Source of the DNA: Rhodothermales bacterium
Lineage (GTDB): Bacteria > Bacteroidota > Rhodothermia > Rhodothermales > JANQRZ01
NCBI GenBank assembly: GCA_039944855.1
Contig: JBDUXZ010000002.1
Span: forward strand, 124,001-188,000
Length of the DNA: 64,000 bases
Reading direction: 5' to 3'
Position numbers and translations under genes: made by a program. Shown here one piece after another: positions 1 through 64,000 of the stretch. The notes beneath the pieces were generated by a model. The model had not been told where the DNA came from, searched no databases, and worked only from the letters and a program-made list of their open reading frames with translations. The stretch's first letter is position 1, and the number at the start of each line of letters is the position of its first letter.

Positions 1-87
1 GGTGAGGGCGCTCGTGGCCGTGAACGCGGCGAACTTCGCCCGCCGGAAGCCGGCGAGCCCTTCGCGGACGGTGTAGCTAATAGGCAC
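1..87 (-). CDS. ftsX: FtsX-like cell division ABC permease, N-terminus only
   Basis: Only the first 29 codons lie in the window, read from a GTG at 87. They encode VPISYTVREGLAGFRRAKFA followed by a small-residue, hydrophobic stretch. A short cytoplasmic leader of the type 'lREGLxGFrRAK' before the first membrane helix is typical of FtsX, the permease-like subunit that with FtsE controls peptidoglycan hydrolases at the septum. No clear Shine-Dalgarno sequence precedes the GTG. The call rests on this short stretch alone and could be confirmed only with the sequence beyond position 1. Confidence 0.5.
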   Translation of the reverse strand, partial: MPISYTVREGLAGFRRAKFAAFTATSALT

Positions 88-145
88 GGGGGCGGCGGTT
101 CGGTGGACTGTGGAAGATGTACAGCAAAATAGCGAAGCGCGCGCC

Positions 146-173
146 GTAGAGACGCAACATGTTGCGTCTCGCG
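146..173. repeat. 28-bp palindrome family, copy 1
   Basis: A perfect 22-bp palindrome (149-170, half-site GAGACGCAAC) is preceded by GTA and lies between the ftsX-like start and the pheA stop. It has the size and half-site pattern of the copies at 5232, 28999, 42245 and 61666. The right end reads CGCG instead of CTAC, so this copy is degenerate on one side. Confidence 0.7.
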
Positions 174-208
174 TTGCCCTTACGCCGCCGGCCACCCCAA
201 AGAGCGGG

Positions 209-1045
209 TCAGCCGGGGATCTCCCCCGCCGGGTACGAGCCGAGCACCCGCACGGCGTCGTTGAGCGCGGGGAGGTCGGCGAGCGCGGACTTCAGCGGCT
301 CAGCCTCGGCGTCGCCCTCGACATCGACGAGGTAGCGGTACGCGCCCGGCGTGTCGGGGCGCGGGCGCGGTTCCACCTTCCACACCCGGAGCCGCCGCCC
401 GACGAATGCGGTGAGACTGCGGAAGAGCGCGTTCGGCACGGCGAGGCCCGGCGTGAGCGCGAGCATCGTCTTCATCGCCCCGCCGCGCTCGGGCTCCACG
501 TTGTCCCGTGCGATGACGAGGAAGCGCGTCACGTTCGACCGCTCGCTCTCGACGTGCTCGGCGAGCACGTGCAGCCCGTACAGCTCGGCCGCCCGCGCGC
601 TCGCAATCGCGGCGACGCCCGCGAGCTTGTCTTGGGCGATCTGTCGCGCCGCGCCCGCCGTGTCGAACGCCTCCACGAGTTCGGCCTGCGGCAACCGGTT
701 GCGGAGCGAGGCCGCGCACTGCCGCAGCGCCTGCGGGTGCGAACGCACCTCACGGACGTCCTCCAGCGCCGTCCCCTCCACTGCGAGGAGGGCGTGCGCG
801 ATCCGGTCCCAGCGCTCCCCCACAATCCGAAGGCCACCGACCTCCAGCAGCCCGTCCAGCACCGCCACGATGCTCCCGCCGATGCTGTTCTCGACCGGCA
901 CCACGCCGCGCGCGGCCTCGCCCGATGCCACCGCGTCGAACACGCGCCGGAACGTCGGCAAGCCGGAGAGGCGCGCGTCGGGGAAGTCGGCGAGCGCGGC
1001 GGCTTCGCTGTACGCGCCGGGCTCGCCCTGGTACACAATCGTCAT
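209..1045 (-). CDS. pheA: Prephenate dehydratase
   Basis: This 278-residue cytoplasmic enzyme converts prephenate to phenylpyruvate in phenylalanine synthesis. The start is placed at the ATG at 1045, giving MTIVYQGEPGAYSEAAA, the normal beginning of the dehydratase domain; an upstream in-frame start would add about 21 residues that run through an intergenic hairpin. The catalytic domain spans about residues 1-175 and includes VPVENSIGGS and the conserved NVTRFLVIA. A regulatory ACT domain follows (about 190-265), with KVEPRPRP in the place of the phenylalanine-binding ESRP loop. There is no chorismate mutase domain. It lies downstream of argS on the same strand, 75 bp apart, with two hairpins between. 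Confidence 0.93.
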   Translation of the reverse strand: MTIVYQGEPGAYSEAAALADFPDARLSGLPTFRRVFDAVASGEAARGVVPVENSIGGSIVAVLDGLLEVGGLRIVGERWDRIAHALLAVEGTALEDVREVRSHPQALRQCAASLRNRLPQAELVEAFDTAGAARQIAQDKLAGVAAIASARAAELYGLHVLAEHVESERSNVTRFLVIARDNVEPERGGAMKTMLALTPGLAVPNALFRSLTAFVGRRLRVWKVEPRPRPDTPGAYRYLVDVEGDAEAEPLKSALADLPALNDAVRVLGSYPAGEIPG

Positions 1046-1058
1046 AGGTCGTGGCGTA

Positions 1059-1124
1059 GGGCACACCCGCGTGTGTGCCCGCATTCGGGCTGCAAAAAGG
1101 GCGGACACGCGGGTCCGCCCCTAC
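1059..1124. repeat. Paired intergenic hairpins between argS and pheA
   Basis: Two palindromic elements lie side by side. The first (1059-1080) has arms GGGCACAC/GTGTGCCC. The second (1098-1124) has arms AGGGCGGAC/GTCCGCCCCT and ends in CTAC. The second is a compensated variant of the dispersed repeat at 22725 and 48478 (GCGGAC/GTCCGC in place of GCAGAC/GTCTGC). Its terminal CTA is the complement of the argS TAG stop codon at 1121-1123, so repeat and coding end overlap. Confidence 0.7.
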
Positions 1125-2863
1125 ATCTGTTCCGGCGCGGAGATCCCGAGCGCCGCGAGGCCGTTGCCGAGGACGGTCCGCGTGGCGCGGGCGAGGGCGA
1201 GCCGCGCCGCCGCGAGCGCCGGCTCCTCGCCGACGATGTGGCAGTCGCGGTAGAACTGGTTGAACGCCGTCGCCACGTCGCGGAGGTAGGTCGCCAGCCG
1301 GTGCGGCTCCATCGCCTCCGCCGCCGACGCGATCTGCTCGGGCAGGCGGAGCAGCTCTTTCATCAGCGCCGTCTCGCTCTCGTGACTCAGCAGCTCCCAC
1401 TCCGGGCTGTCCGTCACCTCGACGCCGACCTCCTCCGCCTTCCGCTCAATCGAGCAGATACGGGCGTGAGCGTACTGGAGGTAAAAGACCGGGTTCTTCT
1501 CGCCCGCCTCCTTCGCGAGGTCGAGATCGAAGTTGAGGTGCGTGCCGGGGCTGAGCATGAGGAAGAAGAACCGCACCACGTCCGGGCCGACCTCGTCCAC
1601 GAGGTCGTCGAGCGTGACGAAGTTGGCCTTGCGCGTGCTCATCTTCACCGGCTCGCCGCCGCGCACGAGCGTCACGAACTGGTAGATCAGCACGTCGATC
1701 TTCGACGCGTCGCCGCCGAGCGCTTCGACGCCGCGCACCACGTCGGGGTACGTCGCGATGTGGTCGGCGCCGAAGACGTCGACGATCCGGTCGAAGCCGC
1801 GATTCAGCTTGTCGAGGTGGTAGGCGATGTCGGGCAGGCGGTACGTCGGCTCGCCGGAGGACTTGACGAGCACCTCGTCCTTCTCCTCTTCCTCCCCGCT
1901 CTCCTTCGTCGTGACGGTCTTGCCGAGCCGGCCGGTCCTGAACCACACGGCACCGTCTTTGTCGTAGGCGAGGTCCTGCTCGCGCAGTCCGTCCACGACG
2001 CGCCACACGGCGTCGGAGTCGTAGAGCGAACGCTCGTTGAAGTACGTGTCCATCTCGATGCCGAGCCGCTGCATCGACGCTTCGATGTCGGCGAAGATGG
2101 CCTCCTGCGCGGCCTGCTGGAACGGGCCGGTGTCGTCGGAGCGGACGGCGTCCGTGAGGGCATCGCCGCGCTCGTCGTAGAGGCCGCGCGCGATGTCGGT
2201 GATGTAACCGCCGAGGTAGCCGTCGTCGGGGAACGTCTCGGGCACGGTCACCGCGTCGTCGCCGGTGCCGAGCGTCTTCGTCGGCATGTCGGGGCGGACG
2301 AGGTGCTCGTAGCGGGCGCGGACGCTCTCGCCGAGAATCCGCATCTGCCGGCCGGCGTCGTTGAAGTAGTACTCGCGCGTGACGGCGTAGCCCGTCCAAT
2401 CGAGCAGGTTCGCGACGGTGTCGCCGAGCACGGCGTTGCGGCCGTGCCCCACCGTCAGCGGCCCCGTCGGGTTCGCCGAGACGTACTCGACGATCGCCGT
2501 CCGGCCGGCGCCCTCGTCGGTCCGCCCGTAGTCCGCGCCCTGCGCCAGCACGTCGGCGACGCCGCGCGCGAGGTAGGCGTCGGCGAAGCGGAAATTGATA
2601 AAGCCGGGCCCCGCGATCTCCACGCCCGCGATCCGGTCGGGGTCCACGTCGAGCACGTCCACGAGCGCCTCGGCGACCTTCCGGGGGTTCTGCTTCAGCG
2701 GGCGCGCGAGCTGGAGCGCCGCGTTCGTGGCGAGGTCGCCGTGCTCGGGCCGCGCCGGCGTCTGGAACTCGACGTCGAACGTGGCCGGGTCGAAGCCGTC
2801 GTCGGAACCGTCCGTGATCTGGGCGAGGGCGAGGCGGAGCTGCCGGGCGAGATAGGCTTTCAT
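1121..2863 (-). CDS. argS: Arginyl-tRNA synthetase
   Basis: This 580-residue class I synthetase charges tRNA-Arg. The start is the ATG at 2863 (MKAYLARQLRLALAQ), which begins the additional N-terminal domain typical of ArgRS. The adenylate-binding HIGH signature appears as SANPTGPLTVGHGRN, with Thr137 in place of the first histidine. The KMSKS region is KMSTRKANFVTLDDL, as usual for ArgRS. The C-terminal helical anticodon-binding domain ends at EQM. Length is normal for the family. The stop codon overlaps an intergenic palindrome. The small gene at 3005-3235 is upstream on the same strand. Confidence 0.96.
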   Translation of the reverse strand: MKAYLARQLRLALAQITDGSDDGFDPATFDVEFQTPARPEHGDLATNAALQLARPLKQNPRKVAEALVDVLDVDPDRIAGVEIAGPGFINFRFADAYLARGVADVLAQGADYGRTDEGAGRTAIVEYVSANPTGPLTVGHGRNAVLGDTVANLLDWTGYAVTREYYFNDAGRQMRILGESVRARYEHLVRPDMPTKTLGTGDDAVTVPETFPDDGYLGGYITDIARGLYDERGDALTDAVRSDDTGPFQQAAQEAIFADIEASMQRLGIEMDTYFNERSLYDSDAVWRVVDGLREQDLAYDKDGAVWFRTGRLGKTVTTKESGEEEEKDEVLVKSSGEPTYRLPDIAYHLDKLNRGFDRIVDVFGADHIATYPDVVRGVEALGGDASKIDVLIYQFVTLVRGGEPVKMSTRKANFVTLDDLVDEVGPDVVRFFFLMLSPGTHLNFDLDLAKEAGEKNPVFYLQYAHARICSIERKAEEVGVEVTDSPEWELLSHESETALMKELLRLPEQIASAAEAMEPHRLATYLRDVATAFNQFYRDCHIVGEEPALAAARLALARATRTVLGNGLAALGISAPEQM

Positions 2864-3004
2864 ACGAGACTCGGGCGTTGGGGGGCTCGTATGATAGGCA
2901 TCCCCGACCGAGCGGTTCGGCCCCGGCGCACCGTCGCGGCGCATGATTCGATGAATTTGCGCCCTCAGCCCCGGTCGGCGATCGACCGGGTTTCCGCCCG
3001 GTGG

Positions 3005-3235
3005 TTACGCGCGCTGAGGATCGAGCGGGCCGAGGCCGATCCGCCGGTCCACCTCGTCCACGAAGGCGCGCGCAGCCTCGAACGCGGCCCGCTCCGTGCG
3101 GAAGCCGTCGGGCGAGCGGATGACGGTGCCGCCCCGCCCTCCGATCTCGTACCCGAAATGGATGATGTCGCGGGATACGACCCGGACGTCGAATCCCTTG
3201 TACCGTTGAGAGGAATTGCTAGCGAATGACGACAC
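3005..3235 (-). CDS. Small hypothetical protein
   Basis: A possible 76-residue cytoplasmic protein with no signal peptide or membrane segment. It contains RDIIHFGYEIGGRGGT, followed by an amphipathic helix (FRTERAAFEAARAFVDEVDRR). The layout of short beta strands, a glycine turn and a final helix recalls small sheet/helix domains that act as dimers, but I do not recognise the family. No clear ribosome binding site precedes the ATG at 3235. Argument for a real gene: it is an ATG-started frame with a protein-like amino acid mix in a stretch with no other gene. It may be co-transcribed with argS, 141 bp downstream, although a hairpin at 2970-2990 lies between them. Confidence 0.5.
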   Translation of the reverse strand: MSSFASNSSQRYKGFDVRVVSRDIIHFGYEIGGRGGTVIRSPDGFRTERAAFEAARAFVDEVDRRIGLGPLDPQRA

Positions 3236-3443
3236 GGCGCTTATGTGTGTAAATACAGAGCGAACCTAACTATTTCGCACGCGAACTACAACAGGGTGGA
3301 AAACTTAGACCCTGCAATCTCCTAACCTGTAACCATAAAGGAGAATTTTTCTGCCCTGCCGCGCTCGGACCCCGCCCCCCCCAACCTGTCGGAACCGGCG
3401 CCGTCGTCCCCGCCGTTTCACGGTCCACCCACCTCGTACCGCC

Positions 3444-3875
3444 ATGCGCTCCCTGCCGCTCGCCCTGCTCCTCGCCGTCCCCTTCGCCGGTTGTGCCGCC
3501 ACCTCCCCCACCGGAACGCCCGGCGGCGACCCGATGGAGCGCGAGGAGATCGTCGAGCGCGACGTGATCGTCGACGGCGTCTCGATCCTCGGCGTGTGGA
3601 ACGCCGTCGGCGCCCTCGACGAGCCCGACGTGGACAACGACCTCCGCAGCGGGATGCTCACCGAAACGCTCGTCATCAACCCGCGTGGCCGGGCCACGCT
3701 CTCCGGCGAAGACCGCCGCACCGACGCCGGCCGCCAGAGCTTCGACGGGCGCGTCGAAGGCAACGAGCTCGCCTTCGACGACCTCCCCGGCCGGGCCACG
3801 ATCGACGTCCGCAACGACGGGCGGATCGTCGTCACCGACCCGCGCGGGCGACGGACGGTGTACGAGCGGGACTAG
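3444..3875 (+). CDS. Hypothetical lipoprotein
   Basis: This 143-residue protein starts with a type II signal peptide (MRSLPLALLLAVPFAGC; lipobox FAGC, cysteine 17), so it should be anchored to the outer or inner membrane. The mature part is hydrophilic and predicted to be beta-rich (ILGVWNAVGAL, TLVINPRGRATLSGEDRRT, IDVRNDGRIVVTDPRGRR), reminiscent of small lipocalin-like domains that report a deviation from a template. I do not recognise a named family. It stands alone: the upstream gap (3236-3443) is unusually AT-rich for this genome and probably carries its promoter, and it converges on rodA. Confidence 0.72.
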   Translation: MRSLPLALLLAVPFAGCAATSPTGTPGGDPMEREEIVERDVIVDGVSILGVWNAVGALDEPDVDNDLRSGMLTETLVINPRGRATLSGEDRRTDAGRQSFDGRVEGNELAFDDLPGRATIDVRNDGRIVVTDPRGRRTVYERD

Positions 3876-3878
3876 CGA

Positions 3879-3920
3879 CGTGTGGAGGTTTGGAGGCACG
3901 AACGTCCACACGCCCACACA
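3879..3920. repeat. Word-built hairpin between convergent genes
   Basis: An 8-bp stem CGTGTGGA/TCCACACG (3879-3886 and 3905-3912) encloses a loop that itself repeats TGGAGG, and a further CCACAC follows. It lies between the lipoprotein gene and rodA, which converge. No T-run adjoins it, so it is not a standard terminator, though it could block read-through in both directions. Confidence 0.5.
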
Positions 3921-3929
3921 ACAGGATCC

Positions 3930-5198
3930 TCACGCTCTGTAGATCGAGAACTCGTCGCGGCGGGCGTAGAGGTTCACGGCGATCGCGATGAGCGCCGTGT
4001 TCGCCAAGAGCGCCGAGCCGCCGTAGGAGACGAGGGGGAGCGGGATCCCGATCACCGGCATCAGCCCGATCGTCATGCCCATGTTGATGAGGAGGTGGGT
4101 CAGGAAGATGCCGGCGGTCCCGGCGGCGAACACCTTCGGGAACGGGTGCGCCGCCCAGCTCCCGAGGCTGGAGAGCCGGATCAGGAGGTAGCCGAAGATC
4201 ACCAGGAGGACAGCGGCCCCGATGAAGCCCCACTCCTCGCCGATGATCGTGAACACGAAGTCGGTAGACTGCTCGGGGATGAACGCGAGCTGGGTCTGCG
4301 TCCCCTGCATGAACCCCTTCCCGAAGAGCCCGCCCGAGCCCACGGCCGCCTTCGACTGGATCACGTGGAAGCCCGTCGTGAGCCGGAATGCCTCGGGGTT
4401 CGTGAACGCCACGATACGGTCGATCTGGTGCGGCTGGAGCACCTTCGATAGCCCGATCCACGCGGCAATCGCCGCGCCTGCGCTGAACGCGAACGCCGAC
4501 GACGTCAGCCACTTGTCGCGCGTCGCCACGAGCATGGCGGCCGTAAAGAGGAGTGCGAAGATGAGGGCGTACGTCGGGAAGTCCGGGTTCTGGACGACGG
4601 CGAGGTAACCCGCCACGACGGGCGAGACGAGGAGCGCCATCAGCGGGAGCGGGACGCCGCCCCAGAACAGCACGACGGGGATCGCCGCGACGAAGACGAG
4701 CGCCGTCCCCGTGTCGTTCTGTAGCACGATGATGGCGGCCGGGATGAGGAGGATGGCGACAGCGACGAGCGCATAGCGGAGCCGGCCGGAGCGAGCCTCG
4801 GGCGAAGCCATAAACTTCGCCACGGCCAGCAACGTGCCCACCTTGGCGACCTCCCCAACCTGGAGTCCGAAGGAGCCGATGTAGAGCCACGCCTTCGCCC
4901 CGTTCACCTCACGCCCGAACAGGAGCGTCGCCACGAGCAGGCCGAGGACGGCGACGTAGACGAGGTACGTGCTCTTCTCGATCACGCGTGCCGGGATGAG
5001 GAGGATCGCGACGAGGGCGGCGGCCGAAACGCCGAAAAACATCAGCTGCCGGTCGAAGTTGCGCTGCACCGACTCCAGCAGAAACTCCGCCGCTGGGCCG
5101 TGGGTGGAGCTGTAGATCGCCGTGAGGCCGATGCAGACGAGCGCGGCCCAGGCCAGCAGGACCGTCCAGTCGATGTGTTTATACCACGCGCGGTTCAT
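3930..5198 (-). CDS. rodA: Rod shape-determining SEDS glycosyltransferase RodA
   Basis: This 422-residue polytopic membrane protein polymerises lipid II into glycan strands in the elongation machinery, paired with PBP2. About ten hydrophobic helices are visible. SEDS features include the opening IDWTVLLAWAALVCIGLTAIYSS, NGAKAWLYIG, QVGEVAKVG and the periplasmic-loop motif FVFTIIGEEWGFIG. It follows mrdA on the same strand with a 64-bp gap holding a perfect 28-bp palindrome. The mrdA-rodA pairing supports RodA rather than FtsW. Confidence 0.95.
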   Translation of the reverse strand: MNRAWYKHIDWTVLLAWAALVCIGLTAIYSSTHGPAAEFLLESVQRNFDRQLMFFGVSAAALVAILLIPARVIEKSTYLVYVAVLGLLVATLLFGREVNGAKAWLYIGSFGLQVGEVAKVGTLLAVAKFMASPEARSGRLRYALVAVAILLIPAAIIVLQNDTGTALVFVAAIPVVLFWGGVPLPLMALLVSPVVAGYLAVVQNPDFPTYALIFALLFTAAMLVATRDKWLTSSAFAFSAGAAIAAWIGLSKVLQPHQIDRIVAFTNPEAFRLTTGFHVIQSKAAVGSGGLFGKGFMQGTQTQLAFIPEQSTDFVFTIIGEEWGFIGAAVLLVIFGYLLIRLSSLGSWAAHPFPKVFAAGTAGIFLTHLLINMGMTIGLMPVIGIPLPLVSYGGSALLANTALIAIAVNLYARRDEFSIYRA

Positions 5199-5231
5199 GC
5201 GGAAGCGGTTGGAGGTGCGGTTGGATGTGGT

Positions 5232-5259
5232 GTAGGGGCTTGATGCATCAAGCCCCTAC
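5232..5259. repeat. 28-bp palindrome family, copy 2 (perfect)
   Basis: This is a perfect 28-bp palindrome with half-site GTAGGGGCTTGATG, located between the mrdA stop and the rodA start. It is the best-preserved copy of the family and could fold into a strong mRNA hairpin within the mrdA-rodA transcript. Confidence 0.85.
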
Positions 5260-5262
5260 CCC

Positions 5263-7116
5263 TCAATTTCCATCGGTCTCGATCGGAGCGGAGCGCTGAG
5301 CCTGGGTGAACGTGATCAGCTCGGGCCGCTTGATCTCGCCCGTGAGGTACTGCTCGATCATCAGGCTCGCGATTGGAGCCGCGGCCGTCGAGCCGTACCC
5401 GGCGTTCTCGATGATCACGCCGACGGCGATCTGCGGGTTGTCGGCCGGGGCGTAGGCGATGAACACCGAGTGGTCCTTGCCCTGCGGGTTCTCAGCCGTG
5501 CCCGTCTTACCGGCAACCGAAATGCCCTCGATCTGCGCACGCCGCGCCGTCCCGGCCTCGACCACGAGTTCCATCCCACGCCTCACGATCTCGAAGTTCT
5601 GCTCCGATATCGGGATCTGGCGGACGCGGTGGTTCGGCTTGACGATCTCGCCCGTGTCGGTGTTCACCTGGTAGTCGACGAGGTGGGGCGTGGCGAGCTT
5701 GCCGTTCGTGGCAATGGCGGCGGTGTGACGGGCGAGTTGGAGCGGCGTCGCACCCATGTTGCCCTGGCCGATGCCGAGGTTGATGGTGTAGCCCGGTCCC
5801 CAGCCAGCGGGGAAGACGCGGTCGAAGTACGACGAGTCCGGGATGAGGCCGGGGCTCTGGTCCGGGAAGTCGAGCGGGGCGAGCGTGCCGAAGCCGAAGC
5901 GGTGCCCCCAGTTGCTCCACGTCGTGAGGTCCATCCGCTTGCCGTTGATGCGGTCGTTCATCAGGCGGAAGAAGAACGTGTTGCACGAGACCTGGATGGC
6001 GCGCTTGACGGAGATGTTGCCGTGGGAGCCGCCGTGGCATTTGAAGAGGCGCCCGCCGAGGACGTAGCCGCCGCCGCAGTACAGGTTCGTCTCCTCCGTG
6101 ATCATCCCCTCTTCGAGTGCGATCGCCGCCATGAACGGCTTCCACGTCGAGCCCGGCGGCTGGTACATCTGGGTCGCGCGGTTGAAGAGCGGCTTGGCCT
6201 GGTTGCGGTAGATGTAGTCGACGAACTCCTGGTCGAGCTTGCCGGCGAACTTCGTCGGGTCGTAGTCCGGGGCGCTCACCATCGCGATGATGCCGCCGGT
6301 GTTGACGTCGAGGGCGACGGCGCCGCCGCGCATGTTCACCATCAGGCTCTCGGCGAGGGCCTGCACGTTCGCGTCGAGCGTGAGGTGGAGCTCGTAGCCG
6401 CTCTGCGGGTCGATGTCCTCGGTGCCCTGCTGGTACGGAGCGACCTCCATCCCGTGCACGTTCACCATCACGAAGTCGCGGCCAGGCCGCCCGCGCAGGA
6501 CGGTCTCGTACTCCTTCTCGACGCCGGCCTGCCCGATCACGTCTCCGAGCTTGTAGCCCTGCTGCGCCATCTGGTCGAGCTGGCCCTCGGTGATCTCGCG
6601 GACGTAGCCGAGGGCGTGGGAGGCGTCGGCCTCGGTGTGGAACCGCCGCTTCTGACCGATCTCGAACCCGACACCGGGGAGCTGCCAGCTCTCCTCCTTC
6701 AGACGGGCGAACGCGTCGAACGGCACCTCCTTGAAGAGGATCGAAGTCTTGTAGGGCGAGTACGCCACGATCTCGCGGTACTTCGCCTCGGCGAGGGAGT
6801 CGGGCACGCCGAGGAGTCCGGCGAGGAGGCCGAGCTTCTCGCGCTCGAAGTAGCGCGGCGTGAGCGTGACGGTATACGTCGGCTGGTTGTCGACGAGGAG
6901 CGTGCCGTGGCGGTCGTAGATCAGCCCGCGCGCCGGGCCGACGACCTTCTGCTCGACGGAGTTGGCGATCGCCTCGTCGCTGTACTGCGCCCGGTCGAGG
7001 AGCTGCATCTGCACGAGGCGGACCGTGAGCAGGCCGATGACGAAGAGGATGGCCCCGACGAAGATCGTGAGGCGGAGGCCGCTGCGCTCCTGGGGCTGTG
7101 TGTTTTCTAGCTTCAT
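5263..7116 (-). CDS. mrdA: Penicillin-binding protein 2 (elongasome transpeptidase)
   Basis: This 617-residue class B PBP cross-links peptidoglycan during side-wall growth. One N-terminal membrane anchor lies at about residues 14-36. The dimerisation/pedestal region (about 55-230) includes GPARGLIYDRHG. In the transpeptidase domain the three active-site motifs are intact: SxxK at S323-TW-K326, SxN at S377-C-N379, and KTG at K537-T-G. It heads the mrdA-rodA pair. mreB, mreC and mreD are not next to it in this window; its upstream neighbour is a divergent gene. Confidence 0.96.
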   Translation of the reverse strand: MKLENTQPQERSGLRLTIFVGAILFVIGLLTVRLVQMQLLDRAQYSDEAIANSVEQKVVGPARGLIYDRHGTLLVDNQPTYTVTLTPRYFEREKLGLLAGLLGVPDSLAEAKYREIVAYSPYKTSILFKEVPFDAFARLKEESWQLPGVGFEIGQKRRFHTEADASHALGYVREITEGQLDQMAQQGYKLGDVIGQAGVEKEYETVLRGRPGRDFVMVNVHGMEVAPYQQGTEDIDPQSGYELHLTLDANVQALAESLMVNMRGGAVALDVNTGGIIAMVSAPDYDPTKFAGKLDQEFVDYIYRNQAKPLFNRATQMYQPPGSTWKPFMAAIALEEGMITEETNLYCGGGYVLGGRLFKCHGGSHGNISVKRAIQVSCNTFFFRLMNDRINGKRMDLTTWSNWGHRFGFGTLAPLDFPDQSPGLIPDSSYFDRVFPAGWGPGYTINLGIGQGNMGATPLQLARHTAAIATNGKLATPHLVDYQVNTDTGEIVKPNHRVRQIPISEQNFEIVRRGMELVVEAGTARRAQIEGISVAGKTGTAENPQGKDHSVFIAYAPADNPQIAVGVIIENAGYGSTAAAPIASLMIEQYLTGEIKRPELITFTQAQRSAPIETDGN

Positions 7117-7565
7117 TGCGAACTCGGATCAGTCGGGCGGACGGTGCGAGGGCATAACGCGCCCGTCCTGCGTTTTAGTAGCGGCGTTTACACGCGGACC
7201 GCGCCGCACGGATTCTGCGTTACACATATTTGACTCGATCATCGATACGCCTCGCTGCCCCTCTCCCGTTCCCCCTCCGCCCCCCTGTCCACCCGCCGTT
7301 CCCCGTCCGCTCCCGACCGTCCACTCGGCCCTCCGAACCGGCGGCGCGATTTGGGAACGGCCGAAAGAACCAGCGCGGGGATATTGGGTACACCGTAATC
7401 CGGCGCGGTCCGCCTCGCGGCTCCGCATCTGGATTTCCACCCCGCCTCGGAGGGCGCTTCTCGATCCCTTTTGTTACCACCGACCGGCCCCGGTCGGCTC
7501 TTCGGTACACTCCTTCCACGCGGCCGCGCTCGCCCCGAGCCGGCCGCGCTGACCGCTGCGTACGC
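7117..7565. other. 449-bp divergent intergenic region
   Basis: This gap separates mrdA (minus) from the peptidase/propeller gene (plus). The part at 7160-7240 is locally AT-richer (GCGTTTTAGTAG, TTACACATATTTGACTC). CATATTTG at 7223-7230 matches the Bacteroidota -7 consensus TAnnTTTG at all but one position and could drive the plus-strand gene. The rest is GC-rich and open in several frames without protein-like composition. I see no repeat, RNA gene or terminator here. Confidence 0.4.
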
Positions 7566-10500
7566 ATGACACTCGCCCTCCGCTTCGCCCTCCGCCTCCT
7601 CCCGGCCCTCCTCGTCGGCGCCGTCCTCTTCGCCCTCACGCCCGCCGCGCAGGCGCAGTACTTCGGGCGCAACAAGGTGCAGTACGACGACTTCGACTTC
7701 CGCGTGCTCAAGACCGAGCACTTCGACATCTACTACTATCCCGAGGAGGAGCAGGGCGTCCGCGACGCCGCGCGCATGGCCGAGCGCTGGTACGAACGGC
7801 TCTCGACGATCCTCGACCACGAGTTCGACGAGCGGAAGGCGATCATCCTCTACGCCGATGACGCCGACTTCCAGCAGACGAACGTGATCGGCGGGCAGAT
7901 CGGGCAGGGCACGGGCGGCGTGACGGAGGGGTTCAAGCAGCGGATCGTGATGCCGCTCACGGGCTCCTACGAGGACACCGACCACGTCCTCGGCCACGAG
8001 CTCGTCCACCAGTTCCAGTACGACCTCTCGACGCGCGGCGGCACGTTCGCCAACTTCGTCCGCCTCCCGCTGTGGATCGTCGAGGGCTTCGCCGAATACC
8101 TCTCCGTCGGACGCGAGGACGCGCACACGGCGATGTGGCTCCGCGATGCCGTCCTCCGCAGCGACTTCCCCACGCTCGACCAGCTCACGCGCGACCCGCG
8201 CTACTTCCCCTACCGCTACGGCCAGGCGTTCTGGGCGTGGGTCGGCGGAACGTATGGCGACGAGGGCGCCGTAAACCTCTTCAAGACCTCGCTCTCGATG
8301 CCGCTCGACTCGGCGATCGTGGCGGTGACGGGGCTCACGCCGGACTCGCTCAGCGCGCGGTGGGGCCGGCAGGTGGCCGACACCTACGCCCCGCTGATGG
8401 CCGGGATGACCTCACCGCCGTACCTCGCGGAGCAGAAAGCCGACGACGCGATTCTCCTCGCCGACAGCCTCAACCTGCCGTCGCTGGAAGGCCGCCGCGT
8501 CCTCGCCCGCGAGCTCGACGGCGGCGACGTGAACATCGCCCCCGCCGTCAGCCCCGACGGCCGCTACGTCGCGTTCCTCTCCGAGCGCGACCTCTTCGGG
8601 ATCGACCTCTTCCTCGCCGACGCCCAGACGGGCGAGGTGCTCAAGAAGCTCGGCGACGTCAACAGCGACCGCCACCTCGACGCCCTCCGCTTCATCAACT
8701 CGGCCGGGACGTGGAGCCCCGACGGCGAGAAGTTCGCCTTCGTCGTCTACGTCGAGGGCGACAACGAGATCGCCATCCTCGACGTGGGCACGCGCGAGAT
8801 CGAGCGGCGCATCCGCGTCGGCGACATCGGCGCGCTGAAGGACCCGGCGTGGAGCCCGGACGGGCGTCAGATCGCCTTCGCCGGGATCAACGGTGGCATC
8901 TCCGACCTCTACCTCGTCGACGTCACGAACGGCACGGCGCGCCAGCTCACGAACGACCGCGAGATGGACCTCCAGCCTGCGTGGAGCCCCGACGGGAAGA
9001 CGCTCGCCTTCGCCTCCGACCGCGGCCCCGGCACCTCGTTCGAGCGGCTCACGACGGCGCAGCCCCGCCTCGCCCTCTTCGACCTCGAGACGAGCGAGAT
9101 CCGCCTGCTCTCGCTTTTCGAGCGGGCCAAGCACATCAACCCGCAGTACAGCCCCGACGGCGAGAGCCTCTACTTCCTCGCCGACCGCGGCGGGTTCTCG
9201 AACATCTACCGCACCGATCTGGGGACGGGCGAGGTCTTCCAGGTGACGAACATCGCGACGGGCGTCAGCGGCATCACGTCCCTCGCGCCGGCCCTCTCGG
9301 TCGCGGCGCAGACCGGCCTCCTGATGTACTCTGTCTTCGAGGCGCAGAACTACAACATCTACGCCCTCTCGCAGGACGAGGCGCAGGGCACCTCCGTCAA
9401 CGCCGACGTGCCGCCGGAGACGATCCAGGAGGACGGCGTGGCCGAGGCCGGTATCCTCCCGCCCGTCGATGCGCTCGGCCGCAGCGTCGTCGAGGAGTAC
9501 CTCGCCGACAAGGACACCGGGCTCCCCGACACGCGGGCGTTCCCCGACGAGCCGTACTCGGCCCGCCTCGGGCTCGACTTCGTGAGCCAGCCCTCCATCG
9601 GCGCGGGCTACGACCCGTACTACGGCTTCGGCGTGGGCGGCGGCGTGGCGATGCGCTTCTCCGACGTCCTCGGCAACAACATCCTCGGCGTGACGGTGCA
9701 GGCGAACGGCTCGTTCAAGGACATCGGCGGGCAGGTGTTATACCTCAACCAGCGCCAGCGGCTCAACTGGGGCGGGACCGTCTCCCACATCCCGTTCCTT
9801 CAGGTCGGCATCGCCAATAATCCCGACATCCCAGGCCCCGGCGAGGAGGGCGAGTGCGACGCGAACAACGACCGACAGCTCGATCCCGGGGCCAGCCCGC
9901 AGTGCCAGTTCCCCATCACACGGGTCTACCAGCGGATCTACCTCTCGCAGGTTGCTGGCATCGCGGCGTATCCGCTTTCGCAGACGCGGCGGTTCGAGGG
10001 TAGCCTCGGCTATCGCCGCATCGGGTACGGATTCGAGTACGACGCCGTCGTCGTCGACGGCAACTCGGTTCGGGGGGACCGGCGCGGCATCGACCCCGAG
10101 GAGTTCGGCTACCGCGGCGACGCCCTCCACCTCGCAGAAGTCGGCGGCGCCTTCGTCGGTGACTACTCGTTCTTCGGGTTCACGTCGCCCGTGCGCGGCG
10201 GGCGCTACCGCTTCGGCGTCGACGGGACGGCGGGCTCGCTGAACTACGTCACCGCCACGGCCGACTACCGCCGCTACCTCTTCGCCAAGCCCGTGACGCT
10301 CGCCGCGCGCGTCCTCCACTACGGTCGCTACGGCCCCGACGCCGAGAGCGGTGACCTCTTCCCGCTCTACCTCGGCTACGGCACGCTCGTGCGCGGCTAC
10401 CGCGCCGGCTCGTTCGAGACCCAGACGGAGTTCCGCGCGATCGAGGGCCAGCTCTCTGGCAGTCGCATCGGTGTGGCGAGCGCCGAGGTCCGCCTCCCGT

Positions 10501-10802
10501 TTCTCGGAACGAGCGAGTTCGGACTCATCGACTTCCCCTACTTCCCGACGGAGCTCACCCTCTTCGCCGACGCCGGCGTGGCGTGGGGCGAAACAGGCCG
10601 AACCTTGAGCATCAATCAGTTGACGGGCGAGCGCGAAATCCTCGGCCGGCCTTTCGATGAGGCGAAACCGATTTACAGCGTCGGCACCGCCGCGCGCGTG
10701 AACATCCTCGGCGCGCTCATCCTCGAGTTCTACTACGCTTTCCCGTTCTCGCGCGACGACCGTAGCGGCGTCTTCGGCGTGAACCTCTCGCCGGGTTGGT
10801 GA
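7566..10802 (+). CDS. Peptidase MA-like / PD40 propeller / outer-membrane barrel fusion
   Basis: A 1078-residue envelope protein. The start is the ATG at 7566, which gives a clean signal peptide (MTLALRFALRLLPALLVGA...AQA). Residues about 30-300 form a peptidase-MA-like domain with zinc motif H144-E-L-V-H148 and a downstream glutamate motif E173-GFAE-Y. Residues about 310-620 hold repeated PDG blades (VSPDGRYVAFLS, WSPDGEKFAF, WSPDGRQIAFAG, WSPDGKTLAFAS, YSPDGESLYFL), a TolB-type beta-propeller. From about 660 to the end the sequence is a surface-antigen/BamA-like beta-barrel finishing GVFGVNLSPGW. The barrel should sit in the outer membrane. Substrate unknown. Transcription probably continues toward pyrD. 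Confidence 0.85.
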   Translation: MTLALRFALRLLPALLVGAVLFALTPAAQAQYFGRNKVQYDDFDFRVLKTEHFDIYYYPEEEQGVRDAARMAERWYERLSTILDHEFDERKAIILYADDADFQQTNVIGGQIGQGTGGVTEGFKQRIVMPLTGSYEDTDHVLGHELVHQFQYDLSTRGGTFANFVRLPLWIVEGFAEYLSVGREDAHTAMWLRDAVLRSDFPTLDQLTRDPRYFPYRYGQAFWAWVGGTYGDEGAVNLFKTSLSMPLDSAIVAVTGLTPDSLSARWGRQVADTYAPLMAGMTSPPYLAEQKADDAILLADSLNLPSLEGRRVLARELDGGDVNIAPAVSPDGRYVAFLSERDLFGIDLFLADAQTGEVLKKLGDVNSDRHLDALRFINSAGTWSPDGEKFAFVVYVEGDNEIAILDVGTREIERRIRVGDIGALKDPAWSPDGRQIAFAGINGGISDLYLVDVTNGTARQLTNDREMDLQPAWSPDGKTLAFASDRGPGTSFERLTTAQPRLALFDLETSEIRLLSLFERAKHINPQYSPDGESLYFLADRGGFSNIYRTDLGTGEVFQVTNIATGVSGITSLAPALSVAAQTGLLMYSVFEAQNYNIYALSQDEAQGTSVNADVPPETIQEDGVAEAGILPPVDALGRSVVEEYLADKDTGLPDTRAFPDEPYSARLGLDFVSQPSIGAGYDPYYGFGVGGGVAMRFSDVLGNNILGVTVQANGSFKDIGGQVLYLNQRQRLNWGGTVSHIPFLQVGIANNPDIPGPGEEGECDANNDRQLDPGASPQCQFPITRVYQRIYLSQVAGIAAYPLSQTRRFEGSLGYRRIGYGFEYDAVVVDGNSVRGDRRGIDPEEFGYRGDALHLAEVGGAFVGDYSFFGFTSPVRGGRYRFGVDGTAGSLNYVTATADYRRYLFAKPVTLAARVLHYGRYGPDAESGDLFPLYLGYGTLVRGYRAGSFETQTEFRAIEGQLSGSRIGVASAEVRLPFLGTSEFGLIDFPYFPTELTLFADAGVAWGETGRTLSINQLTGEREILGRPFDEAKPIYSVGTAARVNILGALILEFYYAFPFSRDDRSGVFGVNLSPGW

Positions 10803-10886
10803 GTCGAGCAGCGAGTTTCGAGCGACGAGCGACGAGTGGTAGCTTCGGCCTATCCTCGTCGCTCGTCATTCGTCATTCGTAGCTCG
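10803..10886. repeat. Word-built hairpin (CGACGAG words) before pyrD
   Basis: The left arm (about 10805-10836) contains repeated CGACGAG/CGAGC words. The right arm (10854-10886) is rich in CGTCGCTCGTCATTCG words. The right arm's reverse complement aligns with the left arm over about 32 bp with roughly three quarters identity. The element fills the whole junction between two plus-strand genes, and its right edge reaches the pyrD GTG start. Confidence 0.65.
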
Positions 10887-11974
10887 TGTATCCCCTCCTC
10901 CGCCCCCTCCTCTTCCGCCTCGACGCCGAGACCGCGCACCACGCGGCGCTGCGGACGGCGCGGCTCGCGCAAACGGTGCCGGGCCTGCTGCGGCCGCTCT
11001 TCCAGTTCGAGCACGACGCGCTCCACCAGCGGCTCTGGGGACTCGACTTCGCTAACCCGGTCGGGCTCGCGGCGGGCTTCGACAAGAACGCCGAGTTCGT
11101 GCGGTTCTGGCGAATGCTCGGCTTCGGGTTCGCCGAGGTCGGCTCGGTGACGGCGAACCCGAGCGCGGGCAACCCGAGGCCGCGCGCGTTCCGGCTGCCC
11201 GACGACCGCGCGCTCGTCAACCGGATGGGGCTGAACAACGTCGGCGCGGATGCCGTCGCGGAGCGGCTGCGAACGGCGGAGCGAACGCTCCCGCTCGGCA
11301 TCAACCTCGCCAAGACCCACGACCCGGCCATTCTCGGCGACGCGGCGACCGACGACTTCCTCCAAAGCTTCCGCCGCCTCGCGCCCCTCGCCGACTACGT
11401 CGCCCTCAACGTCTCGTGCCCGAACACGGCCGAGGGCAAGACTTTCGAGTCGCCCGATGCGTTCGACGGCCTGCTCGCCGCCGTGATGTCGCTGCGCGCC
11501 GACCTCGGGCTCACCGTCCCCGTCCTCGTCAAGCTCTCGCCGCCACCCGCCGCCGCCTTCGATCCCGGCCCCGTCGATGACCTCGTCGACCTCGCGCTCG
11601 GCCACAGCATCGCCGGGTTCATCGCCACGAATACGGCCTCGGACCGCGACGGGCTGACGACGACGACGGCTCGGCTCGACGAGATCGGTCGGGGCGGGCT
11701 GAGCGGGGTGCCGCTGGCAGAGCGGGCGACGGCGCTCATCCGCCACCTTTCCCGTCGCACCGAGGGCAGCGTCCCGATCATCGGCGTCGGCGGCGTGGAC
11801 TCAGCGGAGGCGGCGTACCGGAAGATCCGCGCCGGGGCCTCACTCGTCGAGGTCTACACGGGGCTCGTGTACGAAGGGCCGGGGCTCGTCGGGCGGATCA
11901 ATCGGGGCCTCGTCGGCCTACTGGAGCGCGACGGGTTCGCGTCGGTGACGGAGGCCGTAGGGACCGAAGCGTAG
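10886..11974 (+). CDS. pyrD: Dihydroorotate dehydrogenase, class 2 type
   Basis: This 362-residue FMN enzyme oxidises dihydroorotate to orotate in pyrimidine synthesis, normally passing electrons to quinone. The start is GTG at 10886: it gives the amphipathic N-terminal helices (YPLLRPLLFRLDAETAHH) that anchor class 2 enzymes to the membrane. FMN and substrate motifs are present: GLAAGFDKNAE, FGFAEVGSVTANP, NRMGLNNVGAD, and IIGVGGVDSAEAAYRKIRAGA. The catalytic-base region reads ALNVSCPNT, with Cys178 where class 2 enzymes normally have serine. The TAG stop lies in GTAGGGGCAC, half of a dispersed palindrome. No Shine-Dalgarno site is visible because a hairpin fills the upstream junction. Confidence 0.93.
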   Translation: MYPLLRPLLFRLDAETAHHAALRTARLAQTVPGLLRPLFQFEHDALHQRLWGLDFANPVGLAAGFDKNAEFVRFWRMLGFGFAEVGSVTANPSAGNPRPRAFRLPDDRALVNRMGLNNVGADAVAERLRTAERTLPLGINLAKTHDPAILGDAATDDFLQSFRRLAPLADYVALNVSCPNTAEGKTFESPDAFDGLLAAVMSLRADLGLTVPVLVKLSPPPAAAFDPGPVDDLVDLALGHSIAGFIATNTASDRDGLTTTTARLDEIGRGGLSGVPLAERATALIRHLSRRTEGSVPIIGVGGVDSAEAAYRKIRAGASLVEVYTGLVYEGPGLVGRINRGLVGLLERDGFASVTEAVGTEA

Positions 11975-12037
11975 GGGCACAGCTCATCGCTCCGCCGTAT
12001 TTTCGGCCACTCCGCTCACCTGCTCCCCGCCCCCCCC

Positions 12038-12826
12038 ATGCGTGACCGCCTTCGCCGCGAGTGGCTCGCCTTCCGGCAGATCTTCGCCGCGATGGACCGG
12101 CAGGCCACCGTCGTGCTCGTCGCGGCGACGGTGCTCGTGCTGCTGCAACTGCAAATCGGGAGCCGGCGCTTTTTCCGGACGGAGCTAGCGGGCGGGTTCG
12201 ACCCCGCCGACGTGCCCCTCCTCTCGTGGGCGTGGTGGTTCGGGGTACAGGGCGTGCTCGGGTTCGTGATCCCCGTGCTGCTCCTCGTGCTCGTCTTCAA
12301 GCGGAAGCCGTCCGAGATCGGGCTCGGGCTCGGGGACTGGCGGCTGGCGTCGCTCATCGCCGGACTCTACCTCCCGCTCGTGGCCGTCGGGACGTGGTAT
12401 TTCTCGGCAGACCCGGCGTTTCAGGCGCAGTATCCGCACCTCCCGAGCGCGGCCCAGAGCTGGGAGGTGTTCGTGATTTACGAGCTGCTGTTCCTCTTCT
12501 ACTGGGTCGGCTGGGAGTATCTGTGGCGCGGGTTCGTCCTCTTCGGCACGGCGCCGGCGTTCGGGCCGCTCGCGATCGTCGTGCAGACGGTGCCGTTCGC
12601 GATCCTCCACGCGACGAAGCCGCCGGCCGAAGCGTACCTCTCGATCCTCGGCGGGCTCGCGCTCGGCGCGCTCGTGTGGCGGTGCCGGAGCTTCTGGATC
12701 GCCGTCCCGATCCACGCCGCGCAGATGCTGCTGATCGACTTCTTCTGCGCCCTCCGCATCCGCACCGGCACCACCGGCTACGGCCCCGCCGCCTTCCTCG
12801 ACGCGCTCCGCGGCCTCGGCGGCTGA
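12038..12826 (+). CDS. CPBP-family intramembrane protein
   Basis: This 262-residue membrane protein has about six hydrophobic helices. The CPBP (CAAX protease/bacteriocin-processing, 'Abi') motifs are recognisable: motif 1 is W159-E160-YLW-R164, motif 2 is FAILH191 and motif 3 is H226-AAQ. The family cleaves peptide bonds inside the membrane using glutamate and histidines. The first glutamate of the usual EExxxR is replaced by tryptophan, so activity is uncertain. Substrate unknown. It sits alone after pyrD and converges on the SLC12-type transporter. Confidence 0.8.
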   Translation: MRDRLRREWLAFRQIFAAMDRQATVVLVAATVLVLLQLQIGSRRFFRTELAGGFDPADVPLLSWAWWFGVQGVLGFVIPVLLLVLVFKRKPSEIGLGLGDWRLASLIAGLYLPLVAVGTWYFSADPAFQAQYPHLPSAAQSWEVFVIYELLFLFYWVGWEYLWRGFVLFGTAPAFGPLAIVVQTVPFAILHATKPPAEAYLSILGGLALGALVWRCRSFWIAVPIHAAQMLLIDFFCALRIRTGTTGYGPAAFLDALRGLGG

Positions 12827-12857
12827 CTCCCCGCCAGATGCTGACACGCGCCCGAGG

Positions 12858-15188
12858 CTAGGCGAGGGCGTTTTCGTGACCGGAGGAGCCGCAGAAGAGG
12901 CAGGCACTCCGCGTGGCCCGCACCATCTCCGCGACGAACTCGAGGTCCGGCCCCGCCCCATCCCGCCGCAGCCCCATCACGTCGATGTCCGACTGCGGCG
13001 CTCGCGCCACGCATGCCTCGAACGTCCCCACCATCACCTCCGCGTGCGCCGAGTCCGGAATCCGGGCGAGGTCGCGCAACTCGGCGAGGTGGAGGTAGGC
13101 GCGCCCCACGTCCCGCTGATCGTCCACGACGGTGAGCAGGTTCAGCTCGGCCTCCCAGGCCCGCGCGAGCCGGAGCGCAGTCAGGATGCCGAGGTTGAGG
13201 TCCGAGCGGTCGAGGTAGTCCTGGAAGGCGAGCGCGCCGAGGCGCGGGCGGACCCAGAGGTTGACCGTCTTGCTCATCCCCAGCCCGGCCTCCGCGTGCA
13301 GGGCCAGCAGCATCACGCCGACGCCCAGCCGGCTCGTCTCCTTCACGATCGTGCGGAGCTCCTCGTGGCGCTCGACGTGGCGCGGGAGGTTCAGGAAGAG
13401 GACGTTCGGGGCGAAGAACGCGCTCCGCAGCGCCTGCACGCCGGTCACCACGCCGGTCGCGAACCCCGCCGAGTCGATGACCGAGCTCGTCGTGAGCACG
13501 CCGTTCTTGCGGAGCGTCCGCGCGAGCCGCTCGATGCGCGGGGTGAGGTCGGCCACGGTCTCCGTCGTCGCGACCCCGAGGAGCTTGATGGAGCCTTCGG
13601 GCCGGCACACGTCGATGAGCAGGCGGAGCTCGCCGCGGAGCGTGGCCGGGTCGAGGACGGGGACGAGCAGGCTCGGCTTCCACGCCCGGCTTGCCGTCAT
13701 CTCGAGGGCGATGACCTTGCCGGCGGCCCACTCGGCGAAGGCGGCGAAGATGCCGCTGCGGACGGTGCCCGTGCGCGGGGCGATGCCGCGCCACGTGATC
13801 CAGAAGTAGATCCCCACGACGACGCCCACGGCGACGAGCCCGAACGTCGGGTTCACGATGAACATGGCGAACACGCAGCCGAGCGCGCCGAAGAGCGGGA
13901 CGATGCGGGGGAGCTGGAACGTCGGGCGGAAGCTCATCAGCCCCAGGCTCGCCTCGGCCAGCATCACCACGTTGATGACGGCGTACGTGATGAGGAAGAA
14001 CATCGTGATCATGGGAGCGATCACGTTGAGGTCGCGCAGCAGGAGGGCTGCCAGGACGATCACGCCGGTGACGACCATGGCGCGGCGTGGCTCGCCGCCG
14101 CTCGTCCGCGCCAGCCACGCCCCCCCCGGCACGAGGCGGTCCTTGCCGAGCGCCTGGATGATCCGTGGGGCGCCGACGAGCGAAGTCAGCGCCGAAGAAA
14201 ACGTGGCCCCGAGCAGCCCGGCGAGGACGACCGGCCCCCACGCCGCCTTGTCGATCATCACGGTGTAGTTCGAGACGAGTTCTTCCGGCGTGGCGGCGCG
14301 CACCGTCCACACCATAAGCAGGACGTAGATCACGAGCGAGACGCCGATCGCCGAGAGTGTGCCGAGCGGGATGCTCTTGCGCGGGTTCTTCAGCTCGCCC
14401 GACATGTTGGCCCCGGCCATCACGCCCGTCGCAGCGGGGAAGAAGACGGCGAAGACGAGCCAGAAGTTGGTGCCCTGAAAGCCGTCCTCGGGCGCGCCGG
14501 GGTAGCTCCCCCAGAGCTGCACCTCGCCGCCCACACCCCGGAGGAAGTCCGGCGCGGCGAAGATCGAGACGAGCGAGAGCGCGATCACGGCCATCACCAC
14601 GTACTGGATCTTGAAGGCGAGGCTCGCCGAGAGGTAGGCGATCACGAAGACGACGCCGAAGATCACGAGGTCCACGAGGAGCGCCGGGTGGTCGGGGAAG
14701 ACCCACGTCCAGCCCTCGCGGAAGCCGAAGACGTACATCGCCACGGCGAGCCCCTGCGAGAGGTAGAGCGGCACGCCCACGCTCCCGCCGACCTCGAACC
14801 CGAGCGACTTCGAGATGATGGCGTACGGCCCACCCGCGCCGAGCCGCGTGTTCGTGGCGATGCTGGAGAGCGAGAGGCCCGTGCAGAGCGTGATCCCGTT
14901 CGCGAGCGCGATGATGAGCAGCCCCCCGAGCAGGCCGGCATTCCCGACGACCCACCCGAGCCGGAGGTACATGATCACGCCGAGGATCGTCAGCAGCGTC
15001 GGCGTGAAGACCCCGGCGAAGGTGCCGAAGAGCTTTGGACTGTCCACGATCTCGGCGACTTCTTCCTCCGGCACACCGCCCTGGGCCTCGCCTCCTCCGG
15101 GAGCCAGCAGCAGATCTGCATCGGCCGAACCCGGCCTCACCACGGGGCCGGAGGCCTCAGGAGGAAGGGGAGCGCTGGAGTCCGTCAT
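12858..15188 (-). CDS. SLC12 (cation-chloride cotransporter) family transporter
   Basis: This 776-residue protein has a hydrophilic acidic N-terminus (1-50), about twelve membrane helices (about 55-480), and a long cytosolic C-terminal domain (about 500-776). The start of the core, GTFAGVFTPTLLTILGVIMY followed by LRLGWVVGNAGLLGG, is the hallmark of the SLC12/CCC family (Na-K-2Cl type) within the APC superfamily. The C-terminal part resembles the SLC12 regulatory domain (RLGVGVMLLAL, MSKTVNLWVRP). Ion specificity cannot be read from sequence. It is a single gene, convergent with the CPBP gene. Confidence 0.85.
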   Translation of the reverse strand: MTDSSAPLPPEASGPVVRPGSADADLLLAPGGGEAQGGVPEEEVAEIVDSPKLFGTFAGVFTPTLLTILGVIMYLRLGWVVGNAGLLGGLLIIALANGITLCTGLSLSSIATNTRLGAGGPYAIISKSLGFEVGGSVGVPLYLSQGLAVAMYVFGFREGWTWVFPDHPALLVDLVIFGVVFVIAYLSASLAFKIQYVVMAVIALSLVSIFAAPDFLRGVGGEVQLWGSYPGAPEDGFQGTNFWLVFAVFFPAATGVMAGANMSGELKNPRKSIPLGTLSAIGVSLVIYVLLMVWTVRAATPEELVSNYTVMIDKAAWGPVVLAGLLGATFSSALTSLVGAPRIIQALGKDRLVPGGAWLARTSGGEPRRAMVVTGVIVLAALLLRDLNVIAPMITMFFLITYAVINVVMLAEASLGLMSFRPTFQLPRIVPLFGALGCVFAMFIVNPTFGLVAVGVVVGIYFWITWRGIAPRTGTVRSGIFAAFAEWAAGKVIALEMTASRAWKPSLLVPVLDPATLRGELRLLIDVCRPEGSIKLLGVATTETVADLTPRIERLARTLRKNGVLTTSSVIDSAGFATGVVTGVQALRSAFFAPNVLFLNLPRHVERHEELRTIVKETSRLGVGVMLLALHAEAGLGMSKTVNLWVRPRLGALAFQDYLDRSDLNLGILTALRLARAWEAELNLLTVVDDQRDVGRAYLHLAELRDLARIPDSAHAEVMVGTFEACVARAPQSDIDVMGLRRDGAGPDLEFVAEMVRATRSACLFCGSSGHENALA

Positions 15189-15350
15189 CGGCGTGGCCTA
15201 GAGGTAGATGCAGGAGATACCGCTTCCTCCGCACATGCTCAGCCCGTTCAGCGGCTTGAGCGCTATCGGATAATACGGAACCGACCTGCGATGCGTACGG
15301 GCGCCCGCCGTGCTCGGGGTGACGCTCGCGCCGGGAATCCGATAGGCCGC

Positions 15351-15430
15351 CGCTACAGGTCGGAGTGGACGGGGACGAGGTGCATCACGCCTTGCCCGTA
15401 GGGCTCGAGCACAGCCGTGTGTCGACGCGC
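15351..15430 (-). pseudogene. Decayed duplicate of the 3' end of the PorV-like gene
   Basis: About 80 bp match the 3' end of the PorV-like gene at 18782-18861 at roughly 74 of 80 positions, with one 1-base deletion. On the minus strand it reads LEPYGQGVMHLVPVHSDL-stop; the intact gene ends LEPYGQGVMHLVAVHLDL-stop. Upstream (higher coordinates) the similarity ends abruptly, so only the last 25 or so codons survive. It lies between the SLC12-type gene and a T9SS cargo gene. Confidence 0.8.
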
Positions 15431-15528
15431 TACGCGGGCTGGGCGGGTGGGCATTTGTGGGTTTTGATAAACGCCCTGCTCGTTTAATTTGGAGGTATGG
15501 CTCCACTCACGGTCTGCGGAGGTACCCC

Positions 15529-16479
15529 ATGTCGAGACTGCTACTCCTCTCCCTCCTTCTCACCCCCACCGCGCTCGCACAGGACGGCATCGTCTCTTCG
15601 ATTGAGACGGACAGGGCTGAATACGCCTACGGCGAGACAATAGTGGTGCGCTACACGCTCGCAAACCAAAGCGACGAGCCCGTCACGATCGAATCGTCAG
15701 GCGTCGGGAGCGACTGCACTGCACGCCTCAGGTTTGATCCCGGCATCGTTCCCCACGTCTGTGTCCTCGACGACATCGCCCGGATCGATTTCGACCCTCA
15801 CTCGTCGGTGACATTTGTGTGGGATGTCCTCCCGAGCGAGCAGGGCCTTCCGGCTGTGACAGGTGAGCAGAACGTCACAGGCTTCTTCAGTAATAGCGAC
15901 TACTCTGCTACCACATCGTTTTCTGCTCCGCAATACCTCGGCGGTCGGCTTGAGGTGGTGCTCGCGGACGGTCTCACCCTCAGCGACGTCCGAGACGTCA
16001 TGAAGGCGCTCGACGCCGTCGTCACCGACTCGGTAGTCATTGGATCTATAGGCATAACCTACTACTATTGGCAGATCTCGGGGACGACGCTCGAAGAGGC
16101 CCGAGCGACCTACCGGTCAGATCCTCGCTTTAGGCGAATCTTTCCGTTGCGAGGTCTTCACCGCCCGATTCGCATCTACACCGTCAACGCCGAGGATGAA
16201 GCCACTCCGTCCGGCTCGCCCGTCCTCACGACGGCGTACCCCAACCCGTTCACGGCCTCCACTTCGTTCGCGCTGACGGTTCCAGCGTCCGGCCCCGCGC
16301 GCGTCGAGGTGTTCGACCTGCTCGGGCGGCGCGTGGCGGTGCTCCACGACGGGCCGCTCGCGGCGGGCGCCGAGCACCACTTCACGTTCCACGCGGCCAG
16401 CCTTCCGAGCGGGCTCTACGTCGTCCGCGCCACGGGCGAGGGCTTCACCGAGACGCGCCGCGTGACGCTCGCGCGGTGA
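15529..16479 (+). CDS. Secreted T9SS cargo protein with BsuPI-like domain
   Basis: This 316-residue protein is exported and probably surface-attached by type IX secretion. The start at 15529 is supported by a GGAGG at 15518-15522 and gives a signal peptide (MSRLLLLSLLLTPTALAQ). Residues about 25-125 (VVRYTLANQSDEPVTIES, two cysteines) resemble the intracellular proteinase inhibitor (BsuPI-like) fold. The last 80 residues form a T9SS type A sorting domain: YPNPFTASTSF, VEVFDLLGRRVAVL, PSGLYVVRATG. It converges on the next gene with a 6-bp gap. The ligand or target is unknown. Confidence 0.82.
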   Translation: MSRLLLLSLLLTPTALAQDGIVSSIETDRAEYAYGETIVVRYTLANQSDEPVTIESSGVGSDCTARLRFDPGIVPHVCVLDDIARIDFDPHSSVTFVWDVLPSEQGLPAVTGEQNVTGFFSNSDYSATTSFSAPQYLGGRLEVVLADGLTLSDVRDVMKALDAVVTDSVVIGSIGITYYYWQISGTTLEEARATYRSDPRFRRIFPLRGLHRPIRIYTVNAEDEATPSGSPVLTTAYPNPFTASTSFALTVPASGPARVEVFDLLGRRVAVLHDGPLAAGAEHHFTFHAASLPSGLYVVRATGEGFTETRRVTLAR

Positions 16480-16485
16480 GCCCCG

Positions 16486-18687
16486 TCAGCGGAGGACGGT
16501 GATCGGCCGCGTCTCCGTGCGGCCTCCCGCTTCGAGGCGGACGAAGTAGACGCCGTTCGGGAGCGACGCGACCGGGAGCTGCACCTCCGTTCGGCCGGCG
16601 GGTCGGCGAGCATCGGAGAGCGTGGCGACCTCGCGCCCGAGCACGTCGAAGACGCGGAGCGCGACGTGATCCTCGCGCTGGAGGTGGAACGCGGCCGTGG
16701 CGAAGCCGATCGCGGGATTGGGGTATACCGCCAGGTGCACGCGCTCTCGCTCCGGCTCGGGCGCGCTCGCCGTGCCGAGGCCCGGGGCCCCTTGATTCTC
16801 GAAATACACCGTTGGGAGATACAGGTCGACGTCTCCATCCCCGTCGAGATCGACGAGGTGAGCCCTCGTAGTAGAACTCATAGCCTCTTCGAACCCGACA
16901 AGCACCTCGGTGTGGTCCACGAAGCGATGGGGCGACTCCTGAACGAGAAGCGTGACTGTTTCGTAATTGTTGAGCACGACGTCGAGACGGCCGTCGCCGT
17001 CGAAGTCAGCGGCGTCGGCGCTGAACGAGGGGATTTCGAGAGCGGGTACGGAGACGGAGGAGAAACGCAGGTCCCCGTTGTTGCGGAGGAGGACGGAAGA
17101 GGCTGCACCCGGCCGCGAGAACAGCAGGTCGGCGTCGCCATCGCCGTCGTAATCGAAGGGGAGCACGGCGCGGCCGCCCACGCTGCCCCACAGGCCAAAC
17201 GCACGCGTGAACCCCGCCGCCCCGTCGTTGACGAACACGGCCGAGGGCGCATTCGAGTTCGCGAGCACGATATCGGCGTCGCCGTCTCGGTCGAGGTCTG
17301 CGACCCGCACGTCTTGGGTGGCGGCCTCGTCGTTGAGCCGCATGGACTCTACGAAATGCCCGCTTCCGTCGTTGAGGAGGATGGGCTCTCGACCCTGAGA
17401 TTGAAAAACGAGGTCGAGGTCTCTATCCCCGTCGAAGTCCGCGGCTTCCGCGCGATATTGCCCGATCACATCGGCAAGACCAGCTTCGGTTGTGATGTCT
17501 GCGAACGAACCGCCGCCGTTGCCCTGGAGGAGCACCGGCGGATTCTCGAAGTAGACGAGCAGGAGATCAGAGACACTATCACCCGTGAAGTCGCCAGCCA
17601 AAGCGTGGCGCGGATGCGGTGGGAGGGTGAGGTCCGTCGGCGTGATCTCCACGAAGGCCCCGTCGTCCTGCTGCTCCCAAAGCCCGGTCCGACTCGTGAC
17701 GAGGTCGACGTCGCCATCGCCGTCGAAGTCGAGGGGGAACCCGTTGAGTGGGACGTCTCCTCGGGAGAAGTAAGAGGACACGGGACGGAAGACCGGAAGC
17801 GGCGTGGTCTCGACCGACCGTTCCTGCGCGTTGTTACCGGGAGCGTCGTCGGCTTGAGGATCCGCCGGGAAAAAGCGGAAGGTGAGCGTGGCGTCCCCAT
17901 CGAGCACGAGCGGCGGGAGCACAACCTCCGCCGTCTCACCGGAGCCGAGCGCGAGGGGCCCCTCGTAGACAATGCTCCCACCAACTTCCAGCACGAGCCG
18001 ACCGCTATCGGCCTCGCTTCCGAAGTTGTGCAGGCGCACCTCCGGCTCGAACGGGTGCCCGTCCGTCACGAGCGGCCCCGGCCACGCGACATCTACGACG
18101 GCGAGGTCACGCACGTCGGGCCGGGTGTAGGCCACGACGAGCCACTCGGCCGTGGACGGGTCCGCCACCCCCTCGGTGTAGAAGTGCTCGAACACGACGA
18201 CCTCCACCGGCCCTTCCACCGCGAGGGCGCGGGCCGGCTCCGTTCCCGCCACGGCGTCCCACGCCGCCTGCGCCTCGGCTGCGCTGCCGTATCCGAACGA
18301 GAGCACCGCCGCCACCGTGTCGGCCGCGACGGGCGGGCCGGGCTCTCCGAAGTCGGTCGAGCCGTTGGCCGGAAACTCAAACTGGCCTGACCCGGCCCAT
18401 ACCGTCGATGCGTGCACCACCCGCTGCCCGGTGAGCGCGCTGTGGACTTCCAGGTAGCCGAAGTCCGAGGGCTCCTCGAAGTCGTAGTGGAGGTTCACCA
18501 CGCTTCGATAGCCGTCTGGCGGCGGCGACCCCAGAGCGGGGTGTGCCGACGCGTAATAGGCCTCGGGCTGGAGGCTGAGGAAGTCCACGCGGAAGACGAC
18601 GGTCTCGACCTCCAGTGCCTCCTGAGCGCGGACGACTCCCGGTGTGACGAGGAGGAGGGCGAGGCAGAGCGAGAGGAGCGGTCGCAT
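16486..18687 (-). CDS. FG-GAP/VCBS repeat surface protein with T9SS sorting domain
   Basis: This 733-residue secreted protein has a signal peptide (MRPLLSLCLALLLVTPGVVRA). Residues about 205-290 are a CARDB-like adhesion/Ig domain. At least six DxDGDxDxD-type repeats follow (FDGDGDVDLV, FDGDRDLDLV, LDRDGDADIV, YDGDGDADLL, FDGDGRLDVV, LDGDGDVDLY). These calcium-binding loops mark an FG-GAP/VCBS beta-propeller. The C-terminus (YPNPAIGFATAAF, LRVFDVLGREVATL, PNGVYFVRLE) is a T9SS sorting domain. It probably acts as a surface adhesin; no catalytic motif is seen. Confidence 0.87.
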   Translation of the reverse strand: MRPLLSLCLALLLVTPGVVRAQEALEVETVVFRVDFLSLQPEAYYASAHPALGSPPPDGYRSVVNLHYDFEEPSDFGYLEVHSALTGQRVVHASTVWAGSGQFEFPANGSTDFGEPGPPVAADTVAAVLSFGYGSAAEAQAAWDAVAGTEPARALAVEGPVEVVVFEHFYTEGVADPSTAEWLVVAYTRPDVRDLAVVDVAWPGPLVTDGHPFEPEVRLHNFGSEADSGRLVLEVGGSIVYEGPLALGSGETAEVVLPPLVLDGDATLTFRFFPADPQADDAPGNNAQERSVETTPLPVFRPVSSYFSRGDVPLNGFPLDFDGDGDVDLVTSRTGLWEQQDDGAFVEITPTDLTLPPHPRHALAGDFTGDSVSDLLLVYFENPPVLLQGNGGGSFADITTEAGLADVIGQYRAEAADFDGDRDLDLVFQSQGREPILLNDGSGHFVESMRLNDEAATQDVRVADLDRDGDADIVLANSNAPSAVFVNDGAAGFTRAFGLWGSVGGRAVLPFDYDGDGDADLLFSRPGAASSVLLRNNGDLRFSSVSVPALEIPSFSADAADFDGDGRLDVVLNNYETVTLLVQESPHRFVDHTEVLVGFEEAMSSTTRAHLVDLDGDGDVDLYLPTVYFENQGAPGLGTASAPEPERERVHLAVYPNPAIGFATAAFHLQREDHVALRVFDVLGREVATLSDARRPAGRTEVQLPVASLPNGVYFVRLEAGGRTETRPITVLR

Positions 18688-18783
18688 GGCAGAATAACCC
18701 CGAAGAGGCTAGCCGTTCGGACGGTAGGCTCCTCCAGTATAACCGCTCCCGCTCTCCCTCACAACTCCGTTCCCGCCGCCCCG

Positions 18784-19803
18784 CTACAGGTCGAGGTGGA
18801 CGGCGACGAGGTGCATCACGCCCTGCCCGTAGGGCTCGAGCACGGCCGTGTAGTCGACGCGGGCGGCGATCTCGCCGAGGGGCTGGCGCACGGCGAAGCC
18901 GGCGGCCGGCGACGCGCCCTCGAACCCGTTCGCCCCGAAGCGGTCCACGCCGACACGCAGCGCGAAGGGCTGGGCGAGCCAGACCTCGCCGCCGAGCCGG
19001 AACCGCGCCTCGCTGAGCCGGAAGTCCTCGCTCCGGGTGAAGATCGTCGGGACGCCCTCGATCTCGCTCACGCGCTCGGTCCGCCGCTCGACGTTCGCGA
19101 TCTGCGACTCGACCTCGGCGGTGATCGTGCCACGCCCGCCGGCGAGCCGGTACGCCCCGCCGAACTGCACGCGGACGGGGAAGCGGTCCGTCGTCTGCTT
19201 CCCGTTCTGGCCGAAGGCGTCGGACGTGTCCCACTGGTAGCGGGCGAGGAGGTCGTTCACGGCGAAGCCGAAGGCGAGGTTCTCGGAGACCTGCGCCGCG
19301 AGGCCGAGCGAGAGCCCGAGGCTAACCACGGGGTCGACGCCCTCGAAGAGGTCGGCGTGGTAAAAGCGGAGGCCGACGCCGCCGGAGACGCGGCTGCTCA
19401 GCCTCGCGCCGAAGGCGGCGAAGATGGCGTACTCCTGCGTCGAGAGGTCGTCGGTGTGGTAGCCCGCGTTGTCGCGCCCGTCAATGTTGTCGACGCCGGA
19501 GCGGATGATGCCGACGGCGGCCCCGGCGCGGGGTGGGAGCGGGAAGGCGAACTGGAGGTACTGGAGGCTCCGGTCAAACGAGAGGAAGCCGGCGGCGGCG
19601 TCGAGCCCCTGCCGCTCGACGCGCGGCGCGAGCGCGGGGTTGTAGTACGGGCTCGCGCCCGAGAACACGTCACCGACGAGCCCGCCGCCCATCGCGATGC
19701 CGCGCGCGCCGAAGCCGAGGCGGGCGTACGACCCGGCGTACTGCGCCGAGGCGGGCGCGGCCGCGAGGAGCAGGAAGAGGGCCAACCAGAGGGTGCGTTT
19801 CAT
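18784..19803 (-). CDS. PorV/PorQ-family outer-membrane protein
   Basis: This 339-residue protein has a signal peptide (MKRTLWLALFLLLAAAPASA, start at 19803) followed by the family opening GSYARLGFGARGIAMGGGLV and a predicted FadL-like beta-barrel. PorV is the T9SS subunit that shuttles cargo from the translocon to the attachment complex, and PorQ is a paralog. This gene lies downstream of a T9SS cargo gene and a lipoprotein gene on the same strand, so it may serve that cargo. A fragment of its 3' end is duplicated at 15351-15430. Confidence 0.82.
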   Translation of the reverse strand: MKRTLWLALFLLLAAAPASAQYAGSYARLGFGARGIAMGGGLVGDVFSGASPYYNPALAPRVERQGLDAAAGFLSFDRSLQYLQFAFPLPPRAGAAVGIIRSGVDNIDGRDNAGYHTDDLSTQEYAIFAAFGARLSSRVSGGVGLRFYHADLFEGVDPVVSLGLSLGLAAQVSENLAFGFAVNDLLARYQWDTSDAFGQNGKQTTDRFPVRVQFGGAYRLAGGRGTITAEVESQIANVERRTERVSEIEGVPTIFTRSEDFRLSEARFRLGGEVWLAQPFALRVGVDRFGANGFEGASPAAGFAVRQPLGEIAARVDYTAVLEPYGQGVMHLVAVHLDL

Positions 19804-19859
19804 AGGGTCACAACCGTGCACGAGATCGGACGAGGGGGTAGGCATAGCCTCCGAAAGGT

Positions 19860-19931
19860 GTCATCCCGAGCGAAGCCGAGGGATCTTTACCGACACCTCC
19901 GTAGAGATCCCTCGGCTCCGCTCGGGATGAC
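19860..19931. repeat. REP-like inverted repeat
   Basis: Two 27-bp arms (19860-19886 and 19905-19931) differ at one position and flank an 18-bp loop. The arm begins GTCATCCCGAGCG and ends GAGGGATCT. It lies between the T9SS cargo gene and the PorV-like gene, and the stem-loop would be part of their shared transcript. Shortened, interrupted arms of the same family are inside the MITE-like element at 25605-25779. Confidence 0.85.
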
Positions 19932-19962
19932 AGGATCGAACGGTGTCGTTCGGTCTCACGCA

Positions 19963-21726
19963 TCATTCGAGAACCAGAATCTTGCCGGTGAGCGAGTCGC
20001 CGCCCGTGGCCACTTCGTAGAAATAGACGCCATTCGCGACGCGGTTGCCGTCCTCGTCGTAGCCGTCCCACACCTGCTCGACGGGCGCGGCGTCGGGGAT
20101 CGTGCGGACGAGGTTCATGCCGAAGTCGAAGATGCGGATCGAGGCGGGGTCCGTCCGGTCGTAGCGGATGCGGACGTAGCGGTCGGCGTTCGGGGAGAAC
20201 GGGTTGGGGTAGGCGTAGGCCTCGACGTCGGGGACGCGGTCGCTCGGCGTTTCGGGGTTCGTCGGGACGTCGGCGCGGAAGAGGGTCCACGTCGCGCCGC
20301 CGTCGTCGCTCTTGAGCAGGCCGTCGCCGGTGCCGACCCATAGCGCACTCGTCGTGGTGGCGACGGCGAAGACGTTCGCGTCGCGGCGGACGAAGCGGCC
20401 CCGGCGGTCGCGGTCGGGGAAGTCGCGGATGCTCCGCCACGTGTCGCCGTCGTCTTCGGAGACGAAGAGGCCGTCGGCCCCGGCAGCGTAGACCGTGCTC
20501 GGCGAGCAGAAGCCCGCGCCGTCGGGGCAGAAGGCGAAGTCGTAGAACCGGTTGCCGCCGACGAGCGCGGGCTCGAACGTCTCGCCGCCGTCGCGCGTCA
20601 CGACGAGGGCGAACTGCTCCTGCTGCTCGCGCGCGCGCCACACGGCCATCCACACCGGGTTGCGCGGGTTTTCCGGCGTCCCCACGGCGAAGTTTTCGTC
20701 ACCGACGGGCTGCTCCTCGATCGAGATCACCCAGTTGCCGGGCAGCCCGGCGCTCGTCCCGTCGAAGCCGGTGCGCTGCCACGCCCGCTCTTCCAGCGTG
20801 TCCGTCGGCACCGTGCCCGTCCGGTCGAACACGACGAGTTCGATCACGTCCTCAGGCCGCGAGCGGTTGACGCCGGCGACGGTCCCGGCCCACACCGTCC
20901 CCGTCTCGTCCACGAGCACGGAGAAGCCGAGGAAGTTGTTGCCCTCCTCGGCGTCCTGGATTTCGGGCGCGTAGAGGAAGTTGTACGGCAGCGTCGGGTC
21001 GATGGCGTCGAGCGTATCGGGCGGGAGGACGACGCGCTGGAAGTCGCGGGCGTAGCGGTCCTCGTCCTCCAGCCACTCCAGCCGGCGGATGCCGCTGGCC
21101 CAGCCCGCCACCCACACGTCGCGCGTGATCGGATCGAAGTCGATGTCGAACGGCGGGCTCTGCTGCGGGACGATGACGGGGAGCGCCGGGAGCTGGAACG
21201 ACAGCGTCTCGCCCCCCGTCGGGCCGCAGCCGAGGATCGGGACGATGTCTTCGGGCTCGGCGTCGGGCGCGAAGTAGTTGCAGCCGTAGACCTGAAGCGT
21301 GTCTTCGGGCGCGTCGAGCTGGGGGAACTGGTAGCGCCACGACTGGCCGCCGTCCTCGGAGTAGGCGAAGCCCGCCGCGCTCTGCGGGCGGCTCGCGATC
21401 GCCGGATCGCTGAAGCCGAGCCCGACCCAGATGATGTCGTCCTCGACGTCGATCGAGAACACGATCGCGGTCGGGGCGATCGCCGGCGTGAGCACGTCGT
21501 CGTCCACGAACGCCCACGTCTGGCCTCCGTCCGCGGTGAAAATGAGCTGCTGCCCGGCCCAGAGCGTGTCGCCCTCGGCGTGGAGGTTGTCGACGATGTT
21601 GCGGAGCGGGCCGCTGACGGCGACGAGGTCACGCACCCGCTCCGCGTCGTAGCCGTCGGCGACTTGGGCGAACGCGGCGGGGGCGACGAGCAGGAGGACG
21701 AGAAAGAGGGGAAAGCGCCGGCTCAT
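19963..21726 (-). CDS. BNR/sialidase-like propeller protein with T9SS sorting domain
   Basis: This 587-residue exported protein has a signal peptide (MSRRFPLFLVLLLVAPAAFA). Several Asp-box/BNR-type blades are seen (TADGGQTWAF, SEDGGQSWRY, TRDGGETFEP, SEDDGDTWRS, SDDGGATWTL), typical of sialidase or Ycf48-type beta-propellers. The C-terminal about 85 residues (AYPNPFSPN, IRIFDFGMNLV, GVYFYEV, TGKILVLE) are a T9SS/FlgD-Ig-like sorting domain. No sialidase active-site arginines are evident, so a binding role is more likely. The start codon overlaps the stop of the preceding lipoprotein gene (ATGA), so the two are translationally coupled. Confidence 0.86.
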   Translation of the reverse strand: MSRRFPLFLVLLLVAPAAFAQVADGYDAERVRDLVAVSGPLRNIVDNLHAEGDTLWAGQQLIFTADGGQTWAFVDDDVLTPAIAPTAIVFSIDVEDDIIWVGLGFSDPAIASRPQSAAGFAYSEDGGQSWRYQFPQLDAPEDTLQVYGCNYFAPDAEPEDIVPILGCGPTGGETLSFQLPALPVIVPQQSPPFDIDFDPITRDVWVAGWASGIRRLEWLEDEDRYARDFQRVVLPPDTLDAIDPTLPYNFLYAPEIQDAEEGNNFLGFSVLVDETGTVWAGTVAGVNRSRPEDVIELVVFDRTGTVPTDTLEERAWQRTGFDGTSAGLPGNWVISIEEQPVGDENFAVGTPENPRNPVWMAVWRAREQQEQFALVVTRDGGETFEPALVGGNRFYDFAFCPDGAGFCSPSTVYAAGADGLFVSEDDGDTWRSIRDFPDRDRRGRFVRRDANVFAVATTTSALWVGTGDGLLKSDDGGATWTLFRADVPTNPETPSDRVPDVEAYAYPNPFSPNADRYVRIRYDRTDPASIRIFDFGMNLVRTIPDAAPVEQVWDGYDEDGNRVANGVYFYEVATGGDSLTGKILVLE

Positions 21727-22502
21727 TCGAGAATCGTGATCGTGAAGGGGACGTCGGCGCTCGCGAGCCCGTCGCGGTCGAAGGCGCGGAACGTCACGGT
21801 GACCGGGCCGGGCGGCGCGGTGTCGATGCCGAAGGTGACGGTGTAGCGACCGTCGCCGGCCTCGGCGTCGCCCGAGGCCGCGCTGCCGTCGTCGGCGAGG
21901 GCGAAGACGCCGTTGAACGGGGCGGGGAAAGCGACCTCGACGCGGGCGATGTCGGAGAGCCCATCGGGGTCGGAGACGACGGCGATGAGTTGGAGCGTGC
22001 CCGGCGGGTCGAACTCCGCCGGCGCCTCCACCGCGTCGATCACGGGCGGCCCGAGGCCGAGACCGGTCAGCTCGAACAGGCCGCGCACCTCGTTGCTCAG
22101 TAGCCCGTCGCTGTCCACGGCGTAGACGAGCACGGTGTAGCGCCCGCGCTGCCCGCGCCCGAGCCGAAGCGGAACCGTCGCCGCGTACTGCCCGTCGCCT
22201 GCGTCCGCGAGCATCCCCTCAGCAATCGTCCCCTCGAACTGCCCGCGCACGACGTAGGCGACGCGGTCGATGGAGCCGCCGTCCGGGTCGCTGGCGCGCA
22301 CGCTGAGCGCGAGGTCAACGGCGGCGCTATCGCCGGAAGCCACGACGTCATCGAAGAAGACGCTGTCCGGGGAGAACGAGAAATCCGAGACGAGGGGCGG
22401 ACGGCCTTCGAGCGGCTGCGGGCCGAGGGCGGTGTCGCACCCGACGAGGGCGCCGACGAGGGCGACGAGCGCAAACGCGCCGAGGAAACGAGAACCGGGC
22501 AT
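21723..22502 (-). CDS. Ig-like domain lipoprotein
   Basis: This 259-residue lipoprotein begins MPGSRFLGAFALVALVGALV with a lipobox ending at the next cysteine (LVGC). The mature part holds two beta-sandwich units, each with an ASDPDGGSIDRVAY / VSDPDGLSDIARVEV core and a matching DAGDGQYAATVPL / DAGDGRYTVTFGI strand. These are repeated cadherin/bacterial Ig-like folds. Two PDG-D loops may bind calcium. It is the first gene of a probable operon with the T9SS cargo gene (4-bp overlap) and the PorV-like gene, which suggests a surface complex. Confidence 0.8.
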   Translation of the reverse strand: MPGSRFLGAFALVALVGALVGCDTALGPQPLEGRPPLVSDFSFSPDSVFFDDVVASGDSAAVDLALSVRASDPDGGSIDRVAYVVRGQFEGTIAEGMLADAGDGQYAATVPLRLGRGQRGRYTVLVYAVDSDGLLSNEVRGLFELTGLGLGPPVIDAVEAPAEFDPPGTLQLIAVVSDPDGLSDIARVEVAFPAPFNGVFALADDGSAASGDAEAGDGRYTVTFGIDTAPPGPVTVTFRAFDRDGLASADVPFTITILE

Positions 22503-22724
22503 CGAGAGGGAGCGGGGGAATCGGGGCAACCCCGGCGGAGGGCCGGAGCGGCGGGAAGATAGCGTCTCTCGTAGCGAAGGGGCGGGCGGCGTGGCGGCGG
22601 GTTCTCGGAAGCGGCCCCGAACCTACGACGCCCGGACGAGCGGGCGCAAGCCTGCGCCGGGTGGTGCGTCGTAATTGCCCCGTGTTCAGAGGTCGGGGGT
22701 CGGATTGTACTCACGCTTACCGCA

Positions 22725-22758
22725 GGCACCCGTAGGGGCAGACCTCTGTGTCTGCCCT
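22725..22758. repeat. 34-bp dispersed palindromic repeat, copy A
   Basis: This 34-bp sequence is the exact reverse complement of 48478-48511. It starts GGCACCCGTAGGGGCAGACC and its core forms a hairpin with arms GGGCAGAC/GTCTGCCC. It sits between the lipoprotein gene and the site-2 protease gene. A sequence variant with compensatory changes lies at 1098-1124. Confidence 0.85.
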
Positions 22759-22789
22759 GGTCGGGATTGGCACCCGGCCTCCGCCTGCC

Positions 22790-24049
22790 TCACGCGATAT
22801 AGAGCGGCTTGAAGCTGAAGCAGAGCACGAACAGGACGAGCGCGAAGATGCCGAGCGCGCGGCGGCCCGGCGTCAGCGGCTCGGGATGCATGACCGGCGG
22901 GTGGTCCACTTTGATCAGTGTCACGATCAGTAAGCACCAGAAGAACCACCCCGAGTAGCCTATCGACTCCGCGATCCCACCGATGCGGAGCGCGACCGCC
23001 GCCGCCGCGACGGTGACGAACAGCCCGGCGACCACGGCCCGCTGGTCATCGAACAGCCGACCGAAGAAGAAGTAGAGCAGCGCCGCCGCGATCACCCACA
23101 GCCCCGCCGCCCCGAGCCCCGCCGGGTAGCCGTTCTGCGTCGCGAGCTCGGCCATGAGCGGCCCCGTGTCGGCCATCAGCCCGAGCGTCGCCGAGAACAG
23201 CAGGACGATGACGAAGAGCCGCGCGATGCGGCCGTGCCATTTCGGCCCGGCGAGGGCGTAGAGGATGTGCCCGCCGTCGAGCTGGCCCACGGGCAGCATG
23301 TTGAGCGCGGTGAAAAACAGGCCGAGCCACCCCGCGAAGAGCACCGGGTAGTGGTACATCTCGTACATCGGCGGGACGTTTGGGAAGAACTGCGAGAGCG
23401 CCCAGTAGAGCGGCGTATTCCCGATCGTCAGCCGGCCGATCATCCCCGGCTCGGGAAGCGGCTGCCCGGGGAACGCGCCGAACCGGTCCACGAACAGCTT
23501 GAGCGACTCGTGCCCGCCGAGCCCGAACACGTACTCCGGCGGCGGCAGCGTGGCGAGCGCGTAGACGAGCACGCCGAGCGCGACGACGAACCCCGCGAGC
23601 GGCCCCGCCGCGCCGATGTCGAAGAGCTGACTCGTCCGCCGCAGCGGCTCCCGAATCCGGATCACCGCCCCGAACGTGCCGATGTTCGGCTGGAGGAAGG
23701 GAAACGGGAACGGGATGTAGTACGGCAGCGAGACATCGATGCCGCGGATGCGCGCGGCGAAGTAGTGGCCGAACTCGTGGACCGTGAGGAAGAGGAGGAG
23801 GGGGAACGCGTAGCGGAGCCCGTCCCAGATGAACGCCCGCAGGCCGAACTCGGCGTAGACCAGTTCGCGGCCGACGAGCGTGCCGCCCGCCCACACCGTC
23901 GTCCCCACCGTGAGCAGGAAGAGCACGAGGTGGAGCCAGCGGCGCTCCGGCGGCGGGCTCGTGTCGATGAGCAGGCTGTCGTACGCCTCGGGCGCACGGG
24001 GCAGCGGTTCGTCGGCGCGGTAGGTCGGCGGCGGAAGCGGGGAATCCAA
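22790..24049 (-). CDS. Site-2 protease family membrane metalloprotease (M50)
   Basis: This 419-residue integral membrane protein has zinc motif H91-E92-FG-H95 in a hydrophobic helix and the second motif LPVGQLDGGH with the third zinc ligand. There are about eight membrane helices. These features define the S2P/M50 intramembrane proteases. No PDZ domain is inserted, unlike RseP; the layout fits the larger eukaryotic-like/plant EGY-type group. Its substrate is unknown. It reads away from the lipoprotein/T9SS group in the same direction, and its upstream neighbour is the aminotransferase gene. Confidence 0.9.
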   Translation of the reverse strand: MDSPLPPPTYRADEPLPRAPEAYDSLLIDTSPPPERRWLHLVLFLLTVGTTVWAGGTLVGRELVYAEFGLRAFIWDGLRYAFPLLLFLTVHEFGHYFAARIRGIDVSLPYYIPFPFPFLQPNIGTFGAVIRIREPLRRTSQLFDIGAAGPLAGFVVALGVLVYALATLPPPEYVFGLGGHESLKLFVDRFGAFPGQPLPEPGMIGRLTIGNTPLYWALSQFFPNVPPMYEMYHYPVLFAGWLGLFFTALNMLPVGQLDGGHILYALAGPKWHGRIARLFVIVLLFSATLGLMADTGPLMAELATQNGYPAGLGAAGLWVIAAALLYFFFGRLFDDQRAVVAGLFVTVAAAAVALRIGGIAESIGYSGWFFWCLLIVTLIKVDHPPVMHPEPLTPGRRALGIFALVLFVLCFSFKPLYIA

Positions 24050-24136
24050 CGAGTTGGGGGTCGGTCAGCGGCGAAAAGGAGGGGCACCTACGCACCGACC
24101 CTCCCGAAGTTCAGTGGTCCGGCCCCGCACCGTCGG

Positions 24137-25351
24137 TCACGCCTGCAGCGCGCCGAGGCCGGCCGAGATCCGCCGCATCGCCTCGCGCAGGTCGTCCGTC
24201 GAGGCCGCGTACGAGAGGCGGATGCCGTAGGGCGCGCCGAACGCATCGCCCGGGACGAGCGCCACGTCGTGCTCTTCGAGGAGGTAGAAACAGAGGTCCT
24301 CGCTATTCGCCACGGCCCGGCCGCTCGGGGCCGTCCGGCCGAAGTACGCCGATACGTCGGGGAAGACGTAGAACGCGCCCTCGGGCGTCGGGCATTGGAC
24401 GCCGGGGATCGCCGTGAGCGCGCCGAGCACGAAGTCGCGGCGCTCGCGGAAGGCGCGGACCATCTGCCGGATCGGCTCGGGGTCCATCGCGAGCGCGGCA
24501 ATCCCCGCCTGCTGCGTGATCGCCGACGGCGCCGACGTGAACTGCCCCTGCATCGTCGACGCGGCCTCGACGATCCACGCGGGCGCGGCGAGGTAGCCCA
24601 GCCGCCAGCCCGTCATCGCATATGCCTTCGAGAAGCCGTTGACCGTCACCGTCCGCTCGCGCATCCCGTCGAGCGCGGCGAAGGAGACGTGCTCGGCGTC
24701 GTAGATCACGCGCTCGTAGATCTCGTCGGAGACCACGAACACGTCGTCCCGGCCGCGCAGCACCTCGGCGAGCGCTTCGAGCTCGGCGCGGGAATAGACC
24801 GCGCCCGTCGGGTTCGAGGGCGAGTTGAGCACGACGATCCGCGTCCGCTCGGTGAGCGCCGCCGCCAGCTCGTCCGGCCCCATCCGGTAGCCGCTCTCCG
24901 GCGTCGTCTCCACGATGACGGACTCGCCGCCCGCCAGCTGTACCATCTCGGGATACGACACCCAGTACGGCGCGGGGATCACGACCTCGTCGCCGGGGCG
25001 GCAGAGGACGAAGATGGCCTGCGCGACGGATTGCTTCGCGCCGTTCGAGCACAGGATCTCGGCCGGGGAATACGTCAGCCCGTTGTCGTCGCGGAGCTTG
25101 CGGACGATGGCTTCACGGAGCGCGGGCGTGCCGGCGTTCGCCGTGTAGCGGGTGTGGCCTTCGTCGATGGCGCGGCGGCCGGCCTCGCAGATCGGCGCGG
25201 GCGTGTCGAAGTCGGGCTCGCCGGCCGAGAGCTCGATGACGGGCTTGCCGGCGCGCACGAGGGCCTTCGCGCGGGCCGACATGGCGAGCGTCGCCGACGG
25301 CTGCATCGCGGCCACGCGGGGGTTGAGTTCGGGGTCGGTAACGGAGGGCAT
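24137..25351 (-). CDS. aspC: Pyridoxal-phosphate aminotransferase, AspAT class I
   Basis: This 404-residue fold-type I aminotransferase interconverts amino acids and 2-oxo acids. The start is ATG at 25351 (MPSVTDPELNPRVAAMQPSA). Conserved motifs are AGEPDFDTP at the N-terminal substrate loop, NSPSNPTGAVYS, SDEIYERVIYD, the cofactor lysine in VNGFSKAYAMTGWRLGY, and the C-terminal RLSYA arginine that binds the alpha-carboxylate. This subgroup (I-gamma) uses aspartate or prephenate; the exact substrate cannot be fixed from sequence. Confidence 0.9.
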   Translation of the reverse strand: MPSVTDPELNPRVAAMQPSATLAMSARAKALVRAGKPVIELSAGEPDFDTPAPICEAGRRAIDEGHTRYTANAGTPALREAIVRKLRDDNGLTYSPAEILCSNGAKQSVAQAIFVLCRPGDEVVIPAPYWVSYPEMVQLAGGESVIVETTPESGYRMGPDELAAALTERTRIVVLNSPSNPTGAVYSRAELEALAEVLRGRDDVFVVSDEIYERVIYDAEHVSFAALDGMRERTVTVNGFSKAYAMTGWRLGYLAAPAWIVEAASTMQGQFTSAPSAITQQAGIAALAMDPEPIRQMVRAFRERRDFVLGALTAIPGVQCPTPEGAFYVFPDVSAYFGRTAPSGRAVANSEDLCFYLLEEHDVALVPGDAFGAPYGIRLSYAASTDDLREAMRRISAGLGALQA

Positions 25352-25456
25352 GGCGGGCCGAAGTTGGGGAGAGGGGCGACGCCGCCAAAGGTACGAAGGC
25401 AAGCGCAACGCCGAGCCTACGTCTCAGCGTGCGTTTATGAAGTCACTGGAAGCTCC

Positions 25457-25585
25457 GATTGGAGTCCTCCCCCTAGTCAGGGGGAGTCCCCGAAGGGGGA
25501 GGGGGTAGACGAGCCGTGGCATCTTCCCTCCGTCTATCGCCCCGTCCTACGGACACCCCTCCTGTCTAGGAGGGGGATTCCAGTC
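25457..25585. repeat. Imperfect inverted repeat, CCCCCT-rich
   Basis: Arms of about 31 bp (25457-25487 and 25554-25585) match imperfectly as inverted copies. The left reads GATTGGAGTCCTCCCCCTAG at its start and the right ends GGATTCCAGTC. Between them is a second G-run (GGGGGAGGGGGT). The element lies between the aminotransferase start and the MITE-like element. Confidence 0.55.
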
Positions 25586-25604
25586 CAGCCTCACAGACCC
25601 GTTC

Positions 25605-25779
25605 TTGCTCTGTTGAGAAGCTGGAATGGATGTCATCCTGAGCGGAGGCCGCCGGCCGCAGCCGAAGGATCTCTCCGGGGGAGCCCGCAACAGACTGTTG
25701 AACCTGTGCCCGAAAAGATCCCTCGGCTCCACGCTGTTTCGCTCGGGATGAAAGACAATCCAGCTTCTCAACAGAGCAA
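25605..25779. mobile_element. MITE-like element with 21-bp TIRs and 7-bp duplication
   Basis: Perfect 21-bp terminal inverted repeats (25605-25625 and 25759-25779; the left begins TTGCTCTGTTGAGAAG) bound a 175-bp element with no coding capacity. The 7-mer CCCGTTC directly abuts both ends (25598-25604 and 25780-25786), as expected for a target-site duplication. Inside is an interrupted GTCATCC...GGATCT inverted repeat related to the one at 19860-19931. It is inserted just after the coaD stop codon, which begins at 25787. Confidence 0.8.
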
Positions 25780-25786
25780 CCCGTTC

Positions 25787-26281
25787 TCAGCCTTTCTCCG
25801 CCCGCAGTCGCTCCAGCACCGGCGGCGGGACGAACGACGATACATCGCCGCCGAAGCGGTGGATCTCGCGGACGAGCGACGAGCTCGTGAACGCCTGCTC
25901 CTCGCTCGGCGTGAGGAAAACGGTGACGGCCTCGGCGTTGAGCCGCTGGTTCGCGATCGCCATGCGGAGCTCGTAGTCGAAGTCCGTCACCTGCCGGATG
26001 CCGCGCACGAGGGCGACGGCCCCGCGCTCGGCCGCGCGGTCGGCGATGAGCCCCTCGTACAGCGCCACGTCGATGCGGTCGCGCTCGGCGGCGGGCCAGT
26101 CGGCGACGGAGGCTTCGACGAGCGCCACGCGCTCCTCGTCCGAGAGGAGCATCTTCTTCGCCGCGTTGACGGCGATCGTCACCTCGACGCGGTCGAAGAG
26201 GCGGAGGGCGCGGCGAAGCACGTCGAGGTGGCCGAGCGTGACGGGGTCGAAGGAGCCGGGATAGAGGGCGAGGCGGGCCAT
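25787..26281 (-). CDS. coaD: Phosphopantetheine adenylyltransferase
   Basis: This 164-residue enzyme transfers AMP from ATP to 4'-phosphopantetheine, the penultimate step of coenzyme A synthesis. The start at 26281 gives MARLALYPGSFDPVTLGH with the nucleotidyltransferase signature G9-SFDPVTLG-H18. Further motifs are VRGIRQVTDFDYELRMA and the C-terminal FTSSSLVREIHRFGGD in place of the common ISSTxVRE. Length is normal. It is divergent from infC across 187 bp. A MITE-like element abuts its 3' end. Confidence 0.95.
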   Translation of the reverse strand: MARLALYPGSFDPVTLGHLDVLRRALRLFDRVEVTIAVNAAKKMLLSDEERVALVEASVADWPAAERDRIDVALYEGLIADRAAERGAVALVRGIRQVTDFDYELRMAIANQRLNAEAVTVFLTPSEEQAFTSSSLVREIHRFGGDVSSFVPPPVLERLRAEKG

Positions 26282-26455
26282 GCGTGGGACGTTGGGGAGG
26301 GAGCGTTGGGGGGAGGAACTGTGAAAGTAGCGTACGTTCGTATCTTGCGGCAGGCTGACGCGCGCGCGAAGACGGAATCCGGAAACCTCCTCCCCGCCTT
26401 CGCCTTTACAATTACGTCCGGGCCCGCAATGCCGCAGGCCCACCCCGATCACCAG

Positions 26456-26471
26456 AAGGAGACGACCCATC
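26456..26471 (+). promoter_or_regulatory. Ribosome binding site and ATC start of infC
   Basis: AAGGAG at 26456-26461 stands seven bases before an ATC codon at 26469-26471, in frame with the IF-3 reading frame. There is no ATG, GTG or TTG in this frame from here to the GTG at 26547, which is already inside the conserved IF-3 N-terminal domain. Non-AUG starts for infC are known from other bacteria and allow IF-3 to repress its own translation. Confidence 0.8.
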
Positions 26472-27035
26472 GCTAGACGATACTCCCGGCCGGTACAACA
26501 ACGCGGCCCCCGCACTCGCATCAATGACCAGATCCGCACCGAGCGCGTGCGCGTCGTGGACCCCGAGGGCGAGCACGGCATCTACGAAATTAGCGCGGCC
26601 CTCGAACTCGCCCAGCGGCGCGGCCTCGACCTCGTCGAGGTGGCCCCCGATGCGGACCCGCCCGTAGCCAAGATCATGGACTTCGGGAAGTTCCGCTACG
26701 AGCAGCAGAAGAAGGAGAAGGAGCAGCGCAAGAAGGCCCACAAGGTCGAGCTCAAAGAGGTCCGCTTCCGCCCCAACACGGACGACCACGACTTCGACTT
26801 CAAGGCGAAGCACGCCCGCGGCTTCCTCGAAGACGGCAACCAGGTCAAGGCGTGGGTGCAGTTCCGCGGCCGCGACATCATCTACAAGGACCGCGGCGCC
26901 GACCTCCTCGGCCGGTTCATCGAAGAGCTCGCGGACATCTCGCGCGTCGAGCAGCTCCCGAAGATGGAAGGCCGCCGGATGACGGTGATGCTTACGCCCG
27001 ACAAGTCCGGCAAGAAGGACAAGAGCGGTTCGTGA
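26469..27035 (+). CDS. infC: Translation initiation factor IF-3
   Basis: This 188-residue factor blocks premature 50S joining and proofreads start codons. The start is taken as ATC at 26469, giving (M)ARRYSRPVQQRGPRTR followed by the conserved INDQIRTERVRVVDPEGE. The N-domain runs to about residue 85 (LDLVEVAPDADPPVAKIMDFGKFR), followed by a lysine-rich linker (EQQKKEKEQRKKAHKVE) and the C-domain (KEVRFRPNTDDHDFDFKAKHA through MTVMLTP). A GTG start at 26547 would delete the conserved INDQIR segment. It leads the infC-rpmI-rplT cluster. Confidence 0.95.
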   Translation: MARRYSRPVQQRGPRTRINDQIRTERVRVVDPEGEHGIYEISAALELAQRRGLDLVEVAPDADPPVAKIMDFGKFRYEQQKKEKEQRKKAHKVELKEVRFRPNTDDHDFDFKAKHARGFLEDGNQVKAWVQFRGRDIIYKDRGADLLGRFIEELADISRVEQLPKMEGRRMTVMLTPDKSGKKDKSGS

Positions 27036-27124
27036 GTGCGGAGGGGTGGGAATGCGGACGTGGTTTCGCCGCTCCCTTCCCTACATCCCCGACACGTTTT
27101 ACGCTCGCTCTTCAAACTCCGCCG

Positions 27125-27155
27125 TTGCAGCGCCCGACCGTGCACTGCTATCTTG
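27125..27155 (+). promoter_or_regulatory. Possible promoter upstream of rpmI
   Basis: TTG at 27125-27127 and TATCTTG at 27149-27155 are separated by 21 bp. This resembles the Bacteroidota sigma-A pattern (-33 TTG, -7 TAnnTTTG). The same TATCTTG occurs upstream of infC (26341) and of the DAC-like gene (34543), each in a gap before a gene. It is inferred from motif and position only. Confidence 0.35.
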
Positions 27156-27168
27156 CAGGTTCTGCCAG

Positions 27169-27202
27169 AAGAGGCGACCCGTCACGGAGCGCCTCTTTTT
27201 TT
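27169..27202 (+). terminator. Intrinsic terminator or attenuator between infC and rpmI
   Basis: The stem AGAGGCG/CGCCTCT (27170-27176 and 27090+100 to 27196, that is 27190-27196) encloses an inner CCG/CGG pairing and is followed by seven consecutive T (27196-27202). It ends 34 bp before the rpmI ATG. It could end infC transcripts or act as an attenuator for rpmI-rplT, a pair that ribosomal protein L20 regulates in other bacteria. Confidence 0.75.
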
Positions 27203-27236
27203 GGCCTCACCGCAGGAAAACTCCTCGAGGAGCCCT

Positions 27237-27437
27237 ATGCCGAAGATGAAGTCCAACAGCGGCGCCAAAAAGCGCTTCGCTCGGACCGGGACCGGCAAAC
27301 TCAAGCGCAAGAAGGCGTTTGCGAGCCACATCCTGACGAAGAAGTCGCCGAAGCGGAAGAGCGATCTCCGCAAGACGACGCTCGTCGATCAGGCCGACGA
27401 GAAGCGCATGAAGCGCCTCATCGTCGGGACCAAATAA
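27237..27437 (+). CDS. rpmI: 50S ribosomal protein L35
   Basis: This 66-residue basic protein begins [20 protein letters not shown] and ends KRLIVGTK, the normal length and pattern for L35 of the large ribosomal subunit. GAGGAG precedes the ATG by a few bases. It sits between infC and rplT as in most bacteria. A terminator-like hairpin lies immediately upstream, so its expression may be set by attenuation or by a promoter inside the infC-rpmI gap. Confidence 0.96.
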
Positions 27438-27485
27438 GTCCCTCGTCCTCCCTCATTCCCTCTACCCTTTTAACGGAGCAACCAA

Positions 27486-27833
27486 ATGCCACGCGCCCGT
27501 AACACCGTGGCTTCCCGTCGCCGCCGCAAGAAGATTCTGAAGCTTGCGAAGGGCTACTGGGGTCGCCGAGGCAACGTCTACACCGTTGCCAAGCACTCCG
27601 TCGAGAAGGGGCTGCAGTACGCGTACCGAGACCGCCGCCAACGGAAGCGGCAGTTCCGGCGCCTGTGGATCGCCCGTATCAACGCCGCCGCGCGGCTCAA
27701 CGGCACCACGTACTCGCGCCTCATCTCCGACCTCCGCAAGGCGGATATCCCGCTGAACCGGAAAGTGCTGGCCGACCTCGCCATGCACGACGCGGAAGCC
27801 TTTACGAAAGTCGTCGAGCAAGCCACGGCGTAG
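27486..27833 (+). CDS. rplT: 50S ribosomal protein L20
   Basis: This 115-residue protein starts [20 protein letters not shown] and contains [20 protein letters not shown], characteristic of L20, an early assembly protein binding 23S rRNA. The basic N-terminal extension and the globular C-terminus ([15 protein letters not shown]) are complete. ACGGAG serves as ribosome binding site. L20 represses its own operon in other bacteria. A terminator follows before pheS. Confidence 0.97.
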
Positions 27834-27860
27834 TCCGCCAGGCCCCGCTCGACCCCCGTT

Positions 27861-27893
27861 CCCGCCTGGCCGCCGTGCCCGGCGGGAATTTTT
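27861..27893 (+). terminator. Intrinsic terminator between rplT and pheS
   Basis: A GC-rich hairpin (CCCGCC/GGCGGG at 27861-27866 and 27881-27886, with an alternative inner CCGCCG/CGGCGG pairing) is followed by AATTTTT at 27887-27893. It ends about 20 bp before the pheS ATG, leaving little room for a separate promoter. It may be the rplT terminator or an attenuator in a pheS leader. Confidence 0.7.
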
Positions 27894-27913
27894 GTTCGCT
27901 AGCCATCGCTGCC

Positions 27914-28978
27914 ATGTCCGCCGACACGACCACGCTCCACGACGAGATCGACGCGCTCACCCGCGAGATCGACGACGCCCGGCTCTCGACGCCCGACGAG
28001 ATCGAGGCCTTCCGCATCCGCATGCTCGGCCGGAAGAGCGGCGTCGTCACGGCCCTCTTCGGGCGGATCACCGAGGTCGAGCCCGCCGAGCGCGGGCGGG
28101 CGGGGCAGGCGCTCAACGCCCTCCGGCAGAAGGCCGAGGCCGCCATCGAGACGGCGCAGGCCGCGCTCGCCGGCAGCACCGGCGCCGAGCGGACCGACCT
28201 CGACCTCACGCTCCCCGGCCGCATCCCGGCGCCCGTCGTGGGACCCGACGGCGTCGGCAGCCTCCACCCGCTGACGCAGACGCTCCGCGAGATCGAGCAG
28301 ATCTTCGCCCGCTTCGGGTTCGACATCGCGGGAGGCCCGGAGATCGAGGACGACTGGCACAATTTCACCGCGCTGAACTTCCCGCCGGACCACCCCGCGC
28401 GGGATATGCAGGACACGCTCTTCCTCGAACCGCCCGCGCCCGAGGGCCGCGGCATCGTGATGCGGACGCACACCTCGCCGGCGCAGATCCGCGTGCTGGA
28501 GCGCGCGGTGGAGGACGGCTCCGGCCCGCCCGTCCGTGTGATCGTCCCCGGCCGCGTCTACCGCAACGAGGCGATCTCGTACAAGAGCTACTGCCTGTTC
28601 CACCAGGTCGAGGGCCTCGTCGTGGACGAAGGGATCACCTTCGCCGACCTCAAGGAGATGCTCCACGTCTTCGCCCAGACCCTCTTCGGCGACGACGTGC
28701 GGATGCGGTTCCGCCCCAGCTTCTTCCCCTTCACCGAGCCCTCGGCCGAGGTCGACATCTGGTGGGCGGACGAGAGCGGGGACGGCGGGCGCTGGCTCGA
28801 AATCCTCGGCTGCGGCATGGTGGACCCGAACGTGCTCGAAGCCGTCCAGATCGACCCCGAGCGCTACACCGGCTACGCGTGGGGCATGGGCGTCGAGCGG
28901 ATGGCGATGCTGAAGTACGGCGTCGACGACATCCGCCTCTTCTACGAGAACGACGCGCGCTTCCTCAAGCAGTTTTAG
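27914..28978 (+). CDS. pheS: Phenylalanyl-tRNA synthetase alpha subunit
   Basis: This 354-residue class II synthetase subunit carries the catalytic site of the alpha2-beta2 enzyme. A coiled-coil N-terminal arm (about 1-90) contacts tRNA. Catalytic motifs include [51 protein letters not shown] (motif 2), [16 protein letters not shown] and the C-terminal [18 protein letters not shown] (motif 3). The ATG at 27914 gives [18 protein letters not shown], with no strong ribosome binding site. pheT follows after 84 bp containing a palindrome. Confidence 0.97.
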
Positions 28979-28998
28979 CTGCGCGAACGCCCCGTACC

Positions 28999-29026
28999 GT
29001 ACAGACGCGACATGTCGCGTCTCTAC
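28999..29026. repeat. 28-bp palindrome family, copy 3
   Basis: A 20-bp perfect core (29003-29022, half-site AGACGCGACA) is framed by GTAC and CTAC, giving a 28-bp element with one mismatched pair. It lies between the pheS stop and the pheT start, so the hairpin is in the pheST message. Confidence 0.8.
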
Positions 29027-29062
29027 CTCGAAGCCGACTCGACCCCCGAATCATCCTCCCCC

Positions 29063-31594
29063 ATGAACATCTCTTACAACTGGCTCTCCGACTACGTCGA
29101 CCACGGCCTCGCGCCCGACGAACTCGCCGACGTGCTGACGATGGTCGGGCTCGAAGTCGAGTCCGTCGAGGGGCGCGGGCGCGACCTCTCGGGCGTCGTC
29201 GTCGGGCATGTCCTCGCGACGCGGCCCCACCCGAACGCTGACCGGCTGACGCTATGCGACGTGGACCTCGGGAGCGGCGGCCCGGTGCAGATCGTCTGCG
29301 GCGCGCCGAACGTCGCGGCAGCGCAGAAGGTCGCAGTGGCGACGGTCGGGACGACGCTGCTGCTGCCCTCGCGGAAGACGGGCGAGCTGGAGCCGGTGAC
29401 GCTCGGGCAGGTGAAGCTGCGCGGCGAGGAGTCGAACGGAATGATCTGCGCCGAGGACGAGCTCGGGCTCGGCACCGACCACGCAGGGATTATGGTACTG
29501 GACGAGGATGCCCCCGTCGGACAGCCGTTCGAGCGCTACCTCCGCGAGCGCGGCGTGCCGGTGCGCGACGTGACGATCGACGTCGCGATCACGCCGAACC
29601 GGCCGGACGCGACGAGCCACCTCGGCGTGGCGCGCGACGTGGCGGCCGTGACGGAGAAGCCGCTGATGAAGCCCGAGGTCGACGTGCCGGAGGGCGGCGG
29701 GAAAGCGGCGAAGGCGTTCGAGGTCGAGATCGAGGCCCCGGCCGTGTGCGGGCGCTACGTCGGGATGCTCGTGCGCGGCGTCACCGTCGGCGAGTCGCCG
29801 GCGTGGCTCAAGGCGCGGCTCGAAGCGGTGGGCCTCCGCCCGCGCAACAACGTCGTCGACGTCACGAACTACGTGATGCACGAGGTCGGGCAGCCGCTCC
29901 ACGCCTTCGACTTCCAGACCCTCGCCGGGGCGAAGATCGTCGTCCGGCAGACGGAGGGCGAGACAACGTTCACCACGCTCGACAGCGTGGAGCGCACGCT
30001 CCCGGCCGGAACCCTGATGATCTGCGACGCCGAGACGCCGGTGGCGATCGGCGGCGTGATGGGCGGCGAGAACTCCGAGGTCACCGACACGACGACCGAC
30101 GTGCTCATCGAGAGCGCATACTTCGACCCGACCTCGATCCGCAAGACGGCGAAGGCGCTCAACATCCAGACCGACGCCTCGTACCGCTTCGAGCGCGGCG
30201 TGGACCCGGCCGGGCAGGCGTGGGCGGCGGCGCGCGCGGCCCACCTCATCGTGCAGCTCGGCGGCGGCGAGATCGTGCCCGGGATTGTGGACGAGCGGCC
30301 CGTCACGCCGGAGACGCGCGAGATCACGCTCCGCCCGAAGCGGCTCGCTCACGTCCTCGGCGCCGAGATCCCGCTCGACGAGATCAAGCGGCTGCTCACC
30401 GCCATCGGCTTCGAAGTCGGCGACCCCGGCGTCGCCGGGTCGATGTTGGGCCGCGCCCTCCGCTCGGGCGTTGTCGAAGGCGAGGAGGCGAAGATCGGGA
30501 TGACGTGCGTCGTCCCGACGTTCCGGCCGGACGTGGAACGCGAGATCGACGTGATCGAGGAGGTCGCCCGACTGTGGGGCTTCGACCGGATCCCGACACC
30601 GCCGCGCACGGCGATCCCGTTCACCCCGCCCCGGCCCGACCGCGAGGCGCAGCTCCGACAGCGGGCCGAGGGGCAGCTCGTCGGGCTCGGCTTCCGCGAG
30701 CTGTACACGAACAGCCTCCTCCCCGTCCGCGTCGCCGAAGCGTTCGACGCGGCGGAGCTCGTCGGCGTCGAGATGGCGCCGGCCGTCACCGTCAACGCGA
30801 TCAGTCGGGAGATGGCGGCGCTCCGGCCGAGCCTGCTGCCGGGCTTGCTCGGCGCCCTCGCCTACAACCAGAACCGCGACGGCGGGCCGCTCCGCTTCTT
30901 CGAGTTCGGCCACGTCTACGGCCGCGCCGACGACCCGACGAACCCGGTCGAGGGCTACCACGAGCACCCGTCGATGATCCTCGGGATGAGCGGCCCGGCC
31001 CAACTCGCCGGACCGGACCGGGACGAGCGGGCGGTGGATTTCTACGACTTGAAAGGCGTCGTCGAACTCTTGCTCCGCGCGCTCGGGATCGACGGCGTCG
31101 AAGAAGTCGCTGCGCCGGAGGCGAACGAGCGGACGGCGTACCGCCTCTTCCTCGAACACGACGGGCAGCGGCTCGGCGTGCTCGCGCGCACGTCGGACGC
31201 GCTCGCCGAGCGGTCCGATCTCCAGGAGCCGGTCTACTTCGCCGAGTTGAACTGGGAGACGATCGCCGCCGCGGCCACGGCCCGGCCGCCGACGCGCTAC
31301 GTGCCGATCTCGCGGGCGCCCGCCGTGGACCGCGACCTCGCCGTGACGGTGGACGCCGATACTCCCGTCGGCCCGCTCCTCGCGACGATCCGCGCGGCCG
31401 GCGGCGGCCTCCTCCGCGACGTCCGCGTGTTCGACCTCTACGCCGGCGACCGCATCGAGGCCGGGAAGAAGAGCGTGGCGTTCGCGCTCCGCTTCGGCGC
31501 CGAGCAGACGCTGACGGACAAGGTCGTGGACAAACGCGTGCGCGCGATCGTGGACCGGCTCGGCCGCGAGCACCGCGCCGAACTTCGGCAGTAA
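29063..31594 (+). CDS. pheT: Phenylalanyl-tRNA synthetase beta subunit
   Basis: This 843-residue subunit begins MNISYNWLSDYVDHGLAPDE at the ATG at 29063. Domain order is the usual one: an OB-fold tRNA-binding domain (about 40-150, GHVLATRPHPNADRLTLCDV), the B3/B4 editing domain with ITPNRPDATSHLGVARDVAA, the B5 domain (about 410-500), the degenerate class II core (LRPSLLPGLLGALAYNQNRD) and a C-terminal FDX-ACB anticodon-binding domain (RAPAVDRDLAVTV to the end). Length is normal. It is co-transcribed with pheS. Confidence 0.97.
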   Translation: MNISYNWLSDYVDHGLAPDELADVLTMVGLEVESVEGRGRDLSGVVVGHVLATRPHPNADRLTLCDVDLGSGGPVQIVCGAPNVAAAQKVAVATVGTTLLLPSRKTGELEPVTLGQVKLRGEESNGMICAEDELGLGTDHAGIMVLDEDAPVGQPFERYLRERGVPVRDVTIDVAITPNRPDATSHLGVARDVAAVTEKPLMKPEVDVPEGGGKAAKAFEVEIEAPAVCGRYVGMLVRGVTVGESPAWLKARLEAVGLRPRNNVVDVTNYVMHEVGQPLHAFDFQTLAGAKIVVRQTEGETTFTTLDSVERTLPAGTLMICDAETPVAIGGVMGGENSEVTDTTTDVLIESAYFDPTSIRKTAKALNIQTDASYRFERGVDPAGQAWAAARAAHLIVQLGGGEIVPGIVDERPVTPETREITLRPKRLAHVLGAEIPLDEIKRLLTAIGFEVGDPGVAGSMLGRALRSGVVEGEEAKIGMTCVVPTFRPDVEREIDVIEEVARLWGFDRIPTPPRTAIPFTPPRPDREAQLRQRAEGQLVGLGFRELYTNSLLPVRVAEAFDAAELVGVEMAPAVTVNAISREMAALRPSLLPGLLGALAYNQNRDGGPLRFFEFGHVYGRADDPTNPVEGYHEHPSMILGMSGPAQLAGPDRDERAVDFYDLKGVVELLLRALGIDGVEEVAAPEANERTAYRLFLEHDGQRLGVLARTSDALAERSDLQEPVYFAELNWETIAAAATARPPTRYVPISRAPAVDRDLAVTVDADTPVGPLLATIRAAGGGLLRDVRVFDLYAGDRIEAGKKSVAFALRFGAEQTLTDKVVDKRVRAIVDRLGREHRAELRQ

Positions 31595-31662
31595 TCGCCC
31601 CCGCTGCGCCGCCGCCGTGTCGGCGTCACCTGTATATTTCGGCTCGCCCACTCCCTCTCGCC

Positions 31663-32025
31663 ATGAGCACTCCTCCCTCCTCCGACCCGGCTGCCACCGC
31701 CTCGTCCGACGCCGGGCTTCCCGCGTTGGAGCGGCTGCGCGGGCGGATCGAAGCGGCGGCGGCGGAGATCGAGCGACTGCGCTCGGCGAATGCTGCGCTC
31801 TCCGATCGCGTGCAGGAGCTCGCCGCGGCCGACGTCGCGCGCACGGACGGCGACGCCCTCCCCACGCTCACGCTCGAAGGCGACCCGGCCGAGCTCCGCA
31901 AGAAGGTCGAGAGCTTCATCGAAGCCATTGACCGGATGCTGGCCGAGCCCGCCACCCGCGACACGCCCGCCGAGACCGAGGCCGCCGAAGCCAACGGCGA
32001 GCCGTCGCCGGAATCCGCCGGCTGA
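31663..32025 (+). CDS. Small coiled-coil protein upstream of zapA
   Basis: This 120-residue protein has a disordered Ser/Ala/Pro N-terminus, then a coiled coil (LERLRGRIEAAAAEIERLRSA, AALSDRVQELAA at about 28-60), a second helix (AELRKKVESFIEAIDRMLAE) and an acidic tail. Immediately downstream is zapA, 25 bp away. Small coiled-coil proteins paired with ZapA can act as ZapB-like cell division partners, but this is inference from position and shape. TATATTTC at 31632-31639 may be part of its promoter. Confidence 0.75.
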   Translation: MSTPPSSDPAATASSDAGLPALERLRGRIEAAAAEIERLRSANAALSDRVQELAAADVARTDGDALPTLTLEGDPAELRKKVESFIEAIDRMLAEPATRDTPAETEAAEANGEPSPESAG

Positions 32026-32050
32026 TCTTTCCCCACCTTTCGATCCCTTT

Positions 32051-32347
32051 ATGTCTTTGAAGTCGCTTCGCGTCGAGATCCTCGACCACGAGTACCCGCT
32101 GCGCGTAACGGAGCAGGACGAGGCGTTCACGAAGCGGCTCGCCGCGTACGTCGACGGACGGATGCGCCAGGTTCAGGGCGAGATCAGCGGCGTATCGGAC
32201 CTGACGTACGCCGTGCTCGGGGCACTCGCGATCGCCGAAGAGCTGCACCTCGTCCGCGACGAGCTGCAGCAGCTCCGCGCCTCCATCGGCACCGATGCCG
32301 ACGCCCTCGCCGACCGGCTCGACGCTGTGCTCGACGCCGACGTGTGA
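32051..32347 (+). CDS. zapA: Cell division protein ZapA
   Basis: This 98-residue protein matches ZapA, which cross-links FtsZ filaments at the division ring. The N-terminal beta-hairpin head is VEILDHEYPLRVTEQDEAFTK, followed by AAYVDGRMRQVQ and the long C-terminal helix (YAVLGALAIAEELHLVRDEL). It is slightly shorter than the E. coli protein. It follows the coiled-coil gene and precedes the structured RNA locus and rny. Confidence 0.88.
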   Translation: MSLKSLRVEILDHEYPLRVTEQDEAFTKRLAAYVDGRMRQVQGEISGVSDLTYAVLGALAIAEELHLVRDELQQLRASIGTDADALADRLDAVLDADV

Positions 32348-32424
32348 CGAGCGCCGGTCCTCACCCTCCTTCAACGAATCCCAAAGGAGTCGCCGGAACT
32401 CCCGGCCGTCTCTTCTCTATATAA

Positions 32425-32767
32425 GGCCGTGCTCGCCGATGGCCGCTGACGGGGCTCCTTGATCCCGGCTCCGGCGAGCCCCCATCACCGGTCTGCAGCC
32501 CTGTTATAAGAGCCTGACACCTAGAAAAATGGGAGCCACCCTTCGGGTCTGACCTCCAGGCCACCCCCCGATTCGTCGGGGCGCCCGCGTTCGCGCGAGC
32601 ACCGTGGAAGGAAAGAGGGCCCGAGCGGCACCCACTGTGTACTGAAGAGGCTTCTTCATACACCGCGCTGTAGGCTGGTGTCCTTTTCGCCGCGCCGTCC
32701 CGATTCGGGGCCTGCCGGCACTGCACCACGCGCCCCGGAAGCGAGACCGCTCGTCCGGGGCGTTTTT
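32425..32767 (+). ncRNA. Structured noncoding RNA locus, 6S RNA candidate
   Basis: The 438-bp zapA-rny gap has no credible protein but many stems. TATATAAG (32418-32425) may be a promoter element. GTGCTCGC (32429-32436) pairs with GCGAGCAC (32595-32602), closing 174 nt, about the length of 6S RNA. Inside are GATGG/CCATC plus GGGGCTC/GAGCCCC (32438-32486) and small TTCG-loop hairpins (ACCCTTCGGGT, CCCCGATTCGTCGGGG, GCGTTCGCGC). A further hairpin (GTGTA/TACAC) and the terminator at 32731-32767 follow. Position next to zapA fits ssrS. The internal hairpins are less rod-like than classic 6S, and RNase P or tmRNA signatures are absent, so the identity is open. Confidence 0.45.
32731..32767 (+). 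terminator. Intrinsic terminator just upstream of rny
   Basis: The stem CGCCCCGG/CCGGGGCG (32731-32738 and 32755-32762) with an inner CGAG/CTCG pairing is followed by TTTTT (32763-32767). It ends 18 bp before the rny ATG. It most likely ends the upstream RNA gene, but the placement would also allow attenuation of rny. Confidence 0.8.
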
Positions 32768-32785
32768 ATAAGGCCTCCTCACGCT

Positions 32786-34480
32786 ATGGACTCTGCCGTC
32801 CTCCTCTCCCTCGCTGCGGCCCTCGTCGCGCTCGGCCTCGGCTTCGTGCTCGGCCGGCTGACGTGGGTCGGGCGCGCCGGGCGACGGCTCGATGAGGCGG
32901 CGCGTGAGGCCGAGGCCCTCATCGAGCAGGCGCAGCAAGAGGCCGAGACGTTCCGCCAGCAGCACGTCGTCACGGCGCGGGATGCGCTCGAAGCCGAGCG
33001 GCACCGGCTGGCGACCGAGGCGCAGGAGCAGAAGTCCAAGTTCCGCCGTATCCGCCACAAGCTCGACGCCCGGCAGGAGAAGCTCGCCCGCCGCCTCAAA
33101 CGGATCGGCCAGCGCGAGGACGCCGTCCAGAAGGCGCTCGACGCCGTGGACGCGCTCCGCGCCGAGGCCGACCACCGCAACACCGAGGCCGAAGAGCTGC
33201 GGGCGAGCGTGCAGAAGCTCGCCAAAGCCGTCGGCAGCCGGCAGCAGGAAGTCGCCGCCCGCGAGCGCGACGCCGAGGCGCTGCGCGAGTCGCTCGCCGC
33301 CAAGCACGTCCGCCTCGACCGCCTCGTCGGCGAGCACATCCGCAAGCTCGAAGCCGTGACGGGCATCTCGAAGCAGGAAGCGCTCGAGCGGCTCATCGAG
33401 GAGCTGGAAAACGAGGCCAAGCTCGAAGCCGCCGCCGCCATCAAAGAGATCCGCGACGAGGCGAAGATGACGGCCAACCGCGAGGCGCGGAAGGTCGTCC
33501 TCACGGCGATCCAGCGCACGGCCTCCACCCACACCATCGAGCACACCGTCTCCGTCGTCCAGCTCACGAGCGACGACATGAAGGGGCGGATCATCGGGCG
33601 CGAGGGCCGCAACATCCGCGCGTTCGAGGCCGCCACTGGCATTGAAGTCGTCGTGGACGACACGCCCGAGGCCGTGCTCCTCTCCGGGTTCGACCCCGTG
33701 CGCCGCGAGATCGCGAAGGTGGCGATGGAGCGGCTCGTGCAGGACGGCCGCATCCACCCCGCCCGCATCGAGGAGATCGTCGAGAAGACGCGGGCGGAAA
33801 TCGAGGAGGACGTGATCGAGGCGGGCGAGCAGGCCGTGATCGAGCTCGGCCTCCACGGACTGCACCCCGAGCTGGTTCGGCTCGTCGGCCGGATGAAGTT
33901 CCGCTTCTCCTACGGGCAGAACCTCCTCGCGCACTCGATGGAGGTCGCCCAGCTCGCCTCGCTGATGGCGGCCGAACTCGACCTCGACCCGCGCAAAGCC
34001 CGCCGCGCCGGGCTGCTACACGACATCGGGAAGGTCGTGGAGGGCGAGTTGGAGAGCCCGCATGCGATCGTCGGGATGGAGTGGGCGCAGCGTTACAAAG
34101 AGCACCCCGAGGTCTGCAACGCCGTCGGCGCGCACCACGACGAGATCGAGATGACGTCGGCGCTCTCCCCCATCGTGCAGGCCGCCGACTCGATCAGCGG
34201 CGCGCGGCCCGGCGCGCGGCGCGAGGGGCTGGAGAACTACGTCCAGCGGCTGAAGGCGCTCGAAGAGGTCGCCCGCGGGTTCGACGGCGTGCAGCGGGTC
34301 TACGCGATCCAGGCCGGCCGCGAAGTCCGCGTGATCGTCAACCACGACCTCGTCTCCGACGCCCGCGCCGACCAGATGGCGCGGGAGATCTCGAAGAAGA
34401 TCGAGCACGACCTCCAGTACCCCGGCCAGGTCAAGATCACCGTGATCCGCGAAGTCCGCGCCGTCGCTTACGCGAAGTAG
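32786..34480 (+). CDS. rny: Ribonuclease Y
   Basis: This 564-residue membrane-anchored endoribonuclease starts mRNA decay. One N-terminal membrane helix (VLLSLAAALVALGLGFVLG) is followed by a long coiled coil (about 30-195). A KH domain follows, with GRIIGREGRNIRAFEAATG. The metal-dependent HD domain has HSMEVAQLASLMAAE and LLHDIGKVVEGE. The C-terminus ends ITVIREVRAVAYAK as in the family. The order zapA - RNA - rny is shared with related phyla. The ribosome binding site is weak and a terminator hairpin lies directly upstream. Confidence 0.96.
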   Translation: MDSAVLLSLAAALVALGLGFVLGRLTWVGRAGRRLDEAAREAEALIEQAQQEAETFRQQHVVTARDALEAERHRLATEAQEQKSKFRRIRHKLDARQEKLARRLKRIGQREDAVQKALDAVDALRAEADHRNTEAEELRASVQKLAKAVGSRQQEVAARERDAEALRESLAAKHVRLDRLVGEHIRKLEAVTGISKQEALERLIEELENEAKLEAAAAIKEIRDEAKMTANREARKVVLTAIQRTASTHTIEHTVSVVQLTSDDMKGRIIGREGRNIRAFEAATGIEVVVDDTPEAVLLSGFDPVRREIAKVAMERLVQDGRIHPARIEEIVEKTRAEIEEDVIEAGEQAVIELGLHGLHPELVRLVGRMKFRFSYGQNLLAHSMEVAQLASLMAAELDLDPRKARRAGLLHDIGKVVEGELESPHAIVGMEWAQRYKEHPEVCNAVGAHHDEIEMTSALSPIVQAADSISGARPGARREGLENYVQRLKALEEVARGFDGVQRVYAIQAGREVRVIVNHDLVSDARADQMAREISKKIEHDLQYPGQVKITVIREVRAVAYAK

Positions 34481-34610
34481 GCAGGGACGGCGGGGCAGAC
34501 AGAGGGCATGGCGCGCCGCGTTATTTTCCCCGGCGTCTCCGCTATCTTGCGACGGACCCGAGCCGCCCCGGCGTCGCGGTCGCCCGTCTCGTCCCCGTCC
34601 GAACGTCGCC

Positions 34611-35945
34611 ATGCCCCACGCCGACCCTGCCGGCGCTCCCGAGCAGGCCGCCTCCGAGGCGGCCGGACTGTACTTCGGCACCCCGCGCGCGCTCGGGGCT
34701 CAGGGGCAGCGCATCCTCTGCAACACGGCCGCGCGGTTCTTCAACGCCGAGGCGGACCTGCTCCGGGCCGACGCCCTCGGCGACGCCCTCGCCTCGCTCC
34801 CGTCGGACATCGCGGATGACTTCCGGGACGGCCATCTCTCCAGTCTCCTCCTCAGCGACGACACCGCCCTCCTCGCCGGCCCCGCCAGCGATTCGCCGTT
34901 CGCGCTCCGCCTCCGCAAGCCCCGCATCGCCGACACCGCCCGCGTGTTCGATGCCTTCGCCGAGGCCATGCGCGTCGGCGTCGCCGAGAGCCGGCGGCGC
35001 GGGTTCACCGACGCCACGCGGACGCTCGGCGACGGGCTCATCGGGCTCGCCGTCGCGGGCTACCTCGCCGAAGACGCCTACGCCGAGGCCGCTGTGCTCT
35101 ACCTCCTCGACCTCTTCGGCAAGCTCCGCTCGGCCACGTTCGAGGGCGAGCCGTTCACGACGGGCCTCCTCTTCGTCGGCTCCTCCGGCGCCCACGCCGA
35201 GCGGGAGCCGACGGCGACGCCACTCACGCGGCCCCTCGCGCTCTACGACGCCCAAGGCATCGACAAGCGGTTCTGGTTCATGGTCGACGGGCGGGGGACG
35301 TACTACGTCTGCGACCGCAGCCTCCGCGTCAGCCACGCCTTCGCTGTGCCGCCCGGCTCGGGCGCGGCGCGGCAGTGGCTGGAGCACCGGCTCAGCGCGG
35401 GCGAGGCCCTCTTCCGCGTCACGAGCCGCAGCGAGTTCTGCGTCAGCACCCCCGACGGGCTCGACTTCTCGTACCACAACGACACGTGGCGCCTCCGCGA
35501 CTACCGCGCGATCTACGGCGCCGTCATCGGCCGGCTCGGCTGCTCGCGCACCTTCCTCGACGCCCTCCTCCCCTTCGTCCTCAAGCTCTCGAACCGCCAC
35601 CTCAGCGCCCTCGTGTGGATCCCGGCGGAGGGCGGGCTGGAGCGCGTCCACCTCAAAACGCGCAACCGGCTGCTCACCGAGCCGGTCTCCCTCTTCGACG
35701 CCGCGCGGCGGTCGTTCCTCACGCGGCAGCTCACGAGCGATGGGGCTACGATCATCGCGACGACGGGCGACGTGCTGGGCTACGGCTGTATCGTCGACAC
35801 GGGGCGGGAAGCGATCCAGGGCGTCTACGGGACGGGCGAGTTGACGGCCCGCCACCTCAGCCGGTTCGGCGTCGCCATAAAAGTCTCGCGCGACGGGCAG
35901 GTGCAGATCTACACGCAGCCCGACGCCCCGGCGGTGCAGCTATGA
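34611..35945 (+). CDS. DAC-like (DisA_N-related) putative sensor domain protein
   Basis: This 444-residue soluble protein probably carries a divergent diadenylate-cyclase fold at its C-terminus. D377-G-A-TIIATTGDVLGYG matches the DGA motif region and G407-TGELTAR414-H415-LSRFGVAIKVS matches the GTRHRAA...VS region of DisA. The canonical RHR is RHL here, so cyclase activity is doubtful; it fits the DACNV-type sensor families defined by comparative genomics. The N-terminal about 330 residues are helical and not recognised. It overlaps plsY by 4 bp (ATGA), so the two are coupled. Confidence 0.65.
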   Translation: MPHADPAGAPEQAASEAAGLYFGTPRALGAQGQRILCNTAARFFNAEADLLRADALGDALASLPSDIADDFRDGHLSSLLLSDDTALLAGPASDSPFALRLRKPRIADTARVFDAFAEAMRVGVAESRRRGFTDATRTLGDGLIGLAVAGYLAEDAYAEAAVLYLLDLFGKLRSATFEGEPFTTGLLFVGSSGAHAEREPTATPLTRPLALYDAQGIDKRFWFMVDGRGTYYVCDRSLRVSHAFAVPPGSGAARQWLEHRLSAGEALFRVTSRSEFCVSTPDGLDFSYHNDTWRLRDYRAIYGAVIGRLGCSRTFLDALLPFVLKLSNRHLSALVWIPAEGGLERVHLKTRNRLLTEPVSLFDAARRSFLTRQLTSDGATIIATTGDVLGYGCIVDTGREAIQGVYGTGELTARHLSRFGVAIKVSRDGQVQIYTQPDAPAVQL

Positions 35946-36568
35946 CGCTACTCGCCTCCGTCCTCGTCGGCTGGCTGATCGGCTCGATCCCGACGGCCTA
36001 CCTCGTCGTCAAGCGCCGCCACGGGCTCGACGTCCACCTCGAGGGCTCGGCGAACGTCGGGGCGAACAACGCCTACCGGACGACGGGGTCGAAGCGTATC
36101 GGAGCGCTCGTGCTCGCGCTCGACGCGCTGAAAGGGATCGCCGCCGCCGCCGCAGGTTGGGCCGTGGCGACCGCGCTCGGGGCATCGGATCCGTACTGGT
36201 CGAAGAGCGTGGCCCTCCTAGGCGCGATTGCTGGGCACAACTACAACCTGTGGCTCTCGCTCTCGTCGGGCCGGCTCGCGGGCGGCAAAGGGCTGGCGAC
36301 AGCGGCGGGCGGCTTCCTCCTCGTGACGCCGCTCCTCGTGCCGGCGTGGGGCCTGCTGTTCCTCGTCGGCCGGTGGGCGTTCGCGACGTGGCGCGGTGTG
36401 CGGGACACGATCTTCGGCAACGTCGTCGCCACCGTGCTCGTGCCGTTCGCGGCCTGGGGCCTCTACGGCGCGGCGGGCTTCGTCGTCGTGCTCGCTTTCG
36501 CCGCGCTCGTCCTGCCGAAGCACGTCGGGCAAGTGCGCGCGTTGTGGTATTCGGGAGCCGAGACCTGA
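35942..36568 (+). CDS. plsY: Glycerol-3-phosphate acyltransferase PlsY
   Basis: This 208-residue membrane enzyme acylates glycerol-3-phosphate from acyl phosphate, the first step of phospholipid synthesis. Five to seven membrane helices are evident. The three conserved motifs are GSIPTAYLVVKRRHGLDV, GSANVGANNAYRTTG and GHNYNLWLSLSSGRLAGGKG. Tyr-Asn replaces the common Phe-Pro in motif 3 (GHNYN). The start overlaps the stop of the DAC-like gene. Confidence 0.92.
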   Translation: MTLLASVLVGWLIGSIPTAYLVVKRRHGLDVHLEGSANVGANNAYRTTGSKRIGALVLALDALKGIAAAAAGWAVATALGASDPYWSKSVALLGAIAGHNYNLWLSLSSGRLAGGKGLATAAGGFLLVTPLLVPAWGLLFLVGRWAFATWRGVRDTIFGNVVATVLVPFAAWGLYGAAGFVVVLAFAALVLPKHVGQVRALWYSGAET

Positions 36569-36822
36569 CGGGCACGACCTCCCCCGCTTCACCCGTTTAC
36601 CTCGCGCCCCCCCTCGGATCCCCGGCCCGCTAACCCCCCGCTCCACCAGGAGCGCGCAAAAAACGATGAATCCGGCAGATATACCCAGATTTTTTCGTAT
36701 GCTAGCGGTCCCCCGGCGCGGGGATAGGAACGGCTCGATTCCCGTGAGGTATCCGCTGCCGGACGGACGCTGGCCCCCGGGCCGTCCGCCCCGTCGCTCG
36801 CTCAACGTCATCGCCTAGAGTC

Positions 36823-39309
36823 ATGATTGGAACGGTTGGAAGCCTCTTCATCCTCGTCGCTCTCGTGGCGACCGTCCTCGCCGGCGTCGCCTACTTCAAA
36901 GTCGCCCAGGGAACGGCCGACGAGGCGTGGTGGAAACGCATCGGGCGGCAGGCATGGTTCGTCTCGCTCGGCACGAGCGTCGTCGCGTTCGGGCTGTTGG
37001 TGTACCTCTTCGGGACGCACCAGTACCAGTACGCCTACGTCTACGCGAACTCGTCGAACGACCTCCCGACGTACTTCACGCTCTCGGCGACGTGGGCCGG
37101 GCAGGAGGGCTCGTTCCTGCTGTGGATCGTCTACACCGCCGTCCTCGGCGCGCTCCTCATCCGTTGGGGCTCGCGCCCGGCCGAGGGCCGCGACCTCGAA
37201 CTCCGTCGGACGTTCGAAGCGCCCGTCCTCGCCGTCTTCGCGCTCTGCCAGGGCTTCCTCCTCTCGATGGTCGCCGGCGTCGACTTCGGCGCGTTCGCGA
37301 TCGGCGTTTCCCCGTTCCAGACCCTCGCCGCGAAATTCCCCGAGGCGCCCGTGCTCCAGCAGGCTGGCTACGTCCCGCCCGACGGCAACGGCCTCAACGA
37401 CCTCCTCCAGAACTACTGGATGACGATCCACCCGCCGACGCTCTTCACGGGCTTCGCGGCGATGACCGTGCCGTTCGCCTTCGCCGTTGCCGCGCTGTGG
37501 AAGAAGCAGTACACGCAGTGGGTCCGGCCCGCGCTGCCGTGGACGCTCTACGCCGTGCTCGTGCTCGGCGTCGGGATCGTGATGGGCGGGTACTGGGCGT
37601 ACGAGACGCTCTCGTTCGGCGGCTACTGGGCGTGGGACCCCGTCGAGAACTCCAGCCTCGTGCCGTGGCTCTTCGGGATCGCAGCGATCCACTCGATGAT
37701 CGTGCAGAAGAAGAGTTCGGCTGGGCACAAGAGCGCGCTCATCCTCTGCATCGCCTCGTTCATGTTCGTCGTCTACTCGACGTTCCTCACGCGCAGCGGC
37801 ATCCTCGGCGACGTGTCAGTCCACTCCTTCGTCGACCTCGGGCTCTACAACCAGCTCCTCCTCTGGATCCTCTCGATGGGCGTCGTCGGCTTCGGGCTCT
37901 TCGCGTACCGCTACCGGGAGCTGCCGGTGCCGCGCACGCCGCCCGCTACGCTCAGCCGCGAGTCGATGATCTTCACGGGCGCGCTCACGCTCTGCCTGAT
38001 GGGCCTCGTCATCATCGTCGGCACGAGCGCGCCGATCCTCGGGCGCATCTTCCGCGACAACCCGGCGGGCGTGGCGATCTCGTTCTACAACACGTGGACG
38101 CTCCCGCTCGCCGTCATCGTCGCCTCGCTCGCGGGCCTCGGGCAGCTTTTCTGGTGGAAGAAGATGACGGTCGAGAACGTGAACCGCGCGCTCCTCAAGC
38201 CGCTCGCGCTGACGGTCGTCTCCGTCGCCGCCGTGCTCGTGCTGACGCCGTTCGTGCCGATTACAACGCCCGCGCCCACCGCCGTCGCGGCGGCCCCGGC
38301 GGCGGCCATCGAGGCCGGGATCGGCGGCGGCGTCGAGGGATTCTGGGCCGGCTACGGGCAGAGCTTGCTGCTCCTGCTTCTCATCTTCGCCGCGTTCTTC
38401 GCCTTCTACGGCAACGCCGCCGTGCTCTGGCGCATCGCGCGAGGCAACCTCAAGCTCGCCGGCGGCTCTATCACCCACGTAGGCTTCGCGCTGATGCTCC
38501 TCGGCATCGTCGCCTCGACCGTCTTCAACGACCCGATCTCGGACGGGCAGGGCGCCGACATCCGCGGCGACCGCGACAACTTCATCCTCCAGCAGGGTGA
38601 GGCGCGCAACATCGAAGGCTACACCGTCCGCTACGACGGCAAGCACTTCAACGACCGCGGCCGGACCGTCTACACGCTCGACTTCACGACGCCCAACGGC
38701 CGGCAGTTTCAAGCAGAGAACGTGGTCTACCACAGCACGAGCGAGCAGTGGATTCAGCACCCCCACGTCGAGAACTTCGCGGAGCAGGACATCTACGTCG
38801 CCCTCTTCCCGAGCGCGATGATGGACAGCGGCGGGAGCGAGAACGCCACACCCGGCCAGCTCCTCCTCCGCCGCGGCGACACCGCCCCGCTCAGCGACGG
38901 CGCCTACACCGTCGAGTTCGTCCGCTACGATCTCGAGCCGACCGTTGAAGGCATCCCGACCGACTCGCTGGACCTCGCCGTCGGCGCGGAGCTGAAGGTG
39001 ACGAACACGGCGACAGGCGAGGCGCGCACGATCTCCCCGGTCTACCTCATCCTCGCCGACCGCAGCCAGCAGTACGTCCAGAACTCGATCCCTGACTGGG
39101 GCTTGGGCTTCTCGTTCACCGGGATGCGCGTGGAAGACGACGCCGTCCAGCTCACGATCGAGGGGGCCGACACGGCGCCGACCGACTGGGTGGTGGTGCA
39201 GGCGTACCGTAAGCCGTTCATCAGCCTGCTCTGGCTCGGGACGATCGTCCTCGCCATCGGCTTCACGCTCTCGATTGTCCGCCGCGCACAGGAAGGACGA
39301 GGCCGCTAG
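36823..39309 (+). CDS. ccmF: CcmF-type heme lyase subunit (cytochrome c assembly)
   Basis: This 828-residue polytopic membrane protein of the heme-handling CcsA/CcmF superfamily ligates heme to apocytochrome c. Motifs include W91-AGQEGSFLLW and the WWD-type periplasmic segment GGYWAWDPVENSSLVPWLFG, with SFMFVVYSTFLTRSG after it. A large periplasmic domain (about 560-790) and a final helix (ISLLWLGTIVLAIGFTLSIV) complete the CcmF layout, somewhat longer than E. coli CcmF. No other ccm gene lies in the window. A 254-bp gap with an AT-rich segment (36655-36710) precedes it. Confidence 0.9.
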   Translation: MIGTVGSLFILVALVATVLAGVAYFKVAQGTADEAWWKRIGRQAWFVSLGTSVVAFGLLVYLFGTHQYQYAYVYANSSNDLPTYFTLSATWAGQEGSFLLWIVYTAVLGALLIRWGSRPAEGRDLELRRTFEAPVLAVFALCQGFLLSMVAGVDFGAFAIGVSPFQTLAAKFPEAPVLQQAGYVPPDGNGLNDLLQNYWMTIHPPTLFTGFAAMTVPFAFAVAALWKKQYTQWVRPALPWTLYAVLVLGVGIVMGGYWAYETLSFGGYWAWDPVENSSLVPWLFGIAAIHSMIVQKKSSAGHKSALILCIASFMFVVYSTFLTRSGILGDVSVHSFVDLGLYNQLLLWILSMGVVGFGLFAYRYRELPVPRTPPATLSRESMIFTGALTLCLMGLVIIVGTSAPILGRIFRDNPAGVAISFYNTWTLPLAVIVASLAGLGQLFWWKKMTVENVNRALLKPLALTVVSVAAVLVLTPFVPITTPAPTAVAAAPAAAIEAGIGGGVEGFWAGYGQSLLLLLLIFAAFFAFYGNAAVLWRIARGNLKLAGGSITHVGFALMLLGIVASTVFNDPISDGQGADIRGDRDNFILQQGEARNIEGYTVRYDGKHFNDRGRTVYTLDFTTPNGRQFQAENVVYHSTSEQWIQHPHVENFAEQDIYVALFPSAMMDSGGSENATPGQLLLRRGDTAPLSDGAYTVEFVRYDLEPTVEGIPTDSLDLAVGAELKVTNTATGEARTISPVYLILADRSQQYVQNSIPDWGLGFSFTGMRVEDDAVQLTIEGADTAPTDWVVVQAYRKPFISLLWLGTIVLAIGFTLSIVRRAQEGRGR

Positions 39310-39362
39310 CGAACAGGCAGGGCTGCGTTAGCCCACGGACGCGTTAGCTCAGAGGTAGCGGT

Positions 39363-39812
39363 TCAGGCGGTAGCCTGGAACGTCCCGGACGGAGCGTTGT
39401 CGTCGGTCAACAGGCCGACGGTGCGTTGCAGCACGTCGCGGAGCGACACGATCTCACTCTTGAGCCGGTCGAGGCGGCGGCTCATTTCCTCGGCTCCGCA
39501 GAACTTCCACATCGCCCGTCCTTTCCCGGTCAGCCACACGCTGCGGCCCTCTTTCGAGGCGATGCGCGTGACCAGTTCCTTCTGCTCCAGGGCGTCGAGC
39601 GCATCCTCGATGTGATCCGCGTGGAGCCGCTCGGCGATGCCGGGCTCCGATACGCCGTCGGAAGTCCAGAGCATCAGGAGCACACGGCGCTCGTCCGCGC
39701 TCAAGCTGACGTCGTCCATCTGCGGGCACAGCGTAGCGACGAGGTCGTTCGAGGCCGAGAGGGCTGTTCCGAGGTATTCGTCTAGTAGGGCGACCTGGGC
39801 GGGATCACTCAT
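39363..39812 (-). CDS. MarR-like winged-helix protein
   Basis: This 149-residue cytoplasmic protein has a winged helix-turn-helix: LSADERRVLLMLWTSDGVSE, PGIAERLHADHIEDALDAL (recognition helix), EQKELVTRIASKEGRSVWLT (wing), followed by a C-terminal helical segment. The layout is MarR-like, but the flanking dimerisation helices are short. It could regulate a neighbour, for example the ABC operon. A possible promoter lies at 39857-39887. The 3' end abuts a tRNA D-arm-like sequence at 39339-39365. Confidence 0.7.
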   Translation of the reverse strand: MSDPAQVALLDEYLGTALSASNDLVATLCPQMDDVSLSADERRVLLMLWTSDGVSEPGIAERLHADHIEDALDALEQKELVTRIASKEGRSVWLTGKGRAMWKFCGAEEMSRRLDRLKSEIVSLRDVLQRTVGLLTDDNAPSGTFQATA

Positions 39813-39856
39813 GGCGGCGGGATCAATTACAGGAATCGTTCGGGGAAAGCATAGCG

Positions 39857-39887
39857 TGTATAGGGACTAAATCTAAAAAAGTGACAA
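39857..39887 (-). promoter_or_regulatory. Possible promoter of the MarR-like gene
   Basis: On the minus strand, TTGTCA (39882-39887) and TATACA (39857-39862) are 19 bp apart in an AT-rich segment of an otherwise GC-rich genome, about 45 bp upstream of the start codon. This is motif evidence only. Confidence 0.35.
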
Positions 39888-39926
39888 GCCCTCTACTATC
39901 AGGGATTTCCCCAGACCCCACTACCG

Positions 39927-41036
39927 TCAATCCACCATGGATTCCCGTGCGTACGCGCGCCCTTCCGCAGTGAGGGCAAGGCGATCTACCCTGCGAACGA
40001 CGTAGCCATCGCGCACGGCGGCCTCAACGGCGAGCTTCGCGAGGTCGGGCGTCCAGCGGAGGTGTTCTTGCAAATGCGGCACCCGGCACTCGCGATCCTC
40101 CTGCGGCGTGCCCTCGTGGTGGAGCAGGTGGACGGCTAGCATTTTCTCGGCGAAGGCCCGCCGCCGCGTCCGCCGCCGCCGCGCGAGGGCCACGAGCCCG
40201 CGCTCGGGCGCAAACGCGAACGTGAGCGCGAACGCGAGCCCCGCAGCGGTCGCCATCGAGCCGGCTATTGACGAATCCAGCCCACGGGCCATCCAGTAGC
40301 CCGCGACGGCGCAGAGCACGCCGAGGCCCGCGCTGAGGCCGAGCATCACCGTCAGCCGGTCCGTCAGCAGGTACGCCGTCGCCGGCGGCGCAATCATGAG
40401 CGCGACGACGAGGATCGACCCGACGGCGTCGAACGCACCGACGGCGGTGACGGAGACGAGCGTCATCAGGCCGTAATGGAGCGCGACCGGGGCGAAGCCG
40501 AGCGCGGCGGCTAGCCCGGCATCGAACGTGGAGAGCTTGAGCTCTTTGAAGAAGGCCACGATGAACCCCAAGTTGAGCAGGAGGACCGGCCCCATCACCC
40601 ACAGCGCTTGTGGGCCGAGATCGGTCCCACCGACGACGAAGCGGTTGAAGGGCGCGAACGCGAGTTCGCCGAGGAGCACGGCGTCGACGTCGAGGTGGAC
40701 ATCGGAAGCGAAGCGGGCGATGAGGACGACGCCAAGGGAGAAGAGCACGGGGAAGACGAGCCCGATCGCGGCGTCCTCCTTCACGCGCCCCGTCCGGCTC
40801 AGCGCCTCGATCAGCACGACGGTCAGCACGCCCGTCGCGGCGGCGGCGACGATGAGGAGCGGGCTCGCGAGGTCTTCCGTGACGAAGAAGGCGAGGACGA
40901 GACCCGGCAGGATCGCGTGGCTGATGGCATCGCTCATGAGCGACACGCGGCGGAGCACGAGGAAGACGCCCGGTAGAGCGCAGGCCGCAGCCGTAACGGC
41001 GGCGATCAATTGGATTTCGAGTTGACCCTGTGTCAT
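39927..41036 (-). CDS. Metal ABC transporter permease with C-terminal winged helix (second permease)
   Basis: This 369-residue permease of the ABC-3 family (ZnuB/TroC/TroD) for manganese or zinc uptake has about eight membrane helices (1-280), with SDAISHAILPGLVLA near the first loop and FDAVGSILVVALMIAPPATAYLLTDRL. The last about 80 residues (MLAVHLLHHEG, LRWTPDLAKLAVEAAVRDGYVVRRVDRLALTAEG) form a winged helix like DtxR-family DNA-binding domains. The start overlaps the stop of the preceding permease gene (ATGA). It is the last gene of the operon. Confidence 0.9.
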   Translation of the reverse strand: MTQGQLEIQLIAAVTAAACALPGVFLVLRRVSLMSDAISHAILPGLVLAFFVTEDLASPLLIVAAAATGVLTVVLIEALSRTGRVKEDAAIGLVFPVLFSLGVVLIARFASDVHLDVDAVLLGELAFAPFNRFVVGGTDLGPQALWVMGPVLLLNLGFIVAFFKELKLSTFDAGLAAALGFAPVALHYGLMTLVSVTAVGAFDAVGSILVVALMIAPPATAYLLTDRLTVMLGLSAGLGVLCAVAGYWMARGLDSSIAGSMATAAGLAFALTFAFAPERGLVALARRRRTRRRAFAEKMLAVHLLHHEGTPQEDRECRVPHLQEHLRWTPDLAKLAVEAAVRDGYVVRRVDRLALTAEGRAYARESMVD

Positions 41037-42235
41037 GGGGGTAGTCCGTGGTCCGTGGTCCGTGGTCCGTGGCCCGTGGTTCTCCGCCCGCTGCCCTCTG
41101 CTTTCTGCCCGCTGCCCTCTGGAATCCGGGCGAAGGCGCGGGCCGCGCTCAATCCCTGCTCGGTGAGCGTCCAGCCCCGGTCATCGTGGGAGGCGACGAG
41201 GCCGCGCGCAGCGAGCGCTTCGAGCCCCGGCACGACGCTCTCCGGCCGCGCCGTCATCGTTTGCAACGTGGCGACGGGGTGCGGGTGGTGCGGGTTCTCG
41301 GCGTGCTGGAGCGCGAGGGTGTACAAATCTTCGAGCACGCCGATCTCGCGGAGGTTCGTCCGGTTGCGCCGGGCGCGCAGCCACGCGGCGATCAGCCCCC
41401 GGCGCGGCGCGAACGCGAGGGAGACGACGACGAGCACGCTCGCGCAGAGCACGATCGTCGGGCCCGTCGGGAGCTGTGTCGTCGTGGCGCTGATCACGGC
41501 CCCGCTCGCCCCGGCGAGCGCGCCGAAGAACGCCGCGAGCCCCATCATCACCCCGAGCCGGTCCGTCCACTGCCGCGCCGCCGCCGCCGGCGCGATCAGC
41601 ATCGCGCTCATCAGCACGACGCCGACCGTCTGCAATCCGATTACAATCGCGATGACGATGAGCGTTGTGAGGGCCACGTCGAGCCGCCGCATCGGGAGGC
41701 CGAGCGTGGAGCCGAACGCCGTGTCGAAGGCGAGCAGCTTGAACTCCTTCCAGAACGCCAGCGTGACGACGAGTGCCGCTGCCCCGAGCGCCGCCATTAC
41801 GACGACGTCGCGCGTGACGAGCGCCGCCGCCTGCCCGAACAGGAACGAGTCGAGCCCGGCCTGATTCCCCGCCGGCTGCCGCTGAATCACGACGAGGAGC
41901 ACGAGCCCGAAGCCGAAGAACACGGAGAGCACGATTCCGAGCGCCGCGTCGAACGGAATCCGCGAGCGCCGCACGACGCCCATCACCGCGAGCGTCCCGA
42001 CCCACCCCGCGAGCGCCGCGCCGATGACGAGCACGAGCGGGGCCTTGCTGCCGGTGAGCAGGAACGCGAGCGCGATGCCGGGCAGCGCCGCGTGGCTGAC
42101 GGCGTCGCCGAGGAGCGACTGCCCGCGCAGCACGGCGTACGTCCCGAGGGACCCGCTCACGATCCCGAGCGTCGCCGCGCCGAGCGCGACGGTGCGGAGC
42201 GTGTAGTCGAAGAGGAGGTCGTGGAGGAGGTCCAT
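41033..42235 (-). CDS. Metal ABC transporter permease with C-terminal winged helix (first permease)
   Basis: This 400-residue ABC-3 permease has LGTYAVLRGQSLLGDAVSHA and LQTVGVVLMSAMLIAPAAAA and about eight membrane helices to residue about 275. A winged helix follows (IGVLEDLYTLALQHAEN, ETRPxS region, LEALAARGLVASHDDRGWTL). The final about 30 residues (EGSGQKAEGSGRRTTGHGPR...) are encoded by a tandem-repeat array at 41044-41121 and have no counterpart in normal permeases. It is paired with the second permease, which overlaps it by 4 bp. Confidence 0.9.
   Translation of the reverse strand: MDLLHDLLFDYTLRTVALGAATLGIVSGSLGTYAVLRGQSLLGDAVSHAALPGIALAFLLTGSKAPLVLVIGAALAGWVGTLAVMGVVRRSRIPFDAALGIVLSVFFGFGLVLLVVIQRQPAGNQAGLDSFLFGQAAALVTRDVVVMAALGAAALVVTLAFWKEFKLLAFDTAFGSTLGLPMRRLDVALTTLIVIAIVIGLQTVGVVLMSAMLIAPAAAARQWTDRLGVMMGLAAFFGALAGASGAVISATTTQLPTGPTIVLCASVLVVVSLAFAPRRGLIAAWLRARRNRTNLREIGVLEDLYTLALQHAENPHHPHPVATLQTMTARPESVVPGLEALAARGLVASHDDRGWTLTEQGLSAARAFARIPEGSGQKAEGSGRRTTGHGPRTTDHGLPP
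41044..41121. repeat. Word-built repeat array inside a permease 3' end
   Basis: Five tandem 7-bp units GTCCGTG (41044-41078, the last GCCCGTG) are followed by two copies of the 15-mer GCCCGCTGCCCTCTG at 41086-41100 and 41107-41121. The array lies in frame in the 3' end of the first permease gene and encodes its Gly/Arg/Thr-rich tail. Word size and style match the intergenic hairpin arrays elsewhere in the window. Confidence 0.8.
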
Positions 42236-42244
42236 CGGTTCACG

Positions 42245-42272
42245 GTAGGGGCACGGCGTGCTGTGCCTCTAC
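42245..42272. repeat. 28-bp palindrome family, copy 4
   Basis: This 28-bp element begins GTAGGGGCAC and ends GTGCCTCTAC; as RNA every position can pair if two G-U pairs are allowed. Its right end contains the complement of the TAG stop codon of the ABC ATPase gene (42269-42271), so the repeat provides the stop. It lies between the ATPase and the first permease gene. Confidence 0.8.
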
Positions 42273-43021
42273 GGTTCGGCCACCGCCGCGGCTTTGATGA
42301 ACGGGACGCGCCCGCCGTAGGTCAGCCGGAGGTTCGCCTCGGTGAACACCTCGTCGACGGGCCCGGCGGCGATGCGGCGGACGTTGAGCAACAGCGCCCA
42401 ATCGAAATATTCCGGCACGGTCTGCAGGTCGTGGTGGACGACGACGAGGGTCTTGCCCGCCTGCCGCAACTCTTGCAAGAGCGTCACGATCGCCCGCTCC
42501 GTCGTCGCGTCGACGCCCTGGAACGGCTCGTCCATGAAGTAGACCTGCGCGTCCTGCACGAGCGCGCGGGCGAGGAAGACACGCTGCTGCTGCCCGCCGG
42601 AGAGCTGCGAGATCTGCCGATCCGCGAAGTCCTGCATTCCAACTTTTTCGAGTGCCGCGAGCGCCTGCCCACGCTCCCGTTTTCCTGGGCGGCGGAGCCA
42701 GCCGAGCCGGCCGTAGAGCCCCATCATCACCACGTCGAGCACACTCGTCGGGAAGTCCCAGTCGACGGAGCCGCGCTGCGGGACGTACGCGACGAGCTGC
42801 CGCTGCCGGGCGTAGGACTCGCCGTAGATCAGCGTCTGCCCCGCCGCCACGTCCGTCAGCCCGAGCATCGCTTTGATGAGCGTCGTCTTCCCCGCCCCGT
42901 TCGGCCCGACAATCGCGAGCAGCACGCCTTCGGGCACGGTGAGATCCACGTCCCACAGCACGGGCGCATCGCGGTAGGCGACGGTGAGGTCGGTGACTTC
43001 GATCGCGGGCGTCGTCGTCAT
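42269..43021 (-). CDS. Metal ABC transporter ATP-binding protein
   Basis: This 250-residue ATPase energises Zn/Mn uptake. The Walker A motif is [15 protein letters not shown], the signature is [21 protein letters not shown], Walker B is [16 protein letters not shown] and the H-loop is [16 protein letters not shown] after Walker B is typical of the ZnuC/TroB/MntB branch. The start overlaps the binding-protein gene by 4 bp. The TAG stop falls in a dispersed palindrome. Confidence 0.95.
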
Positions 43022-43971
43022 CGCTGCGCCACGGGCTCACCGACGAGCGCGTCGACGATCGTGCTCACGTTGTGGCGGATCATCCCGACGTAGTCCTCGG
43101 CCCCGGAGCCTGTGCCGCCGAGCGCATCCGAGTACAGGTTGCCGCCGATCTCGACGTCGTGCCCGCGCGCGCGGACCGCCTCGCGGACCGCCTCAATCGA
43201 GCGCGCCGGGACCGACGACTCGACGAAGAGCGCCGGGACTTCCCGCTCGGCGACGAACGCGGCGAGGTTTTGCACATCCGCCGTGCCCGCCTCCGTCGCC
43301 GTCGAGATACCCTGCAAACCGTGCACGTCGAAGCCGTAGGCGCGGCCGAAGTAGCCGAACGCATCATGCGCGGTGACGAGGATGCGCTGCTCGGCGGGCA
43401 GGCGCTCCACCTCACTGCGGACCCACGCATCGAGGCTGTCGAGCCGCTGTTCGTACGTGGCGGCGCGAGCGCGATAGCTGTCCGCGTGCGCCGTATCGAG
43501 CGCGGCGAGGCGTTCGGCGACGGTCCCGACGGCGTCGCGCCACATCGACACGTCCATCCACACGTGCGGATCGTAGTTGCCGGCGAACGCGGGCGGCGAC
43601 GTGAGTTGGCTCCGGTCGATGTCGTCGGTCACGGCAGCGGCGCGGTCGCCGAGCCGTTCGAGCACGTCGACCATCTTGCCTTCGAGGTGGAGGCCGTTGT
43701 AGAGGATGAGGTCGGCGGCGGCCATCCGGCCCACGTCGCCCTCGCTCGCTTTGTAGAGGTGCGGGTCGACGCCGGCCCCCATGAGCCCGACGACCTCGAC
43801 GCGGTCGCCACCGACTTCCCTCGCGAGGTCGGCGACCATCGACGTGGTCGCGACGATGCGGACGGGCCGCTCGCTGAGGGAACGCGACGTGCTCGCATCG
43901 GGGCCGCACCCGGCGAACGAGGCGGCGAGCGGGGCGATGAGCGCGAGCAGGAGGAAGCGGAGCAATGTCAT
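43018..43971 (-). CDS. Metal-binding lipoprotein of a Zn/Mn ABC transporter (TroA/ZnuA type)
   Basis: This 317-residue cluster 9 binding protein has a lipoprotein signal ([20 protein letters not shown], then GC with Cys22). Putative metal ligands are H71 (GVDPHLYK), H136 (NYDPHVWMD), H202 ([15 protein letters not shown]) and D282 (LYSDALGG), the TroA-type H-H-H-D set. The long loop before residue 136 has no His-rich stretch, unlike many zinc-specific ZnuA proteins. Zn and Mn remain possible. It overlaps the ATPase and DtxR genes by 4 bp each. Confidence 0.94.
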
Positions 43972-44630
43972 GCGAGTTGGAGGTCGGTAACGAGGATGAA
44001 GCGGGCGGCTTTGCGCCCCACGGTCCGCTCGGCCCCGCCGACGCGGATGGTGAGCGGGCCGTCGAACGGGGCGACGGCGAGGACTTCGAGCGGCGTCTGC
44101 GGATAGAGGCCGAGGTCGCCGACGTAGCGCAGCAAGTCAGCGTCGTGGTCGCTCACCTCGGCGACGATGCCCTGCGTTCCCGCTTCGAGTTCGGCGAGCG
44201 GGACGGTGACGATTTCGGCGATTTCGAGGTCGAGCGTCGGGATCGGCGCGCCGTGCGGGTCGACGGTCGGGTGGCCGAGGGCGGCGTCCATCCGCGCTTC
44301 GAGGTCTTCGGAGAGCACGTGCTCGATCCGCTCGGCCTCGGCGTGGACGCGGTCCCACGGGACGCCGAGCGCCTCGTGCAAATACGTCTCGATGAGGCGG
44401 TGGTGGCGGATGACTTCGAGGGCGATCCGCTCGCCGGCAGGCGTGAGCGCGACGCCGCGGTAGGGCTCGTGCGTGACGAGGTTCATCCCCGCCAACTTCT
44501 TCACCATCCCCGTCACCGACGCCGCCGTGACGTCGAGCCGCTCGGCGAGGGCCGAGGTCGTGACGGCGGCCTCAACCCGGCCGAGGTCGTAGATCGTCTT
44601 GAGGTAGTCCTCGACCGCTTGCGTGTGCAT
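43968..44630 (-). CDS. DtxR/MntR-family metal-dependent repressor
   Basis: This 220-residue regulator starts MHTQAVEDYLKTIYDLGRVE at ATG 44630. It has the winged helix (VTTSALAERLDVTAASVTGMVKKLAG), the metal-binding and dimerisation domain (RHHRLIETYLHEALGVPWDRVHAEAERIEHVLS with His and Glu ligands), and a C-terminal FeoA/SH3-like domain (VPLAELEAGTQGIVAEVSD). Its stop overlaps the binding-protein start, so the regulator heads the uptake operon. It should repress the operon when metal is replete. A putative operator lies upstream. Confidence 0.93.
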   Translation of the reverse strand: MHTQAVEDYLKTIYDLGRVEAAVTTSALAERLDVTAASVTGMVKKLAGMNLVTHEPYRGVALTPAGERIALEVIRHHRLIETYLHEALGVPWDRVHAEAERIEHVLSEDLEARMDAALGHPTVDPHGAPIPTLDLEIAEIVTVPLAELEAGTQGIVAEVSDHDADLLRYVGDLGLYPQTPLEVLAVAPFDGPLTIRVGGAERTVGRKAARFILVTDLQLA

Positions 44631-44664
44631 GGGAGCGCGAAAGTTGATCGGGGCCAATTTCAAG

Positions 44665-44680
44665 TTTAGCTTTGCCTAAA
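44665..44680. promoter_or_regulatory. Putative DtxR-family operator
   Basis: TTTAG-N6-CTAAA (44665-44669 and 44676-44680) is a palindrome in an AT-rich segment between the divergent DtxR-family gene (start 44630) and the outer-membrane protein gene (start 44717). Its half-sites resemble the TTAGG/CCTAA half-sites bound by DtxR and MntR. It could control both directions. Inference from motif and position. Confidence 0.5.
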
Positions 44681-44716
44681 TCAAGTCTTCGCCTCCCCAA
44701 CACTCCGACAGCGCCA

Positions 44717-45460
44717 ATGTTCCGCCTCCTCGTACTCGCACTCCTGTGCGGCTCGGCTGCCGCCGCCCAGCCCCTCCCTGACCTCGTCACTGACCGGCCG
44801 GACTTCACCGAGAGCGCCGTCGTCGTCCCGCTCGGCTACGTGCAAGCCGAGGCCGGCGTGAGCTTCATCGACAATGGTCCCATCGACAGCTTCAGCGGCC
44901 CGGAACTGCTCGTCCGGTGGACGCCACTCTCCCGCGTCGAACTCCGCTTCGGTGCACCGGACTACATCGCCACGGACGACGCCGACGGTTTCGGCGACCC
45001 GTCGCTCGGGACGAAGGTGCAGTTCGGCCCGTTCGCGCAGTGGGACCTCGCGGTGATTGCGACGGCCTCGCTCCCCGTCGGCGACGACGCCTTCAGCAGC
45101 GGCACGATCGATCCCGACGTGATCGTGACGACCGCGCTCGCGGCGAGCGACTACCTCGCATACGGCGGACAGGTCGGCGTGGGCCGCGACGGCGCGGCCG
45201 ACCTGTGGCTCTTCGATGCCACCCTCGTGCAGAGCGCGAGCTTCCCAGAAGACGCTCCCCTTTTCTTCAACGAACGGTGGGGCGCTTTCATCGAGCTTGC
45301 CCTGACCGTGCCCGAGCGGGGCGGGGCCGCCCTCCTCCAGCATATGGGCGGCACGTACGCGCTCTCCCCCAACACCCAACTCGACTTCCACTTCGGAACG
45401 GGCCTGACGAACGCCGCGCCGACGAGCCTGTTCGGTGTGGGACTTACGGTGCGGAAGTAG
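44717..45460 (+). CDS. Outer-membrane transporter-like protein (MetA phenol-degradation family)
   Basis: This 247-residue protein has a signal peptide (MFRLLVLALLCGSAAAA, start at 44717) and the family opening LVTDRPDFTESAVVVPLGYVQAEAGV, followed by alternating beta strands of an outer-membrane barrel (VELRFGAPDYI, GFGDPSLGTKVQF, WDLAVIATASLPVGD). This is the pattern of the 'MetA pathway of phenol degradation' family, whose role is unclear. Divergent from the DtxR-family regulator and sharing its putative operator, so metal control is possible. Its 3' end overlaps the convergent gene by 17 bp. Confidence 0.78.
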   Translation: MFRLLVLALLCGSAAAAQPLPDLVTDRPDFTESAVVVPLGYVQAEAGVSFIDNGPIDSFSGPELLVRWTPLSRVELRFGAPDYIATDDADGFGDPSLGTKVQFGPFAQWDLAVIATASLPVGDDAFSSGTIDPDVIVTTALAASDYLAYGGQVGVGRDGAADLWLFDATLVQSASFPEDAPLFFNERWGAFIELALTVPERGGAALLQHMGGTYALSPNTQLDFHFGTGLTNAAPTSLFGVGLTVRK

Positions 45461-46628
45461 CCGACGGGTCGATGGTTTGGAACGTCGAGTCGACGGCCTC
45501 GGGCGTGTCGATCCAGTCGGCGACGAAAATATTCGTGTCGCGGCTCGGCGTGCGCGTCGCGTTGCGGTTCGAGGCGAAGACGAGGCGGTCGCCGCTGAAC
45601 GAGAACATCGGGAACGCATCGAACGTGCCGCTGTGCGTGACCTGCTGCAGCCCCGTCCCGTCGAGGTTGACGAGGAAGAGGTCGAAGAGCCGGCCGCTCT
45701 CGGTGTGGTGGTTCGAGGCGAAGATGATGCGCTCGCCGGAGGGGTGGAAGAACGGCGCCCAGTTCGCGCCGGGCAGGTCGGTCACGCGGACGGCGTTCTG
45801 CCCGTTGGCGTCAGCGACGTAGAGGTCGAGCTGCGACGGCTCGACGAGGTCGCGGCTGAGGAGGTCGCGGTACTTCTGCGCGGCCTCGCCCTCGGGCCGG
45901 CTCGCGCGCCAGACGATCTGCGAGCCGTCGGGCGAGAAGAACGCGCCGCCGTCGTAGCCGAGCGTGTTCGTGAGTTGGATCGTCTCCCCGGTCTCCATGT
46001 CGTAGCGCCAGAGATCGAGGTCGCCAGAGCGCGTCGAGGTGAAGATGACGTAGCGGCCGTCGGGGCTGACGGTGGCCTCGGCGTCGTAGCCCTCGCCGCC
46101 AATGAGCACCTCGCGGTTCGAGCCGTCGGGGTCGGCGACGTAGATGTCGAAGTCGGGGTAGATGGCCCACGCGTAAACGCCGGGTGCGGTCTCCGGCGGA
46201 GCGGGGCACGCGGGGTCGCCTGCGACCGTGGACGCGTAGACGATGCGGTCGTCGGGGAAGAAGTAGCCGCACGTCGTCCGGCCCTGCCCGGAGGAGACGA
46301 GGGCGTACTGCGTGCTGTCGCCGAGCGCGGTGCCGTCGGCGTTCATCACAAACTGCTGGTCGCAGCCCTGCGGGTTGATCGCGCTCCAGTCGCTCTGGAA
46401 GATGAGCTGATCGTTGTCGAAGCTCCAGTACGCCTCGGCGTTGTTGCCGCCGAAGGTGAGCTGCCGGATGTTGCGGAGGTGCACTTCGCCGGCGAAGCGG
46501 AGCGTGTCCGCCGCCGGGTCGTAGACCTCAGCGTCGGCATCGACGCGTTCGACCTCGCAACCGGTACCGAAAGCGAGCGGGAGCAGGAGTACGACGAGAG
46601 CGAGGGGAACGTGGCGAAGCAAGCCCAT
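45444..46628 (-). CDS. TolB-like PD40 propeller lipoprotein
   Basis: This 394-residue lipoprotein (start at 46628; MGLLRHVPLALVVLLLPLAF then a lipobox ending at Cys) carries six or so propeller blades with SPDG-type repeats (SFDNDQLIFQS, FFPDDRIVYAST, VSPDGRYVIFTS, FSPDGSQIVWRA, FHPSGERIIFAS, FSFSGDRLVFAS). It is a PD40/TolB-type propeller, about the length of TolB. No protease domain is attached. It may bind surface or periplasmic partners. Convergent 17-bp overlap with the previous gene. Confidence 0.85.
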   Translation of the reverse strand: MGLLRHVPLALVVLLLPLAFGTGCEVERVDADAEVYDPAADTLRFAGEVHLRNIRQLTFGGNNAEAYWSFDNDQLIFQSDWSAINPQGCDQQFVMNADGTALGDSTQYALVSSGQGRTTCGYFFPDDRIVYASTVAGDPACPAPPETAPGVYAWAIYPDFDIYVADPDGSNREVLIGGEGYDAEATVSPDGRYVIFTSTRSGDLDLWRYDMETGETIQLTNTLGYDGGAFFSPDGSQIVWRASRPEGEAAQKYRDLLSRDLVEPSQLDLYVADANGQNAVRVTDLPGANWAPFFHPSGERIIFASNHHTESGRLFDLFLVNLDGTGLQQVTHSGTFDAFPMFSFSGDRLVFASNRNATRTPSRDTNIFVADWIDTPEAVDSTFQTIDPSATSAP

Positions 46629-46758
46629 AGGGGTAAACTTTGGAGGGAAGGCGGGGTACAAGTCCGGGCCTCAACGCGGCCCCGGCCGCGGAAGTTGCGG
46701 CACACGCCCCCTCCCCCGCCACCTCTCATTCGCATATTCTCCGGCCCTTCTTCCGCCC

Positions 46759-47568
46759 ATGCAGTCCTCGCACGAACAAGCCGTTATCGACTTCGACCGC
46801 GACGTCCTCCACGCCAGCCGCGAGCGCCCCGTCCTCGTCGATTTCTGGGCCGCGTGGTGCGGCCCCTGCCGCGTCCTCGGCCCGGTGCTCGAAAAGCTCG
46901 ACGCCGAGGCGGGCAATGCGTGGACGCTCGTAAAAATCGACACGGAGGCGAACCCGGAGATCGCGGCGCACATGGGGATTCGCGGCATCCCGGCCGTGAA
47001 GCTGTTCGTCGATGGGGGCGTCGTCGCCGAGTTCACGGGCGCGCTCCCCGAGGCCGCCGTCCGCCGCTGGCTCGACGAGCACCTCCCGAGCCCGCAGCGC
47101 GAGCAGTTCGCCCGTGCCGAGGCGCTCCTCGCGGAGGGGGACGAGGCCGAAGCCCGCGCCCTCCTCGAATCGGTTCTCCGCGACGCACCCGACGACGAAG
47201 CGACCCGCGCCCTCCTCGCCCGGCTCCTCGTGTTCGACGAGCCGGAGCGCGCGGCCGACTTCGTTAACGGGCTGTACACCCCCGAGGCCGATGCCGTCCG
47301 CACGCTCGCCCGCTTCCTCGTCCTCCCTGACGATCCGACCGCGCTCGACGACGCGCCCGTACGCACCGACTACCTCGCCGCCGCGTCCACCCTCCGCGAC
47401 GGCGACGCGGACGCGGCGCTCGACCGGCTCATCGCGATCGTTCAGCGTGACCGTAGCTTCGACGACGACGGCGCGCGGAAGGCGGCCGTCGCCCTCTTCG
47501 TCCTCCTCGGTGACGAGGACCCCGTCGTGCAGCGGCACCGGCCCGTGTTCAACCGCTCCCTCTACTAA
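46759..47568 (+). CDS. CnoX/YbbN-like thioredoxin with C-terminal helical repeat
   Basis: This 269-residue cytoplasmic protein has an N-terminal thioredoxin domain with active site W33-C34-G-P-C37 and cis-proline GIRGIPAVKLF. A TPR-like region follows (ARAEALLAEGDEAEARALL, AAASTLRDGDADAALDRL). This architecture is that of CnoX (YbbN), a chaperone-redoxin protecting proteins from oxidation. Unlike E. coli CnoX, both active-site cysteines are kept. It starts a short plus-strand run with the thioesterase gene 10 bp downstream. Confidence 0.88.
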   Translation: MQSSHEQAVIDFDRDVLHASRERPVLVDFWAAWCGPCRVLGPVLEKLDAEAGNAWTLVKIDTEANPEIAAHMGIRGIPAVKLFVDGGVVAEFTGALPEAAVRRWLDEHLPSPQREQFARAEALLAEGDEAEARALLESVLRDAPDDEATRALLARLLVFDEPERAADFVNGLYTPEADAVRTLARFLVLPDDPTALDDAPVRTDYLAAASTLRDGDADAALDRLIAIVQRDRSFDDDGARKAAVALFVLLGDEDPVVQRHRPVFNRSLY

Positions 47569-47578
47569 CCCCCGCCCC

Positions 47579-47989
47579 GTGCCCGCTCTCCTCCACACCA
47601 CCCGCCTCCCCGTCCGCTGGGGCGATCAGGACGCCCTCGGCCACGTCAACAACGCGACGTACTTCACCTACTTCGAGCAGGCCCGCATCGAAGCGCTCGA
47701 CCGCGTCTTTCCCGACGGCTGGGCTGACGGCGGCCCCATCCTCGCCGCCATCAGCTGCGATTTCAAGCGGCCGATCCACTACCCGGCGACCGTCGTCGTC
47801 CGCGTCTACGGCGGCGAACCCGGCAGGACCTCGTTCCCCAACTCGTACGAGTTGACCGTCGAGGGCGACGACGAGACGGTCGTCGCGACGGCCGAGGCGC
47901 GGCTCGTATGGGTCTCGCAGGAAACGGGCCGTCCCGTGCCGATTCCCGACGCCCTCCGCGACGCGCTCACCGCCGAGTCCCCCGCCTGA
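47579..47989 (+). CDS. Acyl-CoA thioesterase, 4HBT family
   Basis: This 136-residue hotdog-fold protein has RWGDQDALGHVNNATYFTYF, the 4HBT/YbgC-type signature with the catalytic aspartate and HVNN, then FKRPIHYPATVVVRV. The start is GTG at 47579. It should hydrolyse acyl-CoA or acyl-ACP thioesters. The TGATG junction couples it to the MaoC-like gene, suggesting a shared lipid-metabolism role. Confidence 0.88.
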   Translation: MPALLHTTRLPVRWGDQDALGHVNNATYFTYFEQARIEALDRVFPDGWADGGPILAAISCDFKRPIHYPATVVVRVYGGEPGRTSFPNSYELTVEGDDETVVATAEARLVWVSQETGRPVPIPDALRDALTAESPA

Positions 47990-48444
47990 TGACGGACTAC
48001 ACGCTCGCCACCCTCTCCGATTTCGTCGGCCGCGAACTCGGCGTCTCCGACTGGCTGACCGTCGATCAGGCCCGGATCGACGCCTTCGCGGAGTGCACGG
48101 GCGACCGGCAGTGGATCCACGTCGACCCGGAGCGCGCGCGCGAAGGCCCGTTCGGCACGACGATCGCGCACGGCTTCCTCACGCTCTCGCTCCTCCCCAC
48201 CCTGCGCGGGCAGATCGGCGTCGCGCCCGAGGGCGTGGCGCAGGTGCTCAACTACGGCGCGGACCGCGTGCGCTTCCTGACGCCGGTGAAAGCGGGCGCC
48301 CGCATCCGCGTCCGCGTCACGCTCGTCTCCGTCGAGCCGAAGGGGCCGGGCCGCACGCTCGTCAAAACCGAAAACACCGTCGAGATCGACGGCGAGGACC
48401 GGCCGGCGCTCGTCGCCGACACCCTCGCGCTGATGATCGCGTAA
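47989..48444 (+). CDS. MaoC-family enoyl-CoA hydratase-like protein
   Basis: This 151-residue hotdog protein has FAECTGDRQWIHVDPERA and FGTTIAHGFLTLSLLP, the MaoC/R-hydratase signature with catalytic Asp and His. It probably hydrates or dehydrates (R)-3-hydroxyacyl thioesters. Its start overlaps the thioesterase stop by one base. A 131-bp gap containing a dispersed palindrome separates it from the SDR gene. Confidence 0.9.
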   Translation: MTDYTLATLSDFVGRELGVSDWLTVDQARIDAFAECTGDRQWIHVDPERAREGPFGTTIAHGFLTLSLLPTLRGQIGVAPEGVAQVLNYGADRVRFLTPVKAGARIRVRVTLVSVEPKGPGRTLVKTENTVEIDGEDRPALVADTLALMIA

Positions 48445-48477
48445 ACGGGCGTGTCGGGCGCGGTGCTCGTCCCAATC

Positions 48478-48511
48478 AGGGCAGACACAGAGGTCTGCCC
48501 CTACGGGTGCC
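48478..48511. repeat. 34-bp dispersed palindromic repeat, copy B
   Basis: This is the exact reverse complement of 22725-22758; the core hairpin arms are GGGCAGAC/GTCTGCCC. It lies between the MaoC-like and SDR genes. A compensated variant is at 1098-1124. Confidence 0.85.
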
Positions 48512-48575
48512 CGGGATGTGGCGTATGCCGTAGCTTCGTCGATCTCTTCCCCCTCCACCCTCCCTCCCGCCCCCC

Positions 48576-49403
48576 ATGCTCTTCGAGAATCAGGTCGTCG
48601 TCATCACCGGAGCGGGGCGCGGGATCGGGGCCGCGGCCGCACGCGGGTTCGCGCGCGAGGGCGCGTCCGTCGTCGTCAACGACCTCGACGCGGAGCCGGC
48701 CGAGGCCGTCGTGCGCGAGATCGAAGCGGCGGGCGGGGCGGCGCTCGCCGTGCCCGGCAGCGTCACCGACGACGGCTTCCCCGAAGCCCTCCTCGAACGC
48801 GCCGTCGAACGCTTCGGCAAGCTCAACGTGCTCGTCAACAACGCCGGATTTCTGTGGGACGGCATGCTCCACACGATGACCGACGAGCAGTGGCACGCCG
48901 TGCTCGCGGTCCACACGTTCGCGCCGTTTCGGATGATCCGCGCCGCGGCGCCGTACCTCCGCGAGCCGGGCAAACAAGCGCTGGCTGCGGGAGAGCCGAT
49001 CTCCGAGAACCGCTGCATCGTCAACATCTCGTCCACGAGCGGGCTGCACGGAAATGTCGGGCAGGCCAACTACGCCACCGCGAAGATGGGCATCGTCGGG
49101 CTGACGAAGACGGTCGCGAAGGAATGGGGTCGGTTCGGCGTGCGGTGCAACGCCGTCGCCTTCGGCTTCATCGACACGCGGATGACGCGGCCGAAGGAGG
49201 ACGGCGAGACCATCGAGGTCGCGGGCACCGAGATCACGCAGGGCATCCCCGAGGCGATGCGCGGTCGGGCGTTCACCGCGAACCCGCTCGGCCGCCCCGG
49301 CACCGACGACGAGGCGGCTGGCGGCATCCTGCTCATGGCCTCACCCCTCGCCGGCTACGTCACCGGCCACACCCTCGAAGTCACCGGCGGCGCCGGCATC
49401 TAA
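48576..49403 (+). CDS. Short-chain dehydrogenase/reductase (FabG-like)
   Basis: This 275-residue Rossmann-fold oxidoreductase has the cofactor motif TGAGRGIGAAAARG, VNNAGFLWDG, the catalytic serine in NISSTSG and the YxxxK pair in YATAKMGIVG. The asparagine in MTRP/INPL-type positions and the C-terminal GGAGI are FabG-like. An acidic residue after the second strand (NDLDAE) suggests NAD preference. With the thioesterase and MaoC-like genes upstream it suggests a small 3-hydroxyacyl or beta-oxidation-type set. Confidence 0.9.
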   Translation: MLFENQVVVITGAGRGIGAAAARGFAREGASVVVNDLDAEPAEAVVREIEAAGGAALAVPGSVTDDGFPEALLERAVERFGKLNVLVNNAGFLWDGMLHTMTDEQWHAVLAVHTFAPFRMIRAAAPYLREPGKQALAAGEPISENRCIVNISSTSGLHGNVGQANYATAKMGIVGLTKTVAKEWGRFGVRCNAVAFGFIDTRMTRPKEDGETIEVAGTEITQGIPEAMRGRAFTANPLGRPGTDDEAAGGILLMASPLAGYVTGHTLEVTGGAGI

Positions 49404-49416
49404 TCTCCCCAACCGC

Positions 49417-49953
49417 ATGGACGACCTCCGCTACCCCCTCGGCCGCTTCGAGCACGATGGCCCTGTCTCCGACGCCGACCTCGCCCGCTGGATCGCGGAC
49501 ATCGAAGCGCTGCCCGCCGCCCTCCGCGCCACCGTCGCCGGGCTCGACGACGCGCAGTTCGACACACCGTACCGGCCAGGCGGCTGGACCGTGCGGCAGG
49601 TCGTCCACCACGTCGGCGACAGCCACCTCAACGCGCTCGCGCGGTTCAAGCTCGCCCTCACCGAGGACACGCCGACGATCAAGCCCTACGCCGAAGCCCG
49701 GTGGGCCGAGTTGGTCGATCACGCGCTCCCCGTCGAGCCCGGCCTCGCGCTCGTCGATGCCGTGCACGCGCGGTGGGTCCCGATCCTGCGCTCGCTGGAC
49801 CGCGACGATCTGGCGCGGACCTATATCCATCCCGAGCGCGACCGGACGCTGGCACTCGATTGGACGGTGGGGATGTACGCGTGGCACGGCCGCCATCACG
49901 TCGCCCACGTCACCGCGCTGCGCGAGCGCGAGGGCTGGAGCGCGCCGTCGTAG
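49417..49953 (+). CDS. DinB-fold putative metal-dependent transferase (YfiT/BstA type)
   Basis: This 178-residue protein of the DinB_2 superfamily has three metal-binding histidines in VVHHVGDSH and AWHGRHHVAHV. The opening PLGRFEHDGPVSDADLARWI with a short insertion before the helical bundle matches YfiT/BstA, a bacillithiol S-transferase. Whether this organism makes bacillithiol is not shown here. It is 13 bp after the SDR gene. Confidence 0.85.
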   Translation: MDDLRYPLGRFEHDGPVSDADLARWIADIEALPAALRATVAGLDDAQFDTPYRPGGWTVRQVVHHVGDSHLNALARFKLALTEDTPTIKPYAEARWAELVDHALPVEPGLALVDAVHARWVPILRSLDRDDLARTYIHPERDRTLALDWTVGMYAWHGRHHVAHVTALREREGWSAPS

Positions 49954-49989
49954 CTTGAGCCGTCCCCCTCCCGCCTCACCCCCACGGCC

Positions 49990-50397
49990 ATGAATGACTA
50001 CGAACGCATCGCCGAACTGATCGAGCAGGGTCAAAAGATCGAAGCGATCAAGCTGCTGCGCGAGAACACCGGCGTTAGCCTCGAAGAAGCGAAGGCGCAG
50101 ATCGAGCGGCTGACGGCCGAGGCGGTCGGGCAGGTCCCGCCTGCCGAGCGGCCCGGCCTCGGCACGAAGGGCCTGCCGGAAGACGTGCTGGCGCTCGCCC
50201 GCGCCGGGCAGAAGCTCGAAGCCATCAAGGTGCTGCGCGAGCGGACCGGGCAGGGCCTCAAGGAATCGAAGGAGCAGATCGAAGCGGCCATGGGCGATAC
50301 GCCGGCCTCGGCGAACTCCCGCGCAGTCGTCATCGCCGCTCTCATCGTGGCCCTTCTCGTCGCGCTGTTGGGCGCCGTGCTCCCGCTCCTCCTCTAG
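49990..50397 (+). CDS. Tail-anchored protein with two L7/L12-like helical repeats
   Basis: This 135-residue protein has two copies of the ribosomal L7/L12 C-terminal motif: IEQGQKIEAIKLLRENTGVS-LEEAKAQIERL (about 10-42) and ARAGQKLEAIKVLRERTGQG-LKESKEQIEAA (about 70-102). A single hydrophobic C-terminal helix (about 109-135) ends at the stop, so it should be a tail-anchored membrane protein with the repeats in the cytoplasm. Function unknown. It converges on the phosphodiesterase gene with a 4-bp overlap. Confidence 0.85.
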   Translation: MNDYERIAELIEQGQKIEAIKLLRENTGVSLEEAKAQIERLTAEAVGQVPPAERPGLGTKGLPEDVLALARAGQKLEAIKVLRERTGQGLKESKEQIEAAMGDTPASANSRAVVIAALIVALLVALLGAVLPLLL

Positions 50398-51704
50398 CGC
50401 AGCGCCGGAGCCAGCACGGTCGCGTCGCCATCGATGTCGGGGTTCGGGCGGAGGCCGAGAAGCGCCGTGAGGAACGGGTAGATGTGCACGTTGTCGAACG
50501 CGGCGATCCGCCCCGCTGCCGCGACCTGCGGCCCGGCGGCGAGGAAGATGCCGCCCATCGTCGAGTCTTCCGGGGCGTAGCCGTGCACACCGCCCCACGG
50601 CCGCTCGAAGTGGCGCGGCAGCCCAACGAGCACAGGCCGCTCGGCGACGAGGATGAGCGGCGGGGTGCGCGGGCTCGTGCCGAAGTGCCAGCCCTCCGGC
50701 AGTTCGTCGCGGGTGTAGGAGCGGACCGTCGGCGGGAGCGCGACGTCGAGGAGCACGTCGAGCGAATCGGCGGCGGCTTCGTCGAGCCAGAGCATGAGTT
50801 CGGGGCCGGCCGTGAGCGCCTGCACGTCGTCGGGCAGCGTCACGTAGTCCGTGACGACGACGGCCTGCCCCGCATCCGGCTGCGCCATCCCGTGATCGGA
50901 GACGAGCACGACGTTCACGTCGTCCCGCCCGTCGATCCGTTCGATCCCGTCGAGGAGTCGGCCGAGCGCGGAGTCCACGCGGGCGACGGCGTCGGCGACC
51001 TCGGGGCTGTCGGGGCCGTGGCGGTGCCCGGCCCCGTCGACGGCGGAGAAGTACAGCGTCAGGAGGCGGGGCCGCCGGGCGTCGGGCAGGCTGAGCCACG
51101 CGAGCGCCGAGTCCACGCGCGCCTCGTACGTCACGTCATTATCGTACGGCTTCCACGTCGTCGGCCGCACGCCCATCACCGGGGCCTCGGTCCCGACCCA
51201 GAAGTACGACGCCGTGACGAGGCCCTGCGTCTCGGCCGTCACCCAGATCGGCTCGCCGCCGTACCACCGCCCGTCGCCGACGGCATCGCGGTCGCGCATC
51301 GAGTACGTCGCGTCGAAGCCGGGGTCGTAGATCGTATTCCCGACGAGGCCGTGGCGGTCGGGATACATCCCCGTGGCGATGCTGTAGTGGTTCGGGAACG
51401 TGAGCGTGGGGAAGCTCGGGACGAGCGCATCGGCGCGGACGCCTGCTTCTGCGACGCGGTCGAAGTTCGGCGTCGGGTAGCGGTCGAGGTAGTCGTGGCG
51501 GAACCCGTCGAACGAGACGAGCACGACGGTCGGGGCGTCGCGGTGCGCGGGCGCGTTCGTGCCGCCGCTGCCTTCGGGGAACGCAAGCCGCTCGGGCGCG
51601 GTGGCCCCGCCAACCGGCGACGTGGGGACGGACGGCGCGGTGGCGGGTGACGGAGCGCACCCGGCGAAGCAGAGAGCGGCGAGAAGGGTGAGGGCAAAGC
51701 GCAT
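50394..51704 (-). CDS. NPP-type phosphodiesterase lipoprotein (alkaline phosphatase superfamily)
   Basis: This 436-residue lipoprotein (MRFALTLLAALCFAGC) belongs to the nucleotide pyrophosphatase/phosphodiesterase family. The core has VLVSFDGFRHDYLDRY (metal-binding aspartate), the nucleophile threonine in PSFPTLTFPNHYSIATG, YFSAVDGAGHRHGP and VSDHGMAQP with the second metal ligands. Substrate (nucleotide, phospholipid or sugar phosphate diester) cannot be fixed. Its 3' end overlaps that of the L7/L12-like gene. Confidence 0.92.
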   Translation of the reverse strand: MRFALTLLAALCFAGCAPSPATAPSVPTSPVGGATAPERLAFPEGSGGTNAPAHRDAPTVVLVSFDGFRHDYLDRYPTPNFDRVAEAGVRADALVPSFPTLTFPNHYSIATGMYPDRHGLVGNTIYDPGFDATYSMRDRDAVGDGRWYGGEPIWVTAETQGLVTASYFWVGTEAPVMGVRPTTWKPYDNDVTYEARVDSALAWLSLPDARRPRLLTLYFSAVDGAGHRHGPDSPEVADAVARVDSALGRLLDGIERIDGRDDVNVVLVSDHGMAQPDAGQAVVVTDYVTLPDDVQALTAGPELMLWLDEAAADSLDVLLDVALPPTVRSYTRDELPEGWHFGTSPRTPPLILVAERPVLVGLPRHFERPWGGVHGYAPEDSTMGGIFLAAGPQVAAAGRIAAFDNVHIYPFLTALLGLRPNPDIDGDATVLAPALR

Positions 51705-51717
51705 AAGGCGTCGTACG

Positions 51718-51750
51718 AAAAAGGCCGCCCCGGCGGGTGCCGGACGGCCT
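51718..51750 (-). terminator. Intrinsic terminator downstream of the small acidic gene
   Basis: On the minus strand AGGCCG...CGGCCT with inner CCGGC/GCCGG pairing is followed by TTTTT. It sits between the stop of the small gene at 51775 and the start of the phosphodiesterase gene, both on the minus strand, and separates their transcripts. Confidence 0.75.
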
Positions 51751-51774
51751 CGTGAGATAGGCGGCGGAGCGGCG

Positions 51775-51984
51775 TCAGTAGCCGCGTCCTTTCCGTTCGG
51801 CCTCGCGGACCTTCGCGGGGTCGGGCGAGATGATCGTCTTGTGCGTGCCCTCTTCCGGCAGCGACATCGGATCGGTGCCGACGTTGGGCTGGACCTCGGG
51901 ATCGCCCCCGCCGGACTTGTCTTCGACGTAGTCGGCTCGTTCTTCGTGGAGTTCCTTCGGGTCTTTCTCGGGCTGATCGGACAT
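51775..51984 (-). CDS. Small acidic hypothetical protein
   Basis: This 69-residue hydrophilic protein (MSDQPEKDPKELHEERADYV...REAERKGRGY) has no signal peptide, helix bundle or known motif and looks disordered. It sits between def (upstream, minus) and the phosphodiesterase gene and is followed by a good terminator, which supports expression. Function unknown. Confidence 0.65.
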   Translation of the reverse strand: MSDQPEKDPKELHEERADYVEDKSGGGDPEVQPNVGTDPMSLPEEGTHKTIISPDPAKVREAERKGRGY

Positions 51985-52046
51985 GAGAGCGGCGTCTGAT
52001 GAGAGGGACGGCTTGTACGGCACGCCGCCCCGTTCGTTCTCCCCCC

Positions 52047-52640
52047 TCACGCCGACTGCGGCTCGGCGTCGGGTGACGCGAGGAGGTAGTCGGCGTCGCC
52101 TTCGCCACGGGCGATGGTGTTGAGGCGTCGTTTCAGCAGCTTCCGCCGGAGTTGGCTGATGTGGTCGATGAAGAGGACGCCGTGGAGGTGGTCGAGTTCG
52201 TGCTGGATCACGCGGGCGAGGATGCCCCCGGCCACGATGTCATGCTCTGTAAAATCCCGGTCGAGGAAGCGGACGCGAACGCGGTCGGGGCGGGCGACGA
52301 GTTCGCGGATGTCGGGAATCGAGAGGCACCCCTCCTCGTACTCGCAAACGCCCTCGTCCTCCTCCACGATCTCGGGGTTGATGAACGCCATCGGCGCGCG
52401 CGCCCACGGCGGGATCTCGCCCAACTCTTCCATCAGATCTTCCGCCATCGCGCTGAGGTCGACGACGAACAACCGCTCGCGGCGGCCGATCTGGGGCGCG
52501 GCCAGCCCGATCCCGCTCGCCGCGTGCATCGTCTCGACCATGTCGTCGATGAGTTGCTGGAGCGCCGGGCTGTCTGCTTCGATGGGAATCGTCTCCTCGC
52601 GGAGGATCGGACTGCCGTAGGGATAGATCGGGAGAATCAT
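52047..52640 (-). CDS. def: Peptide deformylase
   Basis: This 197-residue enzyme removes the N-formyl group from nascent proteins. The start at 52640 gives MILPIYPYGSPILREETIPI. All three metal/catalytic motifs are present: GIGLAAPQIG, EGCLSIP (Cys ligand) and HELDH with the catalytic glutamate. Residues 60-90 (MAEDLMEELGEIPPWARAP) form a longer insert than in E. coli. The gap to the upstream ruvX gene holds a word-built hairpin. Confidence 0.95.
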   Translation of the reverse strand: MILPIYPYGSPILREETIPIEADSPALQQLIDDMVETMHAASGIGLAAPQIGRRERLFVVDLSAMAEDLMEELGEIPPWARAPMAFINPEIVEEDEGVCEYEEGCLSIPDIRELVARPDRVRVRFLDRDFTEHDIVAGGILARVIQHELDHLHGVLFIDHISQLRRKLLKRRLNTIARGEGDADYLLASPDAEPQSA

Positions 52641-52646
52641 TCGATC

Positions 52647-52730
52647 AAAGGGTAAGGGATGAGGGGTAGAGGGTAAAATCGCTCGCCTCGCCGGCGAGCT
52701 TCCTGTCACCCTATGCCCTTTTCACTTCAC
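52647..52730. repeat. Word-built hairpin (AGGGTA words) between ruvX and def
   Basis: The left arm (52647-52678) is a run of AGGG-type words (AAAGGGTAAGGGATGAGGGG). The right arm (about 52707-52730) has CACCCTATGCCCTTTTCAC. An inner stem GCTCGCC/GGCGAGC (52681-52699) makes the apex. The right arm overlaps the ruvX stop codon. Confidence 0.6.
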
Positions 52731-53156
52731 GCTTGCTACTTCGTCGAGGTACTCTTGGAGGATGACGGCGGCGGCGGCGCGGTCGACGCGGCCTTTGTCA
52801 CGGCGGGCCTTCCGCCCGGCCCCGGCGGCGCGGATCGCCTCCTTCGCCCTCGCTGACGAGAACCGCTCGTCCCACGCGACGAGGGCAACGCCCGGGAACG
52901 CATTACGGAGCCGGTTGAAATACGGACGCACGCGCTCGGTCGCCGCGCCCTCCTCCCCGTCGGCCATCAATGGCCATCCGACGACGAGGGCTTCGATCCC
53001 CTCGTCACGGTGTAACGTGCGGAGCCGCTCGACGGCCTCGTCCGGGGGGTACGTCCCGAGCGGCTGCGCGAACAGCCGAAGCGGGTCCGCCATCGCGAGC
53101 CCGACGCGCTTCGTCCCGTAGTCTACCGCGACGATTCGAGGCCGGCTGGGGAGCAT
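52722..53156 (-). CDS. ruvX: Putative pre-16S rRNA nuclease / Holliday junction resolvase-like YqgF
   Basis: This 144-residue RNase H-fold protein has IVAVDYGTKRVGLAMADPL, the metal-binding first strand, followed by LVVGWPLMADGEEGAATERV, DERFSSARA and the C-terminal RVDRAAAAVILQEYLD. The family matures 16S rRNA ends. The ATG at 53156 is preferred over a TTG at 53168. It is transcribed with def. Confidence 0.92.
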   Translation of the reverse strand: MLPSRPRIVAVDYGTKRVGLAMADPLRLFAQPLGTYPPDEAVERLRTLHRDEGIEALVVGWPLMADGEEGAATERVRPYFNRLRNAFPGVALVAWDERFSSARAKEAIRAAGAGRKARRDKGRVDRAAAAVILQEYLDEVASVK

Positions 53157-53202
53157 GAGCGAAGGCAACAGAGGGCGGAGCGAGCCCGCGCGCCGTCAAG
53201 GG

Positions 53203-53237
53203 GAAAGAAAATCGGGGGCCGGCACAGCCGGCCCCCG
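53203..53237 (-). terminator. Intrinsic terminator of the HU gene
   Basis: A near-perfect hairpin GGGGGCCGGC/GCCGGCCCCC with a 3-base loop (53214-53236) is followed on the minus strand by ATTTTCTTTCC. It lies just after the HU gene stop at 53265. Confidence 0.8.
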
Positions 53238-53264
53238 AAGGTACAACGAGTGCCGGAGAGGACG

Positions 53265-53750
53265 CTAGACGTTGCTGGTCTGCTTCGCCTTGGCGGTGCC
53301 GTTGACGGCCTTCGCTCCGTTGGTGGCCTTCGCGCCATTCGTGGCTTTCCCGTTCGCGGCCTTCGTTCCATTTGTGGCTTTCCCGTTCGTCGGCGCGTCG
53401 GCGCTGCCTTCGGGGATTGAGTAGCCAAGTTCCTTGAGCGGCTGCTGGAGCTCGAGCTTCACGCGCTTGCTCGGCTTGAAGTGAGTCTTGCGCCGGCTCG
53501 GGATGAACACGGTCTCGTTCGTCTTCGGATTCCGCGCTTTCGGCTTGGCTTTGGTCTTCTTCACCTCGAAGACGCCGAAGTCCCGGAGTTCGATGCGGAC
53601 CTCGGGATCCGCGTCGAGCATCAGCTCGCGCAGCGCCGTGATCACGTCGGTGACCCAGGGCTCAGACTTGTAGATCGGTTCGTTTCGCAGTTCTGCGACG
53701 CGACGAGCTACGTCTTTTTTCGTCAGCGTGGGGACGCGCTTTTGAGCCAT
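53265..53750 (-). CDS. HU/IHF-family DNA-binding protein with repeat tail
   Basis: This 161-residue protein has an HU/IHF core (about 1-110): TLTKKDVARRVAEL, the dimer helix VTDVITALRELML, and the arm FGVFEVKKTKAKPKARNPKT, where GxFxxxxRxxRxGRNPxTG-type residues are partly kept. The last about 45 residues are a tandem low-complexity tail of (A/T)NG(K/A/T) units. It binds and bends DNA. The tail may add nonspecific contacts. The start at 53750 follows an AGAGAG ribosome-site-like stretch. Confidence 0.9.
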   Translation of the reverse strand: MAQKRVPTLTKKDVARRVAELRNEPIYKSEPWVTDVITALRELMLDADPEVRIELRDFGVFEVKKTKAKPKARNPKTNETVFIPSRRKTHFKPSKRVKLELQQPLKELGYSIPEGSADAPTNGKATNGTKAANGKATNGAKATNGAKAVNGTAKAKQTSNV

Positions 53751-54072
53751 GATATTCTCTCTGGTGGTGGTTTGAAATGTAGCGGTACACATACGAAGGG
53801 ATGATGAACGAAAGGATCGACGCCTCGGTCCGAAGGCGCGCCCCGTGCTCCCACAGCTTCACGCTGATCGCGATACAACTGTAGATAAAACAGGGCCCTT
53901 CCGTCCAACATGGTGTGCGCAGCGGGTGCCGAGTGGCACAGACTAGGACGCACGACGCGCCTCAACCTGCCGGCCTTGCACATGTTCCAAGAACGGCAAT
54001 TACAACGCCGTGATTGCCCTTCCCCCTCGCTTCATGCACAACTTTCACACGGGAGGGTTAGCAAATATAAAC
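53751..54072. other. 322-bp gap between HU and relA-type genes
   Basis: This is upstream of the HU gene and downstream of the (p)ppGpp gene, both minus strand, so it should hold the HU promoter. The segment 53870-53900 is AT-rich (TGTAGATAAAACAGG) and GGCAAT/ATTGCC (53994-54017) forms a modest imperfect hairpin. I see no gene, RNA or strong terminator in it. Confidence 0.4.
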
Positions 54073-56352
54073 CTATTCCTCAAACCGATAGACCCCGTAC
54101 ATCCCGTCGAGCCGTCCGAGCCGCTGCATCAGCCGCCGGAGGTGCTTGAGGTCCGAGACGAAGAGGACGACGGTCCCCTCGAACACCCCGTCCTCGCTCT
54201 CGACGGTGATGCTGCGGATGTTCGTTTTGAGGTTCTTCGAGATCACCGTGGTGATGTCGGACACGATCCCGACGCGGTCCTCGCCGACGAGCCGGAGCGC
54301 GGCGATGAACTGCACGTCCTTCTGCCGGCTCCACTCGACGGGGATGATCCGGTCGGTGTGATCCATGAGGAGGTGCGGCGCGTTGCGGCAGCTCGTGCGG
54401 TGGATATTGATCGTCCCCGTTTTCGAAACGAACCCGAACACGTCATCGCCGGGGATGGGGTTGCAGCACGTGGCGTACTGCGTGGCGAGGTCGGCGTGGT
54501 GCTCGCCGTCGATGACGAGGGCGGCGCGGCCCTCCTCGCGGGCGGTCTCGGTGAACTCCGAGACCTGGAGCCGGAGCGGGGCGTCGTCTTTCTCCGGCTC
54601 AGACAGGCCCGACTCGCGGCGCCCTGCCCGCACGGAGCGGACGAACTCGCTGGGGTCGTAGAGGCCGACGCCGATCTCGTAGAAGAGCTGCTGCGAGGTG
54701 GGAAACTTGAGCCGCGACGAGAGCCGGTTCAGCTCGTCCTCGTCGAGTTCGAGCTTCGCCCGCTTCAGCTTCTTCTCGAGCAGCTCGCGCCCGTGGTCGA
54801 CGGCCTTCCGCCGCTTCTCGTTGATCCAGTGGCGGATGCGGCTCCGCGCCTTATGCGTGACGACGAACTGCATCCAGTCCGGGTTCGGCGTCTGCTTCTT
54901 CGAGGTGAGGATCTCGACCTGGTCGCCGGAGGAGAGGTGGTACGAGAGTGGGACCATCCGCCCGTTCGCCTTCGCGCCGATGCAGTGGAAGCCGACCTCG
55001 GTGTGGACCTGGAAGGCGAAGTCCACGGGCGTCGCGCCGCGCGGGAGCGTGAGGAGGTCGCCGTTCGGGGTGAAGACGTAGATCTCCTCGTCGTAGAGGT
55101 TGAGTTGGAACTCCTTGACGAAATCGCTCGCGCGGTCCGGCGTCGGGTTCTCCATGAGGTCGCGGACCCATGCGTAGATCTGCTCCATCGCCTCGTCGGA
55201 GCGCATCTTCGCCGCGACGCCGTCGCCGCCGGCCGGCCCGGCGCCCTCTTTGTACTTCCAGTGCGCCGCCACGCCGCGCTCGGCAATCGCGTGCATCTCC
55301 TCGGTCCGGATCTGGATCTCGACGGGCCGCCCGTCAGGACCGAGGACCGTCGTGTGGAGGCTCTGGTAGCCGTTCGACTTCGGGACGGAGATGAAGTCGC
55401 GGAAGCGCTCGGGGATCGGCTTGTAGAGGTCGGTCAGGATCGAGTAGACGCGCCAGCAGTCCTCGCGGCCTTTCTTCCCCTCGCCCTTGAGCACGACGCG
55501 GATGGCGAAGAGGTCGTAGATCTCGTCGAGCCCCTTCTGCTGCCGCTGCATCTTGCGGTAGATCGACGAGATGCTCTTGGGGCGGCCATAGATGTGGAAC
55601 TCGAACCCGGCCTCTTTCAGCTCCCGCTCGACCGGCTCGATGAAGCGCTCGACGAAGTGCTCGCGCTGCTTCCGGGTCTTGTTGAGCCCGCGCGCGATCT
55701 CCTGGTAGGCGTCGGACTGGAGGTACTTCAAGCACAGCTCTTCGAGCTCGGTCTTGACCTCGTTGAGCCCGAACCGATGGGCGAGCGGGACGAAGAGGTC
55801 CTGCGTCTCCGACGCGATCTTGAGCTGCTTCCGCTGCGGGAGCGAGCCGAGCGTCCGCATGTTGTGGAGGCGGTCGGCGAACTTCACGATGATGACGCGG
55901 ATGTCCGACGCCATCGAGAGCATGAGCTTCCGCACGTTCTCGGCCTGCCCGAGCTCGCGGCTCTCGAAGACGTGGTCGATCTTCGTCAGCCCGTCGATGA
56001 TGAGCGCCATCTCGCGCCCGAACTCGGCCTCGATCAACTCCAATGAGAGGTCCGTGTCCTCGACCGTGTCGTGGAGGAGCGCGGCAGCGACGGAGACGTC
56101 GTCGAACGGCACATCGCGCGCGACGATCGTAGCGACTTCGAGGGGGTGCGAGATGTAGCGCTCGCCGGAGGCGCGGTGGTCGTCGCGGTGCGCCCAGTAG
56201 GCGATGCCGAAGGCGCGGCGGAGCATGGCCTCGTCCACGCTCGGGAGGTTGCGGCTGCAGTACTCCAGCAGGACGCGGAGGCGGCGCTCGAAGGCCGGCT
56301 CGATCTGGAGTTCCTGGAGTTGGGCGCTGAGGTACTTGGAGGCTTGGATCAT
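54073..56352 (-). CDS. Bifunctional (p)ppGpp synthetase/hydrolase (Rel/SpoT type)
   Basis: This 759-residue enzyme controls the stringent response. The N-terminal HD hydrolase domain has H70-P and H94-D95-TVEDT, so hydrolase activity is likely. The synthetase domain contains GRPKSISSIYRKMQRQQKG and RVVLKGEGKK. The TGS domain (YVFTPNGDLLTLPRGATPVD) and the C-terminal ACT domain (EDRVGIVSDITTVIS) follow. Cys-Cys in YATCCNPIPGDD is in the zinc-finger-like region. It is a single full-length Rel-type enzyme. Confidence 0.96.
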   Translation of the reverse strand: MIQASKYLSAQLQELQIEPAFERRLRVLLEYCSRNLPSVDEAMLRRAFGIAYWAHRDDHRASGERYISHPLEVATIVARDVPFDDVSVAAALLHDTVEDTDLSLELIEAEFGREMALIIDGLTKIDHVFESRELGQAENVRKLMLSMASDIRVIIVKFADRLHNMRTLGSLPQRKQLKIASETQDLFVPLAHRFGLNEVKTELEELCLKYLQSDAYQEIARGLNKTRKQREHFVERFIEPVERELKEAGFEFHIYGRPKSISSIYRKMQRQQKGLDEIYDLFAIRVVLKGEGKKGREDCWRVYSILTDLYKPIPERFRDFISVPKSNGYQSLHTTVLGPDGRPVEIQIRTEEMHAIAERGVAAHWKYKEGAGPAGGDGVAAKMRSDEAMEQIYAWVRDLMENPTPDRASDFVKEFQLNLYDEEIYVFTPNGDLLTLPRGATPVDFAFQVHTEVGFHCIGAKANGRMVPLSYHLSSGDQVEILTSKKQTPNPDWMQFVVTHKARSRIRHWINEKRRKAVDHGRELLEKKLKRAKLELDEDELNRLSSRLKFPTSQQLFYEIGVGLYDPSEFVRSVRAGRRESGLSEPEKDDAPLRLQVSEFTETAREEGRAALVIDGEHHADLATQYATCCNPIPGDDVFGFVSKTGTINIHRTSCRNAPHLLMDHTDRIIPVEWSRQKDVQFIAALRLVGEDRVGIVSDITTVISKNLKTNIRSITVESEDGVFEGTVVLFVSDLKHLRRLMQRLGRLDGMYGVYRFEE

Positions 56353-56427
56353 GCGAGGGCTCGGGCCGGGGTGTCACCGCATGATAGGGTATCCGAAGCG
56401 CCCCGCCCGGTTCCTGTGCAAGCCTGC

Positions 56428-56446
56428 GATGGGGTGCCACCCCATC
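56428..56446. repeat. Perfect short palindromic hairpin
   Basis: GATGGGGT/ACCCCATC with a 3-base loop lies in the gap between rplQ and the relA-type gene start, 12 bp below the terminator-like hairpin at 56459. Strong stem; role unknown. Confidence 0.7.
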
Positions 56447-56458
56447 AAACGATAGCGA

Positions 56459-56481
56459 CCCCGCCTGACGAACAGACGGGG
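56459..56481 (-). terminator. Probable end of the alpha operon
   Basis: On the minus strand CCCCGTCTG/CAGGCGGGG (one G-U pair) with a TTCG loop follows the rplQ stop at 56509. Only a short T-run follows (TCGTTT), so termination strength is uncertain. Confidence 0.55.
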
Positions 56482-56508
56482 CCGCGATGCTGCGTAGGGC
56501 GGGTGAGA

Positions 56509-57528
56509 TCAGCCGCGGTGCTGCGAGCCGCCGGCCGTGCCCTTGTCGCCTTCACCGGTCTCCGGCGGGGGCTCCCCGGTCTGCGGGGCGGCGCCCTGCG
56601 GCGTGTCCGGGTGCATCGTCTCCTCGTCCGACGGCGTCTCCGGCGCGTCGTCCGACTGCGTCGAGGCGTCCTCGGCGGCGGGCGCCTCGGCTTCCGGCGC
56701 GTCGGCTACGGTCTCGGCCTGGCCCGAGGGGTCGCCCGCTTCGGGCGTCTCGGGGGCTTCGGACACGTCGGACTCGGGGGCGTGGTGCGCCGTGCCGCCG
56801 GCCTCTTTCATCCGCTCGATGTAGGCGTCGTAACCGGCCTTGTCGCCCTTCGCGAGGAAGGCGGCCTGCTCGGCCCACGTCTCCTCGTTCGCGGAGGCAT
56901 CGCTGCCCTCGCTGCCTTCGGAGATGGCCGCGCGGAGCGTGTCGAGGTCGGCCTCGGCGAGCTGGGCGAACGTCGTGATCCCGGCGTCGTGGAGCGCGGA
57001 GGCGAACACCTTGCCCACCCCGTAGACCTTCGTGAGGTCGTCGGCTCCGGACTTCGCCGGAGCGACGGCCTTCGGCTGCTGCGTCTGGCCGGACGACTTC
57101 TTGCGCCGCCCGCCACCGCCACCACGGCGGGTGCGCTTCTTGCCGGAGCTCGCGCCATCGGGCTTCACGTCGTTGTAATCGACGAGCTCGATGATCGCCA
57201 TTTCGGCGGCGTCGCCCTGACGGAGCCCGAGCTTGATGACGCGGGTGTAGCCGCCGGGGCGGTCGCCGACCTGGGCCGAGATGTCGCCGAAGAGCTCTTT
57301 CACGGCCTCCTTGCTCTGGAGGCGACGGAAGACCTGGCGGCGGTTGGCCGTCGTGTCCTCTTTGGCGCGGTTGATGAGCGGCTCGACGTACGAGCGGAGG
57401 GCTTTCGCCTTCGGCAGCGTCGTCTCGATCCGCTTGTGCTCGACGAGCGCCGTGGCCATCGCAGCGAGCGTGGCTTTGCGGTGCGCCGCCGTGCGACCGA
57501 GCTTCTTAATCCTGTTCTGGTGTCTCAT
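56509..57528 (-). CDS. rplQ: Ribosomal protein L17 with helix-hairpin-helix extension
   Basis: This 339-residue protein has a normal L17 at residues 1-118 ([58 protein letters not shown]). Then comes a basic linker ([20 protein letters not shown], about 128-155), and a helix-hairpin-helix-like domain ([33 protein letters not shown], about 161-200). A long acidic, Glu/Ala/Pro-rich tail completes it. L17 is usually about 120-200 residues. It ends the alpha operon, with rpoA immediately upstream. Confidence 0.93.
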
Positions 57529-57530
57529 GG

Positions 57531-57607
57531 GGTTGCTATTGGCTTTGGGCTATTGGCTGCTGCATGTCATCCCTCAGCCAAGAGCCAAGAGCCAACAGCC
57601 AACGGCC
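57531..57607. repeat. Word-built hairpin (TTGGCT words) between rpoA and rplQ
   Basis: The left arm (57533-57560) carries TTGGCT-TTGGGC-TATTGGCT words. The right arm (57575-57607) carries four AGCCAA copies (CAGCCAAGAGCCAAGAGCCA). The arms are inverted copies of the same word, and the element occupies the rpoA-rplQ junction. Confidence 0.75.
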
Positions 57608-57609
57608 GC

Positions 57610-58602
57610 TCAGGCGGTTTCTTCGATGTATTTGGCGACGTCCATCCCGAAGCGGAGATTCCGGTCTTCGAGCACGGCGACGAGCTCCTGCAGGCTCTTG
57701 CGGCCGAAGTTGCGGAACTTCAGCATCTCGGACTCCTCGCGGCGCACGAGGTCGCCGATCGTCTTGATCGAGGCGGCCTTGAGGCAGTTCTGGGCGCGGA
57801 CCGAGAGGTCGAGGTCGTCGACGCTCTGGTTGAGCATCGAGCGGACGCGCTGGACCTCGGCGTCGACCTCCTTCTCCTCCTCAGGCTGCTCGGGCTCCTG
57901 CTCGACCGAGATGAAGAGGTTGACGTGGTCGCGGAGGATCTGCGCGGCGGCCGTGAGGGCGTCCTCCGGCGTCACCGAGCCGTCGGTCTCGACTTCGAGC
58001 GTGAGCCGCTCGTAGTCGATCTTCTCGCCGACGCGGGCCGGGTTCACCGTGTACTTCACGTTGAGGATCGGCGTGAAGATGGAGTCGACGGAGATGACCC
58101 CGATCGGGTCGTCGGCGCGCTTGTTCTCGTCGGCCGGCACGTAACCGCGGCCGCGGCCGACGCGGAGCTCCATGAGGAGGTCGGCTTCGTCGGAGAGCGT
58201 CGCGATGTGGTGCTCGGGGTTGAGGATCTCGAACTCGGCGGTCGCCTCAGCGAGCGAGCCGGCGGTGAGTTCACCGGGCCCCTCGATCTGGAGGGTGATG
58301 GTCCCTTCTTCCTCCTCCGAGGCGAGGAACCGCACGCCTTTGAGGTTGAGGATGATGTCGGAGACGTCTTCGGTGACGCCGGGGACCGTGGAGAACTCGT
58401 GCTGGACGCCGTCGATCTTGAGCGCGGTGATAGCCGTGCCTTCGAGCGAGGAGAGCAGCACGCGTCGGAACGCGTTGCCGATCGTCACGCCGTAGCCGCG
58501 TTCGAGCGGCTGGACCGTGAAGCGGCCGTAGGTCTCGTTCATCTCCTCGACCTGTACGCCGTCCGGCATCTGGAGCTGGATATTCGTCATCGTCGGATTC
58601 AT
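57610..58602 (-). CDS. rpoA: DNA-directed RNA polymerase alpha subunit
   Basis: This 330-residue subunit has an N-terminal assembly domain (GRFTVQPLERGYGVTIGNAF; GTAITALKIDGVQHEFSTVPG) and a C-terminal domain that contacts promoter UP elements and activators (LSVRAQNCLKAASIKTIGDL, FGRKSLQELVAVLEDRNLRF). The linker is acidic. Length is normal. It is in the alpha operon between rpsD and rplQ. Confidence 0.97.
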   Translation of the reverse strand: MNPTMTNIQLQMPDGVQVEEMNETYGRFTVQPLERGYGVTIGNAFRRVLLSSLEGTAITALKIDGVQHEFSTVPGVTEDVSDIILNLKGVRFLASEEEEGTITLQIEGPGELTAGSLAEATAEFEILNPEHHIATLSDEADLLMELRVGRGRGYVPADENKRADDPIGVISVDSIFTPILNVKYTVNPARVGEKIDYERLTLEVETDGSVTPEDALTAAAQILRDHVNLFISVEQEPEQPEEEKEVDAEVQRVRSMLNQSVDDLDLSVRAQNCLKAASIKTIGDLVRREESEMLKFRNFGRKSLQELVAVLEDRNLRFGMDVAKYIEETA

Positions 58603-58666
58603 TCTGTGTCGTCCTAAAGGGCTGGCCGGGGAAGCGAAGCGCGGGGTGCGCTCCGTCGTGCGAGGC

Positions 58667-59269
58667 TTACTTCGAGTAGAGCTCGACGATAAGCTGCTCG
58701 CGGATATTCTCCGGGATATCCTCGCGCTCCGGGAGGTCGATGAACTTGCCGCGCAACGTGCCCCGGTCTACTTCGAGGTGGGGGAAGCTGCGGCGGTTGC
58801 GGTCCACGGCCTCTTTGATCACGTCGAGGTTCTTGCTCTTCGGCCGGATCTCGACGATGTCGCCGGCGCGCAGCATGTGCGACGGGATCGAGGAGACGCG
58901 GTCGTTGACCATGACGTGGCCGTGGTTGACGAGCTGCCGGGCCTGCCGCCGCGTCCGGGCGAAGCCGAGACGGAAGACGACGTTGTCGAGCCGGGCTTCG
59001 AGAAACTTGAGGAGGTTCTCGCCGGTGACGCCCTTCTTGCGGGACGCCTTCTCGAAGAGGTTGCGGAATTGGCGCTCGAGCAGGCCGTAGGTGTACTTCG
59101 CCTTCTGCTTCTCTTTGAGCTGGACGGAGTACTCGCTCTCCTTGCGGCGGCGGCTCTGGCCGTGCTGGCCGGGGCCGTACGGCTTGCGCTCCAGGGACTT
59201 GGACGGGCCGAAGATCGGCTCCTTGAATCGGCGGGCTAGCTTCTGCTTGGGGCCTCTATATCGGGCCAT
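58667..59269 (-). CDS. rpsD: 30S ribosomal protein S4
   Basis: This 200-residue protein begins MARYRGPKQKLARRFKEPIF and has the S4 RNA-binding fold (RLDNVVFRLGFARTRRQARQ, LVNHGHVMVNDRV). The N-terminus lacks the zinc-binding cysteines found in some S4 forms. It nucleates 30S assembly and in some bacteria represses the alpha operon. It lies between rpsK and rpoA. Confidence 0.97.
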   Translation of the reverse strand: MARYRGPKQKLARRFKEPIFGPSKSLERKPYGPGQHGQSRRRKESEYSVQLKEKQKAKYTYGLLERQFRNLFEKASRKKGVTGENLLKFLEARLDNVVFRLGFARTRRQARQLVNHGHVMVNDRVSSIPSHMLRAGDIVEIRPKSKNLDVIKEAVDRNRRSFPHLEVDRGTLRGKFIDLPEREDIPENIREQLIVELYSK

Positions 59270-59377
59270 AGTAGTATTCTCGAGTGTCTAAGGGGACAAA
59301 CGTGGACGCGCCCTATAGGCGCGCCCAACCGGACTTATTCCGAAGCGGGCAAGACGGGGTCTCGCTCGCGCCGTGCG

Positions 59378-59776
59378 TCAGACGCGGCGGCGCTTCGGGG
59401 GCCGGCAGCCGTTGTGAGGGATCGGGGTGATGTCGCGGATCGTGAGGATCTCGAGACCGGAGGTCGAGAGGGCGCGGATGGCGCCTTCGCGGCCGGAGCC
59501 GGGCCCCTTCACGTAGACGTCGACACGGCGAAGGCCGAGGTCGTACGCTTCTTTCGCCGCAGCGCCGGCGGCGACGCCGGCGGCATACGGGGTGTTCTTC
59601 CTGCTGCCCCGGAACCCCATCTTGCCGGAGCTGGCCCACGAGATCGTGTTCCCGTAGGTATCCGTGACGGTGATCATCACGTTGTTGAACGTGGCCTTGA
59701 TGTAGGCCGCGCCGTTGGAGTCGACCTGGATCTTCTTGCGCTGCGTGCGGCCGGTGCGGCCTTGCTGCTTTGCCAT
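59378..59776 (-). CDS. rpsK: 30S ribosomal protein S11
   Basis: This 132-residue protein contains [20 protein letters not shown] and [20 protein letters not shown] and ends [14 protein letters not shown], typical of S11 in the 30S platform. Length is normal. It lies between rpsM and rpsD; a word-built hairpin fills the junction with rpsM. Confidence 0.97.
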
Positions 59777-59867
59777 AATCTTCGGTAGAGGTTATCAGTC
59801 CCGGCGTGCCTTCGGTAACGCGACGACCCGGAGGTCGGAAGCGCGAGCGAGAGCGGACCGGGGACGA

Positions 59868-59937
59868 TTTCTGGTTTGGAGGTGCGGGGTTCGAGGTCGG
59901 AGGTTGAAACCCTCGAACCCATAACCCCCAACTCCTT
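59868..59937. repeat. Word-built hairpin between rpsM and rpsK
   Basis: GGGTTCGAGG (59887-59896) and CCTCGAACCC (59911-59920) form a perfect 10-bp stem, extended on both sides by GGTTTGGAGG-like and ACCCCCAACTCC-like words. The right edge reaches the rpsM stop. It is in the message between rpsM and rpsK. Confidence 0.75.
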
Positions 59938-60316
59938 ACTTGCGGGGGGCCTTCTTCTTCCCGGCGACAGCGCGGCGCTTGCCCTTGCGGGTACGCGCGT
60001 TCGTCTGCGTCCGCTGACCGCGCACGGGGAGCCCGCGCCGGTGACGGAGCCCACGGTAGCTGCCGATGTCCATCAGCCGCTTGATGTTGAGCTGCGTCTC
60101 GGTGCGGAGCGCACCCTCGACGGTGTAGTTGTCTTCGATGAGGCGGCGGACCTGACGGGTCTGCTCCTCGGTCCACTGGTCCGGGTGCACGTTCGGATCG
60201 ATCTCGGCGCGCTCGAGGATCTCGAGGGCGCGCGAGCGACCGATGCCAAAGATGTCCGTCAGCGCGACTTCACCACGCTTGTTGTTCGGAACGTCGACTC
60301 CTGCGATACGGGGCAT
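59936..60316 (-). CDS. rpsM: 30S ribosomal protein S13
   Basis: This 126-residue protein begins [20 protein letters not shown] and has [20 protein letters not shown] and [19 protein letters not shown] followed by a basic tail ([16 protein letters not shown]). It forms part of the 30S head and contacts S19 and the P-site tRNA. It starts the S13-S11-S4 block after rpmJ. Confidence 0.97.
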
Positions 60317-60321
60317 AGTTC

Positions 60322-60410
60322 GATTCTGGATTGGGGATTTTGGATTTTGGATTGCGTGACGGTCGGGCGGGGGCCCACTCAGAAATCACCAATCCAGCAT
60401 CCCAAATCGG
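60322..60410. repeat. Word-built hairpin (GGATTTT words) between rpmJ and rpsM
   Basis: CTGGATTGGGGATTT (60326-60340) and AAATCACCAATCCAG (60383-60397) are inverted copies matching at 14 of 15 bases. The left arm continues into repeated TTTTGGATTTTGGATT, and the right into CATCCCAAATCGG. AT-richer than its neighbours. Confidence 0.85.
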
Positions 60411-60411
60411 C

Positions 60412-60528
60412 TTACCCCTGGCGCTGCTTGTGCTTGGGGTTCTTCTTGTTGATGATGTAGATGCGGCCTTTACGGCGGACGATCTTGTCCTCCGGGGAAC
60501 GCTTCTTCACGCTGGCTCGGACTTTCAT
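60412..60528 (-). CDS. rpmJ: 50S ribosomal protein L36 (cysteine-free)
   Basis: This 38-residue protein reads [20 protein letters not shown] then [18 protein letters not shown]. Position between infA and rpsM and the conserved ends mark L36. The usual zinc-binding cysteines are absent, so it is a zinc-independent form. Start ATG at 60528, stop TAA at 60412-60414. Confidence 0.96.
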
Positions 60529-60534
60529 GGGATT

Positions 60535-60582
60535 CCAGGTTTGGGGTTTGAGGTTTGGAGTAGAACACCCCAAACCCAAAAC
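60535..60582. repeat. Word-built hairpin (GGTTTGGG words) between infA and rpmJ
   Basis: GGTTTGGGGT (60538-60547) and its inverted partner ACCCCAAACC (60567-60576) are separated by TTGAGGTTTGGAGTAGAAC-type words. Right arm continues CAAAAC. It occupies the junction just upstream of the rpmJ start. Confidence 0.75.
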
Positions 60583-60585
60583 TTC

Positions 60586-60804
60586 TTACTTGTAGCGGTA
60601 GACGATGCGGCCTTTCGAGAGATCGTAGGGCGAGAGCTCGACCGTGACCTTATCGCCGGGGAGAATCTTGATGTAATGCATCCGCATCTTGCCGGAGAGC
60701 AGGCCGAGAATCTCGTGGCCGTTCTCGAGTTGAACACGGAACTGTGCGTTGGGAAGGGCTTCGAGCACTTCGCCGTCTTGTCGGATGGCCGGTTGCTTGG
60801 CCAT
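60586..60804 (-). CDS. infA: Translation initiation factor IF-1
   Basis: This 72-residue OB-fold protein ([56 protein letters not shown]) is the normal length of IF-1, which occupies the A site during initiation. It follows map and precedes rpmJ in the common order map-infA-rpmJ-rpsM. Confidence 0.97.
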
Positions 60805-60822
60805 AAAGAAAGAACAGTCTGA

Positions 60823-61656
60823 TTACTGCGAGGTGACGGTCGCTTCGCCGCCGGGCACGAACATCCCGGCTTCGGCGAGCACCGCCTCGATGGATTCGAA
60901 CGAGGAGAGCACGGTCGGCTCGCCCCGGTTGACAAGCACCATGTGCTCGTAGTGGGCGGCCGGCTCGCCGTCCGCCGTGCGCACGGTCCAGCCGTCGGCG
61001 TCGACCTCCACCTGCTCCGTGCCGCCGGTGATCATCGGCTCGATGCAAATGGTCATGCCGGCACGCAGCTTCTTGCCCGTTCCGCGCCGACCGAAGTTCG
61101 GCACCTGCGGGTCCTCGTGGAGACTCCGCCCCACGCCGTGACCCACGAGCGCCCGGACCACGCCGTACCCACGCGATTCGCAGTAGGACTGCACCGCGTG
61201 ACCTATGTCGCCGATCCGGTTCCCTTCGATCCCATAGCGTATGCCCTCGTAGAGCGACTGTTTCGTAGCGGTTAGCAGGGCCTCCCTCTTCTCCGATATT
61301 TCGCCCACCCCGTAGGTGTACGCGAAGTCTCCGAAGTAGCCCTCCAACTCCACACCGCAGTCCACAGAGACGATGTCCCCCTCTTCCAGCACGTAGTCGC
61401 TCGGCATGCCGTGGACGACGACGTCGTTGACCGAGATGCAGAGCGTAGCTGGGAAGGGGTCGACGCCGGGGATCGTATAGCCTTTGAACGCTGGCCGTGC
61501 ACCGTGGTCGCGGATGACCTCCTCCGCGATCCGTTCCAGTTCCATCGTCGTCACGCCCGGACTGACGCGGCGCGCCACTTCCGTGTGCGCCAGCCCGACG
61601 AGGTCTGCGCTCTTGCGCAGGCCGTCTACATCGCGGGGTGACTTGAGATGGATCAT
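60823..61656 (-). CDS. map: Methionine aminopeptidase
   Basis: This 277-residue type I enzyme cleaves the initiator methionine. The start is ATG at 61656, which gives MIHLKSPRDVDGLRKSADLV; an upstream start would read through a palindrome. The metal ligands are present: D in SVDCGVELEGY, D in GDFAYTYG, H in GHGVGRSLHEDP, E in IEPMITGG and E in HYEHMVLVNRGEP. It lies between secY and infA in the order found in many bacteria. Confidence 0.96.
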   Translation of the reverse strand: MIHLKSPRDVDGLRKSADLVGLAHTEVARRVSPGVTTMELERIAEEVIRDHGARPAFKGYTIPGVDPFPATLCISVNDVVVHGMPSDYVLEEGDIVSVDCGVELEGYFGDFAYTYGVGEISEKREALLTATKQSLYEGIRYGIEGNRIGDIGHAVQSYCESRGYGVVRALVGHGVGRSLHEDPQVPNFGRRGTGKKLRAGMTICIEPMITGGTEQVEVDADGWTVRTADGEPAAHYEHMVLVNRGEPTVLSSFESIEAVLAEAGMFVPGGEATVTSQ

Positions 61657-61665
61657 CGTGTTGGG

Positions 61666-61693
61666 GTAGAGACGCAGCATGCTGCGTCTGTAC
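61666..61693. repeat. 28-bp palindrome family, copy 5
   Basis: This 28-bp element begins GTAGAGACGCAGCATG and is palindromic except for one pair near the end. It lies in the 61-bp gap between the map start and the secY stop, so a hairpin forms in the operon message. Confidence 0.8.
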
Positions 61694-61717
61694 GACGGCG
61701 CGGCATGCCGCCGTTGG

Positions 61718-63028
61718 TTAGCGGCGGCCGCGGACGCGCCCGCTCTTCATGAACCCGTCGTAGTGGCGCATGAGCAGGTGGCTCTCGATCTGCTGCAACG
61801 TGTCGAGCGTGACGCCGACGAGGATGAGCAGGCTCGTGCCGCCGTAGAAGCTCGCGAAGCCCGGCGTGATCCCCGCCTGCGCGGCGAACGCCGGCATGAT
61901 GGCGACGAGGCCGAGGAAGATCGAGCCCGGTAGCGTGATCCGCGTCAGGATGTTGTCGATGAACTCGCTCGTCTGCTTACCCGGCCGGATGCCCGGGATG
62001 AAGCCGCCCTGCCGCTTCATCGTGTCCGCCATCTCCTGCGGGTTCACCGCGATCGCCGTGTAGAAGTACGTAAAGAACACGCACACGAAGAAGAAAATGA
62101 ACGAGTAGCCGAACGAGAAGATGTTGCCAGTCCAGCTCCCGACCGCGAGCCAGAACGCGCTCTCGGGGAAGAAAGCCGCGATCGTGCTCGGGATGAACAT
62201 GATCGACTGCGCGAAGATGATCGGCATGACGCCGGCGGCGTTAACGCGGAGCGGGAGGTACTGCGTCGTCCCCCCGTACACCTTCCGTCCGACGACGCGC
62301 TTGGCGTACTGCACCGGGATTCGCCGCGTGCCCTGCGTGACGAGGACGATGCCGGCCGTCACGAGCACGAGCGCGCCGATCTCGATGAGGAAGATGAAGA
62401 TGTTGCTCTTGAGGTCGAGCTCGTTGAAGAGGGCTTGAGGCAAGAAGGCGATGATCCCGATCATGATCAGGAGCGAGATGCCGTTGCCGATCCCCTTCTC
62501 CGTGATCCGCTCACCGAGCCACATCACGAACACCGTCCCCGCCGTCAGCACGATCACCGTCGTGATGAGGAAGAACGTCTGGTTTACGACGATAGCCTGC
62601 CCCGTTGCGCCGTACTGGAGGTTGATGGCGTAGCCGATCGCTTGAAGCGCCGTAATGCCGACCGTCCCGTAGCGCGTGAGCTGCGTGATCTTACGGCGCC
62701 CGTCTTCTCCCTCGCGCTGCAGCTTCTGGAAGTAGGGAACGACCGCGCCGAGCAACTGGATGATGATCGACGCCGTGATGTACGGCATGATGCCGAGGGC
62801 GAAGATCCCGGCTTGGAAGAAGGCGCCGCCCACGAACAGGTCGAACAGGCCGAAGAGGCCGTCGCGGCTCTGGTCGCTGACTTGGGCGAGGATACGGGCG
62901 TCGACGCCGGGAAGCGTCACGTACGCGCCAACGCGGTAGACGACGAGGATGCCGAGCGTGAACAGGATGCGGCGTCGCAGCTCCTCGATCTTCCAGATGT
63001 TGCGGACGCTTTCAGCAAATGAGGACAT
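61718..63028 (-). CDS. secY: Preprotein translocase subunit SecY
   Basis: This 436-residue channel subunit has ten membrane helices, with the plug and pore residues in VGAYVTLPGVDARIL and ALGIMPYITASIIIQLLGAV, and cytosolic loops that bind SecA (RKITQLTRYGTVGITALQ; QYAKRVVGRKVYGGTTQYLP). It ends RGRR, as common. It is in the spc operon between rplO and map. Confidence 0.97.
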   Translation of the reverse strand: MSSFAESVRNIWKIEELRRRILFTLGILVVYRVGAYVTLPGVDARILAQVSDQSRDGLFGLFDLFVGGAFFQAGIFALGIMPYITASIIIQLLGAVVPYFQKLQREGEDGRRKITQLTRYGTVGITALQAIGYAINLQYGATGQAIVVNQTFFLITTVIVLTAGTVFVMWLGERITEKGIGNGISLLIMIGIIAFLPQALFNELDLKSNIFIFLIEIGALVLVTAGIVLVTQGTRRIPVQYAKRVVGRKVYGGTTQYLPLRVNAAGVMPIIFAQSIMFIPSTIAAFFPESAFWLAVGSWTGNIFSFGYSFIFFFVCVFFTYFYTAIAVNPQEMADTMKRQGGFIPGIRPGKQTSEFIDNILTRITLPGSIFLGLVAIMPAFAAQAGITPGFASFYGGTSLLILVGVTLDTLQQIESHLLMRHYDGFMKSGRVRGRR

Positions 63029-63080
63029 GTCTCTCAGTAAAGTCTAGAGTACCGGGGCAGGAGGTAGGGCCGTAGCCCGG

Positions 63081-63539
63081 TTACTCGACGACGCTGACCG
63101 AACCGCCGGCCGCTTCGATCTTCTCCTTCGCGGAGGCGCTGAAGGCGTGCGCCGTGACGTCCAGTTTCGTCGTGAAATCGCCGTCGCCGAGGATCTTGAC
63201 GCGGTCCTTCCGGTCGGTCAGGCCGAGGGCGACGAGCGTGTCCGGCGTCACGGCCTGGCCCGCCTCGATCCGGCCTTCGTCGACGAGGCGACCGAGGCGG
63301 GAGAGGTTGATGGGCGCGTACTCGACGCGGTTGCGGTTCTTGAAACCGAACTTCGGCACGCGGCGCTGGAGCGGCATCTGGCCGCCTTCGAACCATGCGG
63401 GGATGCTGGCGCCGGCGCGGCTCTTCTGGCCCTTGTGGCCCTTCGTAGAGGTGCCACCCTTGCCGGAGCCCTCGCCCCGGCCGATGCGCTTCTTCGACTG
63501 CGTCGAGCCCTTGGCGGGCCTGAGATTGCTGAGATCCAT
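63081..63539 (-). CDS. rplO: 50S ribosomal protein L15
   Basis: This 152-residue protein begins MDLSNLRPAKGSTQSKKRIG with the Gly-rich RNA-binding N-terminus (RGEGSGKGGTSTKGHKGQKS) and ends in EAAGGSVSVVE. L15 is an internal protein of the 50S subunit. It lies between rpmD and secY. Confidence 0.97.
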   Translation of the reverse strand: MDLSNLRPAKGSTQSKKRIGRGEGSGKGGTSTKGHKGQKSRAGASIPAWFEGGQMPLQRRVPKFGFKNRNRVEYAPINLSRLGRLVDEGRIEAGQAVTPDTLVALGLTDRKDRVKILGDGDFTTKLDVTAHAFSASAKEKIEAAGGSVSVVE

Positions 63540-63630
63540 CTATCTGTTGGCTGTGACGCCCGCTCCCCATGCTGCCGGACCGAAGCCAGGGCAGCCAAAG
63601 CGGACTCGCGTGGTAAAGGGGGAAACTGTG

Positions 63631-63813
63631 CTACTTCGACTCTTCGACAGAGACGAGGTGGCTGACCTTCGTGATCATGCCGCGGATCTGCGGCGTGTCC
63701 GTCAGCTCGTTCGTCTTGCCGATCCGGCCGAGCCCGAGCGCTGCAATCGTGCCCTTCTGCCCGGCCTGCTGGCCGATGATGCTCTTGGTCTGTGTGATTT
63801 TCAGCGTTGCCAT
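63631..63813 (-). CDS. rpmD: 50S ribosomal protein L30
   Basis: This 60-residue protein ([53 protein letters not shown]) is the small bacterial L30, of normal length. Position between rpsE and rplO is standard. Confidence 0.96.
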
Positions 63814-63890
63814 GCGTCCGTTGTCGCTACGTCCGTGGGTACCGATCCCGCCCTGCCAAACAACGACAGCGCGGCGGCGGCCACCGACAA

Positions 63891-64000
63891 TTATCCGTTA
63901 AACACTCGGCCGACGGAGACGCCGCGGCGCTTCGCCACCTCGCCCGGGTCTTCCAAGTTCTGAAGCGCGTTCACCGTGGCGGCGACGACGTTGTGCGGGT
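63891..64000 (-). CDS. rpsE: 30S ribosomal protein S5, C-terminal part
   Basis: Only the last 36 codons are in the window, reading [20 protein letters not shown] then [15 protein letters not shown] and a TAA stop at 63891-63893. NPHNVVxAT is the C-terminal signature of S5, and the position before rpmD is standard. The gene continues past position 64000. Confidence 0.92.

Follow-up and report, generated by a model that had tools for sequence, protein, structure and literature searches.

6S RNA regulates transcription globally and is thought to hold RNA polymerase back as growth slows. In Escherichia coli the molecule ends in a single-hairpin tip, and the 6S RNA of Bacillus subtilis forms a bubble-collapse helix. 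The gene lies beside zapA in many bacteria, an arrangement that is nevertheless not universal.

For the beta- and gamma-proteobacteria, the adjacency of zapA and 6S is documented in the available part of one article (PMC7641849), and according to the available text of another the synthesis of the short product RNA (pRNA) rearranges 6S RNA and frees the polymerase (PMC9130861). The same text describes Ms1 of the Actinobacteria, which has a 6S-related structure and binds RNA polymerase, but differs in that the core enzyme is bound without the primary sigma factor, and belongs to another phylum with other gene neighbours (PMC9130861). Within the phylum Bacteroidota, 6S-Flavo is listed as RF01685 in the part available of PMC2864571, and the available portion of PMC7366714 reports a 6S RNA of Bacteroides with evidence for pRNAs, citing Wehner 2014 for an earlier prediction in Bacteroidetes. 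In the accessible part of PMC7002113, the text names Salinibacter, and 6S occurs solely among the references. No paper on a 6S RNA of Rhodothermales turned up in the literature searches, and the Wehner 2014 survey may contain a prior prediction.

The window analysed here is the whole 64,000-nt stretch of DNA from a Rhodothermales bacterium. Between two of its genes lies an RNA that, to judge from its sequence and that of its relatives, is a 6S RNA too divergent for the standard model to recognise. Its homology, conserved structure and location, and the two competing pairings of its central bubble, were established by computation.

Results and discussion

Locus and coding capacity

The genes and RNA elements of the locus lie on the plus strand. 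The RNA is flanked by two reading frames that we take to be zapA (32051-32347) and rny (32786-34480), names that come from the first-pass annotation; same-strand homologues of the former are found upstream of the RNA in relatives, and matches to the latter downstream of it. The interval between them is 438 nt long, exactly filling the space between both genes, and folds at -187.6 kcal/mol versus -171.8 +/- 6.2 kcal/mol for shuffled sequences (z -2.5; none of 100 shuffles as low). For the core alone (32481-32691) the value of z is -2.8, with none of 200 shuffles as low.

The only plus-strand open reading frame of at least 60 amino acids that touches the core (32678-34480) is an upstream extension of the rny frame; two minus-strand frames (32361-32729 and 32504-33934) cross it. 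With a core of 195 nt between predicted ends, the RNA is of the size of a 6S RNA (~180-200 nt) and is taken to be non-coding. A scan of the window for tRNA and tmRNA found none. Further upstream, between pheT and zapA, a small reading frame at 31664-32026 is the C-terminal part of the open reading frame 29254-32025, and possibly encodes a coiled-coil division protein.

Conservation and architecture of the RNA

With blastn, the two other genomes of the family match the interval at 78-80% identity, and blastn alone over the order reached 9 of 114 genomes, the own genome included. Two of the blastn places, L005 (a terminator-like stretch) and L009, were unlike the RNA and were discarded. An alignment of the window RNA with six cores (A1) gave 58 pairs predicted by RNAalifold, 27 of them with compensatory change. 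Six homologues, picked up by their similarity to the window, were combined with the window RNA into the covariance model R1. At E<=0.01 it matched 91 of the 114 Rhodothermales genomes, once each, and left 23 unmatched, one of which (G011) showed a weak R1 match when its RF00013 locus was searched. Four antisense matches of R1 (L024, L025, L026 and L030) are mirror matches of the hairpin, and were left out of all counts over 92 loci given below.

The alignment A2 has 96 rows, of which 95 are distinct, and includes the four mirror matches. Changes on both sides are seen at 53 of its 60 pairs, and 88.7% of the cells are paired versus 69.4% after shuffling (0 of 500 as high) and 34-51% when the structure is slid, values to be read with the fact that A2 was fitted to a covariance model, so that the alignment favours the structure. 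For a second covariance model, R2, the training set was 43 of the 92 loci, with near-duplicates and loci with long insertions left out. When 20 R2 loci from 20 genomes of the phylum were chosen for spread, all 20 were matched by R2; these loci lie outside its training set, and in them 87.5% of the cells are paired versus 43-46% when slid, with both-side changes at 52 of 60 pairs. Two conserved blocks were made into a DNA pattern, which picked out 12 stretches in named genomes, seven of which (labelled Rhodothermus, Rhodothermales, Rhodothermia or Bacteroidetes) score 117-159 bits with R2. The five others, differently labelled, had no R2 match and look like chance.

The core of the RNA occupies 32486-32680 (195 nt) and scores 208.3 bits with R1 and 170.1 bits with R2; among homologues, the R1 match is 179 to 303 nt long. 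It is closed by a stem of 14 bp (helices 1-2 of A2), in which 32486-32499 pairs with 32667-32680 around an enclosed 167 nt, with both-side changes at all 14 pairs and 93% of the cells paired. The central bubble has a 5' strand of 31 nt (32500-32530), which is predicted to be the pRNA template side on the model of 6S in general, and a 3' strand of 33 nt (32634-32666). The latter contains a small hairpin (32637-32647 with 32654-32663; helices 9-10), where both-side changes occur at 10 of 10 pairs and 66% and 85% of the cells are paired in the two helices.

The upper stem (32531-32633) is built from helices 3-6 (32531-32537/32627-32633, 32542-32550/32617-32625, 32554-32557/32610-32613 and 32561-32564/32604-32607). 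Within it, GGGAGCC/GGCACCC is strongly conserved, with G32531, G32532, C32632 and C32633 invariant across the 92 loci, and the position 32534/32630 unpaired in 64 of 95 rows. CCAC/GUGG stands near the top and is followed by two side-by-side hairpins, A at 32568-32579 (helix 7) and B at 32583-32600 (helix 8). Both-side changes are present at 5/5 pairs of hairpin A and 7/7 pairs of hairpin B, both in the order and in the 20 phylum loci outside R2 training; in the fold of the window RNA, hairpin B is short and imperfect.

Overall, the molecule is one long hairpin that runs from the closing stem through an open bubble in the centre to the upper stem, as in 6S RNA. The first-pass annotation had placed a structured RNA between zapA and rny, with a closing stem around 174 nt and an interior unlike the textbook rod. 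The fold below shuffles, the single R1 match in 91 of 114 genomes and the covariation bear out the first point, a stem was indeed found with 167 nt inside it, and the departure from the rod lies in a tip forked into two covarying hairpins.

Two competing folds of the bubble

The 5' strand of the bubble can pair with the loop and the 3' arm of the small hairpin; within this strand, the element AAGAGCCU (32508-32515) can pair with AGGCUUCU (32648-32655). This alternative pairing, a collapse of the bubble, excludes the 3' hairpin, and in the window 7 of the 8 positions are pairable. Across loci, the mean duplex energy of a 5' strand with its own partner is -10.96 kcal/mol, versus -9.02 kcal/mol when partners are permuted (sd 0.15; none of 200 permutations as low, in a test that ignores relatedness among the loci) and -4.7 kcal/mol with the 5' strand shuffled.

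A pairing between elements of the 5' and 3' bubble strands is also drawn in the structure line of RF00013. For the window RNA the alternative pairing, at -9.1 kcal/mol, falls short of the mean strength, and the minimum-energy prediction contains the small 3' hairpin. Among the rows listed, some members (L015 and L106) pair weakly (-3.8).

Relationship to described 6S families

Searched directly, the window RNA gives no match to the 6S/SsrS model RF00013 at E<=10, even when a 231-base stretch is used, and neither RF00013 nor RF01685 has a match in the own genome. No Rfam family reached its cut-off on the window RNA, and weak matches to aspS, guanidine-III and snoRNA families were far below the cut-offs. 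With permissive settings, Rfam found no 6S in the first seven loci, and Rfam release 15 at gathering score gave no 6S-type match on the 20 phylum loci, with one tmRNA elsewhere in L155. A 6S-like shape reached by convergence in an unrelated new family of structured RNA would fit this lack of matches to the window RNA at the Rfam cut-offs and at E<=10.

The relatives point the other way. Over the 114 genomes of the order, RF00013 matched 8 at E<=1, with a best E of 3.9e-8 at 46.3 bits and none above the cut-off of 46.4 bits. R1 covers all eight of these places (43 to 102 bits), and the RF00013 alignments examined for four of the eight span the whole 6S model. Over 389 genomes of the phylum, RF00013 matched 73 at E<=0.1, three of them in the order and none above the cut-off, and 72 of the 73 places are also R2 matches (36 by coordinates, and 36 of the 37 others by re-search). 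At all 36 re-searched places that R2 matched, both zapA and rny are near the RNA. The exception, G439 (RF00013 E 0.066), has no R2 match and neither zapA nor rny nearby. Given that the places reached by the 6S model fall on the family of this RNA in 8 of 8 and 72 of 73 cases, with alignments along the whole model in the four examined, and that the location is common to 6S-Flavo, we regard convergence as barely credible.

Kinship by covariance model is therefore seen through the relatives, where all RF00013 scores are below threshold, and the Rfam gathering score, which is a cut-off for annotation and not a property of an RNA, is not reached. The first-pass annotation had proposed a covariance search with the 6S family model as a check. 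On the window RNA this search came back empty and taken alone would look like a refutation; carried out through the relatives of the order and the phylum it gave a positive answer, and only they bridge the gap.

Over 394 genomes of the phylum, at E<=0.1, R2 matched at least 200, with one match each and none in 194, the 200 being a lower bound because the strict filters missed genomes that did match when their RF00013 loci were searched. R2 had no match in 27 re-searched genomes. In genus g35 (G061-G068, G071 and G072) none of 10 genomes was matched on re-search with R2, a search that had no positive control, and the Rny protein of the window was unmatched in the four genomes tested out of four. 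This genus may have lost rny and 6S together, or the two may have diverged strongly.

In comparison with 6S/SsrS (RF00013), the RNA shares the closing stem, the asymmetric bubble in the centre and the upper stem, has a similar length (~195 nt) and one R1 match per genome, and likewise adjoins zapA. It differs in the tip, which is one hairpin in the model and two in the Rhodothermales RNA, and in that the window RNA is unmatched and its relatives are matched below threshold only. 6S-Flavo belongs to the same phylum and occupies the same slot, zapA-RNA-rny, in the eight loci retrieved out of eight. However, R2 reaches just one of these eight loci (E 3e-4), and the link is therefore mostly positional; moreover, the 6S-Flavo model has 108 positions, versus 213-215 for the models built here. 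RF01685 matched 49 of the 389 phylum genomes, 19 of them above the cut-off and all in families f28, f30 and f33, and the own genome of the window RNA is not among the 49. Another 6S RNA of this phylum, that of Bacteroides thetaiotaomicron, is reported with evidence for pRNAs in the available portion of PMC7366714.

Gene neighbourhood

In the order, 77 of the 92 loci have zapA on the same strand no more than 321 nt upstream, and one more has it at 1969 nt. A match to rny is found within 215 nt downstream in 52 of the 92, ccmF within 300 nt downstream with no near rny match in 26 others, and 4 show no match to any of the four genes tested; these counts include some loci cut by contig ends. In the 20 phylum loci sampled, zapA is 2-93 nt upstream in every one and rny comes next in 17. 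The RNA thus has the zapA neighbourhood typical of 6S, and the suggestion of 6S, which the first-pass annotation drew from that neighbourhood, gained weight from these counts and from RF00013 hits that fall on the relatives.

The position in front of rny also brings to mind a cis-acting leader or attenuator, in which the hairpins and the terminator would control read-through into that gene. A gap of 18 nt separates the end of the terminator from rny, and the 52 loci with a near rny match would agree with such a role. However, ccmF replaces rny in the 26 other loci, so that conservation tracks zapA more closely than it does rny. The RNA has a closing stem of its own, a poorly conserved spacer separates it from the terminator, and the family draws sub-threshold matches to RF00013, all of which make control of rny in cis very improbable.

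In the window ccmF, a name given in relatives from comparison with the window frame, starts at 36823. Loci where zapA and 6S are followed directly by ccmF (e.g., L023, L042, L045, L048, L054 and L057) are rearranged relative to the window. Four loci of family f12 (L083, L087, L089 and L091), with R1 scores of 57-64 bits and lengths of 247-262 nt, have no zapA, rny, pheT or ccmF nearby, which suggests a relocated or second-type 6S.

Putative promoter, leader hairpin and terminator

Upstream of the core, a putative promoter at 32395-32423 consists of GGAAC (32395-32399), a spacer of 18 nt and TATATA (32418-32423); counted to ATATAA, the spacing is 19. GGAAC followed after 16-18 nt by one of several TATA-like boxes stands upstream of 31 of the 92 homologues (shuffled mean 0.06, maximum 1), GGAAC alone upstream of 52 (shuffled mean 14.3), and a housekeeping-like TTG...TA box upstream of 21 (shuffled mean 3.2), counts that overstate independence because the patterns were written after viewing the upstream sequences and many loci are close relatives. 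A sigma-70 scan of the window region returned no promoter.

Two stretches that resemble each other, GGAACC...ACAAAATGGTTATATAA, were seen in the own genome (G000:C8:27593-27620 and G000:C22:133393-133420) and may represent a promoter or the end of an element that occurs repeatedly. The pattern used for them has spacers of 16-18 before ATATAA, misses the window site and is uninformative on promoter frequency.

Between promoter and core, a 5' leader hairpin (GCTCGCCG/CGGCGAGC) is predicted at 32431-32479 by a weak fold (z -1.9; 6 of 200 shuffles as low). On the other side, a predicted intrinsic terminator at 32730-32767 is made of a hairpin (32730-32763) and a T run to 32767, 18 nt before the ATG of rny, and coincides with the strong terminator that had been noted at this distance. 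By a rule of our own that accepts weak cases, a terminator-like hairpin lies 3' of 61 of 91 homologues. A spacer of 49 nt (32681-32729) separates closing stem and terminator; with the terminator hairpin and T run included, the distance is 87 nt. The first-pass annotation had read ~130 nt here and considered a second RNA for this segment. In the three genomes of the family, identical columns amount to 33/93 (35%) after the RNA, versus 156/202 (77%) in the RNA and 58/113 (51%) upstream of it, and therefore nothing supports a second RNA; the extra hairpin is on the 5' side. From putative promoter to terminator, a transcript of ~338 nt is predicted, close to the ~340 nt that had been anticipated.

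Proposed mode of action

Taken together, it is very probable that 32486-32680 is the single 6S (SsrS) gene of the genome, with the promoter, the processing, and the holding and release of the polymerase as set out here. Transcription would start at its own promoter at ~32395-32423 and end at the terminator at 32730-32767, and the ~338-nt precursor would be trimmed to ~195 nt. The closed stem, open bubble and upper stem would mimic an open promoter, so that, by analogy with 6S RNA generally, the housekeeping holoenzyme would bind and be kept from promoters. When nucleotides return, the polymerase would copy a short pRNA from the 5' strand of the bubble, again as in other 6S RNAs. Upon refolding, AAGAGCCU would pair with AGGCUUCU to the exclusion of the small 3' hairpin, closing the bubble and freeing the enzyme.

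The shape of the RNA might also serve another target. Ms1, as described in the available text of PMC9130861, is a 6S-shaped RNA with a different target, and on this analogy the present RNA could bind the polymerase core instead of the holoenzyme and make no pRNA. Against such a role, the sub-threshold RF00013 matches coincide with the family of this RNA, and pRNAs are reported, in the part available of PMC7366714, for the 6S RNA of Bacteroides in the same phylum. Core binding in the manner of Ms1 is therefore improbable next to a 6S RNA that holds and releases the holoenzyme.

Conclusions

The RNA between zapA and rny is ordinary in kind, a 6S RNA, and divergent in form, with a forked tip, two competing folds of the bubble and, upstream of part of the homologues, a GGAAC-type promoter. 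These variant features merit a covariance model of their own. It is conceivable, and we propose it tentatively, as something rather short of an even bet, that much of the Bacteroidota shares one orthologous 6S RNA in the slot zapA-6S-(rny), largely missed by Rfam and set apart from the rod by two covarying features, the forked tip and a bistable bubble, where the 3' hairpin is in competition with a collapse helix of at most ~10 bp, and that in part of the Rhodothermales it is transcribed from a GGAAC-type, non-housekeeping-like promoter. If true, such a promoter would tie the levels of 6S RNA to an alternative sigma factor. The gain from this analysis is a covariation-supported view of a forked 6S tip and of a refolding helix, together with a working covariance model that opens the way to 6S annotation, comparison and knock-out in Rhodothermales and many other Bacteroidota.
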